Below are positions 1-57,071 of a stretch of 57,071 nucleotides of DNA, in pieces; the stretch's first letter is position 1, and the number at the start of each line of letters is the position of its first letter. Made by a program: the position numbers and the translations under genes. The notes below the pieces were generated by a model. That model worked only from the letters and a program-made list of their open reading frames with translations, did not search any database and was not told the origin of the DNA. This stretch comes from Candidatus Beckwithbacteria bacterium (lineage in GTDB: Bacteria > Patescibacteriota > Microgenomatia > UBA1400 > UBA1449), in assembly GCA_012797845.1 (NCBI GenBank), contig JAAZOH010000040.1:1-57071 (forward strand). The letters run 5' to 3'.

Positions 1-30
1 AAGTTAAATTTAAAAAAGATAAATAATATC

Positions 31-1149
31 ATGACAGATTTTATTCCAGTCAATACTCCCCTTCTTGATGGTAATGAAAAAAAGTATCTCAATGAATGTA
101 TTGATACTGGTTGGATCTCTTCTGAAGGACCATTTGTCAAATGCTTCGAAGACGAGTTTGCTCGAAAAGTTGCTTGCAAGTATGGCATAGCAGTCTGTAA
201 TGGTAGCGCCGCACTAGATGCTGCCTTAGCCTCGCTGGAACTTAGAAAGGGAGATGAAGTGATTATGCCAAGCTTTACTATCATCTCTTGTGCTACTGCC
301 ATTTTGCGGGCAGGAGCAAAGCCTGTGTTGATAGACAGCGATCCCAATACTTGGAATATGGATGTCGCTCAAATTGAAAGCAAAATTAGTAAAAAAACTA
401 AAGCCATTATGGTAGTTCATATTTATGGCCTGCCAGTTGATATGGATCCGATCCTAGTACTAGCAAAAAAATACAAGCTCAAAGTTATTGAAGATGCTGC
501 CGAAGCTCATGGCCAAACATATAAAGGCAAACCATGTGGCAGTTTTGGTGATATAGCTATTTTTAGCTTTTACCCAAACAAACTAATTACCACTGGTGAA
601 GGGGGCATGATTGTAACTAATAACCAGAAACTGGCAGAAAAATGTAGCTCGCTGCGTAATTTGTGTTTTATACCAGAAAAACGCTTTGTCCATGAAAATT
701 TAGGTTGGAATTTCCGTATGACTAACCTTCAAGCTGCTCTTGGTGTAGCTCAACTAGAACAATGGGATAAGGCTATTGCTAAAAAAAGACATATTGGTCA
801 GTTTTATCAAAAACTGCTAAAAAACTTAGAAACCGCGCAACTTCCTTTAGAAAAAACCAGTTATGCCCAAAACATATATTGGGTTTTTGGTTTAGTTTTA
901 AAACCAAAACTTAAATTTGATGCCCAAGAAACTATGCAAAAACTACAAGCTGAAGGAATCGGAACTAGACCATTTTTTTATCCAATGCACCAGCAGCCCA
1001 TCTTTAAAAAGATGGGGCTTTTCAAAAATGAGAGATATCCTGTTGCTGAAAACTTATACCAACAGGGTTTCTATATTCCTAGTGGTCTAGGTATTACTGA
1101 TCAAGAGATGGAAACAGTAGCTCAAAAGGTTATCAAAGTTTTATCATAA
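31..1149 (+). CDS. DegT/DnrJ/EryC1/StrS-family sugar aminotransferase
   Basis: This is a PLP-dependent aminotransferase of the DegT/DnrJ/EryC1/StrS family, which converts keto-sugar nucleotides to amino-sugar nucleotides in the cytoplasm. The 372-residue length is normal for the family. The likely Schiff-base lysine is K184 in SFYPNKLITTGEGG, and D155 in IEDAAEAHG is the expected PLP-pyridine aspartate. GNGSAA-like sequence near residue 57 fits the phosphate-binding end. It is the first gene of a co-directional glycan run and lies 11 bases before a methyltransferase. The exact sugar (perosamine, bacillosamine or another) cannot be told from the sequence. The upstream gene is outside the window. 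Confidence 0.93.
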   Translation: MTDFIPVNTPLLDGNEKKYLNECIDTGWISSEGPFVKCFEDEFARKVACKYGIAVCNGSAALDAALASLELRKGDEVIMPSFTIISCATAILRAGAKPVLIDSDPNTWNMDVAQIESKISKKTKAIMVVHIYGLPVDMDPILVLAKKYKLKVIEDAAEAHGQTYKGKPCGSFGDIAIFSFYPNKLITTGEGGMIVTNNQKLAEKCSSLRNLCFIPEKRFVHENLGWNFRMTNLQAALGVAQLEQWDKAIAKKRHIGQFYQKLLKNLETAQLPLEKTSYAQNIYWVFGLVLKPKLKFDAQETMQKLQAEGIGTRPFFYPMHQQPIFKKMGLFKNERYPVAENLYQQGFYIPSGLGITDQEMETVAQKVIKVLS

Positions 1150-1150
1150 A

Positions 1151-1156
1151 AAGGAG
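1151..1156 (+). promoter_or_regulatory. Shine-Dalgarno site of the 1161 methyltransferase
   Basis: AAGGAG lies four bases before the ATG at 1161. It is one of few clear ribosome binding sites in the window; most other starts are buried in the preceding gene or lack such a motif. Confidence 0.6.
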
Positions 1157-1160
1157 TTTT

Positions 1161-1907
1161 ATGTCTGTATTTGGCGCCTATTCAACCTACTATAACTTAC
1201 TATATCAAGATAAAAACTATCCAGAAGAAGCTAATTACATTAGTGGGCTCATTAAAAAATACCACCCTCAAAGTAAAAGTGTTTTGGATCTAGGTTGCGG
1301 TACAGGCAAACACGTTGCTGAGCTAGCAAAACTTGGCTATAAAGTGACCGGACTTGATAGATCTGAAGAAATGCTTAAAGAAGCTAATTCCCAATATCCA
1401 AAAATTGATTTTACTTTAGGAGACATTCGAACATTTAATATAGGGCAAAGTTTTGACGTAGTTACCTCATTATTTCATGTTATTTCCTATCTACCTAAAA
1501 ATAGTGATCAGGAAAACACTTTCAAGTCTATAGCCAAACATGTTAAGAAAGGTGGCTTATTTATTTTTGATGCCTGGTATGGACCAGCCGTACTCAACCT
1601 CAAACCAACCGTCAGAATTAAATTATTGGAAGATGAAAAAAATAAAGTAATTCGCACCGTTGAGTCAGAACTAGATAGTATGCGCAATCTTGTAAAAGTA
1701 AATTACAAGATTTTAGTTATAGATAAAAAAACCAAAAAAACTCAAGAGTTGCAGGAAACCCATATCATGCGTTATGTATTCACTCCTGAGGTTGAACGAC
1801 TACTTAACCTATATGGTTTCAAACTCTTAGATAGCCATGAATGGTTGACTCAAAAAAAACCTTCTTTAGAGACATGGGGAGTAACCTTCATAGCTCAGAA
1901 ATCATGA
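1161..1907 (+). CDS. class I SAM-dependent methyltransferase
   Basis: A 248-residue Rossmann methyltransferase. Motif I VLDLGCGTGKHV (residues 41-52) binds SAM, followed by an acidic residue after strand 2 (TGLDRSEEML) and the FDVVTSLFHV stretch typical of Methyltransf_11/25 proteins. A C-terminal extension after residue 150 may form the acceptor site. It is preceded by a good Shine-Dalgarno site and overlaps the next gene by ATGA. Next to a sugar aminotransferase it plausibly N- or O-methylates an amino sugar, which is inference from context only. Confidence 0.9.
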   Translation: MSVFGAYSTYYNLLYQDKNYPEEANYISGLIKKYHPQSKSVLDLGCGTGKHVAELAKLGYKVTGLDRSEEMLKEANSQYPKIDFTLGDIRTFNIGQSFDVVTSLFHVISYLPKNSDQENTFKSIAKHVKKGGLFIFDAWYGPAVLNLKPTVRIKLLEDEKNKVIRTVESELDSMRNLVKVNYKILVIDKKTKKTQELQETHIMRYVFTPEVERLLNLYGFKLLDSHEWLTQKKPSLETWGVTFIAQKS

Positions 1908-3529
1908 AATTAAGTAAGTTGCTGTTCTTCCTATCAAGTTCCCCTTTATTTTTATCTTTTATTCTCATGATCATTGTTTTTATGACAATGGTACAAATTC
2001 TCCTAAAACCAGAATTTGCTCTGACCGATAATGGAATAGCTTATGTTGGCTCTTCAAAATTACTTCGAACATATAAAACACCACTTAATTCTGCTTACAA
2101 AGCTATTATCGGAGAAATCAAAGAGGGAAATGGTAGATATAGGCCATTGTATTATCTTGAAATAACAACTCAAAGATTATTTTTTGATACAAATCCTTTA
2201 GGATACTGGCTTTGGCTTTATGTAAAAATTTCAATACTAATAGTCTCTATTTTCCTGTGTTTATTTTTAATTACCAATAAGGCCTTTTTTAGTTTTATTA
2301 ATTCGTTAATACTGCTAACTTTCCCTTCTTATATAGCTAATGTTAACCGTTATGAAACTCAAGAAACTTTCCAAGCAGCTATTTTTTTTGCTTGGTTGTC
2401 TCTTATTCTCTACTGGTTATATAAAAAGAAGAAAAGTCAAACAAGTACTGAGTTATTTTTTAGCCTTATTAGTATCATGCTTTTGTTTTGCCTCTTTTTT
2501 TACAAAGAGACAACTCTTGCTTTCTTGCCATTTTTTATCACTATAGGAATTTATTTGGCTTTAATATCCAAAAAAAAATTACTTGGCTCTTCAATTATTG
2601 TTTCAAGTATTTTTTATACGCTTTTAATTTTAATCATAAAACCAACTCCTAGTATCAGAAAGGATGATCTATATGTGGCTGGTTTTGGATTTAGTAATTA
2701 TTTTGGCAATTTGCTTCACAAAATATCTCAATTATTTACTGACAATTTTCTTGTATATAGCTTATTTTGTTTTCTAATTATCATTTTAAGTTGTAACGTA
2801 TTTTACATAATTAAATATCGAAAATTTAACAAATTTAGAAGTTTGGAATTTTTTTTACCAATTGCATTGGTTTTGGCAATTTTTCCAAACATTGCTTTTC
2901 TGGGGTTATGGAAGGCTAACGCTCAACCTAAATATGACCTTATTTTTGAAGCTTTAATGATTTTGTTTTTTAGTTTCTCAGCTTTAGCTTATTTCAAAAA
3001 TACTCACTTTCACTATCATAAACTAGAAATTTCCAATATTTTCTTTCTACCTTTTTTCAAAAAGAATCAAAGCTATGCTGTGCTCACTTTTTTTTCTGTT
3101 TTTTTAATCTTTATTCATCAAGGTTGGCGAAATGGAACAAAGTTGTGGCAAGATTATGTTAATATTCACTTTGATCGAGATATGATTACTTTTCTTAGCA
3201 CTTCAGCACCCCATAATTCTTCAATTTATCAAAATTTTGCTTCTTGGGAACATAATGTAGAAATGGAAATTCAGATTAAAGAATTCTACAATCGTAAAGA
3301 TTTGAGCTTTGCAACTTTTATGGGAAAAGATTGGTATCCCTATGGTGGAGCAAGTTATCAAAACGAGGTCAAACTAAACCCACAAAATCCAAAGTTCACA
3401 TACATTCTTATTGATACTAAGAATAGATTTTCTCGATCCATTGACAATCGGGTTAGCCTATCACCATACTATGAACTGGTATTTCAAAACCCTAATTGGG
3501 AAGTCTATAAAGTTAAACAAGGCTTATGA
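1904..3529 (+). CDS. polytopic membrane protein, GT-C glycosyltransferase-like
   Basis: A 541-residue protein with about ten hydrophobic segments and a soluble C-terminal tail of roughly 130 residues. I place the start at ATG 1904, which overlaps the previous stop by ATGA; a start at 1841 would add 21 non-hydrophobic residues. The first outer loop contains GNGRYRPLYY, resembling the RPL-containing loops of GT-C enzymes that use lipid-phosphate sugars. It overlaps by four bases a GtrB-like gene, so the pair resembles the GtrB/GtrC arrangement in which one protein charges the lipid carrier and the other transfers the sugar outside. Specific function is unknown. Confidence 0.85.
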   Translation: MKLSKLLFFLSSSPLFLSFILMIIVFMTMVQILLKPEFALTDNGIAYVGSSKLLRTYKTPLNSAYKAIIGEIKEGNGRYRPLYYLEITTQRLFFDTNPLGYWLWLYVKISILIVSIFLCLFLITNKAFFSFINSLILLTFPSYIANVNRYETQETFQAAIFFAWLSLILYWLYKKKKSQTSTELFFSLISIMLLFCLFFYKETTLAFLPFFITIGIYLALISKKKLLGSSIIVSSIFYTLLILIIKPTPSIRKDDLYVAGFGFSNYFGNLLHKISQLFTDNFLVYSLFCFLIIILSCNVFYIIKYRKFNKFRSLEFFLPIALVLAIFPNIAFLGLWKANAQPKYDLIFEALMILFFSFSALAYFKNTHFHYHKLEISNIFFLPFFKKNQSYAVLTFFSVFLIFIHQGWRNGTKLWQDYVNIHFDRDMITFLSTSAPHNSSIYQNFASWEHNVEMEIQIKEFYNRKDLSFATFMGKDWYPYGGASYQNEVKLNPQNPKFTYILIDTKNRFSRSIDNRVSLSPYYELVFQNPNWEVYKVKQGL

Positions 3530-4491
3530 ATAAAACCAGTCGAGAACAACCGAGTCTAGCCATTATTATTCCAGTTTACAATGAAGACAAATTGCTAAAC
3601 GAAACTATTAATAGTCTCCATAATCTTTTATATCAATTGATTAAAGGTGATGTGATTAAAAAAAACAGCTTTCTCTATTTCGTTGATGATGGTAGCGTGG
3701 ACAACTCTTGGGAATTAATAATAAAAGCTCATAAGAAAAATAGCAATATAAAAGGTCTTAAACTCTCTCGAAATTTTGGACACCAAAATGCTTTATTGGC
3801 AGGATTACTAAATTGTAAAGAAAAAGCAGACTGCTTTATTACCATTGATGCTGATTTACAGCAAGATATCAAAACCATACCAAAATTTATTGACAAATAT
3901 AAACAAGGCGCTGATATTGTTTACGGAGTTCGTCAAAACCGCAGCTCAGACTCTTTTTTAAAAAAATATACAGCTCTTTTTTTCTATCATTTTATGCACT
4001 CAATGGGTACTAGGGTCATTAAAAATCATGCTGATTATAGACTTATATCTCAAAAAGCTTTGCTAGCCTTAGCTGAGTTTAGAGAGGTAAATTTATTTTT
4101 GCGAGGTTTAGTTACCGAACTCGGTTTTCGGATTGCAACTGTCAGTTTTGTTGTACGCCCTCGTAAGACCGGCCAAACAAAATATTCGTGGAACAAAATG
4201 CTCTCTTTCTCTTGGAATGGCATTACCTCTTTTAGCACCACTCCGTTAAGATTAGTTACTATTATTGGTTTTTTAGTTTTTCTTTCTAGCTTAGCTATGA
4301 CAACCTATATCGTATATCAAACATTAATCATAGGAAAAACAGTAACTGGCTGGCCATCAATAGTATTGCCTATTTACGTGCTTGGTGGTTTGCAAATTAT
4401 GAGCATTGGTTTAATAGGCGAATATCTTGCCAAAGTTTATCAAGAGGTCAAAGCCAGACCGCGTTTTATTATTGAAACAGAAATATTTTAA
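3526..4491 (+). CDS. GtrB/DPM1-like polyprenyl-phosphate glycosyltransferase (GT2)
   Basis: A 321-residue GT2 enzyme of the GtrB/ArnC/DPM1 type that transfers a sugar from a nucleotide donor to polyprenyl phosphate at the inner face of the membrane. The GT-A core shows IIIPVYNE (13-20), VDDGSVDNSW (53-62), RNFGHQNALLAGL (82-94) and the metal-binding DADLQQD (108-114). Two C-terminal transmembrane segments (about 240-262 and 272-297) end in GEYLAKVYQEVKARP, a signature of this subgroup. ATGA overlap with the upstream GT-C protein supports a functional pair supplying lipid-linked sugar for extracytoplasmic transfer. Confidence 0.93.
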   Translation: MNKTSREQPSLAIIIPVYNEDKLLNETINSLHNLLYQLIKGDVIKKNSFLYFVDDGSVDNSWELIIKAHKKNSNIKGLKLSRNFGHQNALLAGLLNCKEKADCFITIDADLQQDIKTIPKFIDKYKQGADIVYGVRQNRSSDSFLKKYTALFFYHFMHSMGTRVIKNHADYRLISQKALLALAEFREVNLFLRGLVTELGFRIATVSFVVRPRKTGQTKYSWNKMLSFSWNGITSFSTTPLRLVTIIGFLVFLSSLAMTTYIVYQTLIIGKTVTGWPSIVLPIYVLGGLQIMSIGLIGEYLAKVYQEVKARPRFIIETEIF

Positions 4492-4493
4492 CT

Positions 4494-5180
4494 ATGAAAG
4501 ATAAGCAAAAATTTTACAATCAAATTGCTGGTGATTTTGACTCTATTATGAATATGTATGATACCAACAGGAGAATTGAGGTAATTTTTAAAGACTTTCT
4601 AGGAAAAACAAATCTAGCTCAAAAAAAATTACTTGATGCTGGATGTGGTACCGGTCTTTTTACTAAAGAAGCTTTAGCTAGAAAAGCCAAAGTAACTTCC
4701 ATTGACATTGCCAGCAAATTAGTCAAACTCACTAAAAATAAAAACCCAAAAACCACAGCCCTAACAGCTTCTTTGCTAAAATTACCTTTTGAAAATAATC
4801 ACTTTGATATTGTGATTTGTTCTGATGTTATTGAACATACTAAAGATCCATATCGAGCCACTAAAGAACTGATTCGGGTTTTAAAACCAGGTGGCTATTT
4901 AGCTTTGACTGTTCCCAACCGATCTTTCTGGTATTTTTCAGTTATTCTGGCTAATTTACTAGGAATACGTAAATACTCTGGTTATGAAAACTGGGTCTAT
5001 TACAAACAATACCAAAATTTTTTAATAAAAAATAAGCTCAACATCAATTATTACAAAGGTGTTCATTTATTTCCTTTTGTTTTAGGAAAATATAATTATC
5101 TAATTAAAAAACTTGATCAAAAATTTGAAAAAGTTTTAAGTCCATGCATGGTTAATATTGCAGTTTTGGCTCAGAAATAA
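4494..5180 (+). CDS. UbiG-like class I SAM methyltransferase
   Basis: A 228-residue methyltransferase with KLLDAGCGTGLF (45-56) as motif I, TSIDIA after strand 2, and FDIVICSDVIEHTKDP plus IRVLKPGGYLALTVPN, all typical of the Methyltransf_11 group. It starts two bases after the GtrB-like gene and is followed five bases later by a glycosyltransferase-like gene, so it belongs to the same transcript. The acceptor is probably a sugar or glycolipid, inferred from context. Confidence 0.91.
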   Translation: MKDKQKFYNQIAGDFDSIMNMYDTNRRIEVIFKDFLGKTNLAQKKLLDAGCGTGLFTKEALARKAKVTSIDIASKLVKLTKNKNPKTTALTASLLKLPFENNHFDIVICSDVIEHTKDPYRATKELIRVLKPGGYLALTVPNRSFWYFSVILANLLGIRKYSGYENWVYYKQYQNFLIKNKLNINYYKGVHLFPFVLGKYNYLIKKLDQKFEKVLSPCMVNIAVLAQK

Positions 5181-5185
5181 TTTTT

Positions 5186-6295
5186 ATGACCAATTTTCCA
5201 AGTAAAAAAATTGCGATTATCGCCTATCGTTACGCTGTAGAAGTATCTCCTTTTGTCAAAAATATATGCACTTTTTTTGGAGAAAAAAAAGATTTTAGCG
5301 TTGATTTGTTTATCGAAAAAACTTATCGACAAGATACGCTAGATTTAGCAAACACTACTACATTTAATTTAAGTCACAACAGAACGATTTTTGATTATTT
5401 AAAAAAAACAAGCTTTCCGATATCAGACAACAAAATCTTTACAACAAAACTTAAAAAGCATATTGCTAAATATGATTATTTTATAGCTATTGATTTCCTA
5501 GCTTTGGACATACTTTCCAAGCTACATATTCAGCCCAAAAAAATCATTTATATTTCCCTGGAAGGCATTGATTACCTGGAAAAGTTTGACAAGCAATATG
5601 CCCTACTTCTACTCAAAAAAACAAAAGTCAATATTATTCAAAACAAAGAAAGGGCTATAGATATTTGCAATTATTTGGATGCAAAAATCAACTTCAAGTA
5701 TATTCCCGTTTCATTAAGACCAACTAACATTAAAAAGAAAATGAATAAGAAAACCAATAAAGTAAAACTTATTTATTCAGGTTATTTTGCTCCTTGGGCA
5801 TTATTGGGAGAGTTTTTATGTGCATACAAAAAATCAAAAATTGATCAAGACTGTATTTTAAAACTCCAGGGACACGCTTTGGGAACCAGTTCGTATTTGA
5901 ATAAACTAAAACAGCAAATTAGCGCTTTATCCAGCACAACTATCGACACCTCATATTATAACGATCAAGCTCACATGAATTTGATTTCACAATATGATAT
6001 CGGCATTGCATTATATGATGAAAATGAAGGCAGTAATTTTAAAAATTTATTAAATTCTTCTGGAAAAATTGCTTCTTATTTGTGGAACGGCCTAGCTGTT
6101 ATGACAAATATCAAACATGAAATGACTTTAAAACCACCATTTTTATACGTTGAAGATTTAGACAGTTGTAATATATCTACTCTTATTAAGAAATATCAAA
6201 ATAGTAAGGAGCGTTATATTAGTGCTGCTTATGCGCTGGCTAAAAAATCATATAACTTTGATCATTACTTAAAAACAATCATAAAATATTTTTAA
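5186..6295 (+). CDS. GT-B fold glycosyltransferase-like protein
   Basis: A 369-residue protein without a close match that I can name. The C-terminal half has the layout of a GT4-type nucleotide-binding domain: KLIYSGYFAPWALLGEF, KLQGHALG, then SQYDIGIALYDENEGSNF and SSGKIASYLWNGLAVMTN, where a family GT4 enzyme has its EX7E region. The N-terminal half is divergent. It sits between two methyltransferases in the long plus-strand run. A cytoplasmic glycosyltransferase is the best guess; donor and acceptor are unknown. Confidence 0.75.
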   Translation: MTNFPSKKIAIIAYRYAVEVSPFVKNICTFFGEKKDFSVDLFIEKTYRQDTLDLANTTTFNLSHNRTIFDYLKKTSFPISDNKIFTTKLKKHIAKYDYFIAIDFLALDILSKLHIQPKKIIYISLEGIDYLEKFDKQYALLLLKKTKVNIIQNKERAIDICNYLDAKINFKYIPVSLRPTNIKKKMNKKTNKVKLIYSGYFAPWALLGEFLCAYKKSKIDQDCILKLQGHALGTSSYLNKLKQQISALSSTTIDTSYYNDQAHMNLISQYDIGIALYDENEGSNFKNLLNSSGKIASYLWNGLAVMTNIKHEMTLKPPFLYVEDLDSCNISTLIKKYQNSKERYISAAYALAKKSYNFDHYLKTIIKYF

Positions 6296-6296
6296 T

Positions 6297-7220
6297 ATGG
6301 ATCATCACATTTGCCTTGCCTGCAAACACTCTCTTGATACAAAGCATAATAATAGTTATGTTTTTTGTAAAAATTGTTTAAGCGCCAATTATATTTCTTC
6401 CAAGAGTGCGCTTTATGACAATAAAAAATATTTTAATCAGGTATATCAAAAATATAGTCAAAAGAAATTAATTAAATCTAGAGTTTTTTTGTTTAACATT
6501 TTTAATAAAATTGATATTTTTTTAAATAAACAAGCTCTCAGAGAATTTAATAATATTTTGCAATATAGCCAACAACTAATCATAAACTCTTCAAAAGTCA
6601 CAGAAATTGGTTTTGGGAGTGGCGCAGAACTAATTAGATATTTGAAACAAGGAGTAAACATGTTTGGGATCGATATCTCTAATCAGGCTGTACACAATTT
6701 TAAAAAACAATACCCTAAATATAAAAATAAAGTTGTTTGCACAGATACTTTACAAACAAAAACAGAAGCTATTTATGCCAATGCTTTATTTGAGCATTTA
6801 GATAATCCGGATAGTTTTTTAAAAAATAGCAAACAATTTTTATACGGTAAATCATACCTTATTTTGCGTATACCACTATTAACAAGCAAATATCAATATA
6901 GCTTAAATAATAATTTTTCTGATATTAATTTTTGGAAGCCTTGTCATCGTATGCTTTACACTCAAAAAGGTATGAAAATTTTACTGGAAAAACATGGTTT
7001 TAAAATAGTCAAAAAAGCTTCTTTGCCATATTTTGGTTACAAAGTTATGAATACTATGCTCAAACACGGTTGTGAGGACATAATGGAACTTAGAAATCCA
7101 ATGTATGAAATCAAAGGTGTTAATTCTATGTATCACTATATTCTAATTCTTTTTCAAAGCCTATTTGTTAACCTTGATTGTAGTGATACCATAGTCATAG
7201 CCCAGAAAAAACGACTTTAA
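6297..7220 (+). CDS. methyltransferase with N-terminal zinc ribbon
   Basis: A 307-residue protein that begins with a four-cysteine ribbon, C6-x2-C9 and C24-x2-C27, likely binding zinc. A class I methyltransferase domain follows: VTEIGFGSGAELIRYL is motif I, FGIDIS follows strand 2, and YANALFEHLDNPDSFL takes the place of the usual DVIEH box. This ribbon plus methyltransferase plan occurs in sugar and lipid-linked glycan modification genes. The gene starts one base after the preceding stop. Its stop codon is in the same frame as the next gene, whose start is anomalous. Confidence 0.88.
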   Translation: MDHHICLACKHSLDTKHNNSYVFCKNCLSANYISSKSALYDNKKYFNQVYQKYSQKKLIKSRVFLFNIFNKIDIFLNKQALREFNNILQYSQQLIINSSKVTEIGFGSGAELIRYLKQGVNMFGIDISNQAVHNFKKQYPKYKNKVVCTDTLQTKTEAIYANALFEHLDNPDSFLKNSKQFLYGKSYLILRIPLLTSKYQYSLNNNFSDINFWKPCHRMLYTQKGMKILLEKHGFKIVKKASLPYFGYKVMNTMLKHGCEDIMELRNPMYEIKGVNSMYHYILILFQSLFVNLDCSDTIVIAQKKRL

Positions 7221-7241
7221 AAATCTACGAACAAAAATCCT

Positions 7242-8228
7242 ATATCTTCACCACTAGTTAGTGTTATTTTACCTGCGTACAACGGCGAGCAATATCTCAA
7301 ATCTTCAATAGACAGTATTTTGGATCAAACATTCAAGGATTTTGAATTTATTATCATTAATGATAAACCGCAATCTAAAAATGAAACAATTATAAAATCA
7401 TTTCATGATTCTAGAATCAGATATGTTCGCAACAAGCATAACTTAGGACTTGCCAAAACCCTTAATAAGGGTATTCGGCTCTCTAGAGGAACATATGTTG
7501 CTAGACAAGACGATGATGATTTTGCCTTACCAGCTAGAATCAAACGTCAATTTGATTTTTTAGAAAAATATAAAACCATAGATATGGTTGGTACTTGGAC
7601 AGAAATATATAGCAATAAACAAAGCAAAGGGAAATTTCATAAACATCCTAGTCAAAATTACATACTTCAATTTGATTTATTATTTAACAATCCTTTTGTC
7701 CATAGCTCAATGATGTTAAGAAAAAAAATTTTTAATGAAGTGGGTTTATATACTACAAACCCCAAACGGCAACCACCTGAAGATTATGAGCTTTGGTCAA
7801 GAATCGCTAAGTCACATAAGATCGCCAATATTCCTGAAATACTGCAAATTTACCGGGAAATTGAAGGTAGCATGTCTAGAAAAAATAAGAATCCGTTTGT
7901 AGAAAATGTAAGTCTTTTTAGTAAGGAAAATATTTGTTCACTCTTAAATCTTGATCACAAAAATCGAGTGGTTCATAATCTGGTTTGTCTAGCCAATCAG
8001 CAATATAATACAATGAACAAACATCTTAATTTTAATGAAATAAGAGAACTTTTATTAGAAATTGTCAGTGTAATTAGTCAAAAAGAAGGTTTAACTAGAT
8101 ACAAAAAACAAAAACTTGAAGAAAGAGCTATGTTTTTCTTCAGAAAAATATATCAAAATTATATGATCACTAAACGACCCTATACACCCTTACGTTTATG
8201 GAAAAGGATTCAGCAGTGTTTTTACTAA
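7242..8228 (+). CDS. family 2 glycosyltransferase with apparent ATA start
   Basis: A GT2 enzyme of about 328 residues. No ATG, GTG or TTG precedes the core: the first usable conventional codon is TTG 7320, which would delete the SVILPAYNGEQYLKSS strand needed for nucleotide binding. The frame is open from 7221, just after the previous stop, and translation from ATA 7242 gives ISSPLVSVILPAYNG, which aligns with the paralogue at 8987 that begins MSSRQPLVSVVLPVYN. The acidic motif is RQDDDD and the C-terminal acceptor part contains PEDYELWSRIA and EILQIYRE. Either ATA is the start or the gene has lost its ATG. Confidence 0.8.
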   Translation: MSSPLVSVILPAYNGEQYLKSSIDSILDQTFKDFEFIIINDKPQSKNETIIKSFHDSRIRYVRNKHNLGLAKTLNKGIRLSRGTYVARQDDDDFALPARIKRQFDFLEKYKTIDMVGTWTEIYSNKQSKGKFHKHPSQNYILQFDLLFNNPFVHSSMMLRKKIFNEVGLYTTNPKRQPPEDYELWSRIAKSHKIANIPEILQIYREIEGSMSRKNKNPFVENVSLFSKENICSLLNLDHKNRVVHNLVCLANQQYNTMNKHLNFNEIRELLLEIVSVISQKEGLTRYKKQKLEERAMFFFRKIYQNYMITKRPYTPLRLWKRIQQCFY

Positions 8229-8240
8229 ATTTTACTCATT

Positions 8241-8990
8241 ATGTTTTTTATTAAAAGAATAAGAAATTTTTTAAAACAAAAAGAACAGGATTTGTTAAAA
8301 ATACCTGATGAATATGTTAACGTAGCCTATTCCTATCGAAAAGACTGGGTTGAAAAAAAAGCTAAAACCCTAAAAAGAGGAGCTAACATCCTTGATGTAG
8401 GTGCTGGCCCTTGCCAATACAAGCCACTCTTCAAACATTGTCATTACACTTCACAAGACTTTATGCAATATAGGGGAAATAAAAAAGGATTGCTTGCTGA
8501 CAAATGGAATTACGGCAAAATCGATATTATCAGCGATATCGCCAAAATTCCGGTTAAAGATAAAAGTTATGATGCTATTTTATGCACCGAAGTGCTAGAG
8601 CATGTCCCTTATCCGATTGAGGCAATTAAAGAGATGGCTAGAATTTTAAAACCTGGGGGTAAGCTTTGGATTACTGCTCCGTTTGCGTCGGGACTACATC
8701 AAGAACCATATCATTTCTATGGAGGATATTCGCCATATTTTTATAAACTTTTCTCCCAAAAATTTGATTTAAAAATAAAGGAGATACAGCCTACGGGTGG
8801 GTTTTTTAAGCATCTAGCTCAAGAGCTTTGGCGAGCCGGCGATATTTTAGAAAAAAGAAAAAAAATACACATAGTTAGTAAAATATTATTTAAGAAAACT
8901 TTACCACTTTTTTTTGCTAAATTAGATAAAACTATATATATTAAAGAGTTCACTATAGGTTACTTAATTGAAGCTGAAAAATTAAAATGA
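8241..8990 (+). CDS. class I SAM methyltransferase
   Basis: A 249-residue methyltransferase with NILDVGAGPCQYKPLF as motif I and ILCTEVLEHVPYPIEAIKE plus ARILKPGGKLWITAPF downstream. The positions around SGLHQEPYHFYGGYSP resemble the Methyltransf_11 proteins found in surface polysaccharide loci. Its ATG lies 12 bases after the preceding glycosyltransferase and its stop overlaps the next one by ATGA, so it sits between two paralogous GT2 genes. Substrate is not identifiable. Confidence 0.9.
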   Translation: MFFIKRIRNFLKQKEQDLLKIPDEYVNVAYSYRKDWVEKKAKTLKRGANILDVGAGPCQYKPLFKHCHYTSQDFMQYRGNKKGLLADKWNYGKIDIISDIAKIPVKDKSYDAILCTEVLEHVPYPIEAIKEMARILKPGGKLWITAPFASGLHQEPYHFYGGYSPYFYKLFSQKFDLKIKEIQPTGGFFKHLAQELWRAGDILEKRKKIHIVSKILFKKTLPLFFAKLDKTIYIKEFTIGYLIEAEKLK

Positions 8991-9988
8991 GTAGTCGCCA
9001 GCCGTTAGTCAGCGTTGTACTTCCTGTTTACAACTGTGAGACTTATCTTTACCAATCTATTACCAGCATTTTAGAGCAAAGCTATCATAACTTTGAACTA
9101 ATTATAATTAATGATCAGTCTGAAGATAAAAGTAAAAATATAATCAAATCTTTTAAAGACAAAAGAATTAAGTATATTGAGAATAAGAAAAACCTGGGCA
9201 TTGCAAAAAGTCTTAATATTGGCATCAAACAAGCTAAAGGCATGTATATTGCCAGACACGATGGAGATGATTGGTCAAAGAGGACTCTTTTTAAAAAACA
9301 GGTTGACTTTTTAGAAAAAAATCAAGAGTACGGGCTTCTTGGTACCTGGGCTGAAATTTGGGCTGAAAATACAAAAACAGATAGATTTCATAAACATCCT
9401 TTAAACAGCTTAGCTCTTAAAACAGCTCTTCTTTTTGATAACCCTTTTGTGCACAGTAGTGTCATGATCAGAAAGAAAATTTTAGATGTAGTTGGTTTAT
9501 ACGATGAATCTTTGAGCTGCGCACAAGATTATGAACTTTGGTCTCGAATTGCTCGAGTATCTCAAATAGCCAACTTACCCGAAATACTCCAAATTTACCG
9601 GGAAATCTCTACAGGTGTCTCTCAAACCAAAAAAGATGAAGTTGCTAAAAACGTTATTAAGCAAAATATTGTCAATATAGATTATTTCTATCGAGCTCAA
9701 AATCATAAACAAGCAATCAGGACTTTTGCCAATTTTTTACATAATAACTGTAAAACAGTTAAATCACCCCTAGATTTTAATACGTATAAAAAAATTATAA
9801 ATACTAGTATTTCCAATATCATAAGTCAAAATCCTGGCATTCAATTTGAACAGAAAGAAATACAAAATATTGTTAAACAAAATTTTAAGCAAGCAAAATA
9901 TTATTATTTTAGACACAAATATTATTACTTAGCCCGATGTTATGAAATAGTAATTCGTGATAGTTTTTTATCAAAAATGTTTAATTAA
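8987..9988 (+). CDS. family 2 glycosyltransferase
   Basis: A 333-residue GT2 enzyme. The GT-A core has VSVVLPVYNCETYL (8-21), INDQSEDKS (41-49), NLGIAKSLNIGI (69-80) and the metal-binding HDGDD (91-95). The acceptor side shows NPFVHSSVMIRKK, QDYELWSRIARV and LPEILQIYRE. It is a tandem paralogue of the gene at 7242 and a more distant one of 15713. The C-terminal tail of about 100 residues is rich in lysine and tyrosine and has no transmembrane segment. ATGA overlap couples it to the methyltransferase before it. Confidence 0.93.
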   Translation: MSSRQPLVSVVLPVYNCETYLYQSITSILEQSYHNFELIIINDQSEDKSKNIIKSFKDKRIKYIENKKNLGIAKSLNIGIKQAKGMYIARHDGDDWSKRTLFKKQVDFLEKNQEYGLLGTWAEIWAENTKTDRFHKHPLNSLALKTALLFDNPFVHSSVMIRKKILDVVGLYDESLSCAQDYELWSRIARVSQIANLPEILQIYREISTGVSQTKKDEVAKNVIKQNIVNIDYFYRAQNHKQAIRTFANFLHNNCKTVKSPLDFNTYKKIINTSISNIISQNPGIQFEQKEIQNIVKQNFKQAKYYYFRHKYYYLARCYEIVIRDSFLSKMFN

Positions 9989-9992
9989 CAAA

Positions 9993-11096
9993 ATGCAAGA
10001 AAGCCATAAACTTAAATATATTGATGGTTTGAAAGGAATTGCTATCTTGGGAGTTATGGCTGTCCATAATGCCCAGCTTAATCTTGAAGATCTACCTGAT
10101 TGGTTTGTAAAAATTGTCGCCAAAGGAGCTCATGGAGTTCAGCTTTTTTATATTATTACCGGGATATTAATTTTTTTGTCTTTACAATCAAGACTTGGAA
10201 AAACGTATAAAAAAGAATCTGTTTTTAAATTTTACAAAGATCGAATTATCCGAATTGCTCCACTCTATTATTTAGCTATAGTTTATTATTTAGCTCAAAA
10301 AGGGTTGGGACCAAGATATTGGCTGGGTGATGCTGAGTCGATCACTACGTTTAATATTTTAAGTAATATTTTATTTATTAATAATCTTTTTCCCTATTTC
10401 ATAAATAGTATTGTTTCCGGAGGTTCATTTGTCTCCACAGTTATGATTTTTTATGTTGTCTCGCCTATTTTATTTAAAAAAATTAAGAACTTGCAAGCTG
10501 CTGTACTACTAGCCTTATATAGCTCGCTCATTATGTTACTTATTTTTCCAGGTCTTTTTCATTTTATTCTCATACCTTCGGCCTATTTATGGATAGAGTA
10601 TGTCAATATATTTTTTCCTGCTCAATTCCCGTTTATGACATTTGGGATAGTTTTATACTTTTTGATTTTTAAACATAAACCTTTATATAAAAAAGAGGCT
10701 CAGCTTCATTTCCTATTTTTATCAATTTTATTTATTCTTGCTACATTTTATTTTAGTAAAAACAATCTTTATCTACCTGGCGTAGCACTAGCTATGTTTG
10801 TTTATGTAATATCTCAAAATCCATATCAATTTTTTATCAATAAACTTACCGTATTTCTAGGAAAACATAGCTATCCTATCTTTTTATTTCATTATGGAGT
10901 ACTTTATTGGTTGCATAAATATAGTTTTATAAAATACATTCCTAGTTCAATTCCTTTTTTTGGTATTTTTGACTATTTGCTTAGATATACTATTTTAGTG
11001 GTAATCATATCAGCAATTGCAGTTATACTAACTAAGATTCAAGATAAAGCTTTAGGCAAAATAAAGCTTTTATTTGCAAAAAATCCGATCAAATAA
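9993..11096 (+). CDS. acyltransferase-3 family membrane O-acyltransferase
   Basis: A 367-residue polytopic protein of the acyltransferase-3 (OafA/NodX-like) family, which O-acylates surface sugars across the membrane. The family hallmark K/R-x10-H is present as K14...H25 in YIDGLKGIAILGVMAVHN. About ten membrane segments follow, with FYKDRIIRIAPLYY and GKHSYPIFLFHYG as further family-like blocks. I chose ATG 9993, five bases after the previous stop, over GTG 9957 because homologues begin just before the YIDGLKG block. The acyl group is probably acetyl. Confidence 0.9.
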   Translation: MQESHKLKYIDGLKGIAILGVMAVHNAQLNLEDLPDWFVKIVAKGAHGVQLFYIITGILIFLSLQSRLGKTYKKESVFKFYKDRIIRIAPLYYLAIVYYLAQKGLGPRYWLGDAESITTFNILSNILFINNLFPYFINSIVSGGSFVSTVMIFYVVSPILFKKIKNLQAAVLLALYSSLIMLLIFPGLFHFILIPSAYLWIEYVNIFFPAQFPFMTFGIVLYFLIFKHKPLYKKEAQLHFLFLSILFILATFYFSKNNLYLPGVALAMFVYVISQNPYQFFINKLTVFLGKHSYPIFLFHYGVLYWLHKYSFIKYIPSSIPFFGIFDYLLRYTILVVIISAIAVILTKIQDKALGKIKLLFAKNPIK

Positions 11097-11105
11097 CTAT
11101 TGATT

Positions 11106-12281
11106 ATGAACATATTATTAAGCTGTCAGTATTACTATCCTTCTATCGGAGGTGCTCAGGAAGCAATCAAGCAGATTGGGGAAGGCTTGGTAAACTTAGG
11201 TCATAGCGTAACTATTGCCACTTCCTTTGATCCACAAAGAAAAACTAAAACAGTCAATGGAGTCCAAATTAAAGATTTTGCTATTTCTGGGAGTGAAGTT
11301 AAAGGATGTACCGGAGATACTAAAGCATACCAAGATTTTTTGATACATAGCGATTTTGATATTATGCTTAATTATGCTGCCCAACAATGGTCAACTGACC
11401 TAGTTTTTCCTATTATTGACAAAATCAAAGCCAAAAAAGTTTTAGTACCTTGTGGATATTCTGGTCTGCATAATAATAATTATAAAGCTTATTTTCAAAA
11501 ACTTCCTGAGATTTTGAAAAAATATGACGCTACAGTTTATTTATCAAATACTTACCAAGATATTATTTTTGCCAGAATTCACAAACTAAAAAATATACAC
11601 TTAATTCCCAATGGTGCGTCAAAAACAGAATTTTTAAATCATAAAAAGTTATTCATTAGAAAAAAACTTAAAATTCCCAGCAACCATTTTTTGATATGCC
11701 ATATTGGTTCCCATACTCGCCTAAAGGGACATAATGAGCTTTTAACAATTTTCAATAAAGCAAAGCTTAAAAATACAACTTTACTTGTGATTGGTAATAC
11801 GGTGTTAAATGGTTGCCAAAACAGTTGCTATTTTAGAAAAACAATAAGCAACATTACTCCTCAAAATATCATCAATAAAAAAAGAGTTGTCATGGCTTCT
11901 TTAAGCAGAGAAGAAACAATTTCAGTCTTGGAAGAATCAGATCTTTTCCTATTTCCTTCAAATGTAGAGTGTTCGCCAATAGTGCTTTTTGAGTGCTTGG
12001 CTGCTAAGGTACCTTTTTTAGCAACTGATGTTGGCAACATCAAAGAAATTATTGCTTGGAGTGGCTCTGGTGATCTTCTTCCCACAAAATCACGACAAGA
12101 TACATACAAAGAAGCCAAGATAATACCTTCTGCAAAATTATTGGAAAAACTACATAATAATAAAAAACTTAGAAATAAGATGGTTAAAAGTGGGTACGAT
12201 GCTTGGCTTAAGAAATTTACCTGGGAGAAAATAGCTAAGCAATATGAAAAATTATTTTTATCTCTTGGGCAGAAAATATGA
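11106..12281 (+). CDS. family 4 glycosyltransferase
   Basis: A 391-residue GT-B enzyme. It begins MNILLSCQYYYPSIGGAQEA, the usual acceptor-domain opening with a glycine loop. The donor domain has LICHIGSHTRLKGHNELL and the EX7E-type motif in SNVECSPIVLFECLAAK followed by FLATDVGNIKEII. I chose ATG 11106 over TTG 11100. It overlaps the fucosyltransferase gene downstream by ATGA. Substrate unknown. Confidence 0.92.
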   Translation: MNILLSCQYYYPSIGGAQEAIKQIGEGLVNLGHSVTIATSFDPQRKTKTVNGVQIKDFAISGSEVKGCTGDTKAYQDFLIHSDFDIMLNYAAQQWSTDLVFPIIDKIKAKKVLVPCGYSGLHNNNYKAYFQKLPEILKKYDATVYLSNTYQDIIFARIHKLKNIHLIPNGASKTEFLNHKKLFIRKKLKIPSNHFLICHIGSHTRLKGHNELLTIFNKAKLKNTTLLVIGNTVLNGCQNSCYFRKTISNITPQNIINKKRVVMASLSREETISVLEESDLFLFPSNVECSPIVLFECLAAKVPFLATDVGNIKEIIAWSGSGDLLPTKSRQDTYKEAKIIPSAKLLEKLHNNKKLRNKMVKSGYDAWLKKFTWEKIAKQYEKLFLSLGQKI

Positions 12282-13114
12282 TTATTACTAAATTAACCGG
12301 CGGACTAGGCAATCAAATGTTTCAATATGCAGCTGGAAAAGCTTTGGCCGAAAGACTTCAAAGCCCCTTCAAACTAGATATTGAACAATACAGCCTTAGC
12401 TTGCCAGATACAGCTAGACAATATGAATTAGAGGCTTTTGAACTCAACGCTGAATTTGCTACTAGTACAGACTTATTGTTATTTAAAATGCTCAGCAAAC
12501 TATCAAGTAAGTACAACTATTTTAAGGATAAAAATAATGATTTTAATAAGGATTTTTTAAAACTTAAAAATCATGTTTTTTTGATTGGCCACTGGCAAAG
12601 TTATAAATATTTTGAGCATATTGCTGCTAAGCTAAGATCTGATTTTACTCTTAAAAAAGAGTTGGAAAATCAGCTTTTTAAGAAAACAAAGCGTAAAATT
12701 GAAAATAATCAATCTGTATCAATTCATGTTCGTCGCACTGATTATCTTACCTATGGAGTAGCTTTTCATACCCATGGCCTATGCGGAATGGATTACTACC
12801 AAAAAGCTATACGTAAAATTATCAAAAAAGTAAAAAAACCTTATTTTTTCATATTCTCAGACGATCTAGCTTGGTGTAAAAAAAACTTTCAATTACCGTT
12901 TCCAACTGAATTTGTTCAGGGGCAAAATCCTGCTCAAGACATGTCTTTAATGAGTTATTGTAAACATAATATTATAGCCAATAGTACTTTTAGCTGGTGG
13001 GCCGCTTGGTTAAATATCTATCAAAATAAGCAAGTCATTGCCCCCAAACAATGGTTTAAAACTTTGCAGTACAATGTTAGCGATCGCTTCCCAAACAATT
13101 GGACTTTAATCTAG
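12278..13114 (+). CDS. GT11 alpha-1,2-fucosyltransferase
   Basis: A 278-residue member of glycosyltransferase family 11, which transfers L-fucose from GDP-fucose, usually to the 2-position of galactose. The N-terminus ITKLTGGLGNQMFQYAAGKA is diagnostic. The GDP-fucose binding motif HVRRTDY is at 150-156, and the C-terminal block NSTFSWWAAWLN is typical. Length is normal for bacterial members. It lies between a GT4 enzyme (ATGA overlap) and a TupA-like gene. No GDP-fucose synthesis genes are present in this window, so the donor must come from elsewhere. Some GT11 proteins use rhamnose or other sugars, so fucose is likely but not certain. Confidence 0.93.
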   Translation: MIITKLTGGLGNQMFQYAAGKALAERLQSPFKLDIEQYSLSLPDTARQYELEAFELNAEFATSTDLLLFKMLSKLSSKYNYFKDKNNDFNKDFLKLKNHVFLIGHWQSYKYFEHIAAKLRSDFTLKKELENQLFKKTKRKIENNQSVSIHVRRTDYLTYGVAFHTHGLCGMDYYQKAIRKIIKKVKKPYFFIFSDDLAWCKKNFQLPFPTEFVQGQNPAQDMSLMSYCKHNIIANSTFSWWAAWLNIYQNKQVIAPKQWFKTLQYNVSDRFPNNWTLI

Positions 13115-13116
13115 TT

Positions 13117-13989
13117 ATGTTTTATCCCTTTGCTAAAACTATTTATGAAATTAGAAAACTATCTGATTTTGATCAATATATCAACTATTTAGCAAATGAT
13201 TATAATTACGCTAAAAGAAGGTTTAAAAAAACATTTGGCTATGATTTAAACCTCAGAAAACCAAAAACTTTCAATGAAAAAATTCAATATCTAAAACTAC
13301 ATTACCGAAAACCGATCTTAACAAGGTTGGCAGATAAATATACAGTTAGAAGTTTCGTCAAAAAAAGAATCGGAGCAAAGTACCTTAATACTTGTCTTGG
13401 AGTTTATAGTAGTGTTTTAGAAATCAATCCCAGCACATTACCAAGCCAGTTTGTATTAAAAGCCACACATGGCTCTAGTTGGAATATAATTTGCTCAAAT
13501 AAAGATCAACTCGATTGGGGGGAAACTATCAAAACACTCAAGTCCTGGTTAAAACAAAATTACTTTAAACTTGGCCGGGAATGGTGCTATAAAAATATTC
13601 CACCCCAAATTATATGCGAGAAATATTTGGGGCCAAATTTACCAGATTATAAATTTTTCTGCTTTCATGGTAAGCCTTATTATATTCAGGTTGATCTTGA
13701 CCGATTTGGCTCTCACAAAAGAAACTTCTATAATTTAAGATGGGAAAAACTAACAATCAGGCTAATATATCCAAACAGCAATAAAGACATTAAAAAGCCT
13801 AAAAAACTAACTGAGATGATTACAGTTGCTCAAAAGTTATCAAAAGATTTTCCATTTGTACGCATAGATCTGTACGAACATGAAAACAGTATCATATTTG
13901 GAGAAATGACTTTTTATCCAGAAAATGGCTTTGGCACATTTAGGCCTCAAAAGTATGATTATCAATTTGGAACTTTATTAAAACTATGA
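13117..13989 (+). CDS. TupA-like ATP-grasp protein
   Basis: A 290-residue protein matching the TupA-like ATP-grasp family, named after the teichuronopeptide biosynthesis gene. The conserved blocks are KPKTFNEKIQYLKL, RLADKYTVRSFV, SQFVLKATHGSSWNI (ATP-binding), IPPQIICEKYL, DYKFFCFHGKPYYIQVD and VRIDLYEHENSIIFGEMTFYP, where the acidic residues should hold Mg-ATP. Such proteins may ligate an amino acid or carboxylate to a glycan; the true reaction is not established for most members. I chose ATG 13117, two bases after the previous stop, over TTG 13099. Confidence 0.9.
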   Translation: MFYPFAKTIYEIRKLSDFDQYINYLANDYNYAKRRFKKTFGYDLNLRKPKTFNEKIQYLKLHYRKPILTRLADKYTVRSFVKKRIGAKYLNTCLGVYSSVLEINPSTLPSQFVLKATHGSSWNIICSNKDQLDWGETIKTLKSWLKQNYFKLGREWCYKNIPPQIICEKYLGPNLPDYKFFCFHGKPYYIQVDLDRFGSHKRNFYNLRWEKLTIRLIYPNSNKDIKKPKKLTEMITVAQKLSKDFPFVRIDLYEHENSIIFGEMTFYPENGFGTFRPQKYDYQFGTLLKL

Positions 13990-14783
13990 ACAAAGATTTT
14001 AAATTTATAGAATTTGTTTCATCTACTCTTTATAAGACTAGAACAGATTTGCCCATGCATCTTCGAAAGATATGCAGTGCTCCAAGCTATGGTGAAATTG
14101 GTTTCTTTTCTAAAAATGATTTTTATTCTCGCAAATATCAAGCTGCTAACTGGGGCAGCCGAAAATGGGAATATTATTATGCAGAATATTTACTCAACAA
14201 ACTTGGTGTTAAAAATAAAAAAATCATTGACATTGGCCTAGGGCTTCTATCTCAGTATAGTTTTTACAAATTCTATCTTAAATCAGGTTGTTTTTTAACA
14301 GCTTATGATCCTGACCCTAGATTAAAATCGATTACTGCCTTATCAAACCGCTGTAAACTTGTTTGCCAATCAGCCGAAAAGTTGGACCACAAAGATAATA
14401 GTATTGATATTGTCGTTGCAATTTCAGCCTTAGAACACTTTCCGATTGCAGCTTTTAAAAAAACTGTCAAGGAAACTGCTCGGGTTTTAAAATCGAATGG
14501 ACATTTTGTTGTAACTTTAGACATAACATATGATCATCTAAAATCAGCTCCTTGGGCTATTCTGGAAAAAACAATCAATAAACTACCAGCTGGTGAAAAT
14601 AATCTAAAACTTAAAAAGGCAAGTACATTTTTGACACCTCAGCATTTTATAAAATTATTATCTCCTTATTTTTATGCAAAAAATTATGATATAAAAAATT
14701 CTGATTTACCTGTAGACAAACTTGTGTATTCCCCAAAGTGGAATAGTTATATTGCCTATTTCCATTTTTATAAAAAAAACTGA
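13986..14783 (+). CDS. class I SAM methyltransferase
   Basis: A 265-residue methyltransferase. Motif I is altered to KIIDIGLGLLSQYSF, lacking the usual GxGxG but keeping GxG. TAYDPDPR follows strand 2, and DIVVAISALEHFP plus ARVLKSNGHFVVTLDI complete the Methyltransf_11 pattern. It is coupled by ATGA to the TupA-like gene, suggesting the two modify the same glycan. Catalysis should be intact because motif I variants like this exist, but I am less sure than for its neighbours. Confidence 0.86.
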   Translation: MNKDFKFIEFVSSTLYKTRTDLPMHLRKICSAPSYGEIGFFSKNDFYSRKYQAANWGSRKWEYYYAEYLLNKLGVKNKKIIDIGLGLLSQYSFYKFYLKSGCFLTAYDPDPRLKSITALSNRCKLVCQSAEKLDHKDNSIDIVVAISALEHFPIAAFKKTVKETARVLKSNGHFVVTLDITYDHLKSAPWAILEKTINKLPAGENNLKLKKASTFLTPQHFIKLLSPYFYAKNYDIKNSDLPVDKLVYSPKWNSYIAYFHFYKKN

Positions 14784-14785
14784 GT

Positions 14786-15709
14786 ATGTTAAAGCAAATT
14801 CAAACCTTACAAAAAGCTTTAAAGCCATATCGAAAAGTTATTATTTGGGGATTGAGAAACAAAAAATCAAATCACCGCTATATTCATGAACATTTTTACA
14901 CTACCTTGCAAAAATGTTATATCCCCTCACTTTGGCTTGAAGACGAACAAAAAAATCAATCAATTGTAAAAAGTAATGATCTAGTGATTTCCGTTGGCTT
15001 TGCCGCCAAAAACTTGCCAATTGTAAACAATGCCTATTATTGTTTACATAATTTTGAAGAAAATTTTCATAAAAAAATTAATGCTAAAAACCAAATTTGC
15101 TTACAAGTTTATATTCAAGGAGTTGAGCAAGTTGCTAAGAAATGGAATGAGGTAACTTATTTTAATAATAAAACTAGAACTTTATACCAACCCTGGGCAA
15201 CTAATCTCCTTCCTCAAGAATTTGTAAATCCAGTTTCTGTTTCGAGCTTACATAAATTAGTTTTTTGGATTGGTTCGGTTTGGAACAATAAGCAAAATCA
15301 AGGTAATTTAAAAGAGATCGCTATACTAAAAAAAGTATTGCAAAAAAATGGCTTACTATTTTTACCAATCAAAGGTGTTTCTAATAATTTAAATACTTTG
15401 CTGATTAGAATTTCCAGATTAGCACCAGCTATTTCTGGAGCTTGGCAAGTTGAACATAACTACTTAAATTGCCGGATGTGGAAAAATATTTCCTATGGCC
15501 AAATGGGTTTTTCTAATGTTAAAAAATATCAGGAAATTTTTAAAGGTAGTCATGTCGAAGGGAAAAATATTGAAGAACTGGTAGAAAATGCTCTAAGTCT
15601 ATCTAAATCAAAATACCAAGAAATTATAAAAAGACAACAAGAAATTGTAAAAACTAAACACACTTATCTTAACCGTTTATTAACGATTGCTCAAGCTATG
15701 CAAAGCTAA
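14786..15709 (+). CDS. unknown protein, possible GT-B glycosyltransferase
   Basis: A 307-residue soluble protein that I do not recognise. It has alternating hydrophobic strands (KVIIWGLRN, DLVISVGFAAKNLP, KLVFWIGSVWNN) and a C-terminal block AISGAWQVEHNYLNCRMWKN followed by ISYGQMGFSN, which sits where GT-B enzymes bind the nucleotide. Two-domain Rossmann architecture and position between a methyltransferase (two bases away) and a GT2 gene (three bases away) favour a glycosyltransferase. No EX7E motif is evident. Confidence 0.75.
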   Translation: MLKQIQTLQKALKPYRKVIIWGLRNKKSNHRYIHEHFYTTLQKCYIPSLWLEDEQKNQSIVKSNDLVISVGFAAKNLPIVNNAYYCLHNFEENFHKKINAKNQICLQVYIQGVEQVAKKWNEVTYFNNKTRTLYQPWATNLLPQEFVNPVSVSSLHKLVFWIGSVWNNKQNQGNLKEIAILKKVLQKNGLLFLPIKGVSNNLNTLLIRISRLAPAISGAWQVEHNYLNCRMWKNISYGQMGFSNVKKYQEIFKGSHVEGKNIEELVENALSLSKSKYQEIIKRQQEIVKTKHTYLNRLLTIAQAMQS

Positions 15710-15712
15710 AAT

Positions 15713-16669
15713 ATGACTCCTATTGTCTCAGTCATCATGCCAGCCTTTAATGCACAAGATTATATTAAAGAAGCTATTGAAAGTATTTTGTCACAAACTT
15801 TTACCAATTTTGAATTTATTATTATTGATGATTGTTCAAATGATAAAACTTCCCAAATAATTAAATCATTTCATGATTCTCGAATTATATATTTGAAAAA
15901 TCCTTCACAACTTGGTTTAGCTAAATCATTAAATAAAGGGCTTCACCTAGCTAAAGGTATCTACATCGCCCGCATGGATGCAGATGATATTTCTGACTCT
16001 AAAAGATTTGAACTGCAAGTAAAAAAAATGGAAGAAGATAAACAACTGGCACTTCTCGGCACCTGGTTTAAAATGATTGATCATTCCGGAAAAACAATAA
16101 CAATTTGCCAAACTCCAACAGACTACAAGCAAATTGTAACTAGTCTAAAAACTAGCAATCAATTTGCTCATGGTTCAGTCATGATAAGAAAAAAATGTCT
16201 GAAAAAAGTTGGTTTTTATCAAACTAATCTTTTAGCTGAAGATTACGAGCTTTGGTTGAGAATAAGCAAGGCCTATAAAGTAGCTAATCTTCCAAAAACT
16301 CTTTATTCTTGGAGACTTATTCCTTCCCTTGAATTTGTTCAAAAACAATATAAACGCAAGCTTGATGTTAGACGTAGTTTTTTAAAACAACAATCAAGTG
16401 ACAAAAAGGCTGAAATAAAAAGACTTGACGATAAAATCAAGGCTAAGATTACTCGCCAAGATTTTACAAAGGAGCTAAATATCCTGTTATTTGATCTCTT
16501 AGTTTATAGTTCTTATAAGCACGCTCTTGACCTGGGATTTAAGGGAATAAAAAAAAGTAAAGCCAATACTAAAACTTTTTTTCTAACTTTTTTAGCTGCT
16601 ATATTAGTTGTAACACCTCGTTTTATTACTAAATCTCTTTTGAAAATCAAAAGACAACTAGTTTTCTAA
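15713..16669 (+). CDS. family 2 glycosyltransferase
   Basis: A 318-residue GT2 enzyme, third paralogue of those at 7242 and 8987. The core shows SVIMPAFNAQDYI, IDDCSNDKTS, QLGLAKSLNKGLHLAKGIYI and the metal site MDADD. The acceptor side has AHGSVMIRKK and LAEDYELWLRIS. A hydrophobic C-terminal stretch (TKTFFLTFLAAILVVTPRF) may attach it to the membrane, unlike the other two. It is the last gene of the plus-strand run, and its end overlaps the convergent GT4 gene by 12 bases, leaving no room for a conventional terminator between them. Confidence 0.92.
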   Translation: MTPIVSVIMPAFNAQDYIKEAIESILSQTFTNFEFIIIDDCSNDKTSQIIKSFHDSRIIYLKNPSQLGLAKSLNKGLHLAKGIYIARMDADDISDSKRFELQVKKMEEDKQLALLGTWFKMIDHSGKTITICQTPTDYKQIVTSLKTSNQFAHGSVMIRKKCLKKVGFYQTNLLAEDYELWLRISKAYKVANLPKTLYSWRLIPSLEFVQKQYKRKLDVRRSFLKQQSSDKKAEIKRLDDKIKAKITRQDFTKELNILLFDLLVYSSYKHALDLGFKGIKKSKANTKTFFLTFLAAILVVTPRFITKSLLKIKRQLVF

Positions 16670-17851
16670 AATTATTTTTTGACGCTTCTCCCAGGTAAAA
16701 TTTTGCACCTGTTTTCTGGCTTTTTTAGCTTTTTCAATCGCCTGATTATAATGCTGATATATTTTCAAAATCATTGCTTCAAGTTTTTTTTGATCTCCTG
16801 GTTTGACTAAATAAGCTAATTCTGATGATAAAATTTGTCTAATAGATGGCAAATCACTTGCTAAAATTGGCCGATCCATCGCCATGTATTCAATAGCTTT
16901 TTGAGGCGACATTTTATCTCTAAAATGATGCGTATCGGGATAAAGCATGCAGGCTATGTCAAAAGTAGCAATGTAAATAGGTACTTCACTGGGTTTTACA
17001 CTTGATCGGATAATAGCCTCATCTTTGTTTAACTTAAGTTTTTTAGCTAAATTTTGGTAATATTTTTTATATTTTTCCGGCCCACCGATTAAAAAGACTG
17101 AAATAGGGATTTGGTGTTTTAAGATTGATACGACTCTAATCATCTCTTCTAAACCTTTTTCGCAACCTAATATCTCAAAACGACCAATAAAGCCAATTAT
17201 AAAACGATGTGAAGGGATACTTAGTTTTTGTCTTACTTTTTGCTTTGGTATGGGTTTAAAGATATTAGGATCAAACCCCATGGGAAGATAAGTAAATTTC
17301 TTATCTTTTTTAACTTTATTATGGTAATAATTTTTGTAAAAATTAGTATTAACTACAAAACTATCGACTCTTGGCAACATAAGATAATCAAGCAATTTTT
17401 CATACCAAACCCTTGGCTCCACATGAACATCATAAATTACTGTTGGCTGATATGATTTACTAAAACGAAGCAAGAAAATAAGTTCTCTACTGACAGTTTG
17501 TATAACTTCAATCTGCTCTTTTTTTAATATTTTTATAGCTTTTATTACAAAACTCCAGGTTCGAACTTGCCATTGCAGTCTTTTAGTAATAAAGCTAAAA
17601 ATTTGAGGGATATTTTCCAGCTGATAAACCGATAACTTAATCTGTTTGAAATAATTGCTTTTGATTTGATAATAATCCCATAAATTGGTATACAAAAATT
17701 CTTTATGAGGTTTGATGTCGGGATGAATCAAAAAGGTTTGATAGCCATTTCGGGTAGCAGCTTCACAACTCTTAACTACATAAATCCCAAATGCAAATTC
17801 ATTGGGCATTCGTTGATTATGGACAAAAGCAAAGCTTGTTTTTTTAGACAT
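16658..17851 (-). CDS. family 4 glycosyltransferase
   Basis: A 397-residue GT-B enzyme. The donor domain contains FIIGFIGRFEILGCEKGLEE, SVFLIGGPEKY and, in place of a plain EX7E box, DKMSPQKAIEYMAMDRPILA, the pattern of GT4 enzymes where the first acidic residue is in a DKxxP context. The N-terminal part lacks the common glycine-rich GGxE loop and begins FAFVHNQRMPNEFAFGIYVV. It is the last gene of a minus-strand run and collides tail to tail with the plus-strand GT2 gene. Substrate unknown. Confidence 0.88.
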   Translation of the reverse strand: MSKKTSFAFVHNQRMPNEFAFGIYVVKSCEAATRNGYQTFLIHPDIKPHKEFLYTNLWDYYQIKSNYFKQIKLSVYQLENIPQIFSFITKRLQWQVRTWSFVIKAIKILKKEQIEVIQTVSRELIFLLRFSKSYQPTVIYDVHVEPRVWYEKLLDYLMLPRVDSFVVNTNFYKNYYHNKVKKDKKFTYLPMGFDPNIFKPIPKQKVRQKLSIPSHRFIIGFIGRFEILGCEKGLEEMIRVVSILKHQIPISVFLIGGPEKYKKYYQNLAKKLKLNKDEAIIRSSVKPSEVPIYIATFDIACMLYPDTHHFRDKMSPQKAIEYMAMDRPILASDLPSIRQILSSELAYLVKPGDQKKLEAMILKIYQHYNQAIEKAKKARKQVQNFTWEKRQKIILEN

Positions 17852-17852
17852 C

Positions 17853-18917
17853 TTAATCTTTAAATATGTTTACAAAATTTTTCACAGCTAGTTTTAGAGA
17901 GTATTGTTTTGATTGCTTTTTCAATATTGGTTCAAGTTTTTGAGTCTCTTTTTTTTGATTATCAAGAAAATTTATTATTTTTTGATAAAAAAGTTTTATA
18001 TTTTTGTTGTCAATAATATATTTGCTTTCAGCCATCGGACTAATTTCGGCAACACAACCCACATCAAAAGCTACATAAGGTAAGCCGAAAGATTGGGCTT
18101 CTAAAATAACTCTCGGAAATCCTTCAGAAAGTGACGGCATAATCAGTAAATCTGCTTTTTCAAATTCATGGTTAACCTGAGATCTAGGTAAGTTGCCTTT
18201 TATGATAACTTGGCCATTTTCAATATATGGAGCTAATTTTTGCTTGAGCCAAGCTTTGTCTGGACCATCACCAACTATAGTAAATTTAGTTTTTTTACTT
18301 TGAGCCAAAACTTTATTAATAATTTCCGGGAGTAATCTCGAACCTTTTCTGGGACTTAGATGATGCACAAAAAGAATGTTTCTTAGTTTATTAGTTTGTA
18401 GTTTTTTAGTCTCTGGTTTTTCTTCCACCCAATTTGGAACTATTTTTATATCTTTATTTTTTAGCTCAAGAATTTTCCTGTATTGTTTGGCAATTTTTTC
18501 ATGACCAGTAACCAAGCTATCGCAGGTTTTGATAGCCCAAATTAGAAATACGTTACTTGGTTTCTGGCTGTAATACTCACAATCCCAAAGATAAACTTTG
18601 CCGCCCAAAATCCAAGTTACAAGCCTAGCTAATAAAAACCCAAATAAAGAATAGTGCACATAAAAAACTTTATAACCTTGTAAGCGCAAAGAAACTAGGT
18701 AATACAATCGTTCTAATAAATTGATTGGTTTATTTTGCCAATTTTGAATTTTAGATTTGGCATTGGCAATTTTGGCTTGTTTTTTTCCAGATTCAAATAA
18801 AATAAACAGGTCCAATTTTTTGCTAGCGAGGGCAAATACTTTATACCAGTATGGAAAATGAGTATGACCGTCTGGATTATATTCTGGAAAAATAATAGCT
18901 ATTTTAGGTTTTGCCAT
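17853..18917 (-). CDS. family 4 glycosyltransferase
   Basis: A 354-residue GT4 enzyme. The donor domain shows ILFVHHLSPRKGSRLLPE, FTIVGDGPDKAWL, and the EX7E motif in PSLSEGFPRVILEAQSFG followed by YVAFDVGCVAEI. The N-terminus IAIIFPEYNPDGHTHFPYW is a variant opening. The start overlaps the end of the upstream GT4 gene by 19 bases and the stop is one base from the next start, so these form one transcript. Substrate unknown. Confidence 0.9.
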   Translation of the reverse strand: MAKPKIAIIFPEYNPDGHTHFPYWYKVFALASKKLDLFILFESGKKQAKIANAKSKIQNWQNKPINLLERLYYLVSLRLQGYKVFYVHYSLFGFLLARLVTWILGGKVYLWDCEYYSQKPSNVFLIWAIKTCDSLVTGHEKIAKQYRKILELKNKDIKIVPNWVEEKPETKKLQTNKLRNILFVHHLSPRKGSRLLPEIINKVLAQSKKTKFTIVGDGPDKAWLKQKLAPYIENGQVIIKGNLPRSQVNHEFEKADLLIMPSLSEGFPRVILEAQSFGLPYVAFDVGCVAEISPMAESKYIIDNKNIKLFYQKIINFLDNQKKETQKLEPILKKQSKQYSLKLAVKNFVNIFKD

Positions 18918-20038
18918 GATGAAATTATTGTATTTACAGTTTTTTCAAAGTCTAATTTTTTAAGTGTTTCTTTTTTAGCTGCTTGCCCTAATTTTAAAGC
19001 TAATTTTTGATCTTGTAATATTTTTATAATAGCTTTGGCTAATTGATCTTTATTTCTTTTTTCAACAATTAAAGCGCTTTTTTGATGGTCAAAAAGATCA
19101 TAAGCTCCGGGAATATCGGTTGTTACGATAGGTAGACTGGAAAGTCCCGCATACATCAAAACTCTTGGCAACCCCTCTTTATATGAAGATAAAACAAAAA
19201 GATCAACATTGGCAAAAAGCTCAAGTAATTTGCTATGTGATAATGATCCCAATAGTTGAATATTTTGTTTTAAATTAAGTTTTTTAATTTCAATTTCTAA
19301 CTGTTTTTTTAAAGGACCATCACCAACAAGAAGCAACTTGGTTTTAGGAATTTTTCCTATAACTTGAGCAAGGGCTAAAAGTAGTAGGGAAAAATCCTTT
19401 TCCGGCACTAGTCGGCCAACCGCTAAGACCAAAAACTCTTTTCCTTGCAATAAATTTTTTCTGAATTTTTGATTGCTTTTTTGGCTAATTAAAGTATGCA
19501 TAGTTTGCTGGTTAGGCACTACCGGTAAAACAAATACTTTCTCGGATAAAATATGAAGTTTTTCAATTAAATAGTCACGTTCAAATGAAGTGTCGGTTCG
19601 AATACTGTTTGCATGGGTTAAAGCCCAAATCTGGATTTGTTTTAAAATTTTGTCATAAAGACTCAAATCTTTTTGCTTTTTGTATAAAAAATTAAGTCCG
19701 AAAATATTAATTTGCACTTTGGTAGCTGAGAAGGCTGAAGCCAGCAAAGCTATACTACCTAAAACTGCATCATTAGTAACCACAATATCAGCTTGTTTTT
19801 GTAAACAAAAAATGGCCGTTAGATAAAAGGTTTTTAAATATGCAAAAAGTTTATTTGCACCATAAGCCGGAATAATAGCAACTAAACCATGCCGTTTTCT
19901 ATAAGCTTTTTGAGTAGTAGGCACTATAATTTGAAAGCGTTTACAATTTTTAGCATATGCCTGAAATCTGACTAAACTATCACCTTCCCCTTGCGTGCAA
20001 AGTAAGGCCTGATCAAGACTAAGCATTACAATATTCAT
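18899..20038 (-). CDS. family 4 glycosyltransferase with altered EX7E motif
   Basis: A 379-residue GT4 enzyme. LVLAVGRLVPEKDFSLLL and LLLVGDGPLKKQLE mark the donor domain. The expected EX7E box reads EGLPRVLMY, so the second glutamate is tyrosine, which could weaken donor binding or catalysis. I chose ATG 20038, which overlaps the epimerase stop by ATGA, over the track-length start 36 bases upstream. The protein may be active with a different donor mode or be drifting; the rest of the fold is complete. Confidence 0.88.
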   Translation of the reverse strand: MNIVMLSLDQALLCTQGEGDSLVRFQAYAKNCKRFQIIVPTTQKAYRKRHGLVAIIPAYGANKLFAYLKTFYLTAIFCLQKQADIVVTNDAVLGSIALLASAFSATKVQINIFGLNFLYKKQKDLSLYDKILKQIQIWALTHANSIRTDTSFERDYLIEKLHILSEKVFVLPVVPNQQTMHTLISQKSNQKFRKNLLQGKEFLVLAVGRLVPEKDFSLLLLALAQVIGKIPKTKLLLVGDGPLKKQLEIEIKKLNLKQNIQLLGSLSHSKLLELFANVDLFVLSSYKEGLPRVLMYAGLSSLPIVTTDIPGAYDLFDHQKSALIVEKRNKDQLAKAIIKILQDQKLALKLGQAAKKETLKKLDFEKTVNTIISSWQNLK

Positions 20039-20970
20039 GATTTGGGATGATAATTTTTTAAAAACCAAGTCCAAGTTTTTTGCAGGCCTTCATCCAAATT
20101 TATTTCCGGTCTCCAATCTGTATCTTTTAAAAATCTTCGATAACTTAAAATATTCTTAGAAACATCAAAGGGTCTGGGTAAAATGATATTAATCTTTGGC
20201 AAAGAAAAGCCATCTCTAATTGCTAATGCTTTAATTTTTTCAACGATTATCTGATTTGAAGCACCTTGACCAGTACCAATATTGTATATTTTTCCTATTT
20301 TTCCCTTTTTTAGACCTGCAATAATTGCTCTGACGATATCTTCAATAAAAACATAGTCTCGAATGTTTTTTTGACCATGAATAGTAATCTCTTTTTTATC
20401 TAAAATAGAAGCCATAACAGTTGCTATCAATCCTTGGCCTTTATAAGCTATTTGGCCTGGACCATACGCATTACTGGGTCGTAATACTACCACTGGTAAT
20501 TGGTAAAGCTGGTAAAAAAAATGGGCATAACTATCAATAGTTTGTTTGGAAATACCATATGGAGAAATTGGCCTACAAACTGTTTGTTCGATAATAGGAA
20601 AGTGTTTTTGCTCCCCATATACTGCCCCACCTGAAGACAGGTGAATTATTTTTTTAATTTTCTTAGCCGCACAAACTGAAAAAAGCTTGACTGCAAAAGG
20701 AAGGTTTTTTTCAACATCATCAATCGGATTTTCAAAACTGGTTTTAGGGACAGTAGCGTAGCTCAAATTAATTACTTCATCATCTTTTTCAATAATATTT
20801 TCTAAATCTTCAATTTTTTTTAATTGAATATACTGGCAATTTGAGTTATTTGGTCCTTGCTTAGAAATTCCAACTACAACTAGTTTTTTCTCGCTTTTGC
20901 CAATATCAGCTAACAAATTATTGCCGATAAAACCACCGCCGCCGAAGATAACACATCGTTGTTTTTTCAT
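20035..20970 (-). CDS. NAD-dependent epimerase/dehydratase
   Basis: A 311-residue extended short-chain dehydrogenase acting on nucleotide sugars. The NAD-binding loop is GGGGFIGNN (10-18), and the catalytic residues are Y138 and K142 in SPYGISKQ with serines at 112-113 in HLSSGGAVYG. RPSNAYGPGQ and RDYVFIEDIV are typical of UDP-glucose 4-epimerase-like enzymes. It probably supplies an epimerised or dehydrated nucleotide sugar to the adjacent glycosyltransferases. The exact substrate is not determinable. It starts one base after the methyltransferase stop. Confidence 0.92.
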   Translation of the reverse strand: MKKQRCVIFGGGGFIGNNLLADIGKSEKKLVVVGISKQGPNNSNCQYIQLKKIEDLENIIEKDDEVINLSYATVPKTSFENPIDDVEKNLPFAVKLFSVCAAKKIKKIIHLSSGGAVYGEQKHFPIIEQTVCRPISPYGISKQTIDSYAHFFYQLYQLPVVVLRPSNAYGPGQIAYKGQGLIATVMASILDKKEITIHGQKNIRDYVFIEDIVRAIIAGLKKGKIGKIYNIGTGQGASNQIIVEKIKALAIRDGFSLPKINIILPRPFDVSKNILSYRRFLKDTDWRPEINLDEGLQKTWTWFLKNYHPKS

Positions 20971-20971
20971 A

Positions 20972-21616
20972 TTATTTTTGGGCTACAACTATATGCCTGC
21001 GAGTTGAACAAGGCACTTGTTTTTTCATGAGTTTATTAACCAGAGATTGCATGAGTTTTGAATTTAATATAGGAATTATACTTCCAGGAAAAACATCATA
21101 CACAAAATAAGCTAAGGTATTAGTTACAGGGATGATTTTAACTTTTTTAAATTTATGAAAAAGCTGCTCTAAACCTTGGTGAGTAAAGCGCCAAAAATCA
21201 GGATATGAATCATGAGAAAAATTCTGCTTTGCCAAACTTTTACCATGATAGGGAGCTAGAAAAGGCACTGATAGCAAAATTTGACCTTTTGGCTTTAAAA
21301 TCCGATACATTTCATCAACCGCTTTAAACGGATTTACTACATGCTCTAAAACTTCCAGGCAAATAATTCCATCTACACAGGTGTTTTTAATTGGTAACTT
21401 AGTAATATCTCCATCAATATCACAATCAGAATCAGATTCGCAAATTTTTGGATCATATCCCAAAGCAAAGTAGTTATCTTTAAAATAAGACTTAAAATCA
21501 GCAAGTTCTTTAGCAAAACGACTTGAAGTTCCTAAGTCTAAAACTAAATCTAGCTTAGCTATTTTTTCAAGCTCATCTTTAAAAAAGTCATAACTTGGGT
21601 TATTTTTTGTCAACAT
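20972..21616 (-). CDS. class I SAM methyltransferase, probably split from a Trm112 ribbon
   Basis: The methyltransferase core has LVLDLGTSSRFAKEL as motif I, YFALGYDPKI after strand 2, DGIICLEVLEHVVNP and YRILKPKGQILLSVPF. From ATG 21616 it is 214 residues. The frame stays open upstream to 21676, but that stretch (MKVVVVSLRLL...) is the antiframe of a zinc-ribbon ORF and is unlikely to be protein. The ribbon ORF ends 17 bases inside this gene, one frame off. Deleting one A from the six-A run at 21603-21608 would join both into a normal ribbon plus methyltransferase protein. Confidence 0.85.
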   Translation of the reverse strand: MLTKNNPSYDFFKDELEKIAKLDLVLDLGTSSRFAKELADFKSYFKDNYFALGYDPKICESDSDCDIDGDITKLPIKNTCVDGIICLEVLEHVVNPFKAVDEMYRILKPKGQILLSVPFLAPYHGKSLAKQNFSHDSYPDFWRFTHQGLEQLFHKFKKVKIIPVTNTLAYFVYDVFPGSIIPILNSKLMQSLVNKLMKKQVPCSTRRHIVVAQK

Positions 21617-21758
21617 AGTTCGGCAACATATGAATTGTGTTGTGAGTAATCTCAAAGACACGACCACAACTTTCACAACAATACGTATTTTTATGTATAG
21701 TGATTTTTTCCCGACAATCAGGACAAACTAAAATTTTTAATAATTTTTTCTTAATCAT
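21600..21758 (-). CDS. Trm112-like zinc-ribbon small ORF
   Basis: A 52-residue ORF reading MIKKKLLKILVCPDCREKIT at its start. C12-x2-C15 and C28-x2-C31 form the zinc ribbon, and VFEITHNTIHMLP near the end matches the Trm112/UPF0434 pattern. It overlaps the end of the GT4 gene at 21751 by eight bases and the methyltransferase start at 21616 by 17. Members of this family often sit at the N-terminus of methyltransferases. It is therefore either a separate coupled subunit or the front half of a frameshifted fusion. Confidence 0.75.
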   Translation of the reverse strand: MIKKKLLKILVCPDCREKITIHKNTYCCESCGRVFEITHNTIHMLPNYVDKK

Positions 21759-22848
21759 ATAATTTCAATACGCTATCTATTTTTTTAATATGATTCTGCC
21801 AGGAATATTCATGGTTAATTTTTTCAAAAGCTTTTTCAAGTTTACCTGAACCATAAGGTTTTATAAATGCTTGCCACAAACTATCTGCCTTAGTTAAGCT
21901 ATGCAAAGTTCCCAGTTTCCCATTTTCTAGCACATCACTATTGGCTTTAATATCACTAGCTATAATTTTAGTTTTAGCTGCCATAGCTTCCAGCAAAGTG
22001 TGAGATAAACCTTCATAAGTTGAGTACAAAACCAGATATTGTGACTGACTAATTTTTTTAAAAGTTTCTTGCTTATCTAAATTGCCAGTAAATAAAACTT
22101 GTTTTTCAAGATTAAATTTTTTGACTAAAGTCTCCAGCTTCTGTCTTTCGCTGCCCTCACCAACAATAGTCAGTTGCCAATTTTTCTGAGTTTTTTTAGT
22201 TAAAGTTACTAATGATTTAATTATTATATCCACCTGTTTCCAGGGTACAAGTCTACCTACAAAAATAATTGAATTAGGTTTTTTGGAGGTTTTGATAGGG
22301 TTATAAGTAATAGCATTGGGAATACTGATCACATTTTTCAGACCATATTGTTTTTGTAAAACTAGCTGCAAATAACTGCCAGGAACTATGACTTTTTGAG
22401 CGTGATGTAAAATTTGTTTTTGTAAATAAATTTTTATTCTATTAGCTAAACCTGGTTTTGCTGCTAAAAATTCTTCCAGGGTTAATGATCCTCCATTACT
22501 CTGATAAGCTTCCCAAGCTTCATCACCCACATACTTTACAAAATAGGTTTTATGTTTAAAAAGACAAACTAATGCAGCACTAAGTCCAATAGTCAGAGTG
22601 CCTTGTATATAAATCCTGTCTGCCCAATTAGTTTCCTGCCAAATTGCTTTAAAAAGCTGTTGTTGCCGCTGCAAAAAAGATTGTTTGTAAGAAATAGCAA
22701 ATATGTTCCTCTCTTGTTTTGCATTTTTAGCAAAGGTGATAACTTTAGCATCTACGTTTTTAGGTAGATTAATAAGCAAATTACTCACATAGGTAGCTGG
22801 CCCACCTATATCAGGTGGGAAAATAGGAGTAATAATCAGAAGCTTCAT
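21751..22848 (-). CDS. family 4 glycosyltransferase
   Basis: A 365-residue GT4 enzyme beginning MKLLIITPIFPPDIGGPATY, a classic acceptor-domain opening. The donor domain has SIIFVGRLVPWKQVDIII, LTIVGEGSERQKLE and the EX7E box in STYEGLSHTLLEAMA. It starts with an ATGA overlap on the preceding GT4 gene, and its end overlaps the Trm112-like ORF. The strong glycine loop and complete motifs indicate an active enzyme. Substrate unknown. Confidence 0.92.
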   Translation of the reverse strand: MKLLIITPIFPPDIGGPATYVSNLLINLPKNVDAKVITFAKNAKQERNIFAISYKQSFLQRQQQLFKAIWQETNWADRIYIQGTLTIGLSAALVCLFKHKTYFVKYVGDEAWEAYQSNGGSLTLEEFLAAKPGLANRIKIYLQKQILHHAQKVIVPGSYLQLVLQKQYGLKNVISIPNAITYNPIKTSKKPNSIIFVGRLVPWKQVDIIIKSLVTLTKKTQKNWQLTIVGEGSERQKLETLVKKFNLEKQVLFTGNLDKQETFKKISQSQYLVLYSTYEGLSHTLLEAMAAKTKIIASDIKANSDVLENGKLGTLHSLTKADSLWQAFIKPYGSGKLEKAFEKINHEYSWQNHIKKIDSVLKLYD

Positions 22849-23966
22849 ATGATCTTTTTATATAGTTGATCCATTTGAGTTAAAACTTTTGACCAGGCAA
22901 ATTTTTCTGTAACTGTGTTGCGGCCGTTACGGCTGATAGCCGGCCAGTTTTTACGATCTTTAATAATACTTATGAATTGCTTGGAAATATTTTTATTAAG
23001 ATCAATAAGATAAGCATTTTCCCTATCAGTAATAATATCAGTAATTCCTCCGACTGGTGTGCCAATAGTAAGAAGTCCACAAGCCATGGCTTCAATAAAA
23101 GAAATTCCAAAACCTTCCTGGGTTGAAAGCCTTACAAACACATCATAGTTTGGTAAAACTATACTTAACTTACTTTGTTTTACATACCCCTTAAGCTTCA
23201 CGATTTTTTCTAATCTTAGAGTTTTAATTTCAGTCTTTAATGCTTGTTCTAAACTACCAGTACCATAGATATCTAAAGTTATATCATAATCTTTATGCGT
23301 AAGATCAGAAACCACCTTGACTAGTTGAGTCAAATTATTTTTCGTCTCAAGCCTGGAGCTTGTTACTAGTTTTATTTTGTTATTATTTTTGGGTTTTGGG
23401 TTTTGGGTTGTGAACTTGTTAACATCAACACCATTAGGAACTACTGTAATTTTTTTGTTATCTAATTCCATTTTTACCAATTCTTTTTTTAAATAAGAAC
23501 TAACGGCATGAACTAAATCAGCTTTTTGCAAAGCTTTGCCAATAATTTTTTTAAAGGTAGTGCCAAGTGGCCCAAATGATTCTTTGTAATCACCAATATC
23601 ACCACCTTGAATAGTTGCTAGCCAAGGTAATGCAAATTCTTTTTTAAGCTTTGCTCCCACTAACATGCCGGGATAAATATGTGAGTGGATCACTTCAATA
23701 TTTTTGCTTTGGATAATTTGTCGAGCTTTTCTGGTTAATGGCCAAATACTCAAAATGGTCTGAATATAACGGGTTTTATTGACTTCTACTCGATATATTT
23801 TCACCTTATGAAGAGTTTCTTCACTGGGCCAACTATCTTGCCATCTTCCGGTTACTACATAAACCTCATGTCCTTGCTTTGCTTGATGCTGCGCCAAATG
23901 CATGGCAAAGTTTTCGGCTCCATAAACGTGAGGATAGTAATGAGTAATAATATGGAGAATTTTCAT
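22845..23966 (-). CDS. family 4 glycosyltransferase
   Basis: A 373-residue GT4 enzyme beginning MKILHIITHYYPHVYGAENF. The donor domain has KLVTSSRLETKNNLTQLV, LDIYGTGSLEQALK and the EX7E box STQEGFGISFIEAMACGLL. Both ends are joined to neighbouring GT4 genes by ATGA overlaps, so three consecutive GT4 enzymes would be made in a fixed ratio. This fits sequential addition of sugars to one oligosaccharide, which is inference. Substrate unknown. Confidence 0.92.
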   Translation of the reverse strand: MKILHIITHYYPHVYGAENFAMHLAQHQAKQGHEVYVVTGRWQDSWPSEETLHKVKIYRVEVNKTRYIQTILSIWPLTRKARQIIQSKNIEVIHSHIYPGMLVGAKLKKEFALPWLATIQGGDIGDYKESFGPLGTTFKKIIGKALQKADLVHAVSSYLKKELVKMELDNKKITVVPNGVDVNKFTTQNPKPKNNNKIKLVTSSRLETKNNLTQLVKVVSDLTHKDYDITLDIYGTGSLEQALKTEIKTLRLEKIVKLKGYVKQSKLSIVLPNYDVFVRLSTQEGFGISFIEAMACGLLTIGTPVGGITDIITDRENAYLIDLNKNISKQFISIIKDRKNWPAISRNGRNTVTEKFAWSKVLTQMDQLYKKII

Positions 23967-25003
23967 ACCAGCTTTTTATATTCTGCTAATGTTTTTTCAG
24001 CAATTTGTGGCCATTGATAATACTTAGATACTTGCTCATATCCAGCTTGACCTATTTCTTTGATTTTCTGATTATGAGTTAGTAGCCAGGTTAATTTTTC
24101 TGCCAGATCGCTGCTGTTTTTAGCTTTAATCAATAAACCATTTTGACCATGTTTTATCATACTAGGATTTGCTCCCACTCGACTAACTACGGCCACTAGT
24201 TTGTGCGACCAAGCCTCAAGCAAAGTAATTGGCTGGCCTTCAGCTAGTGAAGGCAAGACAAAAACCTGAGCTTTTTGATAAATTTCACTTAATTTTTCAC
24301 CTATTATTCTACCTAAAAACTTTATTTTAGAATCTAGTTGATACGATTGAACTAAATGCTTTGCTTTTTCCATCTCTGGACCTTCACCTACGATTTCTAA
24401 TTCCCAATTGTCAAATTTTTTACTAAGTTGGTCTAAGGCTTTAATTAAATAAACTACTCCTTTTTGCTCAACTAATCTTCCTACAAATAATAATTTTATT
24501 TTGCCAGAATCAGCTATTTTGCTTATGTTTTCTTTTACAACTACACCGTTGGAAATAACTACTGTTTTTTTACTTAAATTTTTATAATCTAAAAAATTAG
24601 GGCTAACAGTAATAATCAAGTCATAAGGAATATAGAGTAAAAACAGTTTCTCAAGCCAAGCCTGTAAACCTTTTTGTTTAAGATCTAAAAGATGGGAGCC
24701 ATGCACAGTCAAGACTACTGGTTTTTTCCAAAGTTTGGCCAAAATCCAGGCTGGTGGCCCCATACTATGACCTTGAGCATGAATAATATTAAAATCTTTA
24801 ATTTTTAGAAAAAGAACCGGTACCGCCCAAACTGACCACCAAAATCGTTGCCATAAACTATCATTTTTTTGAGAAAAAATAATTACTTCACAGCCTTGTT
24901 TTTGCAGTTCTTGAGTCAGATATTTAGTATGGATTTGGCCACCACCAATAAAACTACCTCCATAGCAATCAACCAGCATGGCAATTTTTATTTTTTTAGG
25001 CAT
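23963..25003 (-). CDS. family 4 glycosyltransferase
   Basis: A 346-residue GT4 enzyme. It opens IKIAMLVDCYGGSFIGGGQIH and has LLFVGRLVEQKGVVYLI, LEIVGEGPEMEKA and the EX7E box PSLAEGQPITLLEAWSHKL. It overlaps the upstream GT4 gene by 16 bases and the downstream one by ATGA. All expected donor-site elements are present. Substrate unknown. Confidence 0.92.
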   Translation of the reverse strand: MPKKIKIAMLVDCYGGSFIGGGQIHTKYLTQELQKQGCEVIIFSQKNDSLWQRFWWSVWAVPVLFLKIKDFNIIHAQGHSMGPPAWILAKLWKKPVVLTVHGSHLLDLKQKGLQAWLEKLFLLYIPYDLIITVSPNFLDYKNLSKKTVVISNGVVVKENISKIADSGKIKLLFVGRLVEQKGVVYLIKALDQLSKKFDNWELEIVGEGPEMEKAKHLVQSYQLDSKIKFLGRIIGEKLSEIYQKAQVFVLPSLAEGQPITLLEAWSHKLVAVVSRVGANPSMIKHGQNGLLIKAKNSSDLAEKLTWLLTHNQKIKEIGQAGYEQVSKYYQWPQIAEKTLAEYKKLV

Positions 25004-26133
25004 AGTTGATATAAGTTTTCTGTTTCATTTGCAATCTTTTCCCAATTATACACAGCAACCTTTTTTAAACCATTATCTCGCAGCTGCCTAATCTTTTCTT
25101 GATTTTTTAGCAAACTTTGGGCTTTGCTAATAAAATCTGCAAAATTATCTTTTTCAAAAAGCTCAACTGAGCCTAATGTTTTGACAAATGTTTGAGAAGT
25201 AGGAATATCTGCAACCAAAGCTGGAGCCCCTAAAGCCGCTGCTTCGACCAGCACAATACCAAAACCTTCAATGAGCGAAGGGTGAATTAGCAATTGGGCT
25301 TTAGCCATAGTTGTATATAAAGTTTTCTGATCCAAGTTTTTTTTAAACCAAACTCGATTAGTTAATTTCATACGCTTAACCATTTGCTTGAGTGTATTTT
25401 CCTGAGGACCAGAACCAATAATTCCCAGTTTTACCTGCTGGTCAGAGATTTTGCTCATCAATTTAATAGCCCAATCAACCCGCTTATATGCAGTTAAGCG
25501 ACTTACTACTAGCAATAATTTCTTATCTTTTTTGACTTGACAGTAAGGCCTTATCTTAGAAATATCAACTCCGCAGGGAATAAGGGCAATTTTGTTTTTA
25601 ACTATTCCAGCCTTTTCAAGTTTTTTCAAAACCGAAACATCTGTCACAATAAAGCGAGTCCATGGTAATAGTAGTGAAATCCTCTCGCTAATTTCCCCAA
25701 TTAACCCTAAGAAAAAACCAAACTGTTTTTGCCAAACTCCCAATAAAACATCAGGATAAAAAGCTAAGGTTGGAACCTTTTTTATAATACCCAGCAATGA
25801 TGCCGGAATATAGGTCACAAAATTGGCAGCTTCAATAATATCAATTTGTTTTAAATCAAAGCCTTGCCAAACCACCCAAAAAACATAGCAAAGTCTGGAA
25901 AAAAGTGAAGTTATTGAGGCTTTGGTGTCAGAAATTTCTGAACCAAACCGTTTTATAGTTATATTGCCATTTTGTTCTAGTGCTAATTCACCACTTTTTT
26001 TCCTGGCTAAAACTATGACAGTATGTTTTTTAGCTAAATTGGTAGCTATGTAGTAGCTTCGAGCTTCCACTCCACCAGAAAAAATAGGCTTGGTAAGGCT
26101 AGGAAAAAATTCGCTTATAAAAAGGATGTGCAT
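24988..26133 (-). CDS. family 4 glycosyltransferase
   Basis: A 381-residue GT4 enzyme opening MHILFISEFFPSLTKPIFSG, with LLLVVSRLTAYKRVDWAI, LGIIGSGPQENTLK and the EX7E box PSLIEGFGIVLVEAAALG in the donor domain. I chose ATG 26133; five more residues upstream have no support. It is first in the minus-strand GT4 series. The region just upstream carries a TATACT hexamer only a few bases from the start, so the mRNA could be leaderless. Substrate unknown. Confidence 0.92.
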   Translation of the reverse strand: MHILFISEFFPSLTKPIFSGGVEARSYYIATNLAKKHTVIVLARKKSGELALEQNGNITIKRFGSEISDTKASITSLFSRLCYVFWVVWQGFDLKQIDIIEAANFVTYIPASLLGIIKKVPTLAFYPDVLLGVWQKQFGFFLGLIGEISERISLLLPWTRFIVTDVSVLKKLEKAGIVKNKIALIPCGVDISKIRPYCQVKKDKKLLLVVSRLTAYKRVDWAIKLMSKISDQQVKLGIIGSGPQENTLKQMVKRMKLTNRVWFKKNLDQKTLYTTMAKAQLLIHPSLIEGFGIVLVEAAALGAPALVADIPTSQTFVKTLGSVELFEKDNFADFISKAQSLLKNQEKIRQLRDNGLKKVAVYNWEKIANETENLYQLCLKK

Positions 26134-26139
26134 TGATCT

Positions 26140-26145
26140 AGTATA
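26140..26145 (-). promoter_or_regulatory. possible -10 element of the GT4 series
   Basis: TATACT on the minus strand lies six bases before ATG 26133. No convincing -35 hexamer is seen 16-18 bases upstream. If used, transcription would begin at about the start codon. Confidence 0.2.
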
Positions 26146-26188
26146 CAATGAAGCAGTAATTTTTGAGGCGTTATTTAAAATAAACTAC

Positions 26189-26788
26189 TTATAAGTATTC
26201 TTTTAAAACCTGAAAGTTTTTAAGTAATTCTTCTTTTTGTGAAGCTCTGTATAAAGCCACAGCCGGATGATACAGTGGCACAATATTGACAACCCCATAA
26301 TCAGCCCAAGCTTCATAAGCTTTTCCGTGCATAGCGCTAATGCCGCTGACTCTATTTCCTAATCCGAATTTTTCCATAATATAGACCATAGAAAAACGAC
26401 CTAAAGTCGCAATTACATCAGGCTGAATGATACTAATTTGTTTGTCTAAAAAAGGTGCATAAATAGCAATTTCCGCTGGGTTTGGGTCACGGTTTCCTGG
26501 AGGTCGATCTTTAACAATATTAGTCACATAAACATCTTTGCGGCTTAAATCAATAGAGGCACATAGCTCATCTAAAACCCGACCAGCTGCGCCACAAAAA
26601 GGCCGACCTTGTTTGGCCTCATTTTCCCCAGGCGCCTCACCAATAAACATGATTTTGGCATCATGGCTACCTTCCCCTAAAACCGGGTAATATTTATTTT
26701 TAGTCCGGTATTCGTAAAGTGGTGACTCTTTCAGCTGCCAAACTTCATCACGAATTTGCTTGAGCTGCTGGGTTTTAGAACTAGTCAT
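26189..26788 (-). CDS. family 4 uracil-DNA glycosylase lacking Fe-S cysteines
   Basis: A 199-residue enzyme from ATG 26788 that removes uracil from [23 protein letters not shown] (50-69) is motif [16 protein letters not shown] (88-102) the middle block, and YHPAV (173-177) the catalytic histidine loop. Known family 4 enzymes hold a 4Fe-4S cluster with four cysteines, two near the N-terminus and two after TNIVK. Here these positions read LKES, D94 and Y110, so the cluster must be absent. The fold otherwise looks complete. It follows the MGMT-like gene by four bases; a start at 26824 would overlap that gene by 32. Confidence 0.92.
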
Positions 26789-26792
26789 ACTT

Positions 26793-27155
26793 TTATTTAT
26801 AACTTGTAATGTAATCTTTTCCAAATTCTTTTTCCCATCTTTTTTGTACTTCTTTACTAGGCCACCATAAAAATTCTCCTAAATCAATCTTGTCTTTTTT
26901 AAAAACAACTCCTTCAGCTTCCAGTTTTTCTTGCTGAACTTTTAGACCTCCAAAAGCATAGGTTTGAGCACACTTGCCCTGACTATTTACTACCCGATGG
27001 CAAGGAACATTAACAGGATCTTCATTATTGTGCATATAATTACCAACCAAACGAGGATTGGTTACCCCTGCCCAATGAGCCACCATTTTATAAGTTAAGA
27101 CTTTACCTTTAGGAATTTGAGAAACCACTTGATATGTTCGATCTCGACCATTCAT
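26793..27155 (-). CDS. MGMT/Ogt-like DNA-binding methyltransferase domain protein
   Basis: A 120-residue protein equal to the C-terminal half of O6-methylguanine-DNA methyltransferase. The active-site loop is intact as NVPCHRVV with C52, so it is not an alkyltransferase-like protein in which the cysteine is replaced. GKVLTYKMVAHWAG and RLVGNYMHNN form the helix-turn-helix and arginine-finger region. The usual N-terminal RNase H-like domain is missing. A basic tail of about 35 residues follows the conserved core. It forms a DNA repair pair with the adjacent glycosylase. Confidence 0.92.
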   Translation of the reverse strand: MNGRDRTYQVVSQIPKGKVLTYKMVAHWAGVTNPRLVGNYMHNNEDPVNVPCHRVVNSQGKCAQTYAFGGLKVQQEKLEAEGVVFKKDKIDLGEFLWWPSKEVQKRWEKEFGKDYITSYK

Positions 27156-27158
27156 AAC

Positions 27159-27446
27159 TTAACTATTGCAATTAATAATTTCAAAATCTGAGTAATTCTG
27201 AATTTTATTTTCAAAAACTTCTACCTGCTTTATTTTTGCTAGTCTTGGTCCTTGGTGACACCAGGCTACAAAAGTTTCTAAACTATCTTGGTCACCTTCG
27301 ACTTCAATTAAAACCGAACCATCATTTTGATTACAAACAGTTCCTGCTAGGCCTAGTTTTTTAGCATAAGATACCGCACTAAAACGAAACCCAATTCCTT
27401 GAACCCTACCTTGGATAATTATCCTGAGATGTTTTTTGTTTTTCAT
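27159..27446 (-). CDS. acyP: acylphosphatase
   Basis: A 95-residue acylphosphatase that hydrolyses carboxyl-phosphate bonds of small metabolites in the cytoplasm. GRVQGIGFRF carries the phosphate-binding arginine R21, and VCNQNDGSV carries the catalytic asparagine N39. The length matches the family. It lies three bases before the MGMT-like gene and overlaps a small basic ORF upstream by 41 bases. Expression from the same transcript as the repair genes is likely. Confidence 0.94.
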   Translation of the reverse strand: MKNKKHLRIIIQGRVQGIGFRFSAVSYAKKLGLAGTVCNQNDGSVLIEVEGDQDSLETFVAWCHQGPRLAKIKQVEVFENKIQNYSDFEIINCNS

Positions 27447-27558
27447 GAACTATTTTTGGTTGTAATTTTTGTTTTAGATTTTGCAAAGGACTTTGTTTTA
27501 AAAACCAACGGGGTGTCCGATATGCCAAACTATGAAATTGTTTTTTGAAGTTGGTCAT
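27406..27558 (-). CDS. small basic ORF, 50 residues, function unknown
   Basis: A 50-residue ORF that fills the 108-base gap between the acylphosphatase and the DUF2304 gene. It begins MTNFKKQFHSLAYRTPRWF and is strongly basic with no cysteines or membrane segment. Its ATG overlaps the preceding stop by ATGA (27555-27558), the same junction used by at least nine gene pairs here, which is the main support. Its tail overlaps the acylphosphatase start by 41 bases in another frame. I do not recognise a family, and it could be chance. Confidence 0.42.
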   Translation of the reverse strand: MTNFKKQFHSLAYRTPRWFLKQSPLQNLKQKLQPKIVHEKQKTSQDNYPR

Positions 27559-27899
27559 TTCCCTTTTTTATTGAGTAGCGCAATTTCTCGGATTAATTGA
27601 GCTACATCACTGCGTAAATTTTCTAAAGCCACGCTCAACCTGAAAATTAGATAAAAAGCTACAATTAAAGCAAAATACATAACCATATCACTACCTCGAC
27701 CAATACCTAAAACACCTGCCACAAAACTTAAAAAGCCCGGGAAAAAGATCGCAAAAACTCCCGCTATCCAAAGGGCCGTCCAAAACAAAAAGGTGCCAAA
27801 CTTGACGCTATTATCTTTAAATCGCAACCAAACTCTGGAAATCGGCCATAATAAAATAGTAAAGATAATTAGCTTGACTGGTAATAAATCAAAATTCAT
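27555..27899 (-). CDS. DUF2304 family membrane protein
   Basis: A 114-residue protein with three hydrophobic segments (about residues 5-19, 32-60 and 68-86) and a charged, possibly coiled C-terminal tail ending ALLNKKGK. GIGRGSDMVMYFALIVAFYL is the DUF2304 signature. DUF2304 proteins are commonly found directly beside DPM1-like glycosyltransferases, as here, and are thought to assist or anchor them. This GT2 neighbour lacks its own membrane helices, which fits that role. ATGA joins it to the small ORF downstream. Confidence 0.88.
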   Translation of the reverse strand: MNFDLLPVKLIIFTILLWPISRVWLRFKDNSVKFGTFLFWTALWIAGVFAIFFPGFLSFVAGVLGIGRGSDMVMYFALIVAFYLIFRLSVALENLRSDVAQLIREIALLNKKGK

Positions 27900-27942
27900 A
27901 GTTCAAATTTACTATTAAGATAAGCAAACATATCTTACTAAT

Positions 27943-28638
27943 TTAACGAAATAAACGCAAAAGCAGCTTCAGCCCTACATTAACACTATTTAGATTACTC
28001 TGACCTTTAGCTCTGGAATACTTTGTGTAAATGACTCTAATAGGAACTTCTTTTAGTTTTAAATTATGACGTTTAATCTCAGCAAAAAACTCTGATGAAA
28101 CTTCCATCCCTTGAGTTTTGAGTCTAATTATTTGCAAGGCTTTTTTGCTAAAAACTCTAAAACCAGATTGGGAATCAGTAGTCCACACTCCAAAAAACAG
28201 CCAAGTCAGCAAACTGCCAGTATGCATAATAAACTGACGGTCAATAGGAACTTTCTTAAGATCATGATACCTGGTCCCAATCACCACATCAGCTTGGTTT
28301 TTTACAATTGGTTTAATAGCTTTTTCAATATCTCTTGGATCATGCTGACCATCACTATCCATAGTTAGAGCAATATCAAAATTGTGTAATTTGGCATAGC
28401 TAAGCCCGGTAGCTAAAGCTGCTCCCAATCCCCTATTTAAGATATGCGACAAAACGGTAACTTGGCTTTTTTGAGCCAATTTAGCGGTTTGGTCTTTACT
28501 GCCATCATTAACCACTACAATTTCAATTACATATTGCTTTAACGTTTGGCAATATTTTTTCAAACTGTTGAGAACTTGGACAATAACAGGAGCTTCATTA
28601 TAAGCAGGCAGAATAATACAAAGAGAAGGTTTTTTCAT
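27943..28638 (-). CDS. DPM1-like polyprenyl-phosphate mannosyltransferase (GT2)
   Basis: A 231-residue GT2 enzyme of the dolichyl-phosphate mannose synthase type, making a lipid-phosphate sugar at the cytoplasmic face. IILPAYNEAPVI, VVVNDGSKDQTAK, NRGLGAALATGL, the metal site MDSDGQHD (93-100) and DSQSGFRVFSKKAL are characteristic. The C-terminus has no membrane helix, which suits the short DPM1 form, and the adjacent DUF2304 protein may supply an anchor. Its start overlaps the epimerase stop by ATGA. Mannose is likely but not certain. Confidence 0.93.
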   Translation of the reverse strand: MKKPSLCIILPAYNEAPVIVQVLNSLKKYCQTLKQYVIEIVVVNDGSKDQTAKLAQKSQVTVLSHILNRGLGAALATGLSYAKLHNFDIALTMDSDGQHDPRDIEKAIKPIVKNQADVVIGTRYHDLKKVPIDRQFIMHTGSLLTWLFFGVWTTDSQSGFRVFSKKALQIIRLKTQGMEVSSEFFAEIKRHNLKLKEVPIRVIYTKYSRAKGQSNLNSVNVGLKLLLRLFR

Positions 28639-29540
28639 GCGTTAGAAAAGAAGGCAATTGTTTCCTGTAGGCCTGTTTTTAGATTGTAGTTTGGTTGCCA
28701 GCCTAACAGTTTTTTGGCCTTTTTGTTTGCTAAAACACTTCGATTAATATCTCCTTCTTTTCGGGGAGCTTTAGTAATAGCTATTTCTACCTTAGCTTCT
28801 TTTTGCATCAGCTCCGCCAATGCAGCAATAGTAGTTTCTTTGCAAGTAGAAATATGCATTGTCTCAGAAACCTGTTTTTGAGCTGCTAGAACATTAGCTC
28901 TAGCTACATCTTTAACATATACAAAATCGCGGCTTTGTTTACCATTACCATAAATTGTTACAGGTCTCCGACCAGCTATATTTTGAGCAAAAATCGCTAC
29001 TACTCCACCTTCACCAGAGCTATCCTGAGCTGGACCATAGACATTAGCGTAACGAAAAACAGTAGTGGCAAAATTACATTGATAAAGCTTAATATAAGCT
29101 TCAGCACTATATTTGTCCAAACCATAAAAGGATAGAGGTTGACAGATAGTTTTTTCTTTAATCGGAAAGTTTTTAGGATCACCGTAGACAGCTACCGTTG
29201 AGGCAAAAATGAATTGTTCGACTTTAAATTTTTTACAAAGTTCTAGAGTGTTAAGAGTTCCTAAGACATTATTGCTGGCATATTTGGTGGGAATTTTCAA
29301 AGACTGCGGCACATGAATCAAGGCCGCATGATGACTCACAATTTGAGGCCTAAAATCAGCAAAGGCCACTTCCAATTCTGGGCTGGAAACATCTAAGCGA
29401 TATTGTTTAACTTTTTTGGAGCGCAATTTTCCTGGCACATTCAAATCAACCACCGCAACCTCAAAACCAGCTTCTAAATAGGCTTCGACTAAATGTGAGC
29501 CAATAAAACCAGCCCCTCCAGTAATTAAAACTTTATTCAT
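28635..29540 (-). CDS. UDP-glucose 4-epimerase-like NAD-dependent epimerase
   Basis: A 301-residue extended SDR. The NAD loop is ITGGAGFIGSHL (6-17), S114 and the Y139-x3-K143 pair (FYGLDKYSAE) are the catalytic residues, and FRYANVYGPAQDSSGEGGVV is typical of GalE-like enzymes acting on nucleotide sugars. It probably interconverts a UDP-hexose for the neighbouring lipid-phosphate glycosyltransferase or other enzymes. Length is slightly under the usual 320. It is coupled by ATGA to the DPM1-like gene. Confidence 0.92.
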   Translation of the reverse strand: MNKVLITGGAGFIGSHLVEAYLEAGFEVAVVDLNVPGKLRSKKVKQYRLDVSSPELEVAFADFRPQIVSHHAALIHVPQSLKIPTKYASNNVLGTLNTLELCKKFKVEQFIFASTVAVYGDPKNFPIKEKTICQPLSFYGLDKYSAEAYIKLYQCNFATTVFRYANVYGPAQDSSGEGGVVAIFAQNIAGRRPVTIYGNGKQSRDFVYVKDVARANVLAAQKQVSETMHISTCKETTIAALAELMQKEAKVEIAITKAPRKEGDINRSVLANKKAKKLLGWQPNYNLKTGLQETIAFFSNA

Positions 29541-29557
29541 ACAATATTATTACTTTA

Positions 29558-30688
29558 CTACGCTACCCAATATCCCCTGGTAAATAAAGCTGTACAAAGC
29601 AGCAACAAAACTGCAAAAAGTCCTAAAAGACCATATTTTATTGCTTTGTTTTTTACCATACCTAGGACGATAAATCCAGGGAAAAGCATCAGTACATAAC
29701 GAGGCATTGAAGAAAAAGTCCCAGTTAGGGTCGGTAAAAGCAAAGACAGACTAGCAAAAATCAGATAGCTTAGCCTGATTTTTTTGATATAACCCCAGAT
29801 TAGTAAGCCAATAAAACTAAGGCTGCTCAAAAATTCCAACCAAATCGTAAAGTAAAGCCAACTGTGTTTTTCTACCGTAAAAATCATCCGAATATAGCGC
29901 CATAACACTTGGTACAAAAGTACAAACTTATCTGTTTCCCGACCAGCTCCAAAGCCTTCTTGAACATGGGCAAAGAGCAAGGCATCCCCAAATTTACTTT
30001 GTAAAAAGTACATATAAGCCAAAAGTCCTAAGCTCGGAACCAATGTCCAGACCAAAATCAATTTTTGGCTTAAAGATTTGCTTTTCACCTTTTCCCAAAG
30101 TTCATAGAAAAAAGCTGGCACAATAAAAATGCCGGTAATTCTAGTCAAAGTTACTGCTATTCCGCCAATCCCCATCTTTGCATAATCTTTGGTTCTTAAA
30201 AAATAAAATGAACTTAACAGTAATAATAAAAATAATGATTCTGTGTAGGCACTGAGGAAATAAAAACTAGTTGGGAAATAGATCAAAAATACCAAACTCC
30301 ATTTGGCTATTTTTTTTGAATAATCAAGCCGCAGTAGCTTGTAAAACATCCCTAAAGCCAAGACAAAACAAATATGTGAAATGAGTAGAGCGACAAATAA
30401 TTTATTGACCAAAATATAAGAAAACAATCTAATAAGTAGCATATAAAGAGGGAAAAAAGCTTGGGTCAGACCGTAAATATAGCCATCTTGAGCTAGCCGT
30501 AAATAGTGTACCCCATCAAAATTGGCCCATGACCAGAAAAGCGACGAACCATATGGCTCCAAGGCTACGTCTGCGTAGGGAAAACTAGGTTTAAAAGGCA
30601 AAGCGTATAACCCAACAATTGCAGCCACTAAAGTCAGCGCTCGTAAAACCAAGACATGAGTTAAGATAAATTTCCAAGGGATCTTCAT
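29558..30688 (-). CDS. PIG-V-like GT-C mannosyltransferase
   Basis: A 376-residue polytopic protein resembling PIG-V/GT76 mannosyltransferases. The first outer loop has WSWANFDGVHYLRLAQDGY (52-70) followed by QAFFPLYMLLIRL, which is the characteristic block of that family and holds the acidic residue D59. About nine membrane segments follow. Acceptance of a lipid-phosphate mannose made by the nearby DPM1-like enzyme is the natural inference. It is the first gene of the minus-strand set and faces the plus-strand gene at 30815 across a 126-base region. Confidence 0.9.
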   Translation of the reverse strand: MKIPWKFILTHVLVLRALTLVAAIVGLYALPFKPSFPYADVALEPYGSSLFWSWANFDGVHYLRLAQDGYIYGLTQAFFPLYMLLIRLFSYILVNKLFVALLISHICFVLALGMFYKLLRLDYSKKIAKWSLVFLIYFPTSFYFLSAYTESLFLLLLLSSFYFLRTKDYAKMGIGGIAVTLTRITGIFIVPAFFYELWEKVKSKSLSQKLILVWTLVPSLGLLAYMYFLQSKFGDALLFAHVQEGFGAGRETDKFVLLYQVLWRYIRMIFTVEKHSWLYFTIWLEFLSSLSFIGLLIWGYIKKIRLSYLIFASLSLLLPTLTGTFSSMPRYVLMLFPGFIVLGMVKNKAIKYGLLGLFAVLLLLCTALFTRGYWVA

Positions 30689-30706
30689 ATTGGTGTTTCT
30701 TATTAT

Positions 30707-30783
30707 AAAACATATATACCAAATAGCTCATCACAAAATCATAATTTTAAAATTGTTAACTATAAGTAAGTATGATATGTTTT
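30707..30783. repeat. dyad in the divergent intergenic region
   Basis: AAAACATAT (30707-30715) and ATATGTTTT (30775-30783) form a perfect 9-base inverted repeat 59 bases apart, with partial symmetry extending outward into TTATA and AAATAA. It lies between the divergent starts at 30688 and 30815. It may be an operator pair, or AT-rich chance. No convincing sigma-70 promoter with good spacing was found here. Confidence 0.4.
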
Positions 30784-30814
30784 AAATAACAAGATTTATC
30801 AATATAAATTATTT

Positions 30815-31324
30815 ATGCTTTCCAAAAGAATAGTAGTCAATGACAAAATGCAAAGTAATTTTGTCTATTATTTAACTGAGCCTATTGGTAAACATTTTGA
30901 TCCTGATTTTCAGCCGCAACTAACTCCCAAGCAAATGTTGGAACTTGGAGTTTTTGGCGGGAAATATATGACTGACACTCAAAATGAATTCCCTAAAGAT
31001 TGGTTTAGCAAAGCTAAACTTAGCCCAAAATTCTCTAATCCTGCTTGTAATTACTTTAAAATCTCTGCTTCAAAACCACTTTCTTATTGGCAAGAAAAAG
31101 GCTGGATTCATCCCGCTGACCCCAGAGGTTGGTTTCAGTGGTATTGTCGTTATTTTATGGGTCGCAGAATTCCTGAAGAAGATGAGAGACAAATTAAGCG
31201 CTGGAAAGCTATGAAGCGTCATATTGCCCAAATTCAAAAAAATTGTTTACCAAGAGATTTGAACTGTCGTAAAAAACAGCGTCAGGCTTTACTTCATTGG
31301 GCTTACGATAGTAGGAAATTGTAA
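30815..31324 (+). CDS. conserved protein of unknown function
   Basis: A 169-residue soluble protein of an unnamed but strongly conserved family. The most striking blocks are MLELGVFGGKYMTD, GWIHPADPRGWFQWYCRYFM, RRIPEEDERQIKRWKAMKRH and LPRDLNCRKKQRQALLHWAY. Four tryptophan-rich blocks and many aromatic and basic residues suggest nucleic acid or nucleotide binding, but no catalytic motif is known to me. The first ten residues look poorly conserved, so ATG 30848 is an alternative start. It is a lone plus-strand gene next to a lipoprotein gene. Confidence 0.85.
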   Translation: MLSKRIVVNDKMQSNFVYYLTEPIGKHFDPDFQPQLTPKQMLELGVFGGKYMTDTQNEFPKDWFSKAKLSPKFSNPACNYFKISASKPLSYWQEKGWIHPADPRGWFQWYCRYFMGRRIPEEDERQIKRWKAMKRHIAQIQKNCLPRDLNCRKKQRQALLHWAYDSRKL

Positions 31325-31347
31325 AATGTGATTAAATGTTGCTAAAT

Positions 31348-32391
31348 ATGAAGAAACAAATTCTACTACTACTTTTAGTATTTTTATCGGCTTGTTCTTT
31401 ACCCCAAAACATAAGTACTAAATTAATAGAAACTAAAGGAAAAATATCATCAGACAACTATTTAGGTAGTTATTATAAAGACAATTATGTTTGGGGCGGA
31501 GCTATGAATTTAGCTTGGAATGATCTTAATGAAAATATTTTACATGAGAAAATACAACTAGACACCAAGGATAAAACAGCTTTAGAAATGGTAACAAAAT
31601 TAAACGAAAGTCCTTTTAATAAAAATGATCTTGATGAAGCTAGTTATTACATTAAGAGCGGTTACGGGCAAGAGACTGTAAATATTATCAATCAAGAATC
31701 CAGGCAAAAATTCCCTTCCAAAAGCTTAAAAGATTTAGATATAGGGCTTGGACCAGAAGATATTATAGCTTATGCATATTTTTTAAAAGAAGTAGAGTAT
31801 CAGAATCAATTTGAAGAAAAAAATGTTACTTTTCAAAATGATTCAGTAAAAGGTTTCTATGCTATAAATTATAAACAAAGAAATAATATTAAAATTTTAA
31901 AATATTGGGATGATGATAAATTTATTATCTCTCTTCAACTTAAAAATGACGACGATCAACTTTTTTTAGCTAAAGGTTTTTCTGATACATCTCCAAAAAC
32001 TGTTATCGACCTAATCAATAGTTTAAATAACTCTGAAAATTTATCGGAGATAAATAGTGAAGATTTATTTGAAATGCCCAAAATTCATTTAGATTATCAA
32101 AGAAAATACAACGAGCTGACTAACAAATCTTTGGCTAATAAAGATTTTACTGATTATTATATTGGAGAAATATATGAAAATATTAAATTTGATATGGATC
32201 ATAAAGGAGCAAGAGTGGAAAATGAAGCTGCGATTACTGTCATAGCAGGTGCAATTAATCCACAAAAAAAGCCAAAGGTTAGAAAATTTATTCTTGATAA
32301 GCCTTTTTGGGTAATTATGAAAAGAGCAAATAGCACTAACCCATATTTTATTTTAGGCATTAATAATACAGCTTTATTGGAAACACAATAA
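31348..32391 (+). CDS. lipoprotein of unknown function
   Basis: A 347-residue secreted lipoprotein. From ATG 31348 the signal peptide is MKKQILLLLLVFLSACSLPQ, with a lipobox LSAC and the acylated cysteine at residue 16. An upstream ATG at 31336 adds four residues. The mature part is hydrophilic, rich in N, D and K, with no repeats or cysteines that I noticed and no recognised domain. It ends eight bases before the convergent gene at 32400. It would be anchored on the outer face of the membrane. Confidence 0.85.
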   Translation: MKKQILLLLLVFLSACSLPQNISTKLIETKGKISSDNYLGSYYKDNYVWGGAMNLAWNDLNENILHEKIQLDTKDKTALEMVTKLNESPFNKNDLDEASYYIKSGYGQETVNIINQESRQKFPSKSLKDLDIGLGPEDIIAYAYFLKEVEYQNQFEEKNVTFQNDSVKGFYAINYKQRNNIKILKYWDDDKFIISLQLKNDDDQLFLAKGFSDTSPKTVIDLINSLNNSENLSEINSEDLFEMPKIHLDYQRKYNELTNKSLANKDFTDYYIGEIYENIKFDMDHKGARVENEAAITVIAGAINPQKKPKVRKFILDKPFWVIMKRANSTNPYFILGINNTALLETQ

Positions 32392-32399
32392 AATAAAAC

Positions 32400-34067
32400 T
32401 TAACTTTCTTTAATTTTTCTACCCAAAATCCACCCACTTACTCCTATTAAAATTACCAAAGAAGTTAAGCTAATTATATCTCCAATTTTTCTGGCTGAAG
32501 TGTGTTCAGTTAGAACAGTTTTAACCTGATGTGTTCCTTTATTAACTTGATAAGTAATCATCCCTGGATATTCAGAGTTATTGGAAACAATAGAAACCGG
32601 CTGTCCATCTATCCAAACTTCCCAACCTGGAAAATAAGCCGTATGTTCTATTACTGTAGTATTTTCACTTGAGTCAATTTGATACTCATGAGCTTGGGTT
32701 TTCCATTTTTTAACATTAAAACTAGCTTTACTCTTAGTATCGGTTAGTTGAGTTTTATACTCGGCGTTTTTATCCATATTAAAACCAAGTGGCATATTTT
32801 CATGATTCACTGATGAGGTAAAAGGAAACATGATGTACATAAAATCATCTTGATGGAGATACGATTGGGGCTTTGCCAAGAAAAAGCCGTAAACAATTAC
32901 CATCCCTAAAACTACGTAAACGAAAACCTTAGGTAATTTTTCAGCTATAAATCCTCCTAAAATACTGAGACTAAGAGTAGTCAAAACCAGTAAACGCCAG
33001 GGAAACTGGATTTGCTGTAAAAACGGAAAAGTTTTCCAAAAAAACGAGCTGACTGGCAACATCAAAAATACTGAGATCAAAAAAATGCCAATGAAAAAAA
33101 TTATTATTAAATTTAATTTATTAAATTTGATCTTTTGAAATTTAAAGATTAGTAGTCCCAATCCTATTATTAGCAATAATAGATGTATGGGTCCTAACTG
33201 AAAAGACATGGTATCAGCTGAACCTACTTCAGAATAACCATAACCCCAAGGTGAATATAAAAGTTGACTCAAATTGGGAAAATGGCCTAAAAACTGTTTT
33301 GACAAAGCTACCTGTGGTAAGGTAATGAATTTAGTTTCTAAAATTGCTGGAATCAAAAAATAAGCTCCAAAACCTAAGCCTAATAGTAAAGCACTAATAA
33401 AAGGAATTAATTGAATTTTTTTACTTAAACCAATCATCAACCCATAAGCCAATAAAACAGGCAGTCCTAACAAAAAAACTACATTGTGTGACAAAAGTAA
33501 CAGTAAAACTGAAAAGCTGCTTGCCAACCACCAAAGCAAGTTGAATTTCTTGGCAATAATTAACTTGTGAATAGATAGCAAACCAATGGGCAACATCGCC
33601 CATCCAGCTGCCTCACCAATATTACCTCGCACAAAAATTTGCAACAGTTGTGGTGGCGCAGTCAGATATAAAATAGCTCCAGCCAAAGCAGCTTCTTTAG
33701 ACAAATGTTCTTTTAAAAAAAAGTACAGCCCTATTCCACCAGCTAGTAAAAAAATAAAATAACTACACTTAAGACTAGTCTCCAAACTAAATCCCAACAC
33801 AAAAAAAGGCAAGGCTGGCACATATGGCAGATAGTAATTATAGTTAAAAACCGGATACCCAAATTGGTAATTGAGATTTGGCGCCCACCTAGGTGGAAAA
33901 TGACCATCTTTCAAGGCTTTGTAAAAATTGGCCATTCGAGCCAAATGGTTGTTATTATCATGAGTAGCTGGCACCCCTGGATAGACAAAAGTCCGTAACA
34001 TCAAAGCAGTCACGAGTAAAATAATTACTAACGGCCAATATGATTTTAAAGTTTTAATTTGGAACAT
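32400..34067 (-). CDS. PTPS-related/YfhO-like polytopic membrane protein
   Basis: A 555-residue protein with about ten membrane segments. HDNNNHLARMANFYKALKDG (outer loop) and FGYPVFNYNYYLPY match the PTPS-related membrane protein family, a GT-C-like group of unproven function. After the last of the main helices comes an outer beta-rich domain containing YFPGWEVWIDGQPVSI, as in YfhO, then a final helix and a charged tail. I chose ATG 34067; a GTG at 34085 directly follows the upstream stop and is possible. Likely role is extracytoplasmic glycan transfer. Confidence 0.85.
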   Translation of the reverse strand: MFQIKTLKSYWPLVIILLVTALMLRTFVYPGVPATHDNNNHLARMANFYKALKDGHFPPRWAPNLNYQFGYPVFNYNYYLPYVPALPFFVLGFSLETSLKCSYFIFLLAGGIGLYFFLKEHLSKEAALAGAILYLTAPPQLLQIFVRGNIGEAAGWAMLPIGLLSIHKLIIAKKFNLLWWLASSFSVLLLLLSHNVVFLLGLPVLLAYGLMIGLSKKIQLIPFISALLLGLGFGAYFLIPAILETKFITLPQVALSKQFLGHFPNLSQLLYSPWGYGYSEVGSADTMSFQLGPIHLLLLIIGLGLLIFKFQKIKFNKLNLIIIFFIGIFLISVFLMLPVSSFFWKTFPFLQQIQFPWRLLVLTTLSLSILGGFIAEKLPKVFVYVVLGMVIVYGFFLAKPQSYLHQDDFMYIMFPFTSSVNHENMPLGFNMDKNAEYKTQLTDTKSKASFNVKKWKTQAHEYQIDSSENTTVIEHTAYFPGWEVWIDGQPVSIVSNNSEYPGMITYQVNKGTHQVKTVLTEHTSARKIGDIISLTSLVILIGVSGWILGRKIKES

Positions 34068-34085
34068 AGTTTTGATCAAAATCAC

Positions 34086-35126
34086 TCAGTTTACTTGTCG
34101 ATAAATAGAAACCATTTCTTGAGCTGTTTTTTCCCAAGAAAATTTTTGGGCTTGAACTAAACCTTTTTTGCTCAGTTTGCTTCTTAATTTTTTATCTTGC
34201 CAAAGAGTTTGCAGGCCTTTCTTTAGGCTTTCTTTTTTGAATGGATCAATGTAGTAGACAGCGTCTCCGCCCACTTCTGGCAAACTTGAAACTGAGCTGG
34301 TTAAAACTGGACAGCCGCATACCATGGCATCTAAAACCGGTAAGCCAAATCCTTCAGCTTTGGATGGGAAAACCAGCATAGTTGCTAAATTATACAAAGC
34401 CACTAAATCCTGGTTTTCTACATATCCTAAACATCTAACTAAGTTATGATACTGACCAGCCAATTTTTGGAAAGCTAGAGCAACTTGATCTTCAACGTGA
34501 TTGGGATCAAAATTCTTAGCAAGCGCTTGTTTACCAACGACAACCAAGGGTATGCTCAAATCAATACAGCTTTGAGCTAATGCTATTACATTTTTATTCC
34601 AATTGAGGTCTCCAACATAAAGCACAAATTCTCTTGGTAGAGAAAATTTTTTAACTATTTTAGTCAATTGCTTTTGATCGTTTATAATTTTGCAATCTGG
34701 ATTTACACCTAAATAAACTACGGAAATTTTATTTTGATTAATTGAAGTGTGTTTTAAAATAGATTGTTTAGAAGCTTTTGAATCAGTAATGATATGTTTG
34801 GCTTGTGGCAGCAATAAACGCTGTATTTGCCACCGCAATTGGCCTTTTATTCCAGATGGATAAGCTTCCGGAAAATCTAGCGGAATCAAATCATGAATCG
34901 TAATCACTGATTTAGCAACCAGCTGTAAAGGAAAGTTGAAGAAAAAAGGTGTAAATGCCGGAAAATGATACAGATCAGCTTTGGGAATTTGCTCGCTAAA
35001 AGTTACTAGTTCAAAATCTTTATCTGCTATCTTTTCCAAAGACGTTGCTAAATATTTTGTATAAAAACCAATCCCTCGAAATTGGTGATCTGATTTGGTA
35101 GCAGATATTTGCAGTGCAACTTTCAT
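34086..35126 (-). CDS. family 4 glycosyltransferase
   Basis: A 346-residue GT4 enzyme. The donor domain has FVLYVGDLNWNKNVIAL and the EX7E box in PSKAEGFGLPVLDAMVCG, with D in the second position, a conservative swap. DLIPLDFPEAYP and HIITDSKASKQSIL are typical of the mannosyltransferase-type GT4 enzymes related to WbaZ/MtfA. It lies one base after the radical SAM gene and is followed directly by the PTPS-related gene. Substrate is probably a hexose from GDP- or UDP-sugar. Confidence 0.91.
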   Translation of the reverse strand: MKVALQISATKSDHQFRGIGFYTKYLATSLEKIADKDFELVTFSEQIPKADLYHFPAFTPFFFNFPLQLVAKSVITIHDLIPLDFPEAYPSGIKGQLRWQIQRLLLPQAKHIITDSKASKQSILKHTSINQNKISVVYLGVNPDCKIINDQKQLTKIVKKFSLPREFVLYVGDLNWNKNVIALAQSCIDLSIPLVVVGKQALAKNFDPNHVEDQVALAFQKLAGQYHNLVRCLGYVENQDLVALYNLATMLVFPSKAEGFGLPVLDAMVCGCPVLTSSVSSLPEVGGDAVYYIDPFKKESLKKGLQTLWQDKKLRSKLSKKGLVQAQKFSWEKTAQEMVSIYRQVN

Positions 35127-35127
35127 A

Positions 35128-35967
35128 TTAATGAGTAATAGTTTGATTAAGCCTCAAATGTAAATCGTATTTTTTAACTAAATTTTTAACTAAACTGTCG
35201 AGTTGTTTTTGATAGTTTTTTGACCGGCTTTGATAAAATTCCTGCCAAATGTTGGGGTCTAAATCTTTCATTTCTTTTTTAAGTCTTTCTAAAATATAGG
35301 GTTTTAAATTGATCTGTTCAACATAAACATCTTGATTGCCTGTTTCAGCAATACGTTTAAATAAATGTTCTAACACCTGAGGTTTTCCTACAAAATGAGG
35401 TAAAACTGGACCCACAAAGACATAGGTTTTTAAGCCAGCCTCTTGCAAGGATTTAATAGCTTGTAAACGTTTAGAAGCGGCAGGGGCATTAGTTTCAAAG
35501 TACCGTGAAATACCATCGTCTGTGGATGTAATAGTCAAACCAATTTCAACATTTTTTAATTTTTTAAAAACATCTATGTCCCGCAGTACTAAATCTGATT
35601 TACTTAAAATAGAAACTAGTCCGACAAATTGAAAATCAGCTAAAACTTCTAAACACTGCCTTGTTAGCTGATGTTTGGCTTCTACACCCTGGTAAGGATC
35701 TGTTACTGAGCTAAAAAAAATACTTACACCTTTGCCTTTTTGTTTAAGCTTGCCAAGTTCACTTGCTAAAAGCTTGGGAGCATTAGTTTTAACGTAAACA
35801 AATTTACCCCAATCCTGGATATCTCTATCCACAAACCGGCACATAAAACTGGCATAGCAATATTTACAAGCAAAACCACAACCGGTATAAGGATTGACCA
35901 CATAGTCACAATCCGGCAATTTGCTTTTTGTCAAAACCGATTTAGCTTCAATTTCCTGAATTTCCAT
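35128..35967 (-). CDS. SPL-like radical SAM protein
   Basis: A radical SAM enzyme of about 279 residues from ATG 35967. The Fe-S cluster motif is C30-x3-C34-x2-C37 in NPYTGCGFACKYCYASFM. It belongs to the spore photoproduct lyase-like group typified by Rv2578c/COG1533, with VFFSS-like VSIFFSSVTDPYQGVE and GPVLPHF in place. The longer ORF start at 36066 adds 33 residues lacking homology. The start overlaps the GT2 gene by 20 bases, so the two are co-transcribed. Substrate is unknown; DNA lesion reversal is one possibility. Confidence 0.9.
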   Translation of the reverse strand: MEIQEIEAKSVLTKSKLPDCDYVVNPYTGCGFACKYCYASFMCRFVDRDIQDWGKFVYVKTNAPKLLASELGKLKQKGKGVSIFFSSVTDPYQGVEAKHQLTRQCLEVLADFQFVGLVSILSKSDLVLRDIDVFKKLKNVEIGLTITSTDDGISRYFETNAPAASKRLQAIKSLQEAGLKTYVFVGPVLPHFVGKPQVLEHLFKRIAETGNQDVYVEQINLKPYILERLKKEMKDLDPNIWQEFYQSRSKNYQKQLDSLVKNLVKKYDLHLRLNQTITH

Positions 35968-36748
35968 AAGTTCCAATTTTAAGATAGATAACCGGATAAT
36001 GTAGGGCTGAAAATAGCGCAAACAAAAAACCTTGCCAACCATCAACATAACCTCGATGTCTGACAAAGCGCATCAAAAACCAGTAACAAGGTTTTAAAAA
36101 CATATAGTTTAGTAGTGAAAACATATTTTTCTTAAATCCTAGTTGAAGTAAATTTTCGGCCTCAATTGAAGTATACCGGTTGAACCGCTTTAGATATTTG
36201 CCCAGCTCTGGATCACCGTTATGGATTAAGTCATGTTTGAGAGTGTCAACTTTACCATCAATTTCTATTTGGGCATGCACACTGGAAGTGGTCATGGTAT
36301 TAACAACCATTTTTTGCTTGCTAAATTTGGCTTTACTATTTTTAAAAAGCCTAAGCACTGGATCGGGATAAGCTCCACCTTTTTGCAAGAATTTGCCTAA
36401 AAACCAATTCTTTCTGGGGATAAAGTAGCCATCACAGTCATTTTTTTTATTGATAGTCTCTTTAATCTCCTTAGCTAAAGCTGGGGATACAAACTCATCT
36501 GCATCAAGCTGAAGAACCCAATCTCCACGACAATGCTCTAGAGCTTTTTGTTTCATACTATGAAAATTATTAGGATCGTTTGGTACCAAAAAAACCTGAG
36601 CTCCCATTTGCTTGGCAATTTTCTTAGTCTGATCATGAGACATCCCGTCAACCACAATAATTTCATCTGCAATGTTTTTTACAGATTCAAGGCAGCGAGG
36701 TAAATTTACCTCTTCATTAAATGTGGCTAAGGCAACTGAAAGCTTCAT
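35948..36748 (-). CDS. WaaE/KdtX-like family 2 glycosyltransferase
   Basis: A 266-residue GT2 enzyme of the WaaE/KdtX group. The start ALATFNEEVNLPRCLESVKN, IIVVDGMSHDQT, the metal site QLDADEF and the acceptor loop with RNRKNWFLGKFLQKGGAYPD-type sequence (around residues 125-150) fit. The C-terminal part has hydrophobic stretches (WFLMRFVRHRGYVDGW) that may touch the membrane. The ATG is only two bases from the end of a 164-base hairpin, and a -10/-35 pair lies just beyond it. Ends in the radical SAM gene. Confidence 0.9.
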   Translation of the reverse strand: MKLSVALATFNEEVNLPRCLESVKNIADEIIVVDGMSHDQTKKIAKQMGAQVFLVPNDPNNFHSMKQKALEHCRGDWVLQLDADEFVSPALAKEIKETINKKNDCDGYFIPRKNWFLGKFLQKGGAYPDPVLRLFKNSKAKFSKQKMVVNTMTTSSVHAQIEIDGKVDTLKHDLIHNGDPELGKYLKRFNRYTSIEAENLLQLGFKKNMFSLLNYMFLKPCYWFLMRFVRHRGYVDGWQGFLFALFSALHYPVIYLKIGTYGNSGN

Positions 36749-36750
36749 AA

Positions 36751-36914
36751 ATGGACCTATTAAGAAATAATAAATGTTCTAATAATGTAGAATTTTTGTC
36801 AATTTTCAAGGCAGTTAATTCCGTAGCACTAGCTGTACTTGAGGAATTAAATAACGCAGAAAATTGGCAAAAAGACAAATTAGTAAATATTTACTTATTT
36901 TTTAATAGGTCCAT
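36751..36914. repeat. 164-base hairpin element, copy A
   Basis: The whole intergenic span folds on itself. Outer arms ATGGACCTATTAA are identical at both ends (36751-36763 and complement of 36902-36914), a middle pair TTGTCAATTTTC/GAAAATTGGCAA lies at 36796-36807/36859-36870, and an inner pair TTAATTCC/GGAATTAA at 36815-36822/36843-36850 leaves a 20-base loop with GTACTTGA. The second copy at 46806 has the same length and the same core (AATAAYGYAGAA, GTACTTGAG, TTAGTAAA) but different outer and inner arms that still pair. Confidence 0.8.
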
Positions 36915-36941
36915 TATATTGTATCAATTTAGGACCGACAA
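36913..36941 (-). promoter_or_regulatory. candidate promoter overlapping hairpin copy A
   Basis: On the minus strand TTGTCG (36941-36936) and a perfect TATAAT (36918-36913) are 17 bases apart. The -35 part lies in the last codons of the gene ending at 36929. Transcription would start inside the right arm of the hairpin and run into the GT2 gene at 36748. Confidence 0.35.
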
Positions 36942-38563
36942 ACTGACCATATTTTCTCTGATCTTGAATCAGTAAATGATTTTTCTAAGTTTAAGCCTTG
37001 GCAATCTGTTCCCTGAACCACACTATAGTAAGGCTCTAAACTCCTGATTTCACCATCAACAAATCGATATTGGCCAATTGCCTCAATATTTGCTAAGCCA
37101 ACCGTATCAGCCTTAGTCCATACTGCCGTTTCCTGGACAAGTCGTGGATTGATTTTGCCATAAAACAAAATGTCTAAATAAATTGAGCTATTAAGCCCTT
37201 GAACATAAACTAAGCGTTCATCTTGTTTTTGAGAAATATAGGTAATAGCTGGCTTAATTCCGGCAAAAAGTTCGGGTGCATATTTTTTAGGAAACAGGTA
37301 AATATATTGATATCCAGCGTATATACTTTGGCTAAAATACAAAGCCAAAAATAATCCATAAGGAAGCCATTTTGTCTTGGTTTTTTGGTTTAAAAAATCA
37401 ACAACTTTTATAAAACCAATCGCAATAGTTATGATTAAAACCGGAATTAAATACAAAGACCGCGTAGCATGAGGTGCATCAGTAGTTATAGCTGAAGCCG
37501 CAGGAGACAAAAATAGCCACAGCCAAACAAGTAAAATATTTTTTATATTTGTTTTAGATTTAATAAGGAAAAACAAAAGAGTTAAGAGTCCAATCGGCAA
37601 AAACAGCAAATCAAGAATATAAAAATAGCTCTGTCCAGGAATGACATGCCATGGATGATTGTATTTATTTTGCCATAAAAATCCGAGGCTAAAAGTCATC
37701 ACATAATTTTTAAAAAGCATTCGACCAAAATAAAATGGCTTATTGAGCCAGAGTTTAGCTAGTAGTGGATTCTTTTGAGCTAGAGCAAAACGGGCATGAT
37801 TAAAAGTATCTATGACTCCTGGATCAGAAAAAATAGTAATGCCTTGCTTGGCTTGGGAAACAGATAAAACACTTCTAAAAGCCAATAAGCTGCCTAAGCC
37901 TAATATGATCACACTAATAATTAAAATAATTTTAGGTCTTGCCAGCAGCTTTTTCCAAAATAAAATTATTAATCCCGCCATAAATAGGGGTAGAAAAACA
38001 AAACTGCTACTGTAGGTAAACTGCATAGCAACTAGCAAAACCGAGCTTAAAAGCAAAAACCAGGGTTTTTTAAAGCTTTGTAAAAATCCCCACAGCGCCC
38101 ACAAAAACAAAGCTAAATTAAGATTGGCTTCAAACCCAAGTCTGGAAAAATGGATATGCCAAGGGTTAATTGTCAGTAAAAAAGCTGCCAGCAAAGCTAT
38201 TGCCTCATTTTTCTTACCATCTTTATAGAGGGCTAAATTTTTTGCTAGTAAATAAAGAGCTAAGACTAAACTTACTCCGGCTAGAGCTGACCAAAACCGC
38301 ACTGCAAAAACGTTCAAGCCAAAGACTTTAATTGGTATCACGGAAGCATAAATATAGCCTGGCATTTTATAATCTCCAATTGATTTAAAAGCTAGTGGCC
38401 AACTTTGGCCATGTTCATCTTTGCCAGTTTGCAAGAGTGAATAAGCATTATAGCCAATAGCTGCTTCATCACGATTTAGGGGTGGCGACAATGATTCCAA
38501 GCCCACAAACCGCACTGTCAAAGCAATGACAATGATAATAAGTAAATATATTCTAAAGTTCAT
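36929..38563 (-). CDS. GT39/ArnT-like GT-C glycosyltransferase
   Basis: A 544-residue polytopic protein of the PMT_2 group (GT39/ArnT-like). The outer loop 1 motif is NRDEAAIGYNAYSLL with D32 E33, the DE pair expected to hold the catalytic acid and metal or acceptor. GDYKMPGYIYASVIPIKVFG and ATRSLYLIPVLIITIAIGF are family-like. About ten to eleven membrane helices precede a soluble C-terminal domain outside the membrane. It is a paralogue of those at 38569, 43918 and 46966. It would transfer a sugar from lipid phosphate to a protein or glycolipid. Confidence 0.92.
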   Translation of the reverse strand: MNFRIYLLIIIVIALTVRFVGLESLSPPLNRDEAAIGYNAYSLLQTGKDEHGQSWPLAFKSIGDYKMPGYIYASVIPIKVFGLNVFAVRFWSALAGVSLVLALYLLAKNLALYKDGKKNEAIALLAAFLLTINPWHIHFSRLGFEANLNLALFLWALWGFLQSFKKPWFLLLSSVLLVAMQFTYSSSFVFLPLFMAGLIILFWKKLLARPKIILIISVIILGLGSLLAFRSVLSVSQAKQGITIFSDPGVIDTFNHARFALAQKNPLLAKLWLNKPFYFGRMLFKNYVMTFSLGFLWQNKYNHPWHVIPGQSYFYILDLLFLPIGLLTLLFFLIKSKTNIKNILLVWLWLFLSPAASAITTDAPHATRSLYLIPVLIITIAIGFIKVVDFLNQKTKTKWLPYGLFLALYFSQSIYAGYQYIYLFPKKYAPELFAGIKPAITYISQKQDERLVYVQGLNSSIYLDILFYGKINPRLVQETAVWTKADTVGLANIEAIGQYRFVDGEIRSLEPYYSVVQGTDCQGLNLEKSFTDSRSEKIWSVCRS

Positions 38564-38568
38564 AATTT

Positions 38569-40170
38569 CTAACGGCTAATGGCATATAAAGCCTCAGAGC
38601 CATCAGGAAAAACATAGTTTTGTATTATTTTCCCAGACAGTTTTTTACTACTAAGATACAAGCTATGATCCTCAGGTTGTTTTGTCTCATCAAGCCCAAA
38701 ACTAATCTTGCCAATTTGTTTAACCCAATCATTATTATTTCCGTGTTCTTGAATATCGACAATCAGCTTGGGATTGTAAAAAACTACCGCCAAGGCTGGC
38801 TGCCAATAAGCGCTATCTACAAAAATATGATCATAGTCATTTTTATACTCAGCTACTGCCTGACCAATATAGGTATTACCTAATTGCCAAGCCTGAGCAC
38901 TTCGTGCAGGATAATGTATAAAATAATCTTCAAGATAAAGTAGACTATTTAAAGCAATAGCAAGTAACAATAAAAGAAAAGCCAGATTGCTAAGTCGGTT
39001 TGGCAATTGTGCTAAAAGTTGGCCAAATCCCAAGGCTGCAATCCCCATGAGTGGCAAAAGCATATAAATCGATCGCGAAGCATGGTAAGGCTCATAAGGA
39101 AGAGCGGCAGTAATAGGAGCAACTAACAAGCAAATTATTAAGATAATCGTTGTTTTGCTTTTCCAGTTTTTAAAAAGCCAATATAAACCAAAGAGCAAGG
39201 GAATAGCGGTAATTGCTAGTAATTGCCCTCCCCAACCACTGTGATGACGCAAATTCGGATCGCCTTGTAAAAATAAGAAGTCAATACTAAAGTATGGCAG
39301 ATAATTATTGAGCAGTTCCCGAGCTATAAAAAAGTAGCGATGGTAAAAAAGTCTTGCCGCTAAACTATTGCCACTTTGCTCAATTAAATTAGCTGATTCA
39401 CTCAGAGCTTGATTGCTATTTAAAATACTGGGCGTACTTAAACGATACTGCTGACTAGCTTGATAATAAGGAGATAAGTAAAGCGGTAGTAAACCCAAAA
39501 CAAAGATAAATACAGCCAATAATAAGTAGATTTTTTTCTGCCAAAGCTGCTTCCAATAAACTAAAATAATAATCCCTAAAAATACAGGTACTACATATCT
39601 GGCACTAAAATAGCTATAAACACTAATTAATCCAAACAAAGAAGCTGGAATAAGCCAAAAACTTTTTTTAGAAAATCCCCAAAAAGTAAATAGAACTGCC
39701 CACAGCAAAAAGCAAAATGATAGTCCTGATTCAAAACCAATGCGAGCAAAGTGGAAATGCCAGGGTGTAGCTAAAAATAAAACCAATGACAAGTTTAAAA
39801 CTAAAGTATTGATCTTATTTTTAGGCAAAAGTTGTTTTAGCAGTAAATAAAAAACTGGAACACTACTTAGCCAAACCAAAGCAAAGGGTAAGCGTACGGC
39901 AAAAGGCGTCAAACTAAATAGTCTGACACTTAAGCTCACCAGCCAAATTGCTACCGGAGCTTTATAATCACCGTACGACAAAAAAATAGCCTGTAACCAA
40001 TTATGGCCATGAATATCTAGACCAATCTTAGCCAGACTATAAGCATCAATACCAATCGCTAGCTCATCCCAGTAAAGCGATACGGGATTTTGGCCAAGAT
40101 TGATTATGCGTACAAAAAGCAGGAACCCAACAATCAATCCAAAAAACAAATATGATAAACTTATTTTCAT
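38569..40170 (-). CDS. GT39/ArnT-like GT-C glycosyltransferase
   Basis: A 533-residue paralogue of the 36929 protein. The loop motif is YWDELAIGIDAYSLAKIGLD with D35 E36, followed by LSYGDYKAPVAIWL. About eleven membrane segments and an outer C-terminal domain. The first gene of this minus-strand pair, five bases from its partner, with a perfect TATAAT upstream at 40189-40184. Acceptor and sugar unknown. Confidence 0.92.
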   Translation of the reverse strand: MKISLSYLFFGLIVGFLLFVRIINLGQNPVSLYWDELAIGIDAYSLAKIGLDIHGHNWLQAIFLSYGDYKAPVAIWLVSLSVRLFSLTPFAVRLPFALVWLSSVPVFYLLLKQLLPKNKINTLVLNLSLVLFLATPWHFHFARIGFESGLSFCFLLWAVLFTFWGFSKKSFWLIPASLFGLISVYSYFSARYVVPVFLGIIILVYWKQLWQKKIYLLLAVFIFVLGLLPLYLSPYYQASQQYRLSTPSILNSNQALSESANLIEQSGNSLAARLFYHRYFFIARELLNNYLPYFSIDFLFLQGDPNLRHHSGWGGQLLAITAIPLLFGLYWLFKNWKSKTTIILIICLLVAPITAALPYEPYHASRSIYMLLPLMGIAALGFGQLLAQLPNRLSNLAFLLLLLAIALNSLLYLEDYFIHYPARSAQAWQLGNTYIGQAVAEYKNDYDHIFVDSAYWQPALAVVFYNPKLIVDIQEHGNNNDWVKQIGKISFGLDETKQPEDHSLYLSSKKLSGKIIQNYVFPDGSEALYAISR

Positions 40171-40182
40171 ATAGACAATACT

Positions 40183-40189
40183 TATTATA
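40183..40189. promoter_or_regulatory. overlapping divergent -10 elements
   Basis: The 34-base gap between divergent starts 40170 and 40205 contains TATAAT on the minus strand (40189-40184) and TATTAT on the plus strand (40183-40188), both a dozen or so bases from a start. No clear -35 hexamer fits either at 16-18 bases. Competition between the two is expected if both work. Confidence 0.28.
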
Positions 40190-40204
40190 GTTGATTATCT
40201 CTCA

Positions 40205-42001
40205 ATGAAAAAACGTTTCAATACAATAATATTGATTTCGATTTTACTTTTTGCTTTTTTTATCAGAATTCTTAAACTTTCGATTATTCCCGTAGGTATC
40301 ACCCATGACCAGCTTGATTACATTATTAACGCAAAAGCTATTTTCCTAACAGGTAGCGATCTGACTCAAACCTGGAATTTTTTTAGTTTAACTGGCATTA
40401 AAACCGCCGAGACCGTCATTTCAGAATTATTACCAACTATATTGGCGCTTTTTATAGGGCCATTTAAATTTTCGCTATTTTCAGCTCGCCTGCCTTTTGT
40501 ACTAGCTAATATCTGCTTAATATATGTGGTTTATCTAATTAGTAAAAAATTAATAAACAGAAATACAGCTTTAGTTACTGCTCTGTTTTTAGCAATAAAC
40601 CCCTGGGCTATTCATTTCAGCAGATCTCCTTTTGAAAGTCTGGTGGCACTAACTTTTTATTTAACTGGAGTGTATTTAATTCTAAAATTATCTTCTTGGA
40701 AAATGCTATATGCTTTTCCTTTATTTATTCTAGGATTTTTTTCTTACCATGCTCTTAAAATTATTTTTCTTCCGCTTTTACTAGTAACTTTAGTTTATAA
40801 ATTTTTACAAAAAAAGCAGGATAAAAAACCTTTTATTGCTTTATTCTCTTTAGGAATTTTAGTTATAGTGTTTTTCATTGTAAGCCTGAAATTTCAAGCT
40901 GCAGCTAGTAGAATTGGTGAAGTTTCTTTTCTTTCCCCTGAAATATACCAAAAAGCCCAAGAATCGGTCTATCAGGAAAGAAGTCTGGCCTTGCCTTCGC
41001 AACTAAACACTCTTTTTTCCAACAAAGCTACATATTATTTAAAAGATTCAATTATCAAATACTTAAATGCTTTCTCGCCTTCCCTCTTATTTCTCACAGG
41101 CGAAAATAGCGGCATTGGAGCTTACACAAATTGGCACCATGGTTTATTTTATTATATTGATTTTGTATTCTTAGTGCTTGGCTTACTAACTCTTTATCAT
41201 AAACATAAAAAGTCTGGAATTTTCTTATTTGCCCTCGCGCTAATTTCTCCCCTACCAACAGCAGTTAGCAATAATAATCTGTATACACTCAGATCAGCTT
41301 TGCTTTTTCCTATCTTAACTGTTTTTATTGCTTATGGAATTTTATTTTTCATCCAATCTGCAAAAAATAAATTAAAGCCAGTTTTAATAGTAGGCTTAAC
41401 CTTGATTTATCTTTTATCTTTTATCAATTTTTATCACATTTATTTCATAGCTTACCCTGTGTATGGTAGTGAAGGCTTTTTGCTTTCTAAAAGAATCTTA
41501 TCTAGTTATCTTATTCGATCGAAAACTAAAGCAAAAAATATTTTTATTAGCGATACACCTATCAGACCTCTTTTTGAACAATATTTGTTTTATGACAACG
41601 CATTAAATTCTAAAGATGCAGTTAGAAAAGTTGCCAAATCAATAAATAATAATCAATTTATTCCGTTTGAAAATATGCATTTTTCAAACAATTGCCTAAA
41701 TAAAGACATCATTTACAACAAAGATAATCTTGTTATTCAACGCTCTTTAAAAAACTGTAAACAAAGCGGTCAGCTGGACACAGATGAAAAAATAGTTATA
41801 AATAAAATTCCTTTAAAACCACTAAGTATTTCTAGTTTGGAAGATGCTGGCCAAATTTATAAAATATACAATGATACGCTTTGCTCCAAATATAAACTGA
41901 ATCCATATCCAAGAGTTTACAGCTATAAAGATTTTGAGATTGAAACCATGGATGATGAAACTTTTTGCAAAACTTGGATCTCAGACCTTAATGACTTATA
42001 A
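40205..42001 (+). CDS. divergent GT39-like GT-C glycosyltransferase
   Basis: A 598-residue polytopic protein related to the neighbouring GT39 enzymes but more distant. Where they have DE, it reads THDQLDYIINAKAIF, with D35 and D38 and no glutamate next to D35. NPWAIHFSRSPFESLVALTF and FLGFF-like SYHALK match the family. The C-terminal outer part of about 170 residues has several cysteines (NNCLNKD, KNCKQSG, TLCSKY, FCKTW). It is a lone plus-strand gene, meeting the convergent gene tail to tail with a six-base overlap. Confidence 0.88.
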   Translation: MKKRFNTIILISILLFAFFIRILKLSIIPVGITHDQLDYIINAKAIFLTGSDLTQTWNFFSLTGIKTAETVISELLPTILALFIGPFKFSLFSARLPFVLANICLIYVVYLISKKLINRNTALVTALFLAINPWAIHFSRSPFESLVALTFYLTGVYLILKLSSWKMLYAFPLFILGFFSYHALKIIFLPLLLVTLVYKFLQKKQDKKPFIALFSLGILVIVFFIVSLKFQAAASRIGEVSFLSPEIYQKAQESVYQERSLALPSQLNTLFSNKATYYLKDSIIKYLNAFSPSLLFLTGENSGIGAYTNWHHGLFYYIDFVFLVLGLLTLYHKHKKSGIFLFALALISPLPTAVSNNNLYTLRSALLFPILTVFIAYGILFFIQSAKNKLKPVLIVGLTLIYLLSFINFYHIYFIAYPVYGSEGFLLSKRILSSYLIRSKTKAKNIFISDTPIRPLFEQYLFYDNALNSKDAVRKVAKSINNNQFIPFENMHFSNNCLNKDIIYNKDNLVIQRSLKNCKQSGQLDTDEKIVINKIPLKPLSISSLEDAGQIYKIYNDTLCSKYKLNPYPRVYSYKDFEIETMDDETFCKTWISDLNDL

Positions 42002-43909
42002 TTTTTTAACTGCTTTATAAATTTTATATTTTTTATTAGTAAAAAGCAGTTTTTTCTGAGATAAATCAAAACCCAAACAATACCTTCCTTCTACTCCTTC
42101 TTCTAATAAAAGATAGTCTGTTGAAAAATTTTCTTTCAAAGAACAATCATTTCTTTTAATATATTCTAAAAACTGCCATCTTTTTTGAATATCAACTTTC
42201 AAAACTTCTAACTGCCATAGGTCTAACAGATAACTGTTTTTGCGACCAATGGAACCAACGATATTATGCTCCTTTTCACTACTTCTCGTAAAATTATACA
42301 AATTGAAAACATTCCCTTGCGGCAAAGTGCTTAAAACATCAAGAGCTTCCATAAGCTGCTTATCATACGTACGATTATCTTTTTTAAGGTTGTATTTGCC
42401 TAATTCATGCCATGTCACCGGCAAACTTAAAAGCAAAATCAAAGCTATGAAAAAAACTAGCAGGTTCTTCTTTTTAATTTGAGCTAAAAAACCACCTAGT
42501 AAAATAGTGCTGGCAGTCAATAAGTATGGCCCAAATTGAATAATATTGTAAGCTGAGCCGCTCTGATTTCCAATAAATAAAACCAGTAATGAGATGAGAG
42601 AAGCAATAAGTAAGAGAATCTCTATTTTTTTGATCTTTTTTTTAAAAATTACCAATAATCCCACAATTCTTACCCCTAAACTACCTATTACAAAGATTGC
42701 ACCAAAAATAATTTGTAAAATTAAAAATTTTAAATACTTACCCTGAAGCTGATAGATTACATAATAAGAAGCAATTTTTGTCTGTTTAAAATATGGATTG
42801 AGCATTTTTTCATAAAAAGCTTGAATAATCCAACCAGGATTATAATCAATAAAACTTTTTCCAAAGGTGAACATATTAAAAGCAATTATCAAAACAACTA
42901 TTCCAGCAATTAAACCAATCAAGACAAATTTGAAACATTTTTTAAATGACCGACTTCTAAAAGATCTAATAAAAACATAGAGAGTAAAAAATCCTAATGT
43001 CATAATTCCCACAATAAACGCGTAAATTTTTAGACCAGCTAACAATCCTAAAATCAAACCAGCTAAGACTATTGAACCTTTATTTTTGAAGCTTTGCTTT
43101 AGAAATATTAAAAAATAAAAGAAAAAAACTATTGAAAGCACTGCTGGTTGGTTAAACAAAAAGATTAAAGGCTGATCCAAAAAAAAGACGCTTTGCCACC
43201 ATTGACCAAGCCTAAGTAAAACCAAAATGTATTGTAAATTGTTAGCAAAATATGCCAAAAAAACTGTAGTAATTTGGATTAAATAGTTTTTAGTAATCAA
43301 GCTAATAGTTCTAAAAACACTGATTCCAAACAAAATCGAAATAATAACTGGATAAATAACTTCTATATACAAAGCTACACTTCCACCGAACAATTGATAT
43401 TGAGCACTAATTAGTAAATCATAAAAATAATGATAATTTTTTAGACTCTGACCAGCAAAACCTGGTATTTGTGGCGGAAAATGATTTGAAAGCTCGTATA
43501 TCAAAGCTGCATGCCAACTTTGATCGTGACTAAAAGCTAGGCTAAGCTTTACCTGTTCCATTCCTAAAAATACTGATTTAACAACTGGAAAAGACTGAGC
43601 TGCTACACCCAGTGCAATAAGTAAAAAAACCCCAAATAAAAACTTAAAACCAGAAATTTTAAAATTTATTTTAAAAAAAAGAGCAAATAACAGCCAAAAT
43701 AGTATATAAATTCCAGCTAGAATTTGCGTAGACAAAAACCACCGCCCCAAAAAAATATAAAGAATCAATATCGCAAGGCCTGTCACGAGTTTTAGGTCGA
43801 ACCACTTTGATATTTTAAATTTTTGACAAATAATGTGTCCTGGAAAAAATATAAAAATTAAATAAAACAGCAGTGTTGCACCAATAGACCAAATAAGATT
43901 TAACCACAT
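41996..43909 (-). CDS. polytopic membrane protein, GT-C-like
   Basis: A 637-residue protein with about 13 membrane segments and an outer C-terminal domain of roughly 130 residues. The first large outer loop contains LSLAFSHDQSWHAALIYELS and GQSLKNYHYFYDLL, a pattern resembling the substrate loop of GT-C enzymes, where D in HDQSWH could be the catalytic acid. I do not recognise a named family. It is nine bases from the GT39 gene downstream in the same direction. Function is inferred from context. Confidence 0.82.
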   Translation of the reverse strand: MWLNLIWSIGATLLFYLIFIFFPGHIICQKFKISKWFDLKLVTGLAILILYIFLGRWFLSTQILAGIYILFWLLFALFFKINFKISGFKFLFGVFLLIALGVAAQSFPVVKSVFLGMEQVKLSLAFSHDQSWHAALIYELSNHFPPQIPGFAGQSLKNYHYFYDLLISAQYQLFGGSVALYIEVIYPVIISILFGISVFRTISLITKNYLIQITTVFLAYFANNLQYILVLLRLGQWWQSVFFLDQPLIFLFNQPAVLSIVFFFYFLIFLKQSFKNKGSIVLAGLILGLLAGLKIYAFIVGIMTLGFFTLYVFIRSFRSRSFKKCFKFVLIGLIAGIVVLIIAFNMFTFGKSFIDYNPGWIIQAFYEKMLNPYFKQTKIASYYVIYQLQGKYLKFLILQIIFGAIFVIGSLGVRIVGLLVIFKKKIKKIEILLLIASLISLLVLFIGNQSGSAYNIIQFGPYLLTASTILLGGFLAQIKKKNLLVFFIALILLLSLPVTWHELGKYNLKKDNRTYDKQLMEALDVLSTLPQGNVFNLYNFTRSSEKEHNIVGSIGRKNSYLLDLWQLEVLKVDIQKRWQFLEYIKRNDCSLKENFSTDYLLLEEGVEGRYCLGFDLSQKKLLFTNKKYKIYKAVKKL

Positions 43910-43917
43910 AAATATAC

Positions 43918-45525
43918 CTAATAAATATAAAAAACCGGTTTACCTTCAAGGTTAACAATACTTTTTAATATGTTTTGTTTTCCCATTTTGGTGCTACTAA
44001 TAACAAGCTGTTTTCCTTGTTCTTGAGGCTTGATACCAAAATATATATTCTCAAACTGTAAAAATTCCCCCTGATCTTTGGGAGTTTTATTTTCCCAAGC
44101 TTGAACTAGTTTGGGATCAGTTTTGGTATAAAACCAGTAATACATAGCTGGTCGACCTTGATCTCTAGTTACAATAATTTGATCATATTCATTTTGATGC
44201 TCTTTAATAAATTGAACCATTTCTTTATATCCATACTGCCAATCCTGGCTAGACTTAATTGGATAGACAGTAGTGTAATAGTACCAAAATTGACCTAGCT
44301 CAAAAGCAAATCCACCAACAAGTAAAATTAGTGAGCCAATTAGTATATATTTTGGCATTGCTTTTCTTATAGCTGTAACAAAATTAATCAGTCCATAAGC
44401 ACATAAGGTAGCCAGTGGGATAACCATAAGCAGAGCCCGTAAAGCATGGGGCGTAGCTTTAGTAGCTCCAGCAGCTACTGGCGCTACTACTAACCACCAC
44501 AGCATCAACATCATGTTTTTTTCTTTTTTGGCAAAAAGGTAATAGATCCCCAAAAACAGCAGCGGTAACTGTAACCAATATAATTGACCTACCAAACCTA
44601 CACTATGGCGAATATTACTATCACCACTAATAAATAAAAATTGAGGATTAAAATGACTAAAATAATGATCTAAATAAAGTTTGGCATAGTACCAAAAACG
44701 GTGATGTAAAAGTTTGGCCCAAACTGTATCACCATGTCTGGCAATAGCTTGGTTTGATTCTAAGATTGGTTCAAGCTGCGTAAAAACACTAGTTTCTGCC
44801 AGACGGTGATTGAGTTGCGGATTGGAAAAATTAAGAATAATTGGCAATACAAATAAAAAAGCTAAAACAATACTGATTACTGTCCATATTTTTTGCTGCC
44901 ACAATTTTTTAACAAAAAGGATTCCTAATCCCAAAACCAGTAAAGGCGTGACCACTCTATTGCTATGATAGGTATACATAGAAAGAATTAAAGGTAAAAC
45001 TGAAACTGGCAGAAGGTAAATCTTTTTTGACTTAAGAGCAAACAGTAAAAAATAGATTCCTAAACATGTCCAGAACAAAGCTAGGTTTGTTTCAAAAGCT
45101 ACCCGAGAAACTAAAATGTGCCATGGCATAATAACTAGTATCAAGGCCGAGGCTAAAGCTATGTATTCTTTTTGTTTATGTTTTTGTAATAAAAGCTTAA
45201 CTAGTAGATATATCAGTAAAACTGTGCCAACTCCTGCTAGAGCCGAAGGAAGTCTTACTGCCCAAATATTTAAACCAAACAGAGCAATACTAGGAACAGT
45301 GACATAAAAATAGCCACTGGGTTTCCAATCACCAAAGGATTCAAAAGCTAAAATTGGTAAAGCTTGACCATGATGATCACGGCCTGTTTGCAAGATTGAA
45401 TAGGCATCATAACCCAAAGCTACTTCTTCCCAATATGGGCTGGGTGGCAAAGTATCTAAATGATACAATCGTAAAAAGGCTGAAAGAATAATAATAAAAA
45501 TCAGTACTAAAATATTAAGCTTCAT
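43918..45525 (-). CDS. GT39/ArnT-like GT-C glycosyltransferase with EE in place of DE
   Basis: A 535-residue paralogue of the 36929 protein from ATG 45525 (ATG 45546 is also possible). The loop motif reads YWEEVALGYDAYSIL, so the usual D of DE is E33. ESFGDWKPSGYFYVTV and NIWAVRLPSALAGVGT match its relatives. About eleven membrane helices precede a C-terminal outer domain with a GDSNIRHS loop also seen in the 38569 protein. Activity may be kept, since glutamate is acidic, but the change is noteworthy. The start overlaps the GT87-like gene. Confidence 0.9.
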   Translation of the reverse strand: MKLNILVLIFIIILSAFLRLYHLDTLPPSPYWEEVALGYDAYSILQTGRDHHGQALPILAFESFGDWKPSGYFYVTVPSIALFGLNIWAVRLPSALAGVGTVLLIYLLVKLLLQKHKQKEYIALASALILVIMPWHILVSRVAFETNLALFWTCLGIYFLLFALKSKKIYLLPVSVLPLILSMYTYHSNRVVTPLLVLGLGILFVKKLWQQKIWTVISIVLAFLFVLPIILNFSNPQLNHRLAETSVFTQLEPILESNQAIARHGDTVWAKLLHHRFWYYAKLYLDHYFSHFNPQFLFISGDSNIRHSVGLVGQLYWLQLPLLFLGIYYLFAKKEKNMMLMLWWLVVAPVAAGATKATPHALRALLMVIPLATLCAYGLINFVTAIRKAMPKYILIGSLILLVGGFAFELGQFWYYYTTVYPIKSSQDWQYGYKEMVQFIKEHQNEYDQIIVTRDQGRPAMYYWFYTKTDPKLVQAWENKTPKDQGEFLQFENIYFGIKPQEQGKQLVISSTKMGKQNILKSIVNLEGKPVFYIY

Positions 45526-46807
45526 AAGTTTTTTCAGGTAGCTCAAAACTTAGCCACAACAAATAAAACATAAGACCTATGCGAATATAATCTTTACACA
45601 GATCATACCCTGCCCCTAAAAATGGCAGGATTATTTTAGGTATTTGAGGAATTGAAGAACTTAAAAGCAGCATAAATAGTAAACCAGCTATCAAGACGGT
45701 TTTCTTTTGTTTTAAACTCTTAAATCCTGTCACAGCTAATAAAGGTAATAACCAAATAGAAAAAGGTTGGGAAAATACCTTGCCAGTAATAAAGAGAGTT
45801 AGGATATAGACTAAGCTAATTTTTAAAAGCAGTTGGAATATTTGAACATTAGAGATTGTAATTGGTTTTTTCAAAAGCTCCCAAAATCCCTCTAAAATAT
45901 TTTTATGTTTCTGGATTTTAATTAGTTTCCATAAACCATAACTCAAGACCCCTAAAATACTTACGGGAAATATAATCCCAAAGACTCGATTCATGGTATT
46001 TGAAACCGGACCAGCCATTTGAAAATCAGGAGGTTCTTCGACCCGATGTTCCGAATGGGTAAATAGATTAATTCCTTCAATCAAATTTGAACCAATCGAA
46101 CTGTATTTTAACGGTCTACCCATATGAAAAACCACACTTACAGATAAGGAAGATCGATACATAAATAAAGGTCCTCCCCAGATTAAAATACCTCCAATCA
46201 GCAAAGCCAGTAGTTCTTTTTTAAAAGATAATTTTTTACTAAGAAAAAATAAAGGCAGTAAAGGCAAGCTCATAAATTTAATAGCTCCGGAAAAGAAAAA
46301 AATTGTCCAAAAAGAAATTCTGTTTCTGATTTTAGCTTGATCATACAGCAAAATAGAAATCAAACTTATGGCTAAAAGTCCAGCAAAAAGCAAGTCGATT
46401 CCTTCGTATAAAAAATCTTTAACAATCAGGCCGCCTACAATATAAAACAGCAAGGAAATACGCTGAGAAAATTCTGAAAGCTTTAGTTTTTTAAAAGCCT
46501 TAACAATAAAAACAAAAAGTAGACAATCAAAAGCAAAGATCCCTAAACGGTAATTAAGGTAATACTTACCAACACCTAATTGATCTAGAAGTAGCGGAAA
46601 AATTAGGAAAGGAATAGTAGCAGGTGGGTATTCGAAGTAGTGTTCAAGATACGGCGGCATCCCATACCACCACATATTAGCATAACGCTCATAATCATGA
46701 GTCACATCAGAATAATGAGCCGGTGGAAAAAGCAATATTATAATTCGACTCAATAAAAATAGAATCGTTAAGATGGTAGCTTTTGATAATTTTTTAGGTA
46801 GTTTCAT
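45515..46807 (-). CDS. GT87/DUF2029-like GT-C glycosyltransferase
   Basis: A 430-residue polytopic protein of the DUF2029/GT87 type. The outer loop holds HYSDVTHDYERYANMWWYGM and EYPPATIPFLIFPLL, the YPP motif seen in polyprenyl-phosphate-mannose-dependent mannosyltransferases, with aspartates as candidate catalytic acids. About ten membrane segments. The start codon lies in the left arm of hairpin copy B (46806-46825), so translation initiation could be structure-dependent. The end overlaps the GT39 gene downstream. Confidence 0.88.
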   Translation of the reverse strand: MKLPKKLSKATILTILFLLSRIIILLFPPAHYSDVTHDYERYANMWWYGMPPYLEHYFEYPPATIPFLIFPLLLDQLGVGKYYLNYRLGIFAFDCLLFVFIVKAFKKLKLSEFSQRISLLFYIVGGLIVKDFLYEGIDLLFAGLLAISLISILLYDQAKIRNRISFWTIFFFSGAIKFMSLPLLPLFFLSKKLSFKKELLALLIGGILIWGGPLFMYRSSLSVSVVFHMGRPLKYSSIGSNLIEGINLFTHSEHRVEEPPDFQMAGPVSNTMNRVFGIIFPVSILGVLSYGLWKLIKIQKHKNILEGFWELLKKPITISNVQIFQLLLKISLVYILTLFITGKVFSQPFSIWLLPLLAVTGFKSLKQKKTVLIAGLLFMLLLSSSIPQIPKIILPFLGAGYDLCKDYIRIGLMFYLLWLSFELPEKTYEA

Positions 46808-46969
46808 AAACTAATTGCATAATAAGAAATATTTCAATAACGCAGAAATTTTGCACTTTTTCGAGGCATTAGTTGTCGATAGTACTAAACGTACTTGAGA
46901 CAAATAATAACGAAGAAAAAATGTAAAAGATCAAGTTAGTAAAGATTAGTTATTATGCATTTAGTTTAT
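46806..46969. repeat. 164-base hairpin element, copy B
   Basis: A second hairpin of identical length to that at 36751. Outer arms ATAAACTAATTGCATAATAA (46806-46825) and the complement of 46950-46969 agree at 19 of 20 positions. TTAGTTGTC (46869-46877) pairs with GACAAATAA (46899-46907) with one mismatch, leaving a 21-base loop ending GTACTTGA. The left arm includes the start codon of the gene at 46807 and the right arm the stop codon of the gene at 46966. Outer and inner arms differ from copy A yet remain self-complementary. Confidence 0.8.
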
Positions 46970-48546
46970 AACGTTTTTACAATTCTAAAAGCAACTTGAT
47001 TATCAGGAAACCTAATTTCATCAATTAAAGTAACTTTATCAGCTGGTAACTGCCTTGGAATTTCTTCTGGTGGCCCGATAAGTAATATATTTTTTTGAAA
47101 TTGATCACCATTCCAATCAACCGGCCGATATTGATATTTACTCATTTCCCCCCAAAGCACATAAAGCGGAACCTTATTTTGGTAAACCTGTATAAAAATA
47201 TGCGGCTGCCCATAATATGGCGAAATGACAATTTTATCAACTTTATCTTCGTAAGTCTTGGCAACTTGCGCTACTTGCTCATACCCATACTGCCAATCGG
47301 CAGCTGCATAAACTGGGAATTTGTAAAAATAATCATCAATAAATTTGATAAAACTAAAACTGAGCCAAGCCATAAAGATAATGAGTAAAATTTTCTGCTT
47401 GGACTTATTTAATAGTTTGGGGCCAAGAGAAGTGTAGGCAGTTACTAATCCATAGCTGGCAATCAAAATGAGAGCTGGCATAGCATTTAAAGTCCGAATT
47501 GGGTGAGGCACCTCTTCTCCTCGACTAATTATTCCCGGAACTAAACCAAACAAAAACCAAATTAATAACAACTGACTGATTTTTTTGTTTCGATTTTGAT
47601 ACAAAGCATAAAGACCAAATAAAAATCCTAAATATACTACTGGATAAATCAAACCCGTATATTTCAACCCATTGCGATAGTTAGCCTTAACGCCAAGTAA
47701 GTAAAACTCTGGATTGATTTGCTTCCAAGCATTGACAGCTAAATCTTGTAATAACCCTGGGTCAAGTAATCTGAGTTGTTGCTGCTGATTAAAGAAAATG
47801 CTGGTTCCAAATCGATCGGCTCCTTTGCCATAAAGATTTTCTTTAGCTAGTGGCAAAAAAGCAGCCAAACAAATAAGGATAATAACAAACAATCCTACTG
47901 TTTTTTGTTTTACTAAAACCCATATCTTATTTTTATAAATAATAAGTAAAACCAAAATCATTAGTGGCACAAATAATTTGGCACTATGATAGGTATACAT
48001 TGAAGCTACAAAAGCCAGTCCAGATAAAAGCAGTAGATACCATTTTTCAAAACTTTTTAAAAACAGCCAAAAACCAAAGAGAATAAAGGCCAAAGCTACA
48101 TTCGCTTCATAGGCCCCACGGCTAAACATAATTTCCCAAGGAGAAATCGCAAAACATAAGGTTGCTAAAATAATAAATATTTCATTAAAAGTTTTATTTT
48201 TTTTAAAAGAAGAGGCTGTTATTTGAGCAAGTAAGTAAAAAATGATTACACTAATGATTCCAGCTAGAGCTGAAGGTAAACGAACCGCCCATGGTTTTAA
48301 ACCCAAAAGACCAACAAAAGGGGCAGTAGCATAAATTAGCAATGGAGCTTTAAAATCCCCAAAAGACCGGAATGAAAGCGGTAATCTAGTCCCATATTCA
48401 TCAATACGGGCATTCCAGATTGATAAACTATTCCAGGCAATAGCGGCCTCATCCCAATTGAGTGAAGCTGGAATATGACCCAACTGGTAAAGTCGTAAGC
48501 CAGCAGCTAGTAAAAGTAAAATTATGAATAGTAAGTATTTTTTCAT
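46966..48546 (-). CDS. GT39/ArnT-like GT-C glycosyltransferase
   Basis: A 526-residue paralogue of the 36929 protein. The loop motif is NWDEAAIAWNSLSIWNARID with D32 E33, then FRSFGDFKAPLLIYATAPF. About eleven membrane helices, and an outer C-terminal domain with YYGQPHIFIQVYQNK and YPVYAAADWQYGYEQV that resembles the other paralogues. It is separated by eight bases from the chimeric gene upstream, and its stop codon lies in hairpin copy B. Confidence 0.92.
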   Translation of the reverse strand: MKKYLLFIILLLLAAGLRLYQLGHIPASLNWDEAAIAWNSLSIWNARIDEYGTRLPLSFRSFGDFKAPLLIYATAPFVGLLGLKPWAVRLPSALAGIISVIIFYLLAQITASSFKKNKTFNEIFIILATLCFAISPWEIMFSRGAYEANVALAFILFGFWLFLKSFEKWYLLLLSGLAFVASMYTYHSAKLFVPLMILVLLIIYKNKIWVLVKQKTVGLFVIILICLAAFLPLAKENLYGKGADRFGTSIFFNQQQQLRLLDPGLLQDLAVNAWKQINPEFYLLGVKANYRNGLKYTGLIYPVVYLGFLFGLYALYQNRNKKISQLLLIWFLFGLVPGIISRGEEVPHPIRTLNAMPALILIASYGLVTAYTSLGPKLLNKSKQKILLIIFMAWLSFSFIKFIDDYFYKFPVYAAADWQYGYEQVAQVAKTYEDKVDKIVISPYYGQPHIFIQVYQNKVPLYVLWGEMSKYQYRPVDWNGDQFQKNILLIGPPEEIPRQLPADKVTLIDEIRFPDNQVAFRIVKTL

Positions 48547-48554
48547 AACAACTA

Positions 48555-50585
48555 CTATGGTACATCAGCTAAGCGAACAGATAAAATCGCATCTTCACCA
48601 TCTACAGGCAATTTTGAAAGCAATATTTTTTCTTGATTATTAGGGTTTCTAATGATAATTTCACCTCCATCTCGCCCTCTAATTTGTTTATAATCCTCTT
48701 CCAAATTGCCTGATTGATAAAATTTTTCGACATCAAAAAAACGCTCATGATACCATCTACCTAAACGGTCCTCAATGACAACAGCTGGGTCTTGTTTTAA
48801 TTCCTGGAACAATGTTTCATCATAATTTTTTTCCAAAAAACCAATTTCGATTTTGCTGACTCCCTGATTTTGCACAAACAGATAGTTTTCAAGTTCTGTA
48901 TATGCAAAATGATTAGTCAGATTATTCATCTGCCTTATCAATAGGTCTTTATTTTGAATTTTGTCAGGATTAATCCAGATATATGGTAATAAAGCTGGTT
49001 TTGTCAAAGCAATATAATCAGCTGTATATAAAATCCCTTGTTTAGCAGGCTTTGGCACAAAAACTACTTGATCAAAATCATGAAGATCAGGGAGTACATT
49101 ATCCCAATTCCATAGTATTTTCCAGACATTATTTTCCCTGGTTACTTGTAGTGTATATGCATGATCCAAATTTCCTAATTCTGATTTAAAGTTATTTTTT
49201 CCTAGAGCATAGGCCGTATTTTGCCATGGCATCACTTTGCTTTGAGCAGTAGTAATTTTTTTTGATAGTAAATGAAGGTTGTTTTCTATTACTTTATTTT
49301 TGATTAAAAACTCCTGTCTGGTAATTTTATTTTTACTATCTTGATTCAGGTGTTGATATAAATCTTGAAAATTACCGTTTTGCCAATCCTGATTTGCAAA
49401 ATATAGCATTTCATTGGGATCTGGCCGCATAAAGAAAATCAGTTGTAGTAGCGAAATACCTACAAGCAAGCCTAGAATTTTTATATTTTGCTCAAAGTAA
49501 TGTAGTAAAAGCAAAATTCCTAATGGTAGAAAAAGCAAGAAGTAATGGGGATAAAATGATAAGGTAATAAATGATACCAAAAGTAGGCCACAAATAATTA
49601 AAATGTAGTTTTCTGTTTCATTGTCTTTTATTTTCTTCAGAACCAGTAAAACTCCTTGCCAAATAACCATAACAGCTGTAACAGGCCAAACTAAAGACCA
49701 ATTTCTTACCGACTGCCAACCTTGACTTCCCCAAATATTTAAATATCGACCAACCATGACAGTACTTATAGTAATAAATACATCAGCTTTTTTTTGAGAT
49801 TTAGCATAGAAATCTACAGTCCATTTCTCATTTTTAAGCCAGTTAATCAAATTGGGGTTTTGTAAAAAATATGGTAAGAAAGTGGCTATATATGAAATTA
49901 AGGCAATGCCCAACAAAGGTATTATGTAAGCAATTTTCTTTCTTTTGAAAAGTAAAAATCCATCAGCTAATACCAAAATTGGGGTGTAAATTGGAAATTT
50001 ACTAGCAGCAAAACCACCCAAACTTATTCCTGTTACTAATAACCAAATATATGTATAAGAAGATTTTTCTTTACTTAATTTAAGAATAGCCAATATATGT
50101 AAAAGCAGCCAAAAAAGTTGAGGTAAATCCAGCATGGTACGACCCAACTGCATTGCATAAAGTGGTGAAGTCAGGAGTAGTAAAACTCCAATTAGCTGTA
50201 TTTTTTTAGAATTTGTAAATTCTTTGGTTAAAACATAAAAAATGATAGTAGTTGTTAAAAATAACAATGCTGCTGCCCAATAAGGATTAGTCAAATAAGT
50301 AGCAGCTAGTCCATAAAAATATTTACCCAATGGCGGTACTTCGGGATTGATAGAAAAAAGGTCAGCACCTTGAATATATCGATAGCCAGCCAATTGATAC
50401 AGCTCATTATCAGACATTACCCGATTACTTTGAGGAATCATCCATTGGCTATGACCATATAAATCTTCAAGATAACTAAGGTCAAAAGGAGTCAAAAATA
50501 CCCATCGAAGGCTATAGAAAATTACAATCAGTAAGCCAGTAATACAAAATGGTAAAAACCTAAGTAATAAATCCTGCTTTTTCAT
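48555..50585 (-). CDS. GT-C glycosyltransferase fused to PBP-like MecA_N and dimerisation regions
   Basis: A 676-residue protein in two parts. Residues 1-385 form a polytopic GT-C unit with SDNELYQLAGYRYIQGAD and the INPEVPPLGKYFYG loop of GT39 enzymes. Residues about 391-500 read like the NTF2-like N-terminal domain of class B penicillin-binding proteins: DWQNGNFQDLYQHLNQDSK, TRQEFLIKNKV, RENNVWKILWNWDNVLPDL. Residues about 501-676 follow the PBP linker and dimerisation order and end with EEDYKQIRGRDGGEIIIRN then KLPVDGEDAIL, exactly where the transpeptidase domain should begin. No SxxK/SxN/KTG motifs exist. Confidence 0.85.
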   Translation of the reverse strand: MKKQDLLLRFLPFCITGLLIVIFYSLRWVFLTPFDLSYLEDLYGHSQWMIPQSNRVMSDNELYQLAGYRYIQGADLFSINPEVPPLGKYFYGLAATYLTNPYWAAALLFLTTTIIFYVLTKEFTNSKKIQLIGVLLLLTSPLYAMQLGRTMLDLPQLFWLLLHILAILKLSKEKSSYTYIWLLVTGISLGGFAASKFPIYTPILVLADGFLLFKRKKIAYIIPLLGIALISYIATFLPYFLQNPNLINWLKNEKWTVDFYAKSQKKADVFITISTVMVGRYLNIWGSQGWQSVRNWSLVWPVTAVMVIWQGVLLVLKKIKDNETENYILIICGLLLVSFITLSFYPHYFLLFLPLGILLLLHYFEQNIKILGLLVGISLLQLIFFMRPDPNEMLYFANQDWQNGNFQDLYQHLNQDSKNKITRQEFLIKNKVIENNLHLLSKKITTAQSKVMPWQNTAYALGKNNFKSELGNLDHAYTLQVTRENNVWKILWNWDNVLPDLHDFDQVVFVPKPAKQGILYTADYIALTKPALLPYIWINPDKIQNKDLLIRQMNNLTNHFAYTELENYLFVQNQGVSKIEIGFLEKNYDETLFQELKQDPAVVIEDRLGRWYHERFFDVEKFYQSGNLEEDYKQIRGRDGGEIIIRNPNNQEKILLSKLPVDGEDAILSVRLADVP

Positions 50586-50588
50586 ATT

Positions 50589-51428
50589 TTAAGGGAAACT
50601 ACACCATCGTTTTAAGGCTAGTAAAAATGCCAAATCAAACTTTCCACCTGATCTTAAACCCGTAAATAGTAAATGGTAAGGTAACCATAAAAAGTGGTTT
50701 ATAAGCTGCATTCCCTTGGCATTTTTCCACATAAATAAAATTTGGTTGCGAAATGACATGATCTCAATTTTTCTCAAACCATAAACAGTTTTATTAGTAG
50801 TTTCGTGCTGGTGGTAAACAATCGCATCTTTTTCAAATAAAATTTGCCAGCCTTTTTGTTTAGCTCGCCAAGCTAAATCAATATCCTCTCCATAAGCCGG
50901 AGCAAACAAAGGATCAAGCCCGCCAAGCTCTAAATATTTTTGTTTTGAAACTGCCATACTCCCAGCCACACTCCACCATGTGTCCAAACTTTCTTGATCT
51001 TTTGGTGTCCAATGGACAAAAAACCCTCGCTTAAAAGCTCCTGCAGTTCGGCCTGAAAAAACTTGCTTACCATCTTTTTTTTCAATTTCACGGCAACCTA
51101 CACTAAAAACTTCTGGATTTTTAAAATGTTTTAGAAGTGGCTGTAAAAATCCTTTTTGAGGAATCACATCAGAATTTAATAAGATAACTATTTCACCCTT
51201 AGCTGCAGCAACGCCACTATTACAAGCTTTAGCAAATTGTTGATTAGTTTCATGAATCACTAGTTTGATTTTGGGAAAATTTTTTTTAAGGAAACTAACT
51301 GAACCATCTGTCGAGCCGTCATCAACCACGATAATTTCACAATTAGGGCAAGCATCTATTACTTTTGGCAAATTTTTAGCCAGTAGCTTTTGGCCATTGT
51401 AGTTTGGAATAACAACCGAAACATCCAT
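50589..51428 (-). CDS. family 2 glycosyltransferase
   Basis: A 279-residue GT2 enzyme. VVIPNYNGQKLLAKNLPKV opens the fold, VVDDGSTDGSVSFL and NQQFAKACNSGVAAAKGEI follow, and the metal site is NSDV. PAYGEDIDLAWRAKQKGW carries the ED dipeptide of the catalytic base. A hydrophobic C-terminal stretch near residues 250-270 may contact the membrane. The pattern is closest to rhamnosyltransferase-type GT2 proteins. It starts two bases after the GT4 gene and ends three bases before the chimeric gene. Confidence 0.92.
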   Translation of the reverse strand: MDVSVVIPNYNGQKLLAKNLPKVIDACPNCEIIVVDDGSTDGSVSFLKKNFPKIKLVIHETNQQFAKACNSGVAAAKGEIVILLNSDVIPQKGFLQPLLKHFKNPEVFSVGCREIEKKDGKQVFSGRTAGAFKRGFFVHWTPKDQESLDTWWSVAGSMAVSKQKYLELGGLDPLFAPAYGEDIDLAWRAKQKGWQILFEKDAIVYHQHETTNKTVYGLRKIEIMSFRNQILFMWKNAKGMQLINHFLWLPYHLLFTGLRSGGKFDLAFLLALKRWCSFP

Positions 51429-51430
51429 AT

Positions 51431-52507
51431 TTAATATAGTCTTTTTTTAAACTCTTCAAAAAACGCCTCTTTACTGAATTTTAAAGCATCCTTGCGGGCT
51501 TTTTTAATAAGGCTTATTTTCTTAGCTGGATTGGAAATGAGATTTTGAGTCAGTTGTAATAGCTGTTTTTTTTCATGCCACAAATAGCCATTTTTTTTAT
51601 CAGTTATAATTTCTGGAATTCCCCCACTATTATGAGCTATCACAATACAACCTGCTGCCATAGCTTCCACAATTGATATACCAAAATGTTCGACTTTACT
51701 TGGCTCAGCAGTTTGCTCAACTTCAAAACCTGTGGCATGCCAATAAATATCAGCCTTTTGATAAAGAGCAATCAAATCTTCATAGCTAGCATTGACGGCA
51801 AACTCGATTGGGTAGTTTAGAGCTTGCTCTCGCAGTTTAAGCAGCTCTTCTTCATTGTGCTGCATCCCGCCAGCTAAAACTAGTTTCCAACCGTTTAAAC
51901 CCTGATCAACCATTTGCTTAAAAACTTCAATCAGCACATCCTGGCGCTTGGCATTCATGATTTGGTCAAAACGGCCTACTGACAGAATAATATTTTCTTT
52001 TTCTGTCTTGGCTTCAAAATCATGAACTGCTACTGGCGGATAAATGACTTCACTCTCAACTCCAAAACTTTGATCAATATATGTTTTGGTAAATTGTGAA
52101 TTACAAATTATTCTGTGAACATGGGTTAATTTCTTTTGGCTCCAATCATCTTTACCATTCAACTGAAACGGTACTTGAAAATGCAGCCAGTTTTGTTTGG
52201 CTCTTAAATACGGAATACTTCCATCAGACAACCAAAAAATCAGATCATAAGTAGGTAAACTTAACCATTTTTGTAGTTTCTGGGCATAAGAAGGACTTTG
52301 ACTAAAACGGGCATACATACTGGGGTTAAGCTTGAGACCATCCAACCAAAGCTGGAAGCGGTCTTGGGCTTTTTTGACATCATCAAAATTTGGCCAAAAA
52401 AGCTCTACCTTCCAGTTGTGCTGCAGGCAAAATTCAGCAAAGGTCAGTATGTAGCGTTCACCTCCACCAAGCGTATCTAAATATGGTGAGTAAATCCCGA
52501 TTTTCAT
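51431..52507 (-). CDS. ALG11-like family 4 glycosyltransferase
   Basis: A 358-residue GT4 enzyme. It begins MKIGIYSPYLDTLGGGERYI, a clear acceptor-domain GGxE loop, and the donor domain shows ILSVGRFDQIMNAKRQDVLI and KVEHFGISIVEAMAAGCIV, with E in both EX7E positions. The overall order, including NSQFTKTYIDQSFGVESEVIYPP, resembles ALG11-type mannosyltransferases. It is the first gene of a minus-strand series and faces the plus-strand gene at 52586 across 78 bases. Mannose is a plausible donor sugar, not proven. Confidence 0.92.
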   Translation of the reverse strand: MKIGIYSPYLDTLGGGERYILTFAEFCLQHNWKVELFWPNFDDVKKAQDRFQLWLDGLKLNPSMYARFSQSPSYAQKLQKWLSLPTYDLIFWLSDGSIPYLRAKQNWLHFQVPFQLNGKDDWSQKKLTHVHRIICNSQFTKTYIDQSFGVESEVIYPPVAVHDFEAKTEKENIILSVGRFDQIMNAKRQDVLIEVFKQMVDQGLNGWKLVLAGGMQHNEEELLKLREQALNYPIEFAVNASYEDLIALYQKADIYWHATGFEVEQTAEPSKVEHFGISIVEAMAAGCIVIAHNSGGIPEIITDKKNGYLWHEKKQLLQLTQNLISNPAKKISLIKKARKDALKFSKEAFFEEFKKRLY

Positions 52508-52568
52508 ATCATTATTGTATAATATTTGCTACAACTTGCTCATTCATAAATTTTTCATTTTTATTTCT

Positions 52569-52574
52569 TATACT
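52569..52574 (+). promoter_or_regulatory. possible -10 element of the DUF4173-like gene
   Basis: TATACT lies 11 bases before ATG 52586 in the divergent gap. A -35 hexamer is not convincing. Transcription would start close to the ATG, giving a very short leader. Confidence 0.2.
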
Positions 52575-52585
52575 GTACATTCCTT

Positions 52586-54526
52586 ATGCTAAAAAGCTAT
52601 TTGCTTCCGATAGTTCTTTTTATTGGACTTATAAATATTTTCTTCTTTCACCAGCTTGGTTCAATGGCTACTAGTTTGGTTCTTCTAGTCTTATTTTTTC
52701 TAGTTCTTAGTTTGTCTTATATACGTCATAAGTTCAAATATAATCTCAAGTTCATTGCTACAACTGCGGCAGTTTTTCTTTTTTGTCTTTATCCTATTAT
52801 CGCATCTGGGAATAGACTAATCCAGGTCGTTGATACACTATTTGCCTTAATTTTATTACTCTTTTTGTACTATCTTAGTAATAGTCCTCAAACCTTCAGT
52901 ATGACTTTGTCAGAAACTATTTTGGCACCTTTTATAAGCAGTTTTAATTACACTGTTAGTGCTCTTACTTACTATGTATCACTTTTTCTAAAAATCCCCA
53001 AAAGAGGGAAAGCTGATGGTTTTTGGGGACAAATTGTTGCTGGCTTAGTTCTTAGCTTGCCGATTTTACTCATTGTTATTTCTCTTTTAAGTAGTGCCGA
53101 TCCTTTTTATGGCCAGTTTATGAAGCAGCTTTTTAATCTCGATCTTTCTTCTCACTTTATCCAACGCTTGCTATTTAGTGCAATATTATTGCTAATTCTG
53201 TTACCACTAACGGCTTATCGAAATATAAGTCAATATCCACAATTAATGAAGCTAGGTAAAAATATTAAAGACGGCTTGACGGTTTTAGTTCCAGTGGTTT
53301 TACTGATTGTAGCTCTAGGTTTATTTCTAACCGTGCAATGGTCGTATATTTTTGCTTCTGTTCCTAAGGAAACTGAGCTGATTACATTTGGTATCAAAAC
53401 CTATTCAGAATATGTTCGTCGAGGTTTTGTAGAGCTTTTGCTTGTAGCCACTATCATTTATTTTGTCAGTTGGTTAGGTTTAATTGTCAGCCGCAATATC
53501 CCTAAGGCTAAATACTTAAAACTGGCTCAAACAATCCTCTTAGGAGAAATTCTTCTTTTTATCATCTCTATTTATCGCCGAGTCTGGCTTTATCAAAGCT
53601 TACATGGTTGGAGTCTGGGCCGATTATATGGCTGTATGTTTCTTTTTTGGCTAACTGGTATGGTGATTACACTCGGTTTTCGCTACTTAACTAAACTCAG
53701 ACTGTTTCCAGCTGAGGCTTTACTAACAATCCTAGTATTGGCTTCTTTTAGCTTATTTCCAGCCGAAGATTTTATTGCCAACAACCATCCTCCAACAGTT
53801 AATAATCGCATTGATTACACTTACTTATCCCGATTTTCGCCTGATGGTGTTAACGGTTGGCTAATGTCATATAAGCAGGTTGATCAAACTCTTAGCAATA
53901 CTTCGTTGCTTAATAAAGCTTTTTATGAAGCAGACGAACGTCTCGCAATTATCAATGCCGGTATGGTGCTTGATAATCTGACCAGCCACTATTTATTTTT
54001 AGCGCAAAAATACGGCAGTACTCAAGAAAAAAAGCAAATCGTCCTTTCTATTTTGGCATTTCAGAAACAACTTTATCTTAATAAGATCCAACAGCTTGAA
54101 CAAGACGAATCGACCAATTCAGCTATTTTGGAAAAGTTACACATGCAAAGTAAACAATTGGCGACTTTTGAAACTCAAGTTACACAAAAAAATTCGGTAG
54201 AAATTAGGGATTATATAGCCTCAATGACCAATTGTATTTCCGCTTATTACGAACCTGTTGATGGGTATATCACTAGTCCGTTTAGTATTAGTCAATCAGT
54301 ATCACCTCAAAAACCCAATGCTTTAGACAGTATTTTCACTTGGAATTTAGCTGAATATAAAGCATACCAAATCCTAAAAGCTCAACTGCCTTTTAAAACC
54401 TTACTGGCTTCACAAAGCAATTATCTTTATGTCTATAACAAAATTTTAAAACAAGCTGAAAAAGATAGAGAAGTAGCTCAAGATTTGTCTTTTGACACTA
54501 TATTTTTAACTTCGGTCTATTATTGA
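52586..54526 (+). CDS. DUF4173/DUF4153-like membrane protein
   Basis: A 646-residue protein with about 12 hydrophobic segments in the first 390 residues and a soluble C-terminal domain of about 240 residues. SLLSSADPFYGQFM and IYRRVWLYQSLHGWSLGRLY match DUF4173 proteins, whose function is unknown. The C-terminal domain is helical and charged (QKQLYLNKIQQLEQDES) and may be on the outside. It is a lone plus-strand gene inside minus-strand glycosyltransferases and meets the next gene tail to tail with a seven-base overlap. Confidence 0.85.
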   Translation: MLKSYLLPIVLFIGLINIFFFHQLGSMATSLVLLVLFFLVLSLSYIRHKFKYNLKFIATTAAVFLFCLYPIIASGNRLIQVVDTLFALILLLFLYYLSNSPQTFSMTLSETILAPFISSFNYTVSALTYYVSLFLKIPKRGKADGFWGQIVAGLVLSLPILLIVISLLSSADPFYGQFMKQLFNLDLSSHFIQRLLFSAILLLILLPLTAYRNISQYPQLMKLGKNIKDGLTVLVPVVLLIVALGLFLTVQWSYIFASVPKETELITFGIKTYSEYVRRGFVELLLVATIIYFVSWLGLIVSRNIPKAKYLKLAQTILLGEILLFIISIYRRVWLYQSLHGWSLGRLYGCMFLFWLTGMVITLGFRYLTKLRLFPAEALLTILVLASFSLFPAEDFIANNHPPTVNNRIDYTYLSRFSPDGVNGWLMSYKQVDQTLSNTSLLNKAFYEADERLAIINAGMVLDNLTSHYLFLAQKYGSTQEKKQIVLSILAFQKQLYLNKIQQLEQDESTNSAILEKLHMQSKQLATFETQVTQKNSVEIRDYIASMTNCISAYYEPVDGYITSPFSISQSVSPQKPNALDSIFTWNLAEYKAYQILKAQLPFKTLLASQSNYLYVYNKILKQAEKDREVAQDLSFDTIFLTSVYY

Positions 54527-55305
54527 GACTTGTCAATTTTAAAATACTTCCCTTCCAAACTGGGATTTTGCTGCATTTCCCAAATTTGCTCATAGACCAT
54601 GAAACGGTTCCAAGCTTGTACTGCTGATTCGACAAATCCAGCGGTGCCAGCTTTATAGCCACCTTGAACAAGGTATTTTTTCAAAAATGCTGAAAGGGTA
54701 ACTTTGGCTAGTCGCCACCAGGTAATGGGTGGGTGTTTAGCTTTAACGAAAAGCTGCGCTTCCATTTTGGTCCACTCATAGCTTTTTTTAAGTCCTGATT
54801 CTAAATCCCGGTGGGTTAAATGTATGAGGGGATTTTGCAAAGTCCCGATTTCACCAATAATAATCGGAGATTCATGAATAATTCCTTGCCAATCTTGCAA
54901 AGCTTCTTTTTTAATGAGATGTGTCACGTAGTCGGGCCAGGCTCCACAAACTTTAAATTCTTCTCCCCACCAGTAATTTTTGCGTGCTAACTGATAAGCT
55001 GCAAACTCATCATTCTTAATGGCTTCTAAAATTTCTTGCTTTAATTCCGACGTGATCCGCTCGTCAGGATCAAGGTACAAAACCCATTCACCACTAGCAT
55101 GTTTTAAGGCTTCATTGCGCCATTTATCAAAATGCTCGCCAGTAAAATGACAAATTTTAGCTTTAGTTTTTTTAGCAATAGCCAAAGTGCTGTCAGTTGA
55201 TTTTTTATCACAAACAATAATTTCATCAGCCCAAGCCACTGATTCCAAACACTTTGGCAGCATTTGTTCTTCATTATGGGTGGTAATAATAACTGATAAT
55301 TTCAT
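54520..55305 (-). CDS. WaaE/KdtX-like family 2 glycosyltransferase
   Basis: A 261-residue GT2 enzyme of the WaaE/KdtX group, paralogous to that at 35948. SVIITTHNEEQMLPKCLESV, ADEIIVCDKKSTDST, the metal site YLDPDERI and the acceptor loop RKNYWWGEEFKVCGAWPDY define it. WHESP-like IHESPIIIGEIGTLQNPLIH and THRDLESGLKKSYEWTKMEA are also family-like. It follows the GT2 gene at 55307 by one base. Substrate unknown. Confidence 0.92.
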   Translation of the reverse strand: MKLSVIITTHNEEQMLPKCLESVAWADEIIVCDKKSTDSTLAIAKKTKAKICHFTGEHFDKWRNEALKHASGEWVLYLDPDERITSELKQEILEAIKNDEFAAYQLARKNYWWGEEFKVCGAWPDYVTHLIKKEALQDWQGIIHESPIIIGEIGTLQNPLIHLTHRDLESGLKKSYEWTKMEAQLFVKAKHPPITWWRLAKVTLSAFLKKYLVQGGYKAGTAGFVESAVQAWNRFMVYEQIWEMQQNPSLEGKYFKIDKSQ

Positions 55306-55306
55306 A

Positions 55307-56221
55307 TTATTTTCCTTTCCAGCTACCTTGTTTCATATTTCCTAAATAAAAATCTTTCACTCCCTGCTTGGTCCAATAATTACTTTTGACTAATTGTAAC
55401 AATGATTGTTTGCATAAAGCGAATTTAGTTCGCCAAGGCGCGTAGACAAACCCAAACCATAATCTATTGCGGGTTATAAAGTAATCCTGCAAGCTAGAAC
55501 CAACCCCTGAACCACCTGCGTTTTTATGCCAGATATGAGCTTTGGGATAATATTTTAGCTTCCAACCAGCTTTCTTAACTCGCTGTGACCAATCAGTATC
55601 TTCAAAGTATAAAAACAATTTTTCATTTAAATCTCCAACTTGTTCTAATACTTCTTTTCGAATTAAACTGCAACAACCAGAAATAAAATCGGTTTCTAAG
55701 ATTTTGTCAAATTGACCATGATCAACTTCATCAACTCCCCGGTGAAAAGCCAGCATATTGGCCCAATCAATTTGGCCGCCAGCATACCATATTACTTTTC
55801 CTAAATCTGATTTTGCATATTTTTCTTTGTGAAATTCAAAACCTTTGGCAAAATAAATTTTGGGCGAAACTGCTCCAACTTGATGGTTTTTTTTAAGATA
55901 TATAAACAGTTTTTGTAAAAAATCAGAGCTTACTATCGTATCGCTATTAAGCAGCAAAACATAATCTGCTCCCCATTTCAAAGCTTCGGCAATACCAACA
56001 TTATTACCTTTAGCAAACCCTAAATTACTTTCTTTTCTAATTAGTTTGATTTGATAAAATTGTTTTTTAATTTGTTCTGACTCCTTAACGTCTTTACTAT
56101 AATCCACTACAAAAATACTAGTTGAAAAACCAGTTTGTTTAATCTTTGCTAAAGATTGTAAACAGTCTAAGGTGTCAGCCAAGCCGTTATAGTTAAGTAA
56201 GATAATCCCGATTTTTTTCAT
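55307..56221 (-). CDS. family 2 glycosyltransferase
   Basis: A 304-residue GT2 enzyme from ATG 56221. IGIILLNYNGLADTLDCLQS and NLGFAKGNNVGIAEALKWGA open the fold, the metal site is LLNSDT, and LYFEDTDWSQRVKKAGWKLK holds the catalytic ED pair. It is of the rhamnosyltransferase type, with GGSGVGSSLQDYFITRNRLW near the C-terminus. It overlaps the GT-C gene upstream by about 29 bases and is followed closely by the WaaE-like gene. Sugar unknown. Confidence 0.92.
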   Translation of the reverse strand: MKKIGIILLNYNGLADTLDCLQSLAKIKQTGFSTSIFVVDYSKDVKESEQIKKQFYQIKLIRKESNLGFAKGNNVGIAEALKWGADYVLLLNSDTIVSSDFLQKLFIYLKKNHQVGAVSPKIYFAKGFEFHKEKYAKSDLGKVIWYAGGQIDWANMLAFHRGVDEVDHGQFDKILETDFISGCCSLIRKEVLEQVGDLNEKLFLYFEDTDWSQRVKKAGWKLKYYPKAHIWHKNAGGSGVGSSLQDYFITRNRLWFGFVYAPWRTKFALCKQSLLQLVKSNYWTKQGVKDFYLGNMKQGSWKGK

Positions 56222-57071
56222 ATTTTTTTGCAACAAGCAGATAAAAACCTAATAAAATCCATAACCATACTATTATACCGATCATGTCGAGAATCTGCAC
56301 TGAAAATACGGATTTTGCAGCTGAGAGATTTAAATAATTGGCAAACACCAAAATCGAGCTTAAAAATAAATAACTATAAGTCCAGGGTTTAGAAATTTGC
56401 GAAAAACTTAAAAATAAAAACGGCAACACCCAAAAACTGTATTGAATTCCCCAGTTGGGAATAACTAAATATAAACCCAACACAAATCCCAATAGGCTGA
56501 TGGTTAAAGGAAGTTTTTTCCAAACAAGAATCGCAAAAACCACACCAAGCAACAAAATAAAAAGATAGAATTTGTAATTTGTAATCACGGAAATGGGAAT
56601 AATAAAGCTGACCAATAAAGGCCATCCCCAATGGCCAATTGGACCACCGGCTGCTAAAACTGCTGGCAAAACCGTCCGGACACTTGAACCAAAGACCAAG
56701 CGGGTATAGATAAATACATCACCTAATAAAAATAAAACTATAAGTAAACCAGTCAAGATAACTTTAAACATATTCTTCTGAAACCAAGCAATTAAAGGTA
56801 AAAAGACTATTGACCAGGTTTTAGTTGCAATTGAAGCTGCCAACAATAATGCTCCAAGTACAACGGTTTGTAATTTTTGAGCCAATAAAAATTGCAAACT
56901 GGCTAATAAAAATGCCAACAAGATTACATCAATCTGGCCATGATATAAAACAACTGCAAAAGTAATCGGACAAAGTAAAAACTGCAGTTGTAGAATTTGG
57001 CTCTTGGTTTTTTTGTAAATAAAAAAACCAAGATATTGTAGAGCCGCAATCAGTAAAAGTTTGAGATAAAA
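56193..57071 (-). CDS. GT-C glycosyltransferase-like protein (5' end beyond window)
   Basis: The C-terminal part of a polytopic protein. The reading frame stays open from 56921 to the window's last base, with YKKTKSQILQLQFLLCPITF and VVLYHGQIDVILLAFLLASL, so the start lies outside and the first visible TTG is not real. The HGQID motif is common to GT-C families such as ALG6/ALG8 and GT87-like mannosyltransferases. About nine hydrophobic segments are visible. The end overlaps the GT2 gene at 56221. Exact family is unclear. Confidence 0.85.
   Translation of the reverse strand, partial: FYLKLLLIAALQYLGFFIYKKTKSQILQLQFLLCPITFAVVLYHGQIDVILLAFLLASLQFLLAQKLQTVVLGALLLAASIATKTWSIVFLPLIAWFQKNMFKVILTGLLIVLFLLGDVFIYTRLVFGSSVRTVLPAVLAAGGPIGHWGWPLLVSFIIPISVITNYKFYLFILLLGVVFAILVWKKLPLTISLLGFVLGLYLVIPNWGIQYSFWVLPFLFLSFSQISKPWTYSYLFLSSILVFANYLNLSAAKSVFSVQILDMIGIIVWLWILLGFYLLVAKKYEKNRDYLT

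Follow-up and report, generated by a model that had tools for sequence, protein, structure and literature searches.

Hairpin B, which lies between a GT39-like and a GT87-like gene, is very probably a structured MITE of 162-165 bp with IS5-like ends that inserted into an ATGA overlap, with both codons rebuilt. It lies in a 57,071-nucleotide stretch of DNA from Candidatus Beckwithbacteria (contig JAAZOH010000040.1; "the window" is this whole stretch). The features are listed in Table 1. Both gene names are tentative and used for orientation, because the PMT_2 match of the GT39-like protein (23.6 bits) was below the cut-off of 26.1 and the GT87-like protein had no match in Pfam or NCBIfam.

Table 1. 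Positions of hairpin B, its codons, the adjoining genes and copy A in the window
Feature	Positions	Strand	Evidence
Hairpin element B, probable MITE copy, 162 nt (covariance-model span)	46807-46968	minus	covariance hit, E 1.2e-21 (B is among the model's own sequences); repeat arms; fold
TAA stop of GT39-like gene	46966-46968	minus	sequence, ORF, flanks and element ends; putative origin, T of left duplicate plus AA of element end
ATG of GT87-like gene	46805-46807	minus	sequence, ORF, flanks; A and T putatively the right copy of a duplicated AT
Left copy of putative target duplicate AT	46968-46969	minus	B flanks compared with empty junctions; right copy at 46806-46807
Near-invariant apical hairpin CTCAAGTAC..GTACTATCG with internal loop	46876-46901	minus	conservation across copies
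Upstream gene, GT39-like membrane protein, 526 aa	46966-48546	minus	ORF; sub-threshold PMT_2; homologues adjoin GT87 in L021, L026 and L027
Downstream gene, GT87-like membrane protein, 430 aa	45515-46807	minus	ORF; relatives in 7 of 52 other genomes searched
Copy A, same element	36752-36913	minus	covariance model; 3 nt before ATG of GT2 gene (35948-36748)

Hairpin B and the junction it occupies

The hairpin at B was real and far above chance level. Its arms (46806-46834 and 46941-46969) are 29 nt each with 86% complementarity, and the 201-nt region folded at -47.7 kcal/mol, compared to -23.0 ± 3.4 kcal/mol for shuffled sequences (z of -7.2), with none of 200 shuffles equal or better. The sequence-only reading had placed the stop of the GT39 gene in one arm and the start of the GT87-like gene in the other, and the open reading frames bore this out: one paired foot holds the TAA (46968-46966), and the other the first base of the GT87-like ATG.

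The placement of these codons was the outcome of insertion. It had been suggested that the hairpin may set translation or processing of the downstream gene, a proposal that would lose ground if relatives had the same gene pair without the hairpin, and this is what we found. The GT39 gene was directly upstream of GT87 in three of nine GT87-related loci examined in relatives (L021, L026 and L027), and the element was absent from these three junctions, which come from other families of the order and not from the window's own genus. The pair therefore works without the hairpin. The two genes overlap by ATGA in L026 and L027 and are separated by a 9-nt gap in L021. When the flanks of B (...ACGTTA and TGAAACTACC) were joined, they read TTA TGA AAC, the same ATGA overlap as in L026. 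The GT39 protein ends in KTL here, KTPL in L026 and KT in L027, and the GT87 protein begins with MK in all. The hairpin-free pair in relatives and the joining of the B flanks to ATGA together lead us to conclude that the positions of the stop and start codons are a consequence of where the element landed.

We propose that B inserted into the ATGA stop/start overlap of the GT39-GT87 pair and that AT was duplicated at insertion, leaving one copy on each side. On the right, AT followed by G would restore the ATG, and on the left, T followed by the terminal AA of the element would make the TAA; the empty junction in the window's own genus would be expected to read TTATGAAAC. Neither protein is disrupted, which would account for the survival of the insertion. 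The transcript would now contain a 160-nt hairpin between the two cistrons, probably uncoupling GT39-like from GT87-like, and this hairpin may be a target of double-strand-RNA processing or may affect stability, as proposed for the ERIC and Correia elements.

Copy A, which folded with a z of -5.4, had been described as having arms that also end two bases from the downstream ATG. The closeness to the ATG held, and the distance measured was 3 nt. Copy A does not have a stop codon in an arm because the upstream stop is 15 nt outside the element. Stops 1-3 nt inside an end were found, among 59 copies, in B, C10a, C10b, G049a, L092 and L086. G049b follows the same logic but with another outcome: in G049 only 2 nt separate the element from the ATG, and the reading frame upstream continues 31 nt into the element and then stops; the 7 of 7 other members of the genus have no element there and their genes overlap by 11 nt. 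The G022b site was empty in 5 relatives. Empty sites in relatives, a mark of a MITE, were thus present at both loci.

The proximity of the element to start codons was largely expected. A start codon was ≤14 nt from an element end in 32 of the 59 copies, and gene gaps in the window are mostly <20 nt, so such closeness would often arise anyway. For copies in this genome (G000), 11 of 14 by inspection and 10 of 14 by an automated count were ≤14 nt from a start, compared to 61 of 162 TA sites in the gaps of the window (p 0.002, against a null that uses this window and TA sites rather than ANT), a tentative excess beside starts. The orientation relative to co-directional neighbours was 25 versus 12 (p 0.047), or 23 versus 12 (p 0.09) after subtracting two orthologous duplicates. 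There was no case of a ribosome-binding site lost through insertion, and a 4-base Shine-Dalgarno match was present in just 6 of 36 listed genes of the window. At L135, L136, L138, L139 and L141, a CTGCC stretch is just before the ATG of a kinase gene and is common to relatives with and without the element; several of these loci have a TAAGATA-like promoter box beside it.

The element family, its ends and its movement

B is one of 14 full-length copies of 162-165 bp that are dispersed in this genome. Similarity searches of the genome with B and with A first revealed the dispersed copies, and 13 of them were then used to build a covariance model; 12 further rows in the G000 search with this model were the opposite strand at the same places. 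A model from 18 copies was positive for this genome and for 9 of the 87 others examined in the order (Patescibacteria), 10 of 88 in all. The element is thus short, multi-copy and dispersed, as a MITE should be. The positive genomes belong to two families (f1 and f10), and two genomes of the same family, G001 and G002, had no match to the 18-copy model, indicating that the spread is patchy. One of the positive genomes, G022 (CP011212.1), is titled candidate division TM6, and kinship places it in this order; the title is probably outdated.

Copies were numerous in G063 (JAHIVK01, a Patescibacteria MAG), with at least 33 model rows. This genome (loci L071-L090 and the JAHIVK loci among L147-L222) has the appearance of an element burst, with dozens of similar copies and many contigs ending inside one, and it also has truncated forms and short forms of 40-70 bp bearing the same ends. 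A search with the f10 apex pattern returned 80 stretches. G063 accounted for 59 of them, many at contig ends, as expected because the repeats are near-identical. The model accepted every one of the 16 labelled Pacebacteria, Parcubacteria, Microgenomatus, TM6 or uncultured bacterium and rejected the 5 belonging to other phyla, which were taken to be chance. The same pattern had 0 hits in viral contigs, and the exact G000 apex pattern had 0 hits in the genome contig collection. Searches of Rfam gave no element match up to an E of 1 at five loci with full-length copies, and at the short form in L049 gave weak matches to miRNA models, far under the cut-off. That short form (G043:C1, 1501-1564), a hairpin of 64 nt, bears the terminal repeats of the element and is located about 160 nt upstream of a 16S rRNA gene. 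In L169, from 2448, an internal repeat hairpin of unrelated sequence is enclosed by element ends, forming a repeat that is composite or nested.

The counts refer to a fetched set of 59 copies, and alignment A5 contains 57 of these (L108 and L110 omitted). Outside the set are G043 L059 and L128 and further model rows from G063 and G076; the G049 copy on contig C2 (L052/L160) is real by the model and is outside all counts.

The ends of the element matched those of IS5-like elements. The terminal inverted repeats are 18 bp, AGACTTGTNGCGAAATAA in related genomes and AGACTTATTGCAAAATAA in G000. Hits to DDE_Tnp_1 led to a 1,016-bp IS in G014 that has 18 of 18 bases of the element end on both sides of its transposase, which is a DDE_Tnp_4 protein (PF13359), IS5-like, with a score of 90 bits against NF033581 (IS5), below the cut-off of 140. 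Searching the 88 genomes with this transposase found three (G014 itself, G021 and G046), and all three carry such ends, the homologues in G046 and G021 being flanked by close versions. Terminal repeats common to an autonomous element, another property of MITEs, were therefore found in three IS5-like elements of about 1 kb. Because the IS5-like transposase had no match in any of the 10 element-positive genomes, including the one-contig G022, we infer movement in trans from the ends: the element was most likely mobilised in trans by an IS5-like DDE enzyme.

The element is not a simple internal deletion of this IS, since the similarity between them, judged by eye, stops about 19 bp in; origin by internal deletion of a parent IS, which calls for interior homology, was rejected. 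The parent IS was not found in G000 or in the fetched stretches of G063. Good pairs of ends in G000 were about 160 bp apart, and the long pairs inspected in G063 join the ends of separate elements. Among the positive genomes, DDE_Tnp_1 was present in G060 and G063 only, and element ends were absent at the two loci seen (L227 and L230).

The flanks of the element are those expected of a short target duplication. We counted flanks from the 59 copies after dropping orthologous duplicates, divergent ends and contig edges, which left 46 left flanks, 44 right flanks and 53 pairs. There was an A at -2 in 35 of 46 and a T at +2 in 33 of 44, and the bases at -1 and +1 were identical in 25 of 53 pairs, compared to 14.9 expected. 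These statistics fit a 3-bp ANT duplication, a signal seen across copies, many single copies having no exact duplicate. The element proper would then be AGACTT...AAGTCT, with the apparent outer T and A belonging to the duplicate. The duplication proposed for B is 2 bp (AT), unlike the 3-bp ANT of the family. The ISL2 subgroup of IS5 makes ANT target duplications of 2-3 bp. Beside the IS copies, the flanks were AAT/AAT in G046 and TTT/TTT in G014. A reading with a TA target (IS630-like) was dropped for ANT/AT after the flank statistics.

Conservation of the copies and competing explanations

Several observations support selection on some copies after insertion. Among 13 copies, 32 of 53 base pairs had compensatory double changes, a number reached by 0 of 500 shuffles and compared to 7-10 in slid controls. 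The covariation score was 0.388 (for a structure derived from the same alignment), compared to 0.137 for shuffles and ≤0.087 for slid structures. Mismatched loops between the helices are also conserved, which disfavours mere correction of one arm by the other. The positions of the apex were mostly ≥95% conserved in 57 copies. A decayed copy is also present (L128 in G043).

Two pairs of orthologous copies were 94-96% identical, compared to 66-81% for their flanks, a contrast of two pairs with coding DNA that includes synonymous sites. G022b and L100 were identical at 157 of 164 positions, with 105 nt unbroken, and their 300-bp flanks at 236 of 295 and 238 of 300 (474 of 595; Fisher p 1e-7). L101 and L109 were identical at 152 of 161 positions, and their flanks at 213 of 300 and 198 of 297 (411 of 597; Fisher p 5e-13). 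Each orthologous copy was its partner's closest match in the genus set and unusual end bases were common to both, which makes independent insertion, or homogenisation by other copies, improbable. In L101 and L109 the upstream reading frame runs into the element, which supplies its C-terminal residues (WSLNK) and stop codon; this coding role could account for some of the conservation of one arm, but not for the remainder. By eye, this element is between a thymidylate synthase-like gene, the one ending in WSLNK, and a dihydrofolate reductase-like gene. In genus g22, selection appears to have retained the element at these two sites since before the species split. The suggestion that the hairpin sets translation or processing, rather than being a passive insertion, is thus partly supported: it gains from copies elsewhere, with their orthologous conservation and compensatory pairing, whereas at B the codon placement follows from insertion and an effect on the downstream gene would be hypothetical.

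A dedicated cis-acting translation or processing signal, linking or controlling both genes of the GT39-GT87 pair, would draw on the codons in the feet of B, a stop in one and a start in the other, on its strong structure and on the two orthologous copies conserved beyond their coding flanks. It is unlikely, however, given that the pair occurs without the hairpin in three relatives, that the 14 copies are dispersed beside other genes, that G049b is empty in 7 of 7 relatives, and that copies occur in either orientation. This last property is also consistent with passive MITE debris without effect, in which pairing would be conserved merely by the transposition needs of the source copies, as are the truncation and shortening seen among G063 and G043 copies and the decay of L128. 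We regard passive debris as a real possibility, if not a probable one; its difficulty is with the mutually closest copies fixed since the species split, which differ less than the coding DNA around them.

Quite unlikely, in our judgement, is a mobile promoter or terminator whose outward ends would supply signals for transcription, a property that Correia elements can have. Starts do lie close to many ends, and at G022b, by eye, a promoter-like stretch precedes the element and the ATG follows it, but inspection by eye found neither a common TATAAT-like hexamer at the ends nor a U-tract past the foot, and the short gene gaps make nearness to starts largely expected. A REP-like element moved single-stranded by a Y1/HUH enzyme (TnpA-REP) would account for selection acting along the whole hairpin, and both the full-length covarying structure with its conserved internal loops and the one Y1_Tnp gene in G000 would suit it. 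Yet, of the 10 positive genomes, 9 gave no match to the Y1_Tnp transposase that a REP/RAYT system has in its genome, and a Y1/HUH mobiliser was rejected on this ground; moreover, the flanks are symmetric and partly duplicated and the ends match a DDE element, making this explanation very improbable.

We therefore return to a MITE with IS5-like ends in the ATGA overlap as the preferred reading of B. Beyond it, and rather doubtfully, the family might be a mobile RNA module: IS5-type transposition would scatter the element, some copies that landed at gene junctions would become conserved cis-acting mRNA hairpins, and one host factor would read the apical CTCAAGTAS-N-STACTATCG.

Relation to known elements and significance

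The element resembles repeats described in other bacteria. ERIC (IRU, RU-1) is described as an imperfect palindrome of 127 bp that is non-coding, lies between genes of enterobacteria within transcribed sequence and forms a long RNA stem-loop, for which an effect on mRNA stability has been proposed (PMC2229807). The two are alike as short palindromic hairpins in transcribed sites and differ in sequence, length and host; for our element, moreover, the ends recur on IS elements. The Correia element (NEMIS, CREE) of Neisseria is described as a MITE, and cleavage of its RNA hairpin by RNase III, with effects on neighbouring genes, has been proposed (PMC2229807, PMC2649163). Both are MITE hairpins with unrelated sequences (155/107 bp for Correia), and ours is known from sequence. 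RUP of pneumococcus is described as a non-autonomous 107-bp repeat with terminal repeats common to IS630-Spn1 (PMC2229807). Terminal repeats tie both RUP and our element to an IS, IS630 with a TA target for RUP and an IS5-like element with ANT for ours. Compared to the IS5-family (DDE_Tnp_4) element of G014, the 18-bp ends are identical, and our element has neither a transposase nor a common interior. Among the papers found by our literature searches, judged by title and abstract opening, none described a MITE family in Patescibacteria.

Patescibacteria genomes are small and their gene gaps very short, so tolerance of insertions matters. The element shows a route to such tolerance, in which landing on a stop/start overlap would let both codons be rebuilt from the duplicated target and the element's own end. 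If the idea of a mobile RNA module were true, one dispersed signal would control several Patescibacteria operons. It was unexpected that two fixed copies change more slowly than the adjoining protein-coding DNA, and because of this slow change, the usefulness of a bacterial MITE hairpin to its host may be tested by comparison.

Follow-up and report, generated by a model that had tools for sequence, protein, structure and literature searches.

The pedestal of MecA-type class B penicillin-binding proteins (bPBPs) has been studied mostly on account of PBP2a and β-lactam resistance. In these proteins, which include Bacillus subtilis PBP3, Staphylococcus aureus PBP2a and Enterococcus faecium PBP5, a single transmembrane (TM) anchor is followed by an NTF2-like MecA_N domain, the RGxI...LA region, dimerization lobes, a hinge and the transpeptidase. 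PMT and PMT_2 GT-C glycosyltransferases (GT39 and relatives) are recognized by the Pfam domains PF02366 and PF13231, with an aspartate and a PPLGK motif in the first loop. Among larger GT-C enzymes, AftD, and possibly YfhO, have extracellular carbohydrate-binding domains that were proposed to bind the acceptor polymer (PMC8035078). In SEDS–bPBP complexes (RodA–PBP2, FtsW–FtsI), bPBP pedestals on the outer face activate the SEDS polymerases via an extracellular loop (PMC8078798, PMC10257715).

The protein described here is a GT-C glycosyltransferase followed by a complete MecA-type bPBP pedestal (residues 388 to 676), with no transpeptidase. It shares the order of elements with MecA-type PBPs over about 300 residues and, by Foldseek, their fold, at about 15 to 20% identity; however, an 11-TM GT-C enzyme replaces the single TM anchor, and the protein ends without the transpeptidase. 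With PMT and PMT_2 enzymes it has in common PF02366/PF13231, the first-loop Asp and PPLGK, and the pedestal is what sets it apart from them. As in AftD and YfhO, a GT-C membrane part carries an extracytoplasmic accessory domain, although here this domain is a PBP pedestal and not a carbohydrate-binding module. The pairing of a membrane glycosyltransferase with an outer-face bPBP pedestal recalls the SEDS–bPBP complexes, whereas the fusion is covalent, uses another glycosyltransferase family and lacks a transpeptidase. We found no published description of this architecture in the literature covered, which was largely open-access.

The fusion gene lies at 48555 to 50585 on the reverse strand of the window (the whole 57,071-nucleotide stretch analyzed), starts with ATG and encodes 676 residues (ORF call and family alignments A1 and A2). 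The GT-C membrane domain (residues 1 to 387; 49425 to 50585, reverse strand) was assigned to PMT/PMT_2, with 11 predicted TM helices, by Pfam, topology analysis and AlphaFold2. Its first extracytoplasmic loop (residues 26 to 101; 50283 to 50510, reverse strand), the putative catalytic loop, harbors the invariant residues R55 and D59 and the PPLGK motif (residues 84 to 88). Attached directly after the last GT-C membrane helix, in the place of a PBP's own single helix, the pedestal consists of the MecA_N/NTF2-like domain identified by Pfam (residues 399 to 503; 49077 to 49391, reverse strand) and a remaining part delimited by the family profile and Foldseek (residues 504 to 676; 48558 to 49076, reverse strand), which comprises the RGxI–LA region, dimerization-type lobes and the hinge. 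The stretch 48555 to 49415 (reverse strand), corresponding to residues 391 to 676 and the stop codon, had been proposed from the sequence alone to be a PBP pedestal fused to a GT-C enzyme, a proposal borne out by the profiles, structure prediction and recurrence described below; the motifs quoted in that sequence-only reading, VWKILWNW, GRDGGEIII and VDGEDAIL, are all present there.

Pfam searches detected MecA_N (PF05223) at residues 399 to 503 of the window protein (E = 4e-7; 30.7 bits, cut-off 22) and in 16 of 21 family members. PF03717 (PBP_dimer) was significant in 13 of the 21 (best E = 1e-19) and not in the single window protein. With the C-terminal part alone as phmmer query, B. subtilis PBP3 ranked first (E = 6e-5). 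The family profile A1, built from 21 same-length relatives from related genomes with no PBP included, matched B. subtilis PBP3 (7bn9, residues 24 to 327) with E = 1e-31, PBP2a (3 to 304) with E = 8e-28 and enterococcal PBP5/PBP4 with E of about 1e-22. These matches cover the whole pedestal and stop at the hinge, in agreement with the earlier suggestion of a MecA-type order that runs from NTF2-like domain to hinge and ends before the transpeptidase; weaker matches to MrdA and FtsI were confined to the dimerization part. The NCBIfam MecA, PBP4(5) and MrdA models likewise match most family members. Two facts exclude a chance resemblance to PBPs: the E value of 1e-31 came from a PBP-free profile, and the fusion recurs in many genomes. 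Most relatives show the bPBP motif RGxI...LA clearly (KRGSIIASDKKPLAED); in the window protein it is worn. Most members terminate close to the DGxD(V) strand, no more than a few residues away; in PBPs this strand leads on to the transpeptidase. No match to the transpeptidase domain PF00905 was found by Pfam in the window protein or the 21 members, and the window protein has no KTG motif. Thus, the claim that a serine active site is missing stands for the transpeptidase, but not for the motif taken literally, as one SxxK (SKNK, residue 417) occurs inside the NTF2-like domain. The lack of PF00905 and KTG, together with the end of the protein at the hinge, indicates that the fusion is not a PBP. 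In a Gottesmanbacteria/Levybacteria-type subgroup the pedestals contain a conserved vicinal cysteine pair, ECC (L043, L044, L045, L047, L048, L050, L051, L053 to L055, L057 and L072), which the window protein does not have.

An AlphaFold2 model computed with 24 sequences had a pLDDT of 89.9 and a pTM of 0.86 for the whole protein and a pLDDT of 92.5 for the pedestal alone. In Foldseek searches against the PDB, the best 50 matches listed were all MecA-type PBPs, both for the whole-protein model (E = 1.7e-13) and for the pedestal model (E about 2e-20), so the window protein matches PBPs by fold even though PF03717 is not significant for it. The query-normalized TM-scores of the pedestal are modest (0.43 to 0.58) and the rmsds large, a pattern that would follow from a different hinging of NTF2 domain and lobes. 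The loop charge balance agrees with 11 TM helices and a pedestal on the outer face, strongly indicating that the pedestal lies outside the cell membrane.

The N-terminal half of the window protein matches PMT (PF02366; 28.5 bits, cut-off 22.7) and PMT_2 (PF13231; 26.7 bits, cut-off 26.1), the matches spanning residues 84 to 232. No SEDS match (PF01098) was obtained by Pfam for the window protein or the 21 members, which gave PMT matches instead, and a profile of the GT part found no sequence match among PDB chains. Beyond the Pfam match, the PMT type is marked by the 11 TM helices and an acidic residue in the first outer loop, the invariant D59, which by analogy only would be the catalytic residue. 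D59 and PPLGK are common to nearly all members, GT-only paralogues included. These GT-only sister enzymes stop after the last TM helix, which rules out that the pedestal is a beta domain generic to GT39 C termini. The first outer loop is the best conserved part of the protein, with a mean pairwise identity of 49% compared to 23 to 28% for the pedestal parts. This strongly indicates that the active loop is intact, and its conservation suggests that the glycosyltransferase is probably active. The relatives' pedestals are only 13 to 27% identical to that of the window protein, and their conserved residues are mostly structural (Y410, G471, W488, W492); the pedestal retains its fold while its sequence drifts.

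Conservation of the active loop against a drifting pedestal is what an active transferase equipped with a binding or scaffolding domain would show. Precedents are the outer domains of AftD and possibly YfhO, the ability of NTF2-like domains to bind peptidoglycan (PMC8038945) and the regulation of SEDS proteins by bPBPs; from these, acceptor or wall binding emerges as the most likely function and SEDS-like regulation as the alternative. By this analogy, and with about an even chance in our estimate, the fusion is an extracytoplasmic transferase of polyprenyl-phosphate-linked sugars, with the recruited PBP pedestal binding the acceptor or the wall. The GT-C part would take sugar from a polyprenyl-phosphate carrier outside the cytoplasm, and the pedestal, as an acceptor- or wall-binding module, would direct the transfer to a wall-linked glycan or to the wall as it is being made. 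The mostly structural conservation of the pedestal and its faster divergence relative to the catalytic loop are also what would be seen if its relation to the wall had been lost after the fusion, leaving a domain that dimerizes the enzyme or holds its acceptor, a lipid-linked one or a protein, in position over the active site. Several members do reside in glycan clusters and not in wall operons. However, the parts from NTF2 to hinge have been kept together across many divergent families, which is beyond the needs of a spacer, and we regard such a generic positioning role as unlikely.

Of the 329 Microgenomatia genomes sampled, about 23 contain the pedestal by profile search, contig-split copies counted; the check proposed with the sequence-only reading, a search for the same fusion in other Patescibacteria, was positive. 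The fusion is absent from about 93% of the sampled genomes of the class. The remaining profile matches covered only about positions 106 to 304, in frames mostly of 550 to 690 aa, and those checked were ordinary bPBPs with transpeptidases. The single window protein as query found no relatives in the genome contigs, whereas the alignment-based scan did. A GTDB-wide scan, not exhaustive since it used two patterns only, recovered full-length relatives from Roizman-, Gottesman-, Levy-, Curtiss-, Davies-, Shapiro-, Collier- and Woesebacteria and a few more from records named just to phylum or "bacterium". An assembly artefact is ruled out, because the fusion was found in many genomes independently and on several contigs that are complete. 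MecA_N matches in 351 genomes of the class were all on the fusion, bar one S20-like false match, and in 362 genomes of the phylum the full pedestal was again found on the fusion only. The fusion seems confined to Microgenomatia, and the roughly 700 genomes sampled from class and phylum showed no MecA-type PBP that might have donated the pedestal. Two candidate MecA-type PBPs were rejected: G391 reads as an S20-like ORF and G526 has no Pfam match. Separately, a PBP-like match at G573:C1:143409-143912 (reverse strand) falls within an open frame as long as 24602 residues, which probably reflects masked sequence if it is not a truly giant frame.

A midpoint-rooted tree built on the GT part groups 26 fusion proteins with five trimmed relatives and one GT-only protein in a single clade (support 100/99), apart from 16 GT-only relatives. 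One fusion event with trimming afterwards in some lineages is the simplest account. The trimmed relatives (L028, L029, L030, L035 and L036; about 430 to 480 aa) retain the GT, followed by a remnant of the NTF2 part or unrelated sequence, with no detached pedestal gene nearby, and L060 has no pedestal. Separate pedestal genes near GT-only members were likewise not found, except where a contig ended or a frameshift split the gene (L031/L059, L032/L061). The trimmed forms and L060 would fit an evolutionary leftover, in which the GT gene joined a truncated PBP gene by chance and the tolerated addition is decaying. We consider this very improbable, as divergent lineages of one clade contain intact, complete pedestals of about 230 to 320 aa, with open frames and high model confidence. 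The window's own genome also encodes a GT-only paralogue of 381 to 385 aa (G000:C25). In L068 (8258-11086) and L078 (3803-6652), a related GT-C domain is C-terminal in proteins of about 945 aa with another long N-terminal part, possibly tandem GT-C fusions.

The window lies in a large glycosyltransferase region. Upstream of the fusion gene, on the same strand, Pfam identified a family 2 glycosyltransferase (50589 to 51428) and a family 4 glycosyltransferase (51431 to 52507). In L044, L045 and L058, too, a member of the latter's family adjoins the fusion, and a YfhO-type protein is encoded close by. These glycosyltransferase neighbors and YfhO-type proteins are among the supports for an acceptor- or wall-binding pedestal, against which count the pedestal identity of 13 to 27%, the rarity of the fusion in the class and the partial loss of the pedestal with the GT kept. 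In Gottesmanbacteria the fusion gene stands amid unrelated housekeeping genes; hence it is not tied to a single operon, and gene context fails to point to the wall in every lineage.

By sequence, the window's genome encodes peptidoglycan synthesis: two bPBPs with other pedestals, further PF00905 proteins, two SEDS proteins away from the fusion and two LCP proteins, while its single MecA_N match is the fusion. This wall-building machinery also speaks for an acceptor- or wall-binding pedestal. The presence of SEDS proteins and bPBPs raises the possibility of a covalent SEDS–bPBP analogue, in which the pedestal would allosterically regulate the GT-C enzyme, dock division or elongation proteins and couple sugar transfer to wall growth. 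Activation of SEDS polymerases by bPBP pedestals, by way of an extracellular loop, is on record (PMC8078798, PMC10257715), the order of membrane helix then pedestal is that of bPBPs with the hinge kept, and the AlphaFold2 model gives GT and pedestal a defined mutual placement (pTM 0.86). Nevertheless, the GT differs from SEDS in family and reaction and there are sister GT-C enzymes that lack the pedestal, and we find the analogy doubtful. It is similarly improbable that the lineage built a single-chain, transpeptidase-free synthase in which the pedestal, as an allosteric and docking module, couples glycosylation outside the cytoplasm to division or to the growth of peptidoglycan. With acceptor or wall binding as the preferred reading, the data suggest that a recycled wall-building part ties surface sugar transfer to the cell wall. 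The MecA-type pedestal has here been recruited alone onto another class of membrane enzyme and thereby becomes testable as a stand-alone module, for wall glycan, wall-building partners or glycosyltransferase regulation. It also offers a starting point for asking how the Microgenomatia, with their nearly unexplored surface chemistry, may connect surface sugars and wall.

Two further features of the window adjoin this locus. At 36929 to 48546, several PMT-like membrane proteins of 526 to 598 aa are encoded in close spacing beside the fusion gene. At 52586 to 54526 on the forward strand, divergent from the glycosyltransferase cluster, lies a gene for a DUF4153 membrane protein (E = 2e-38) with an additional C-terminal soluble part.
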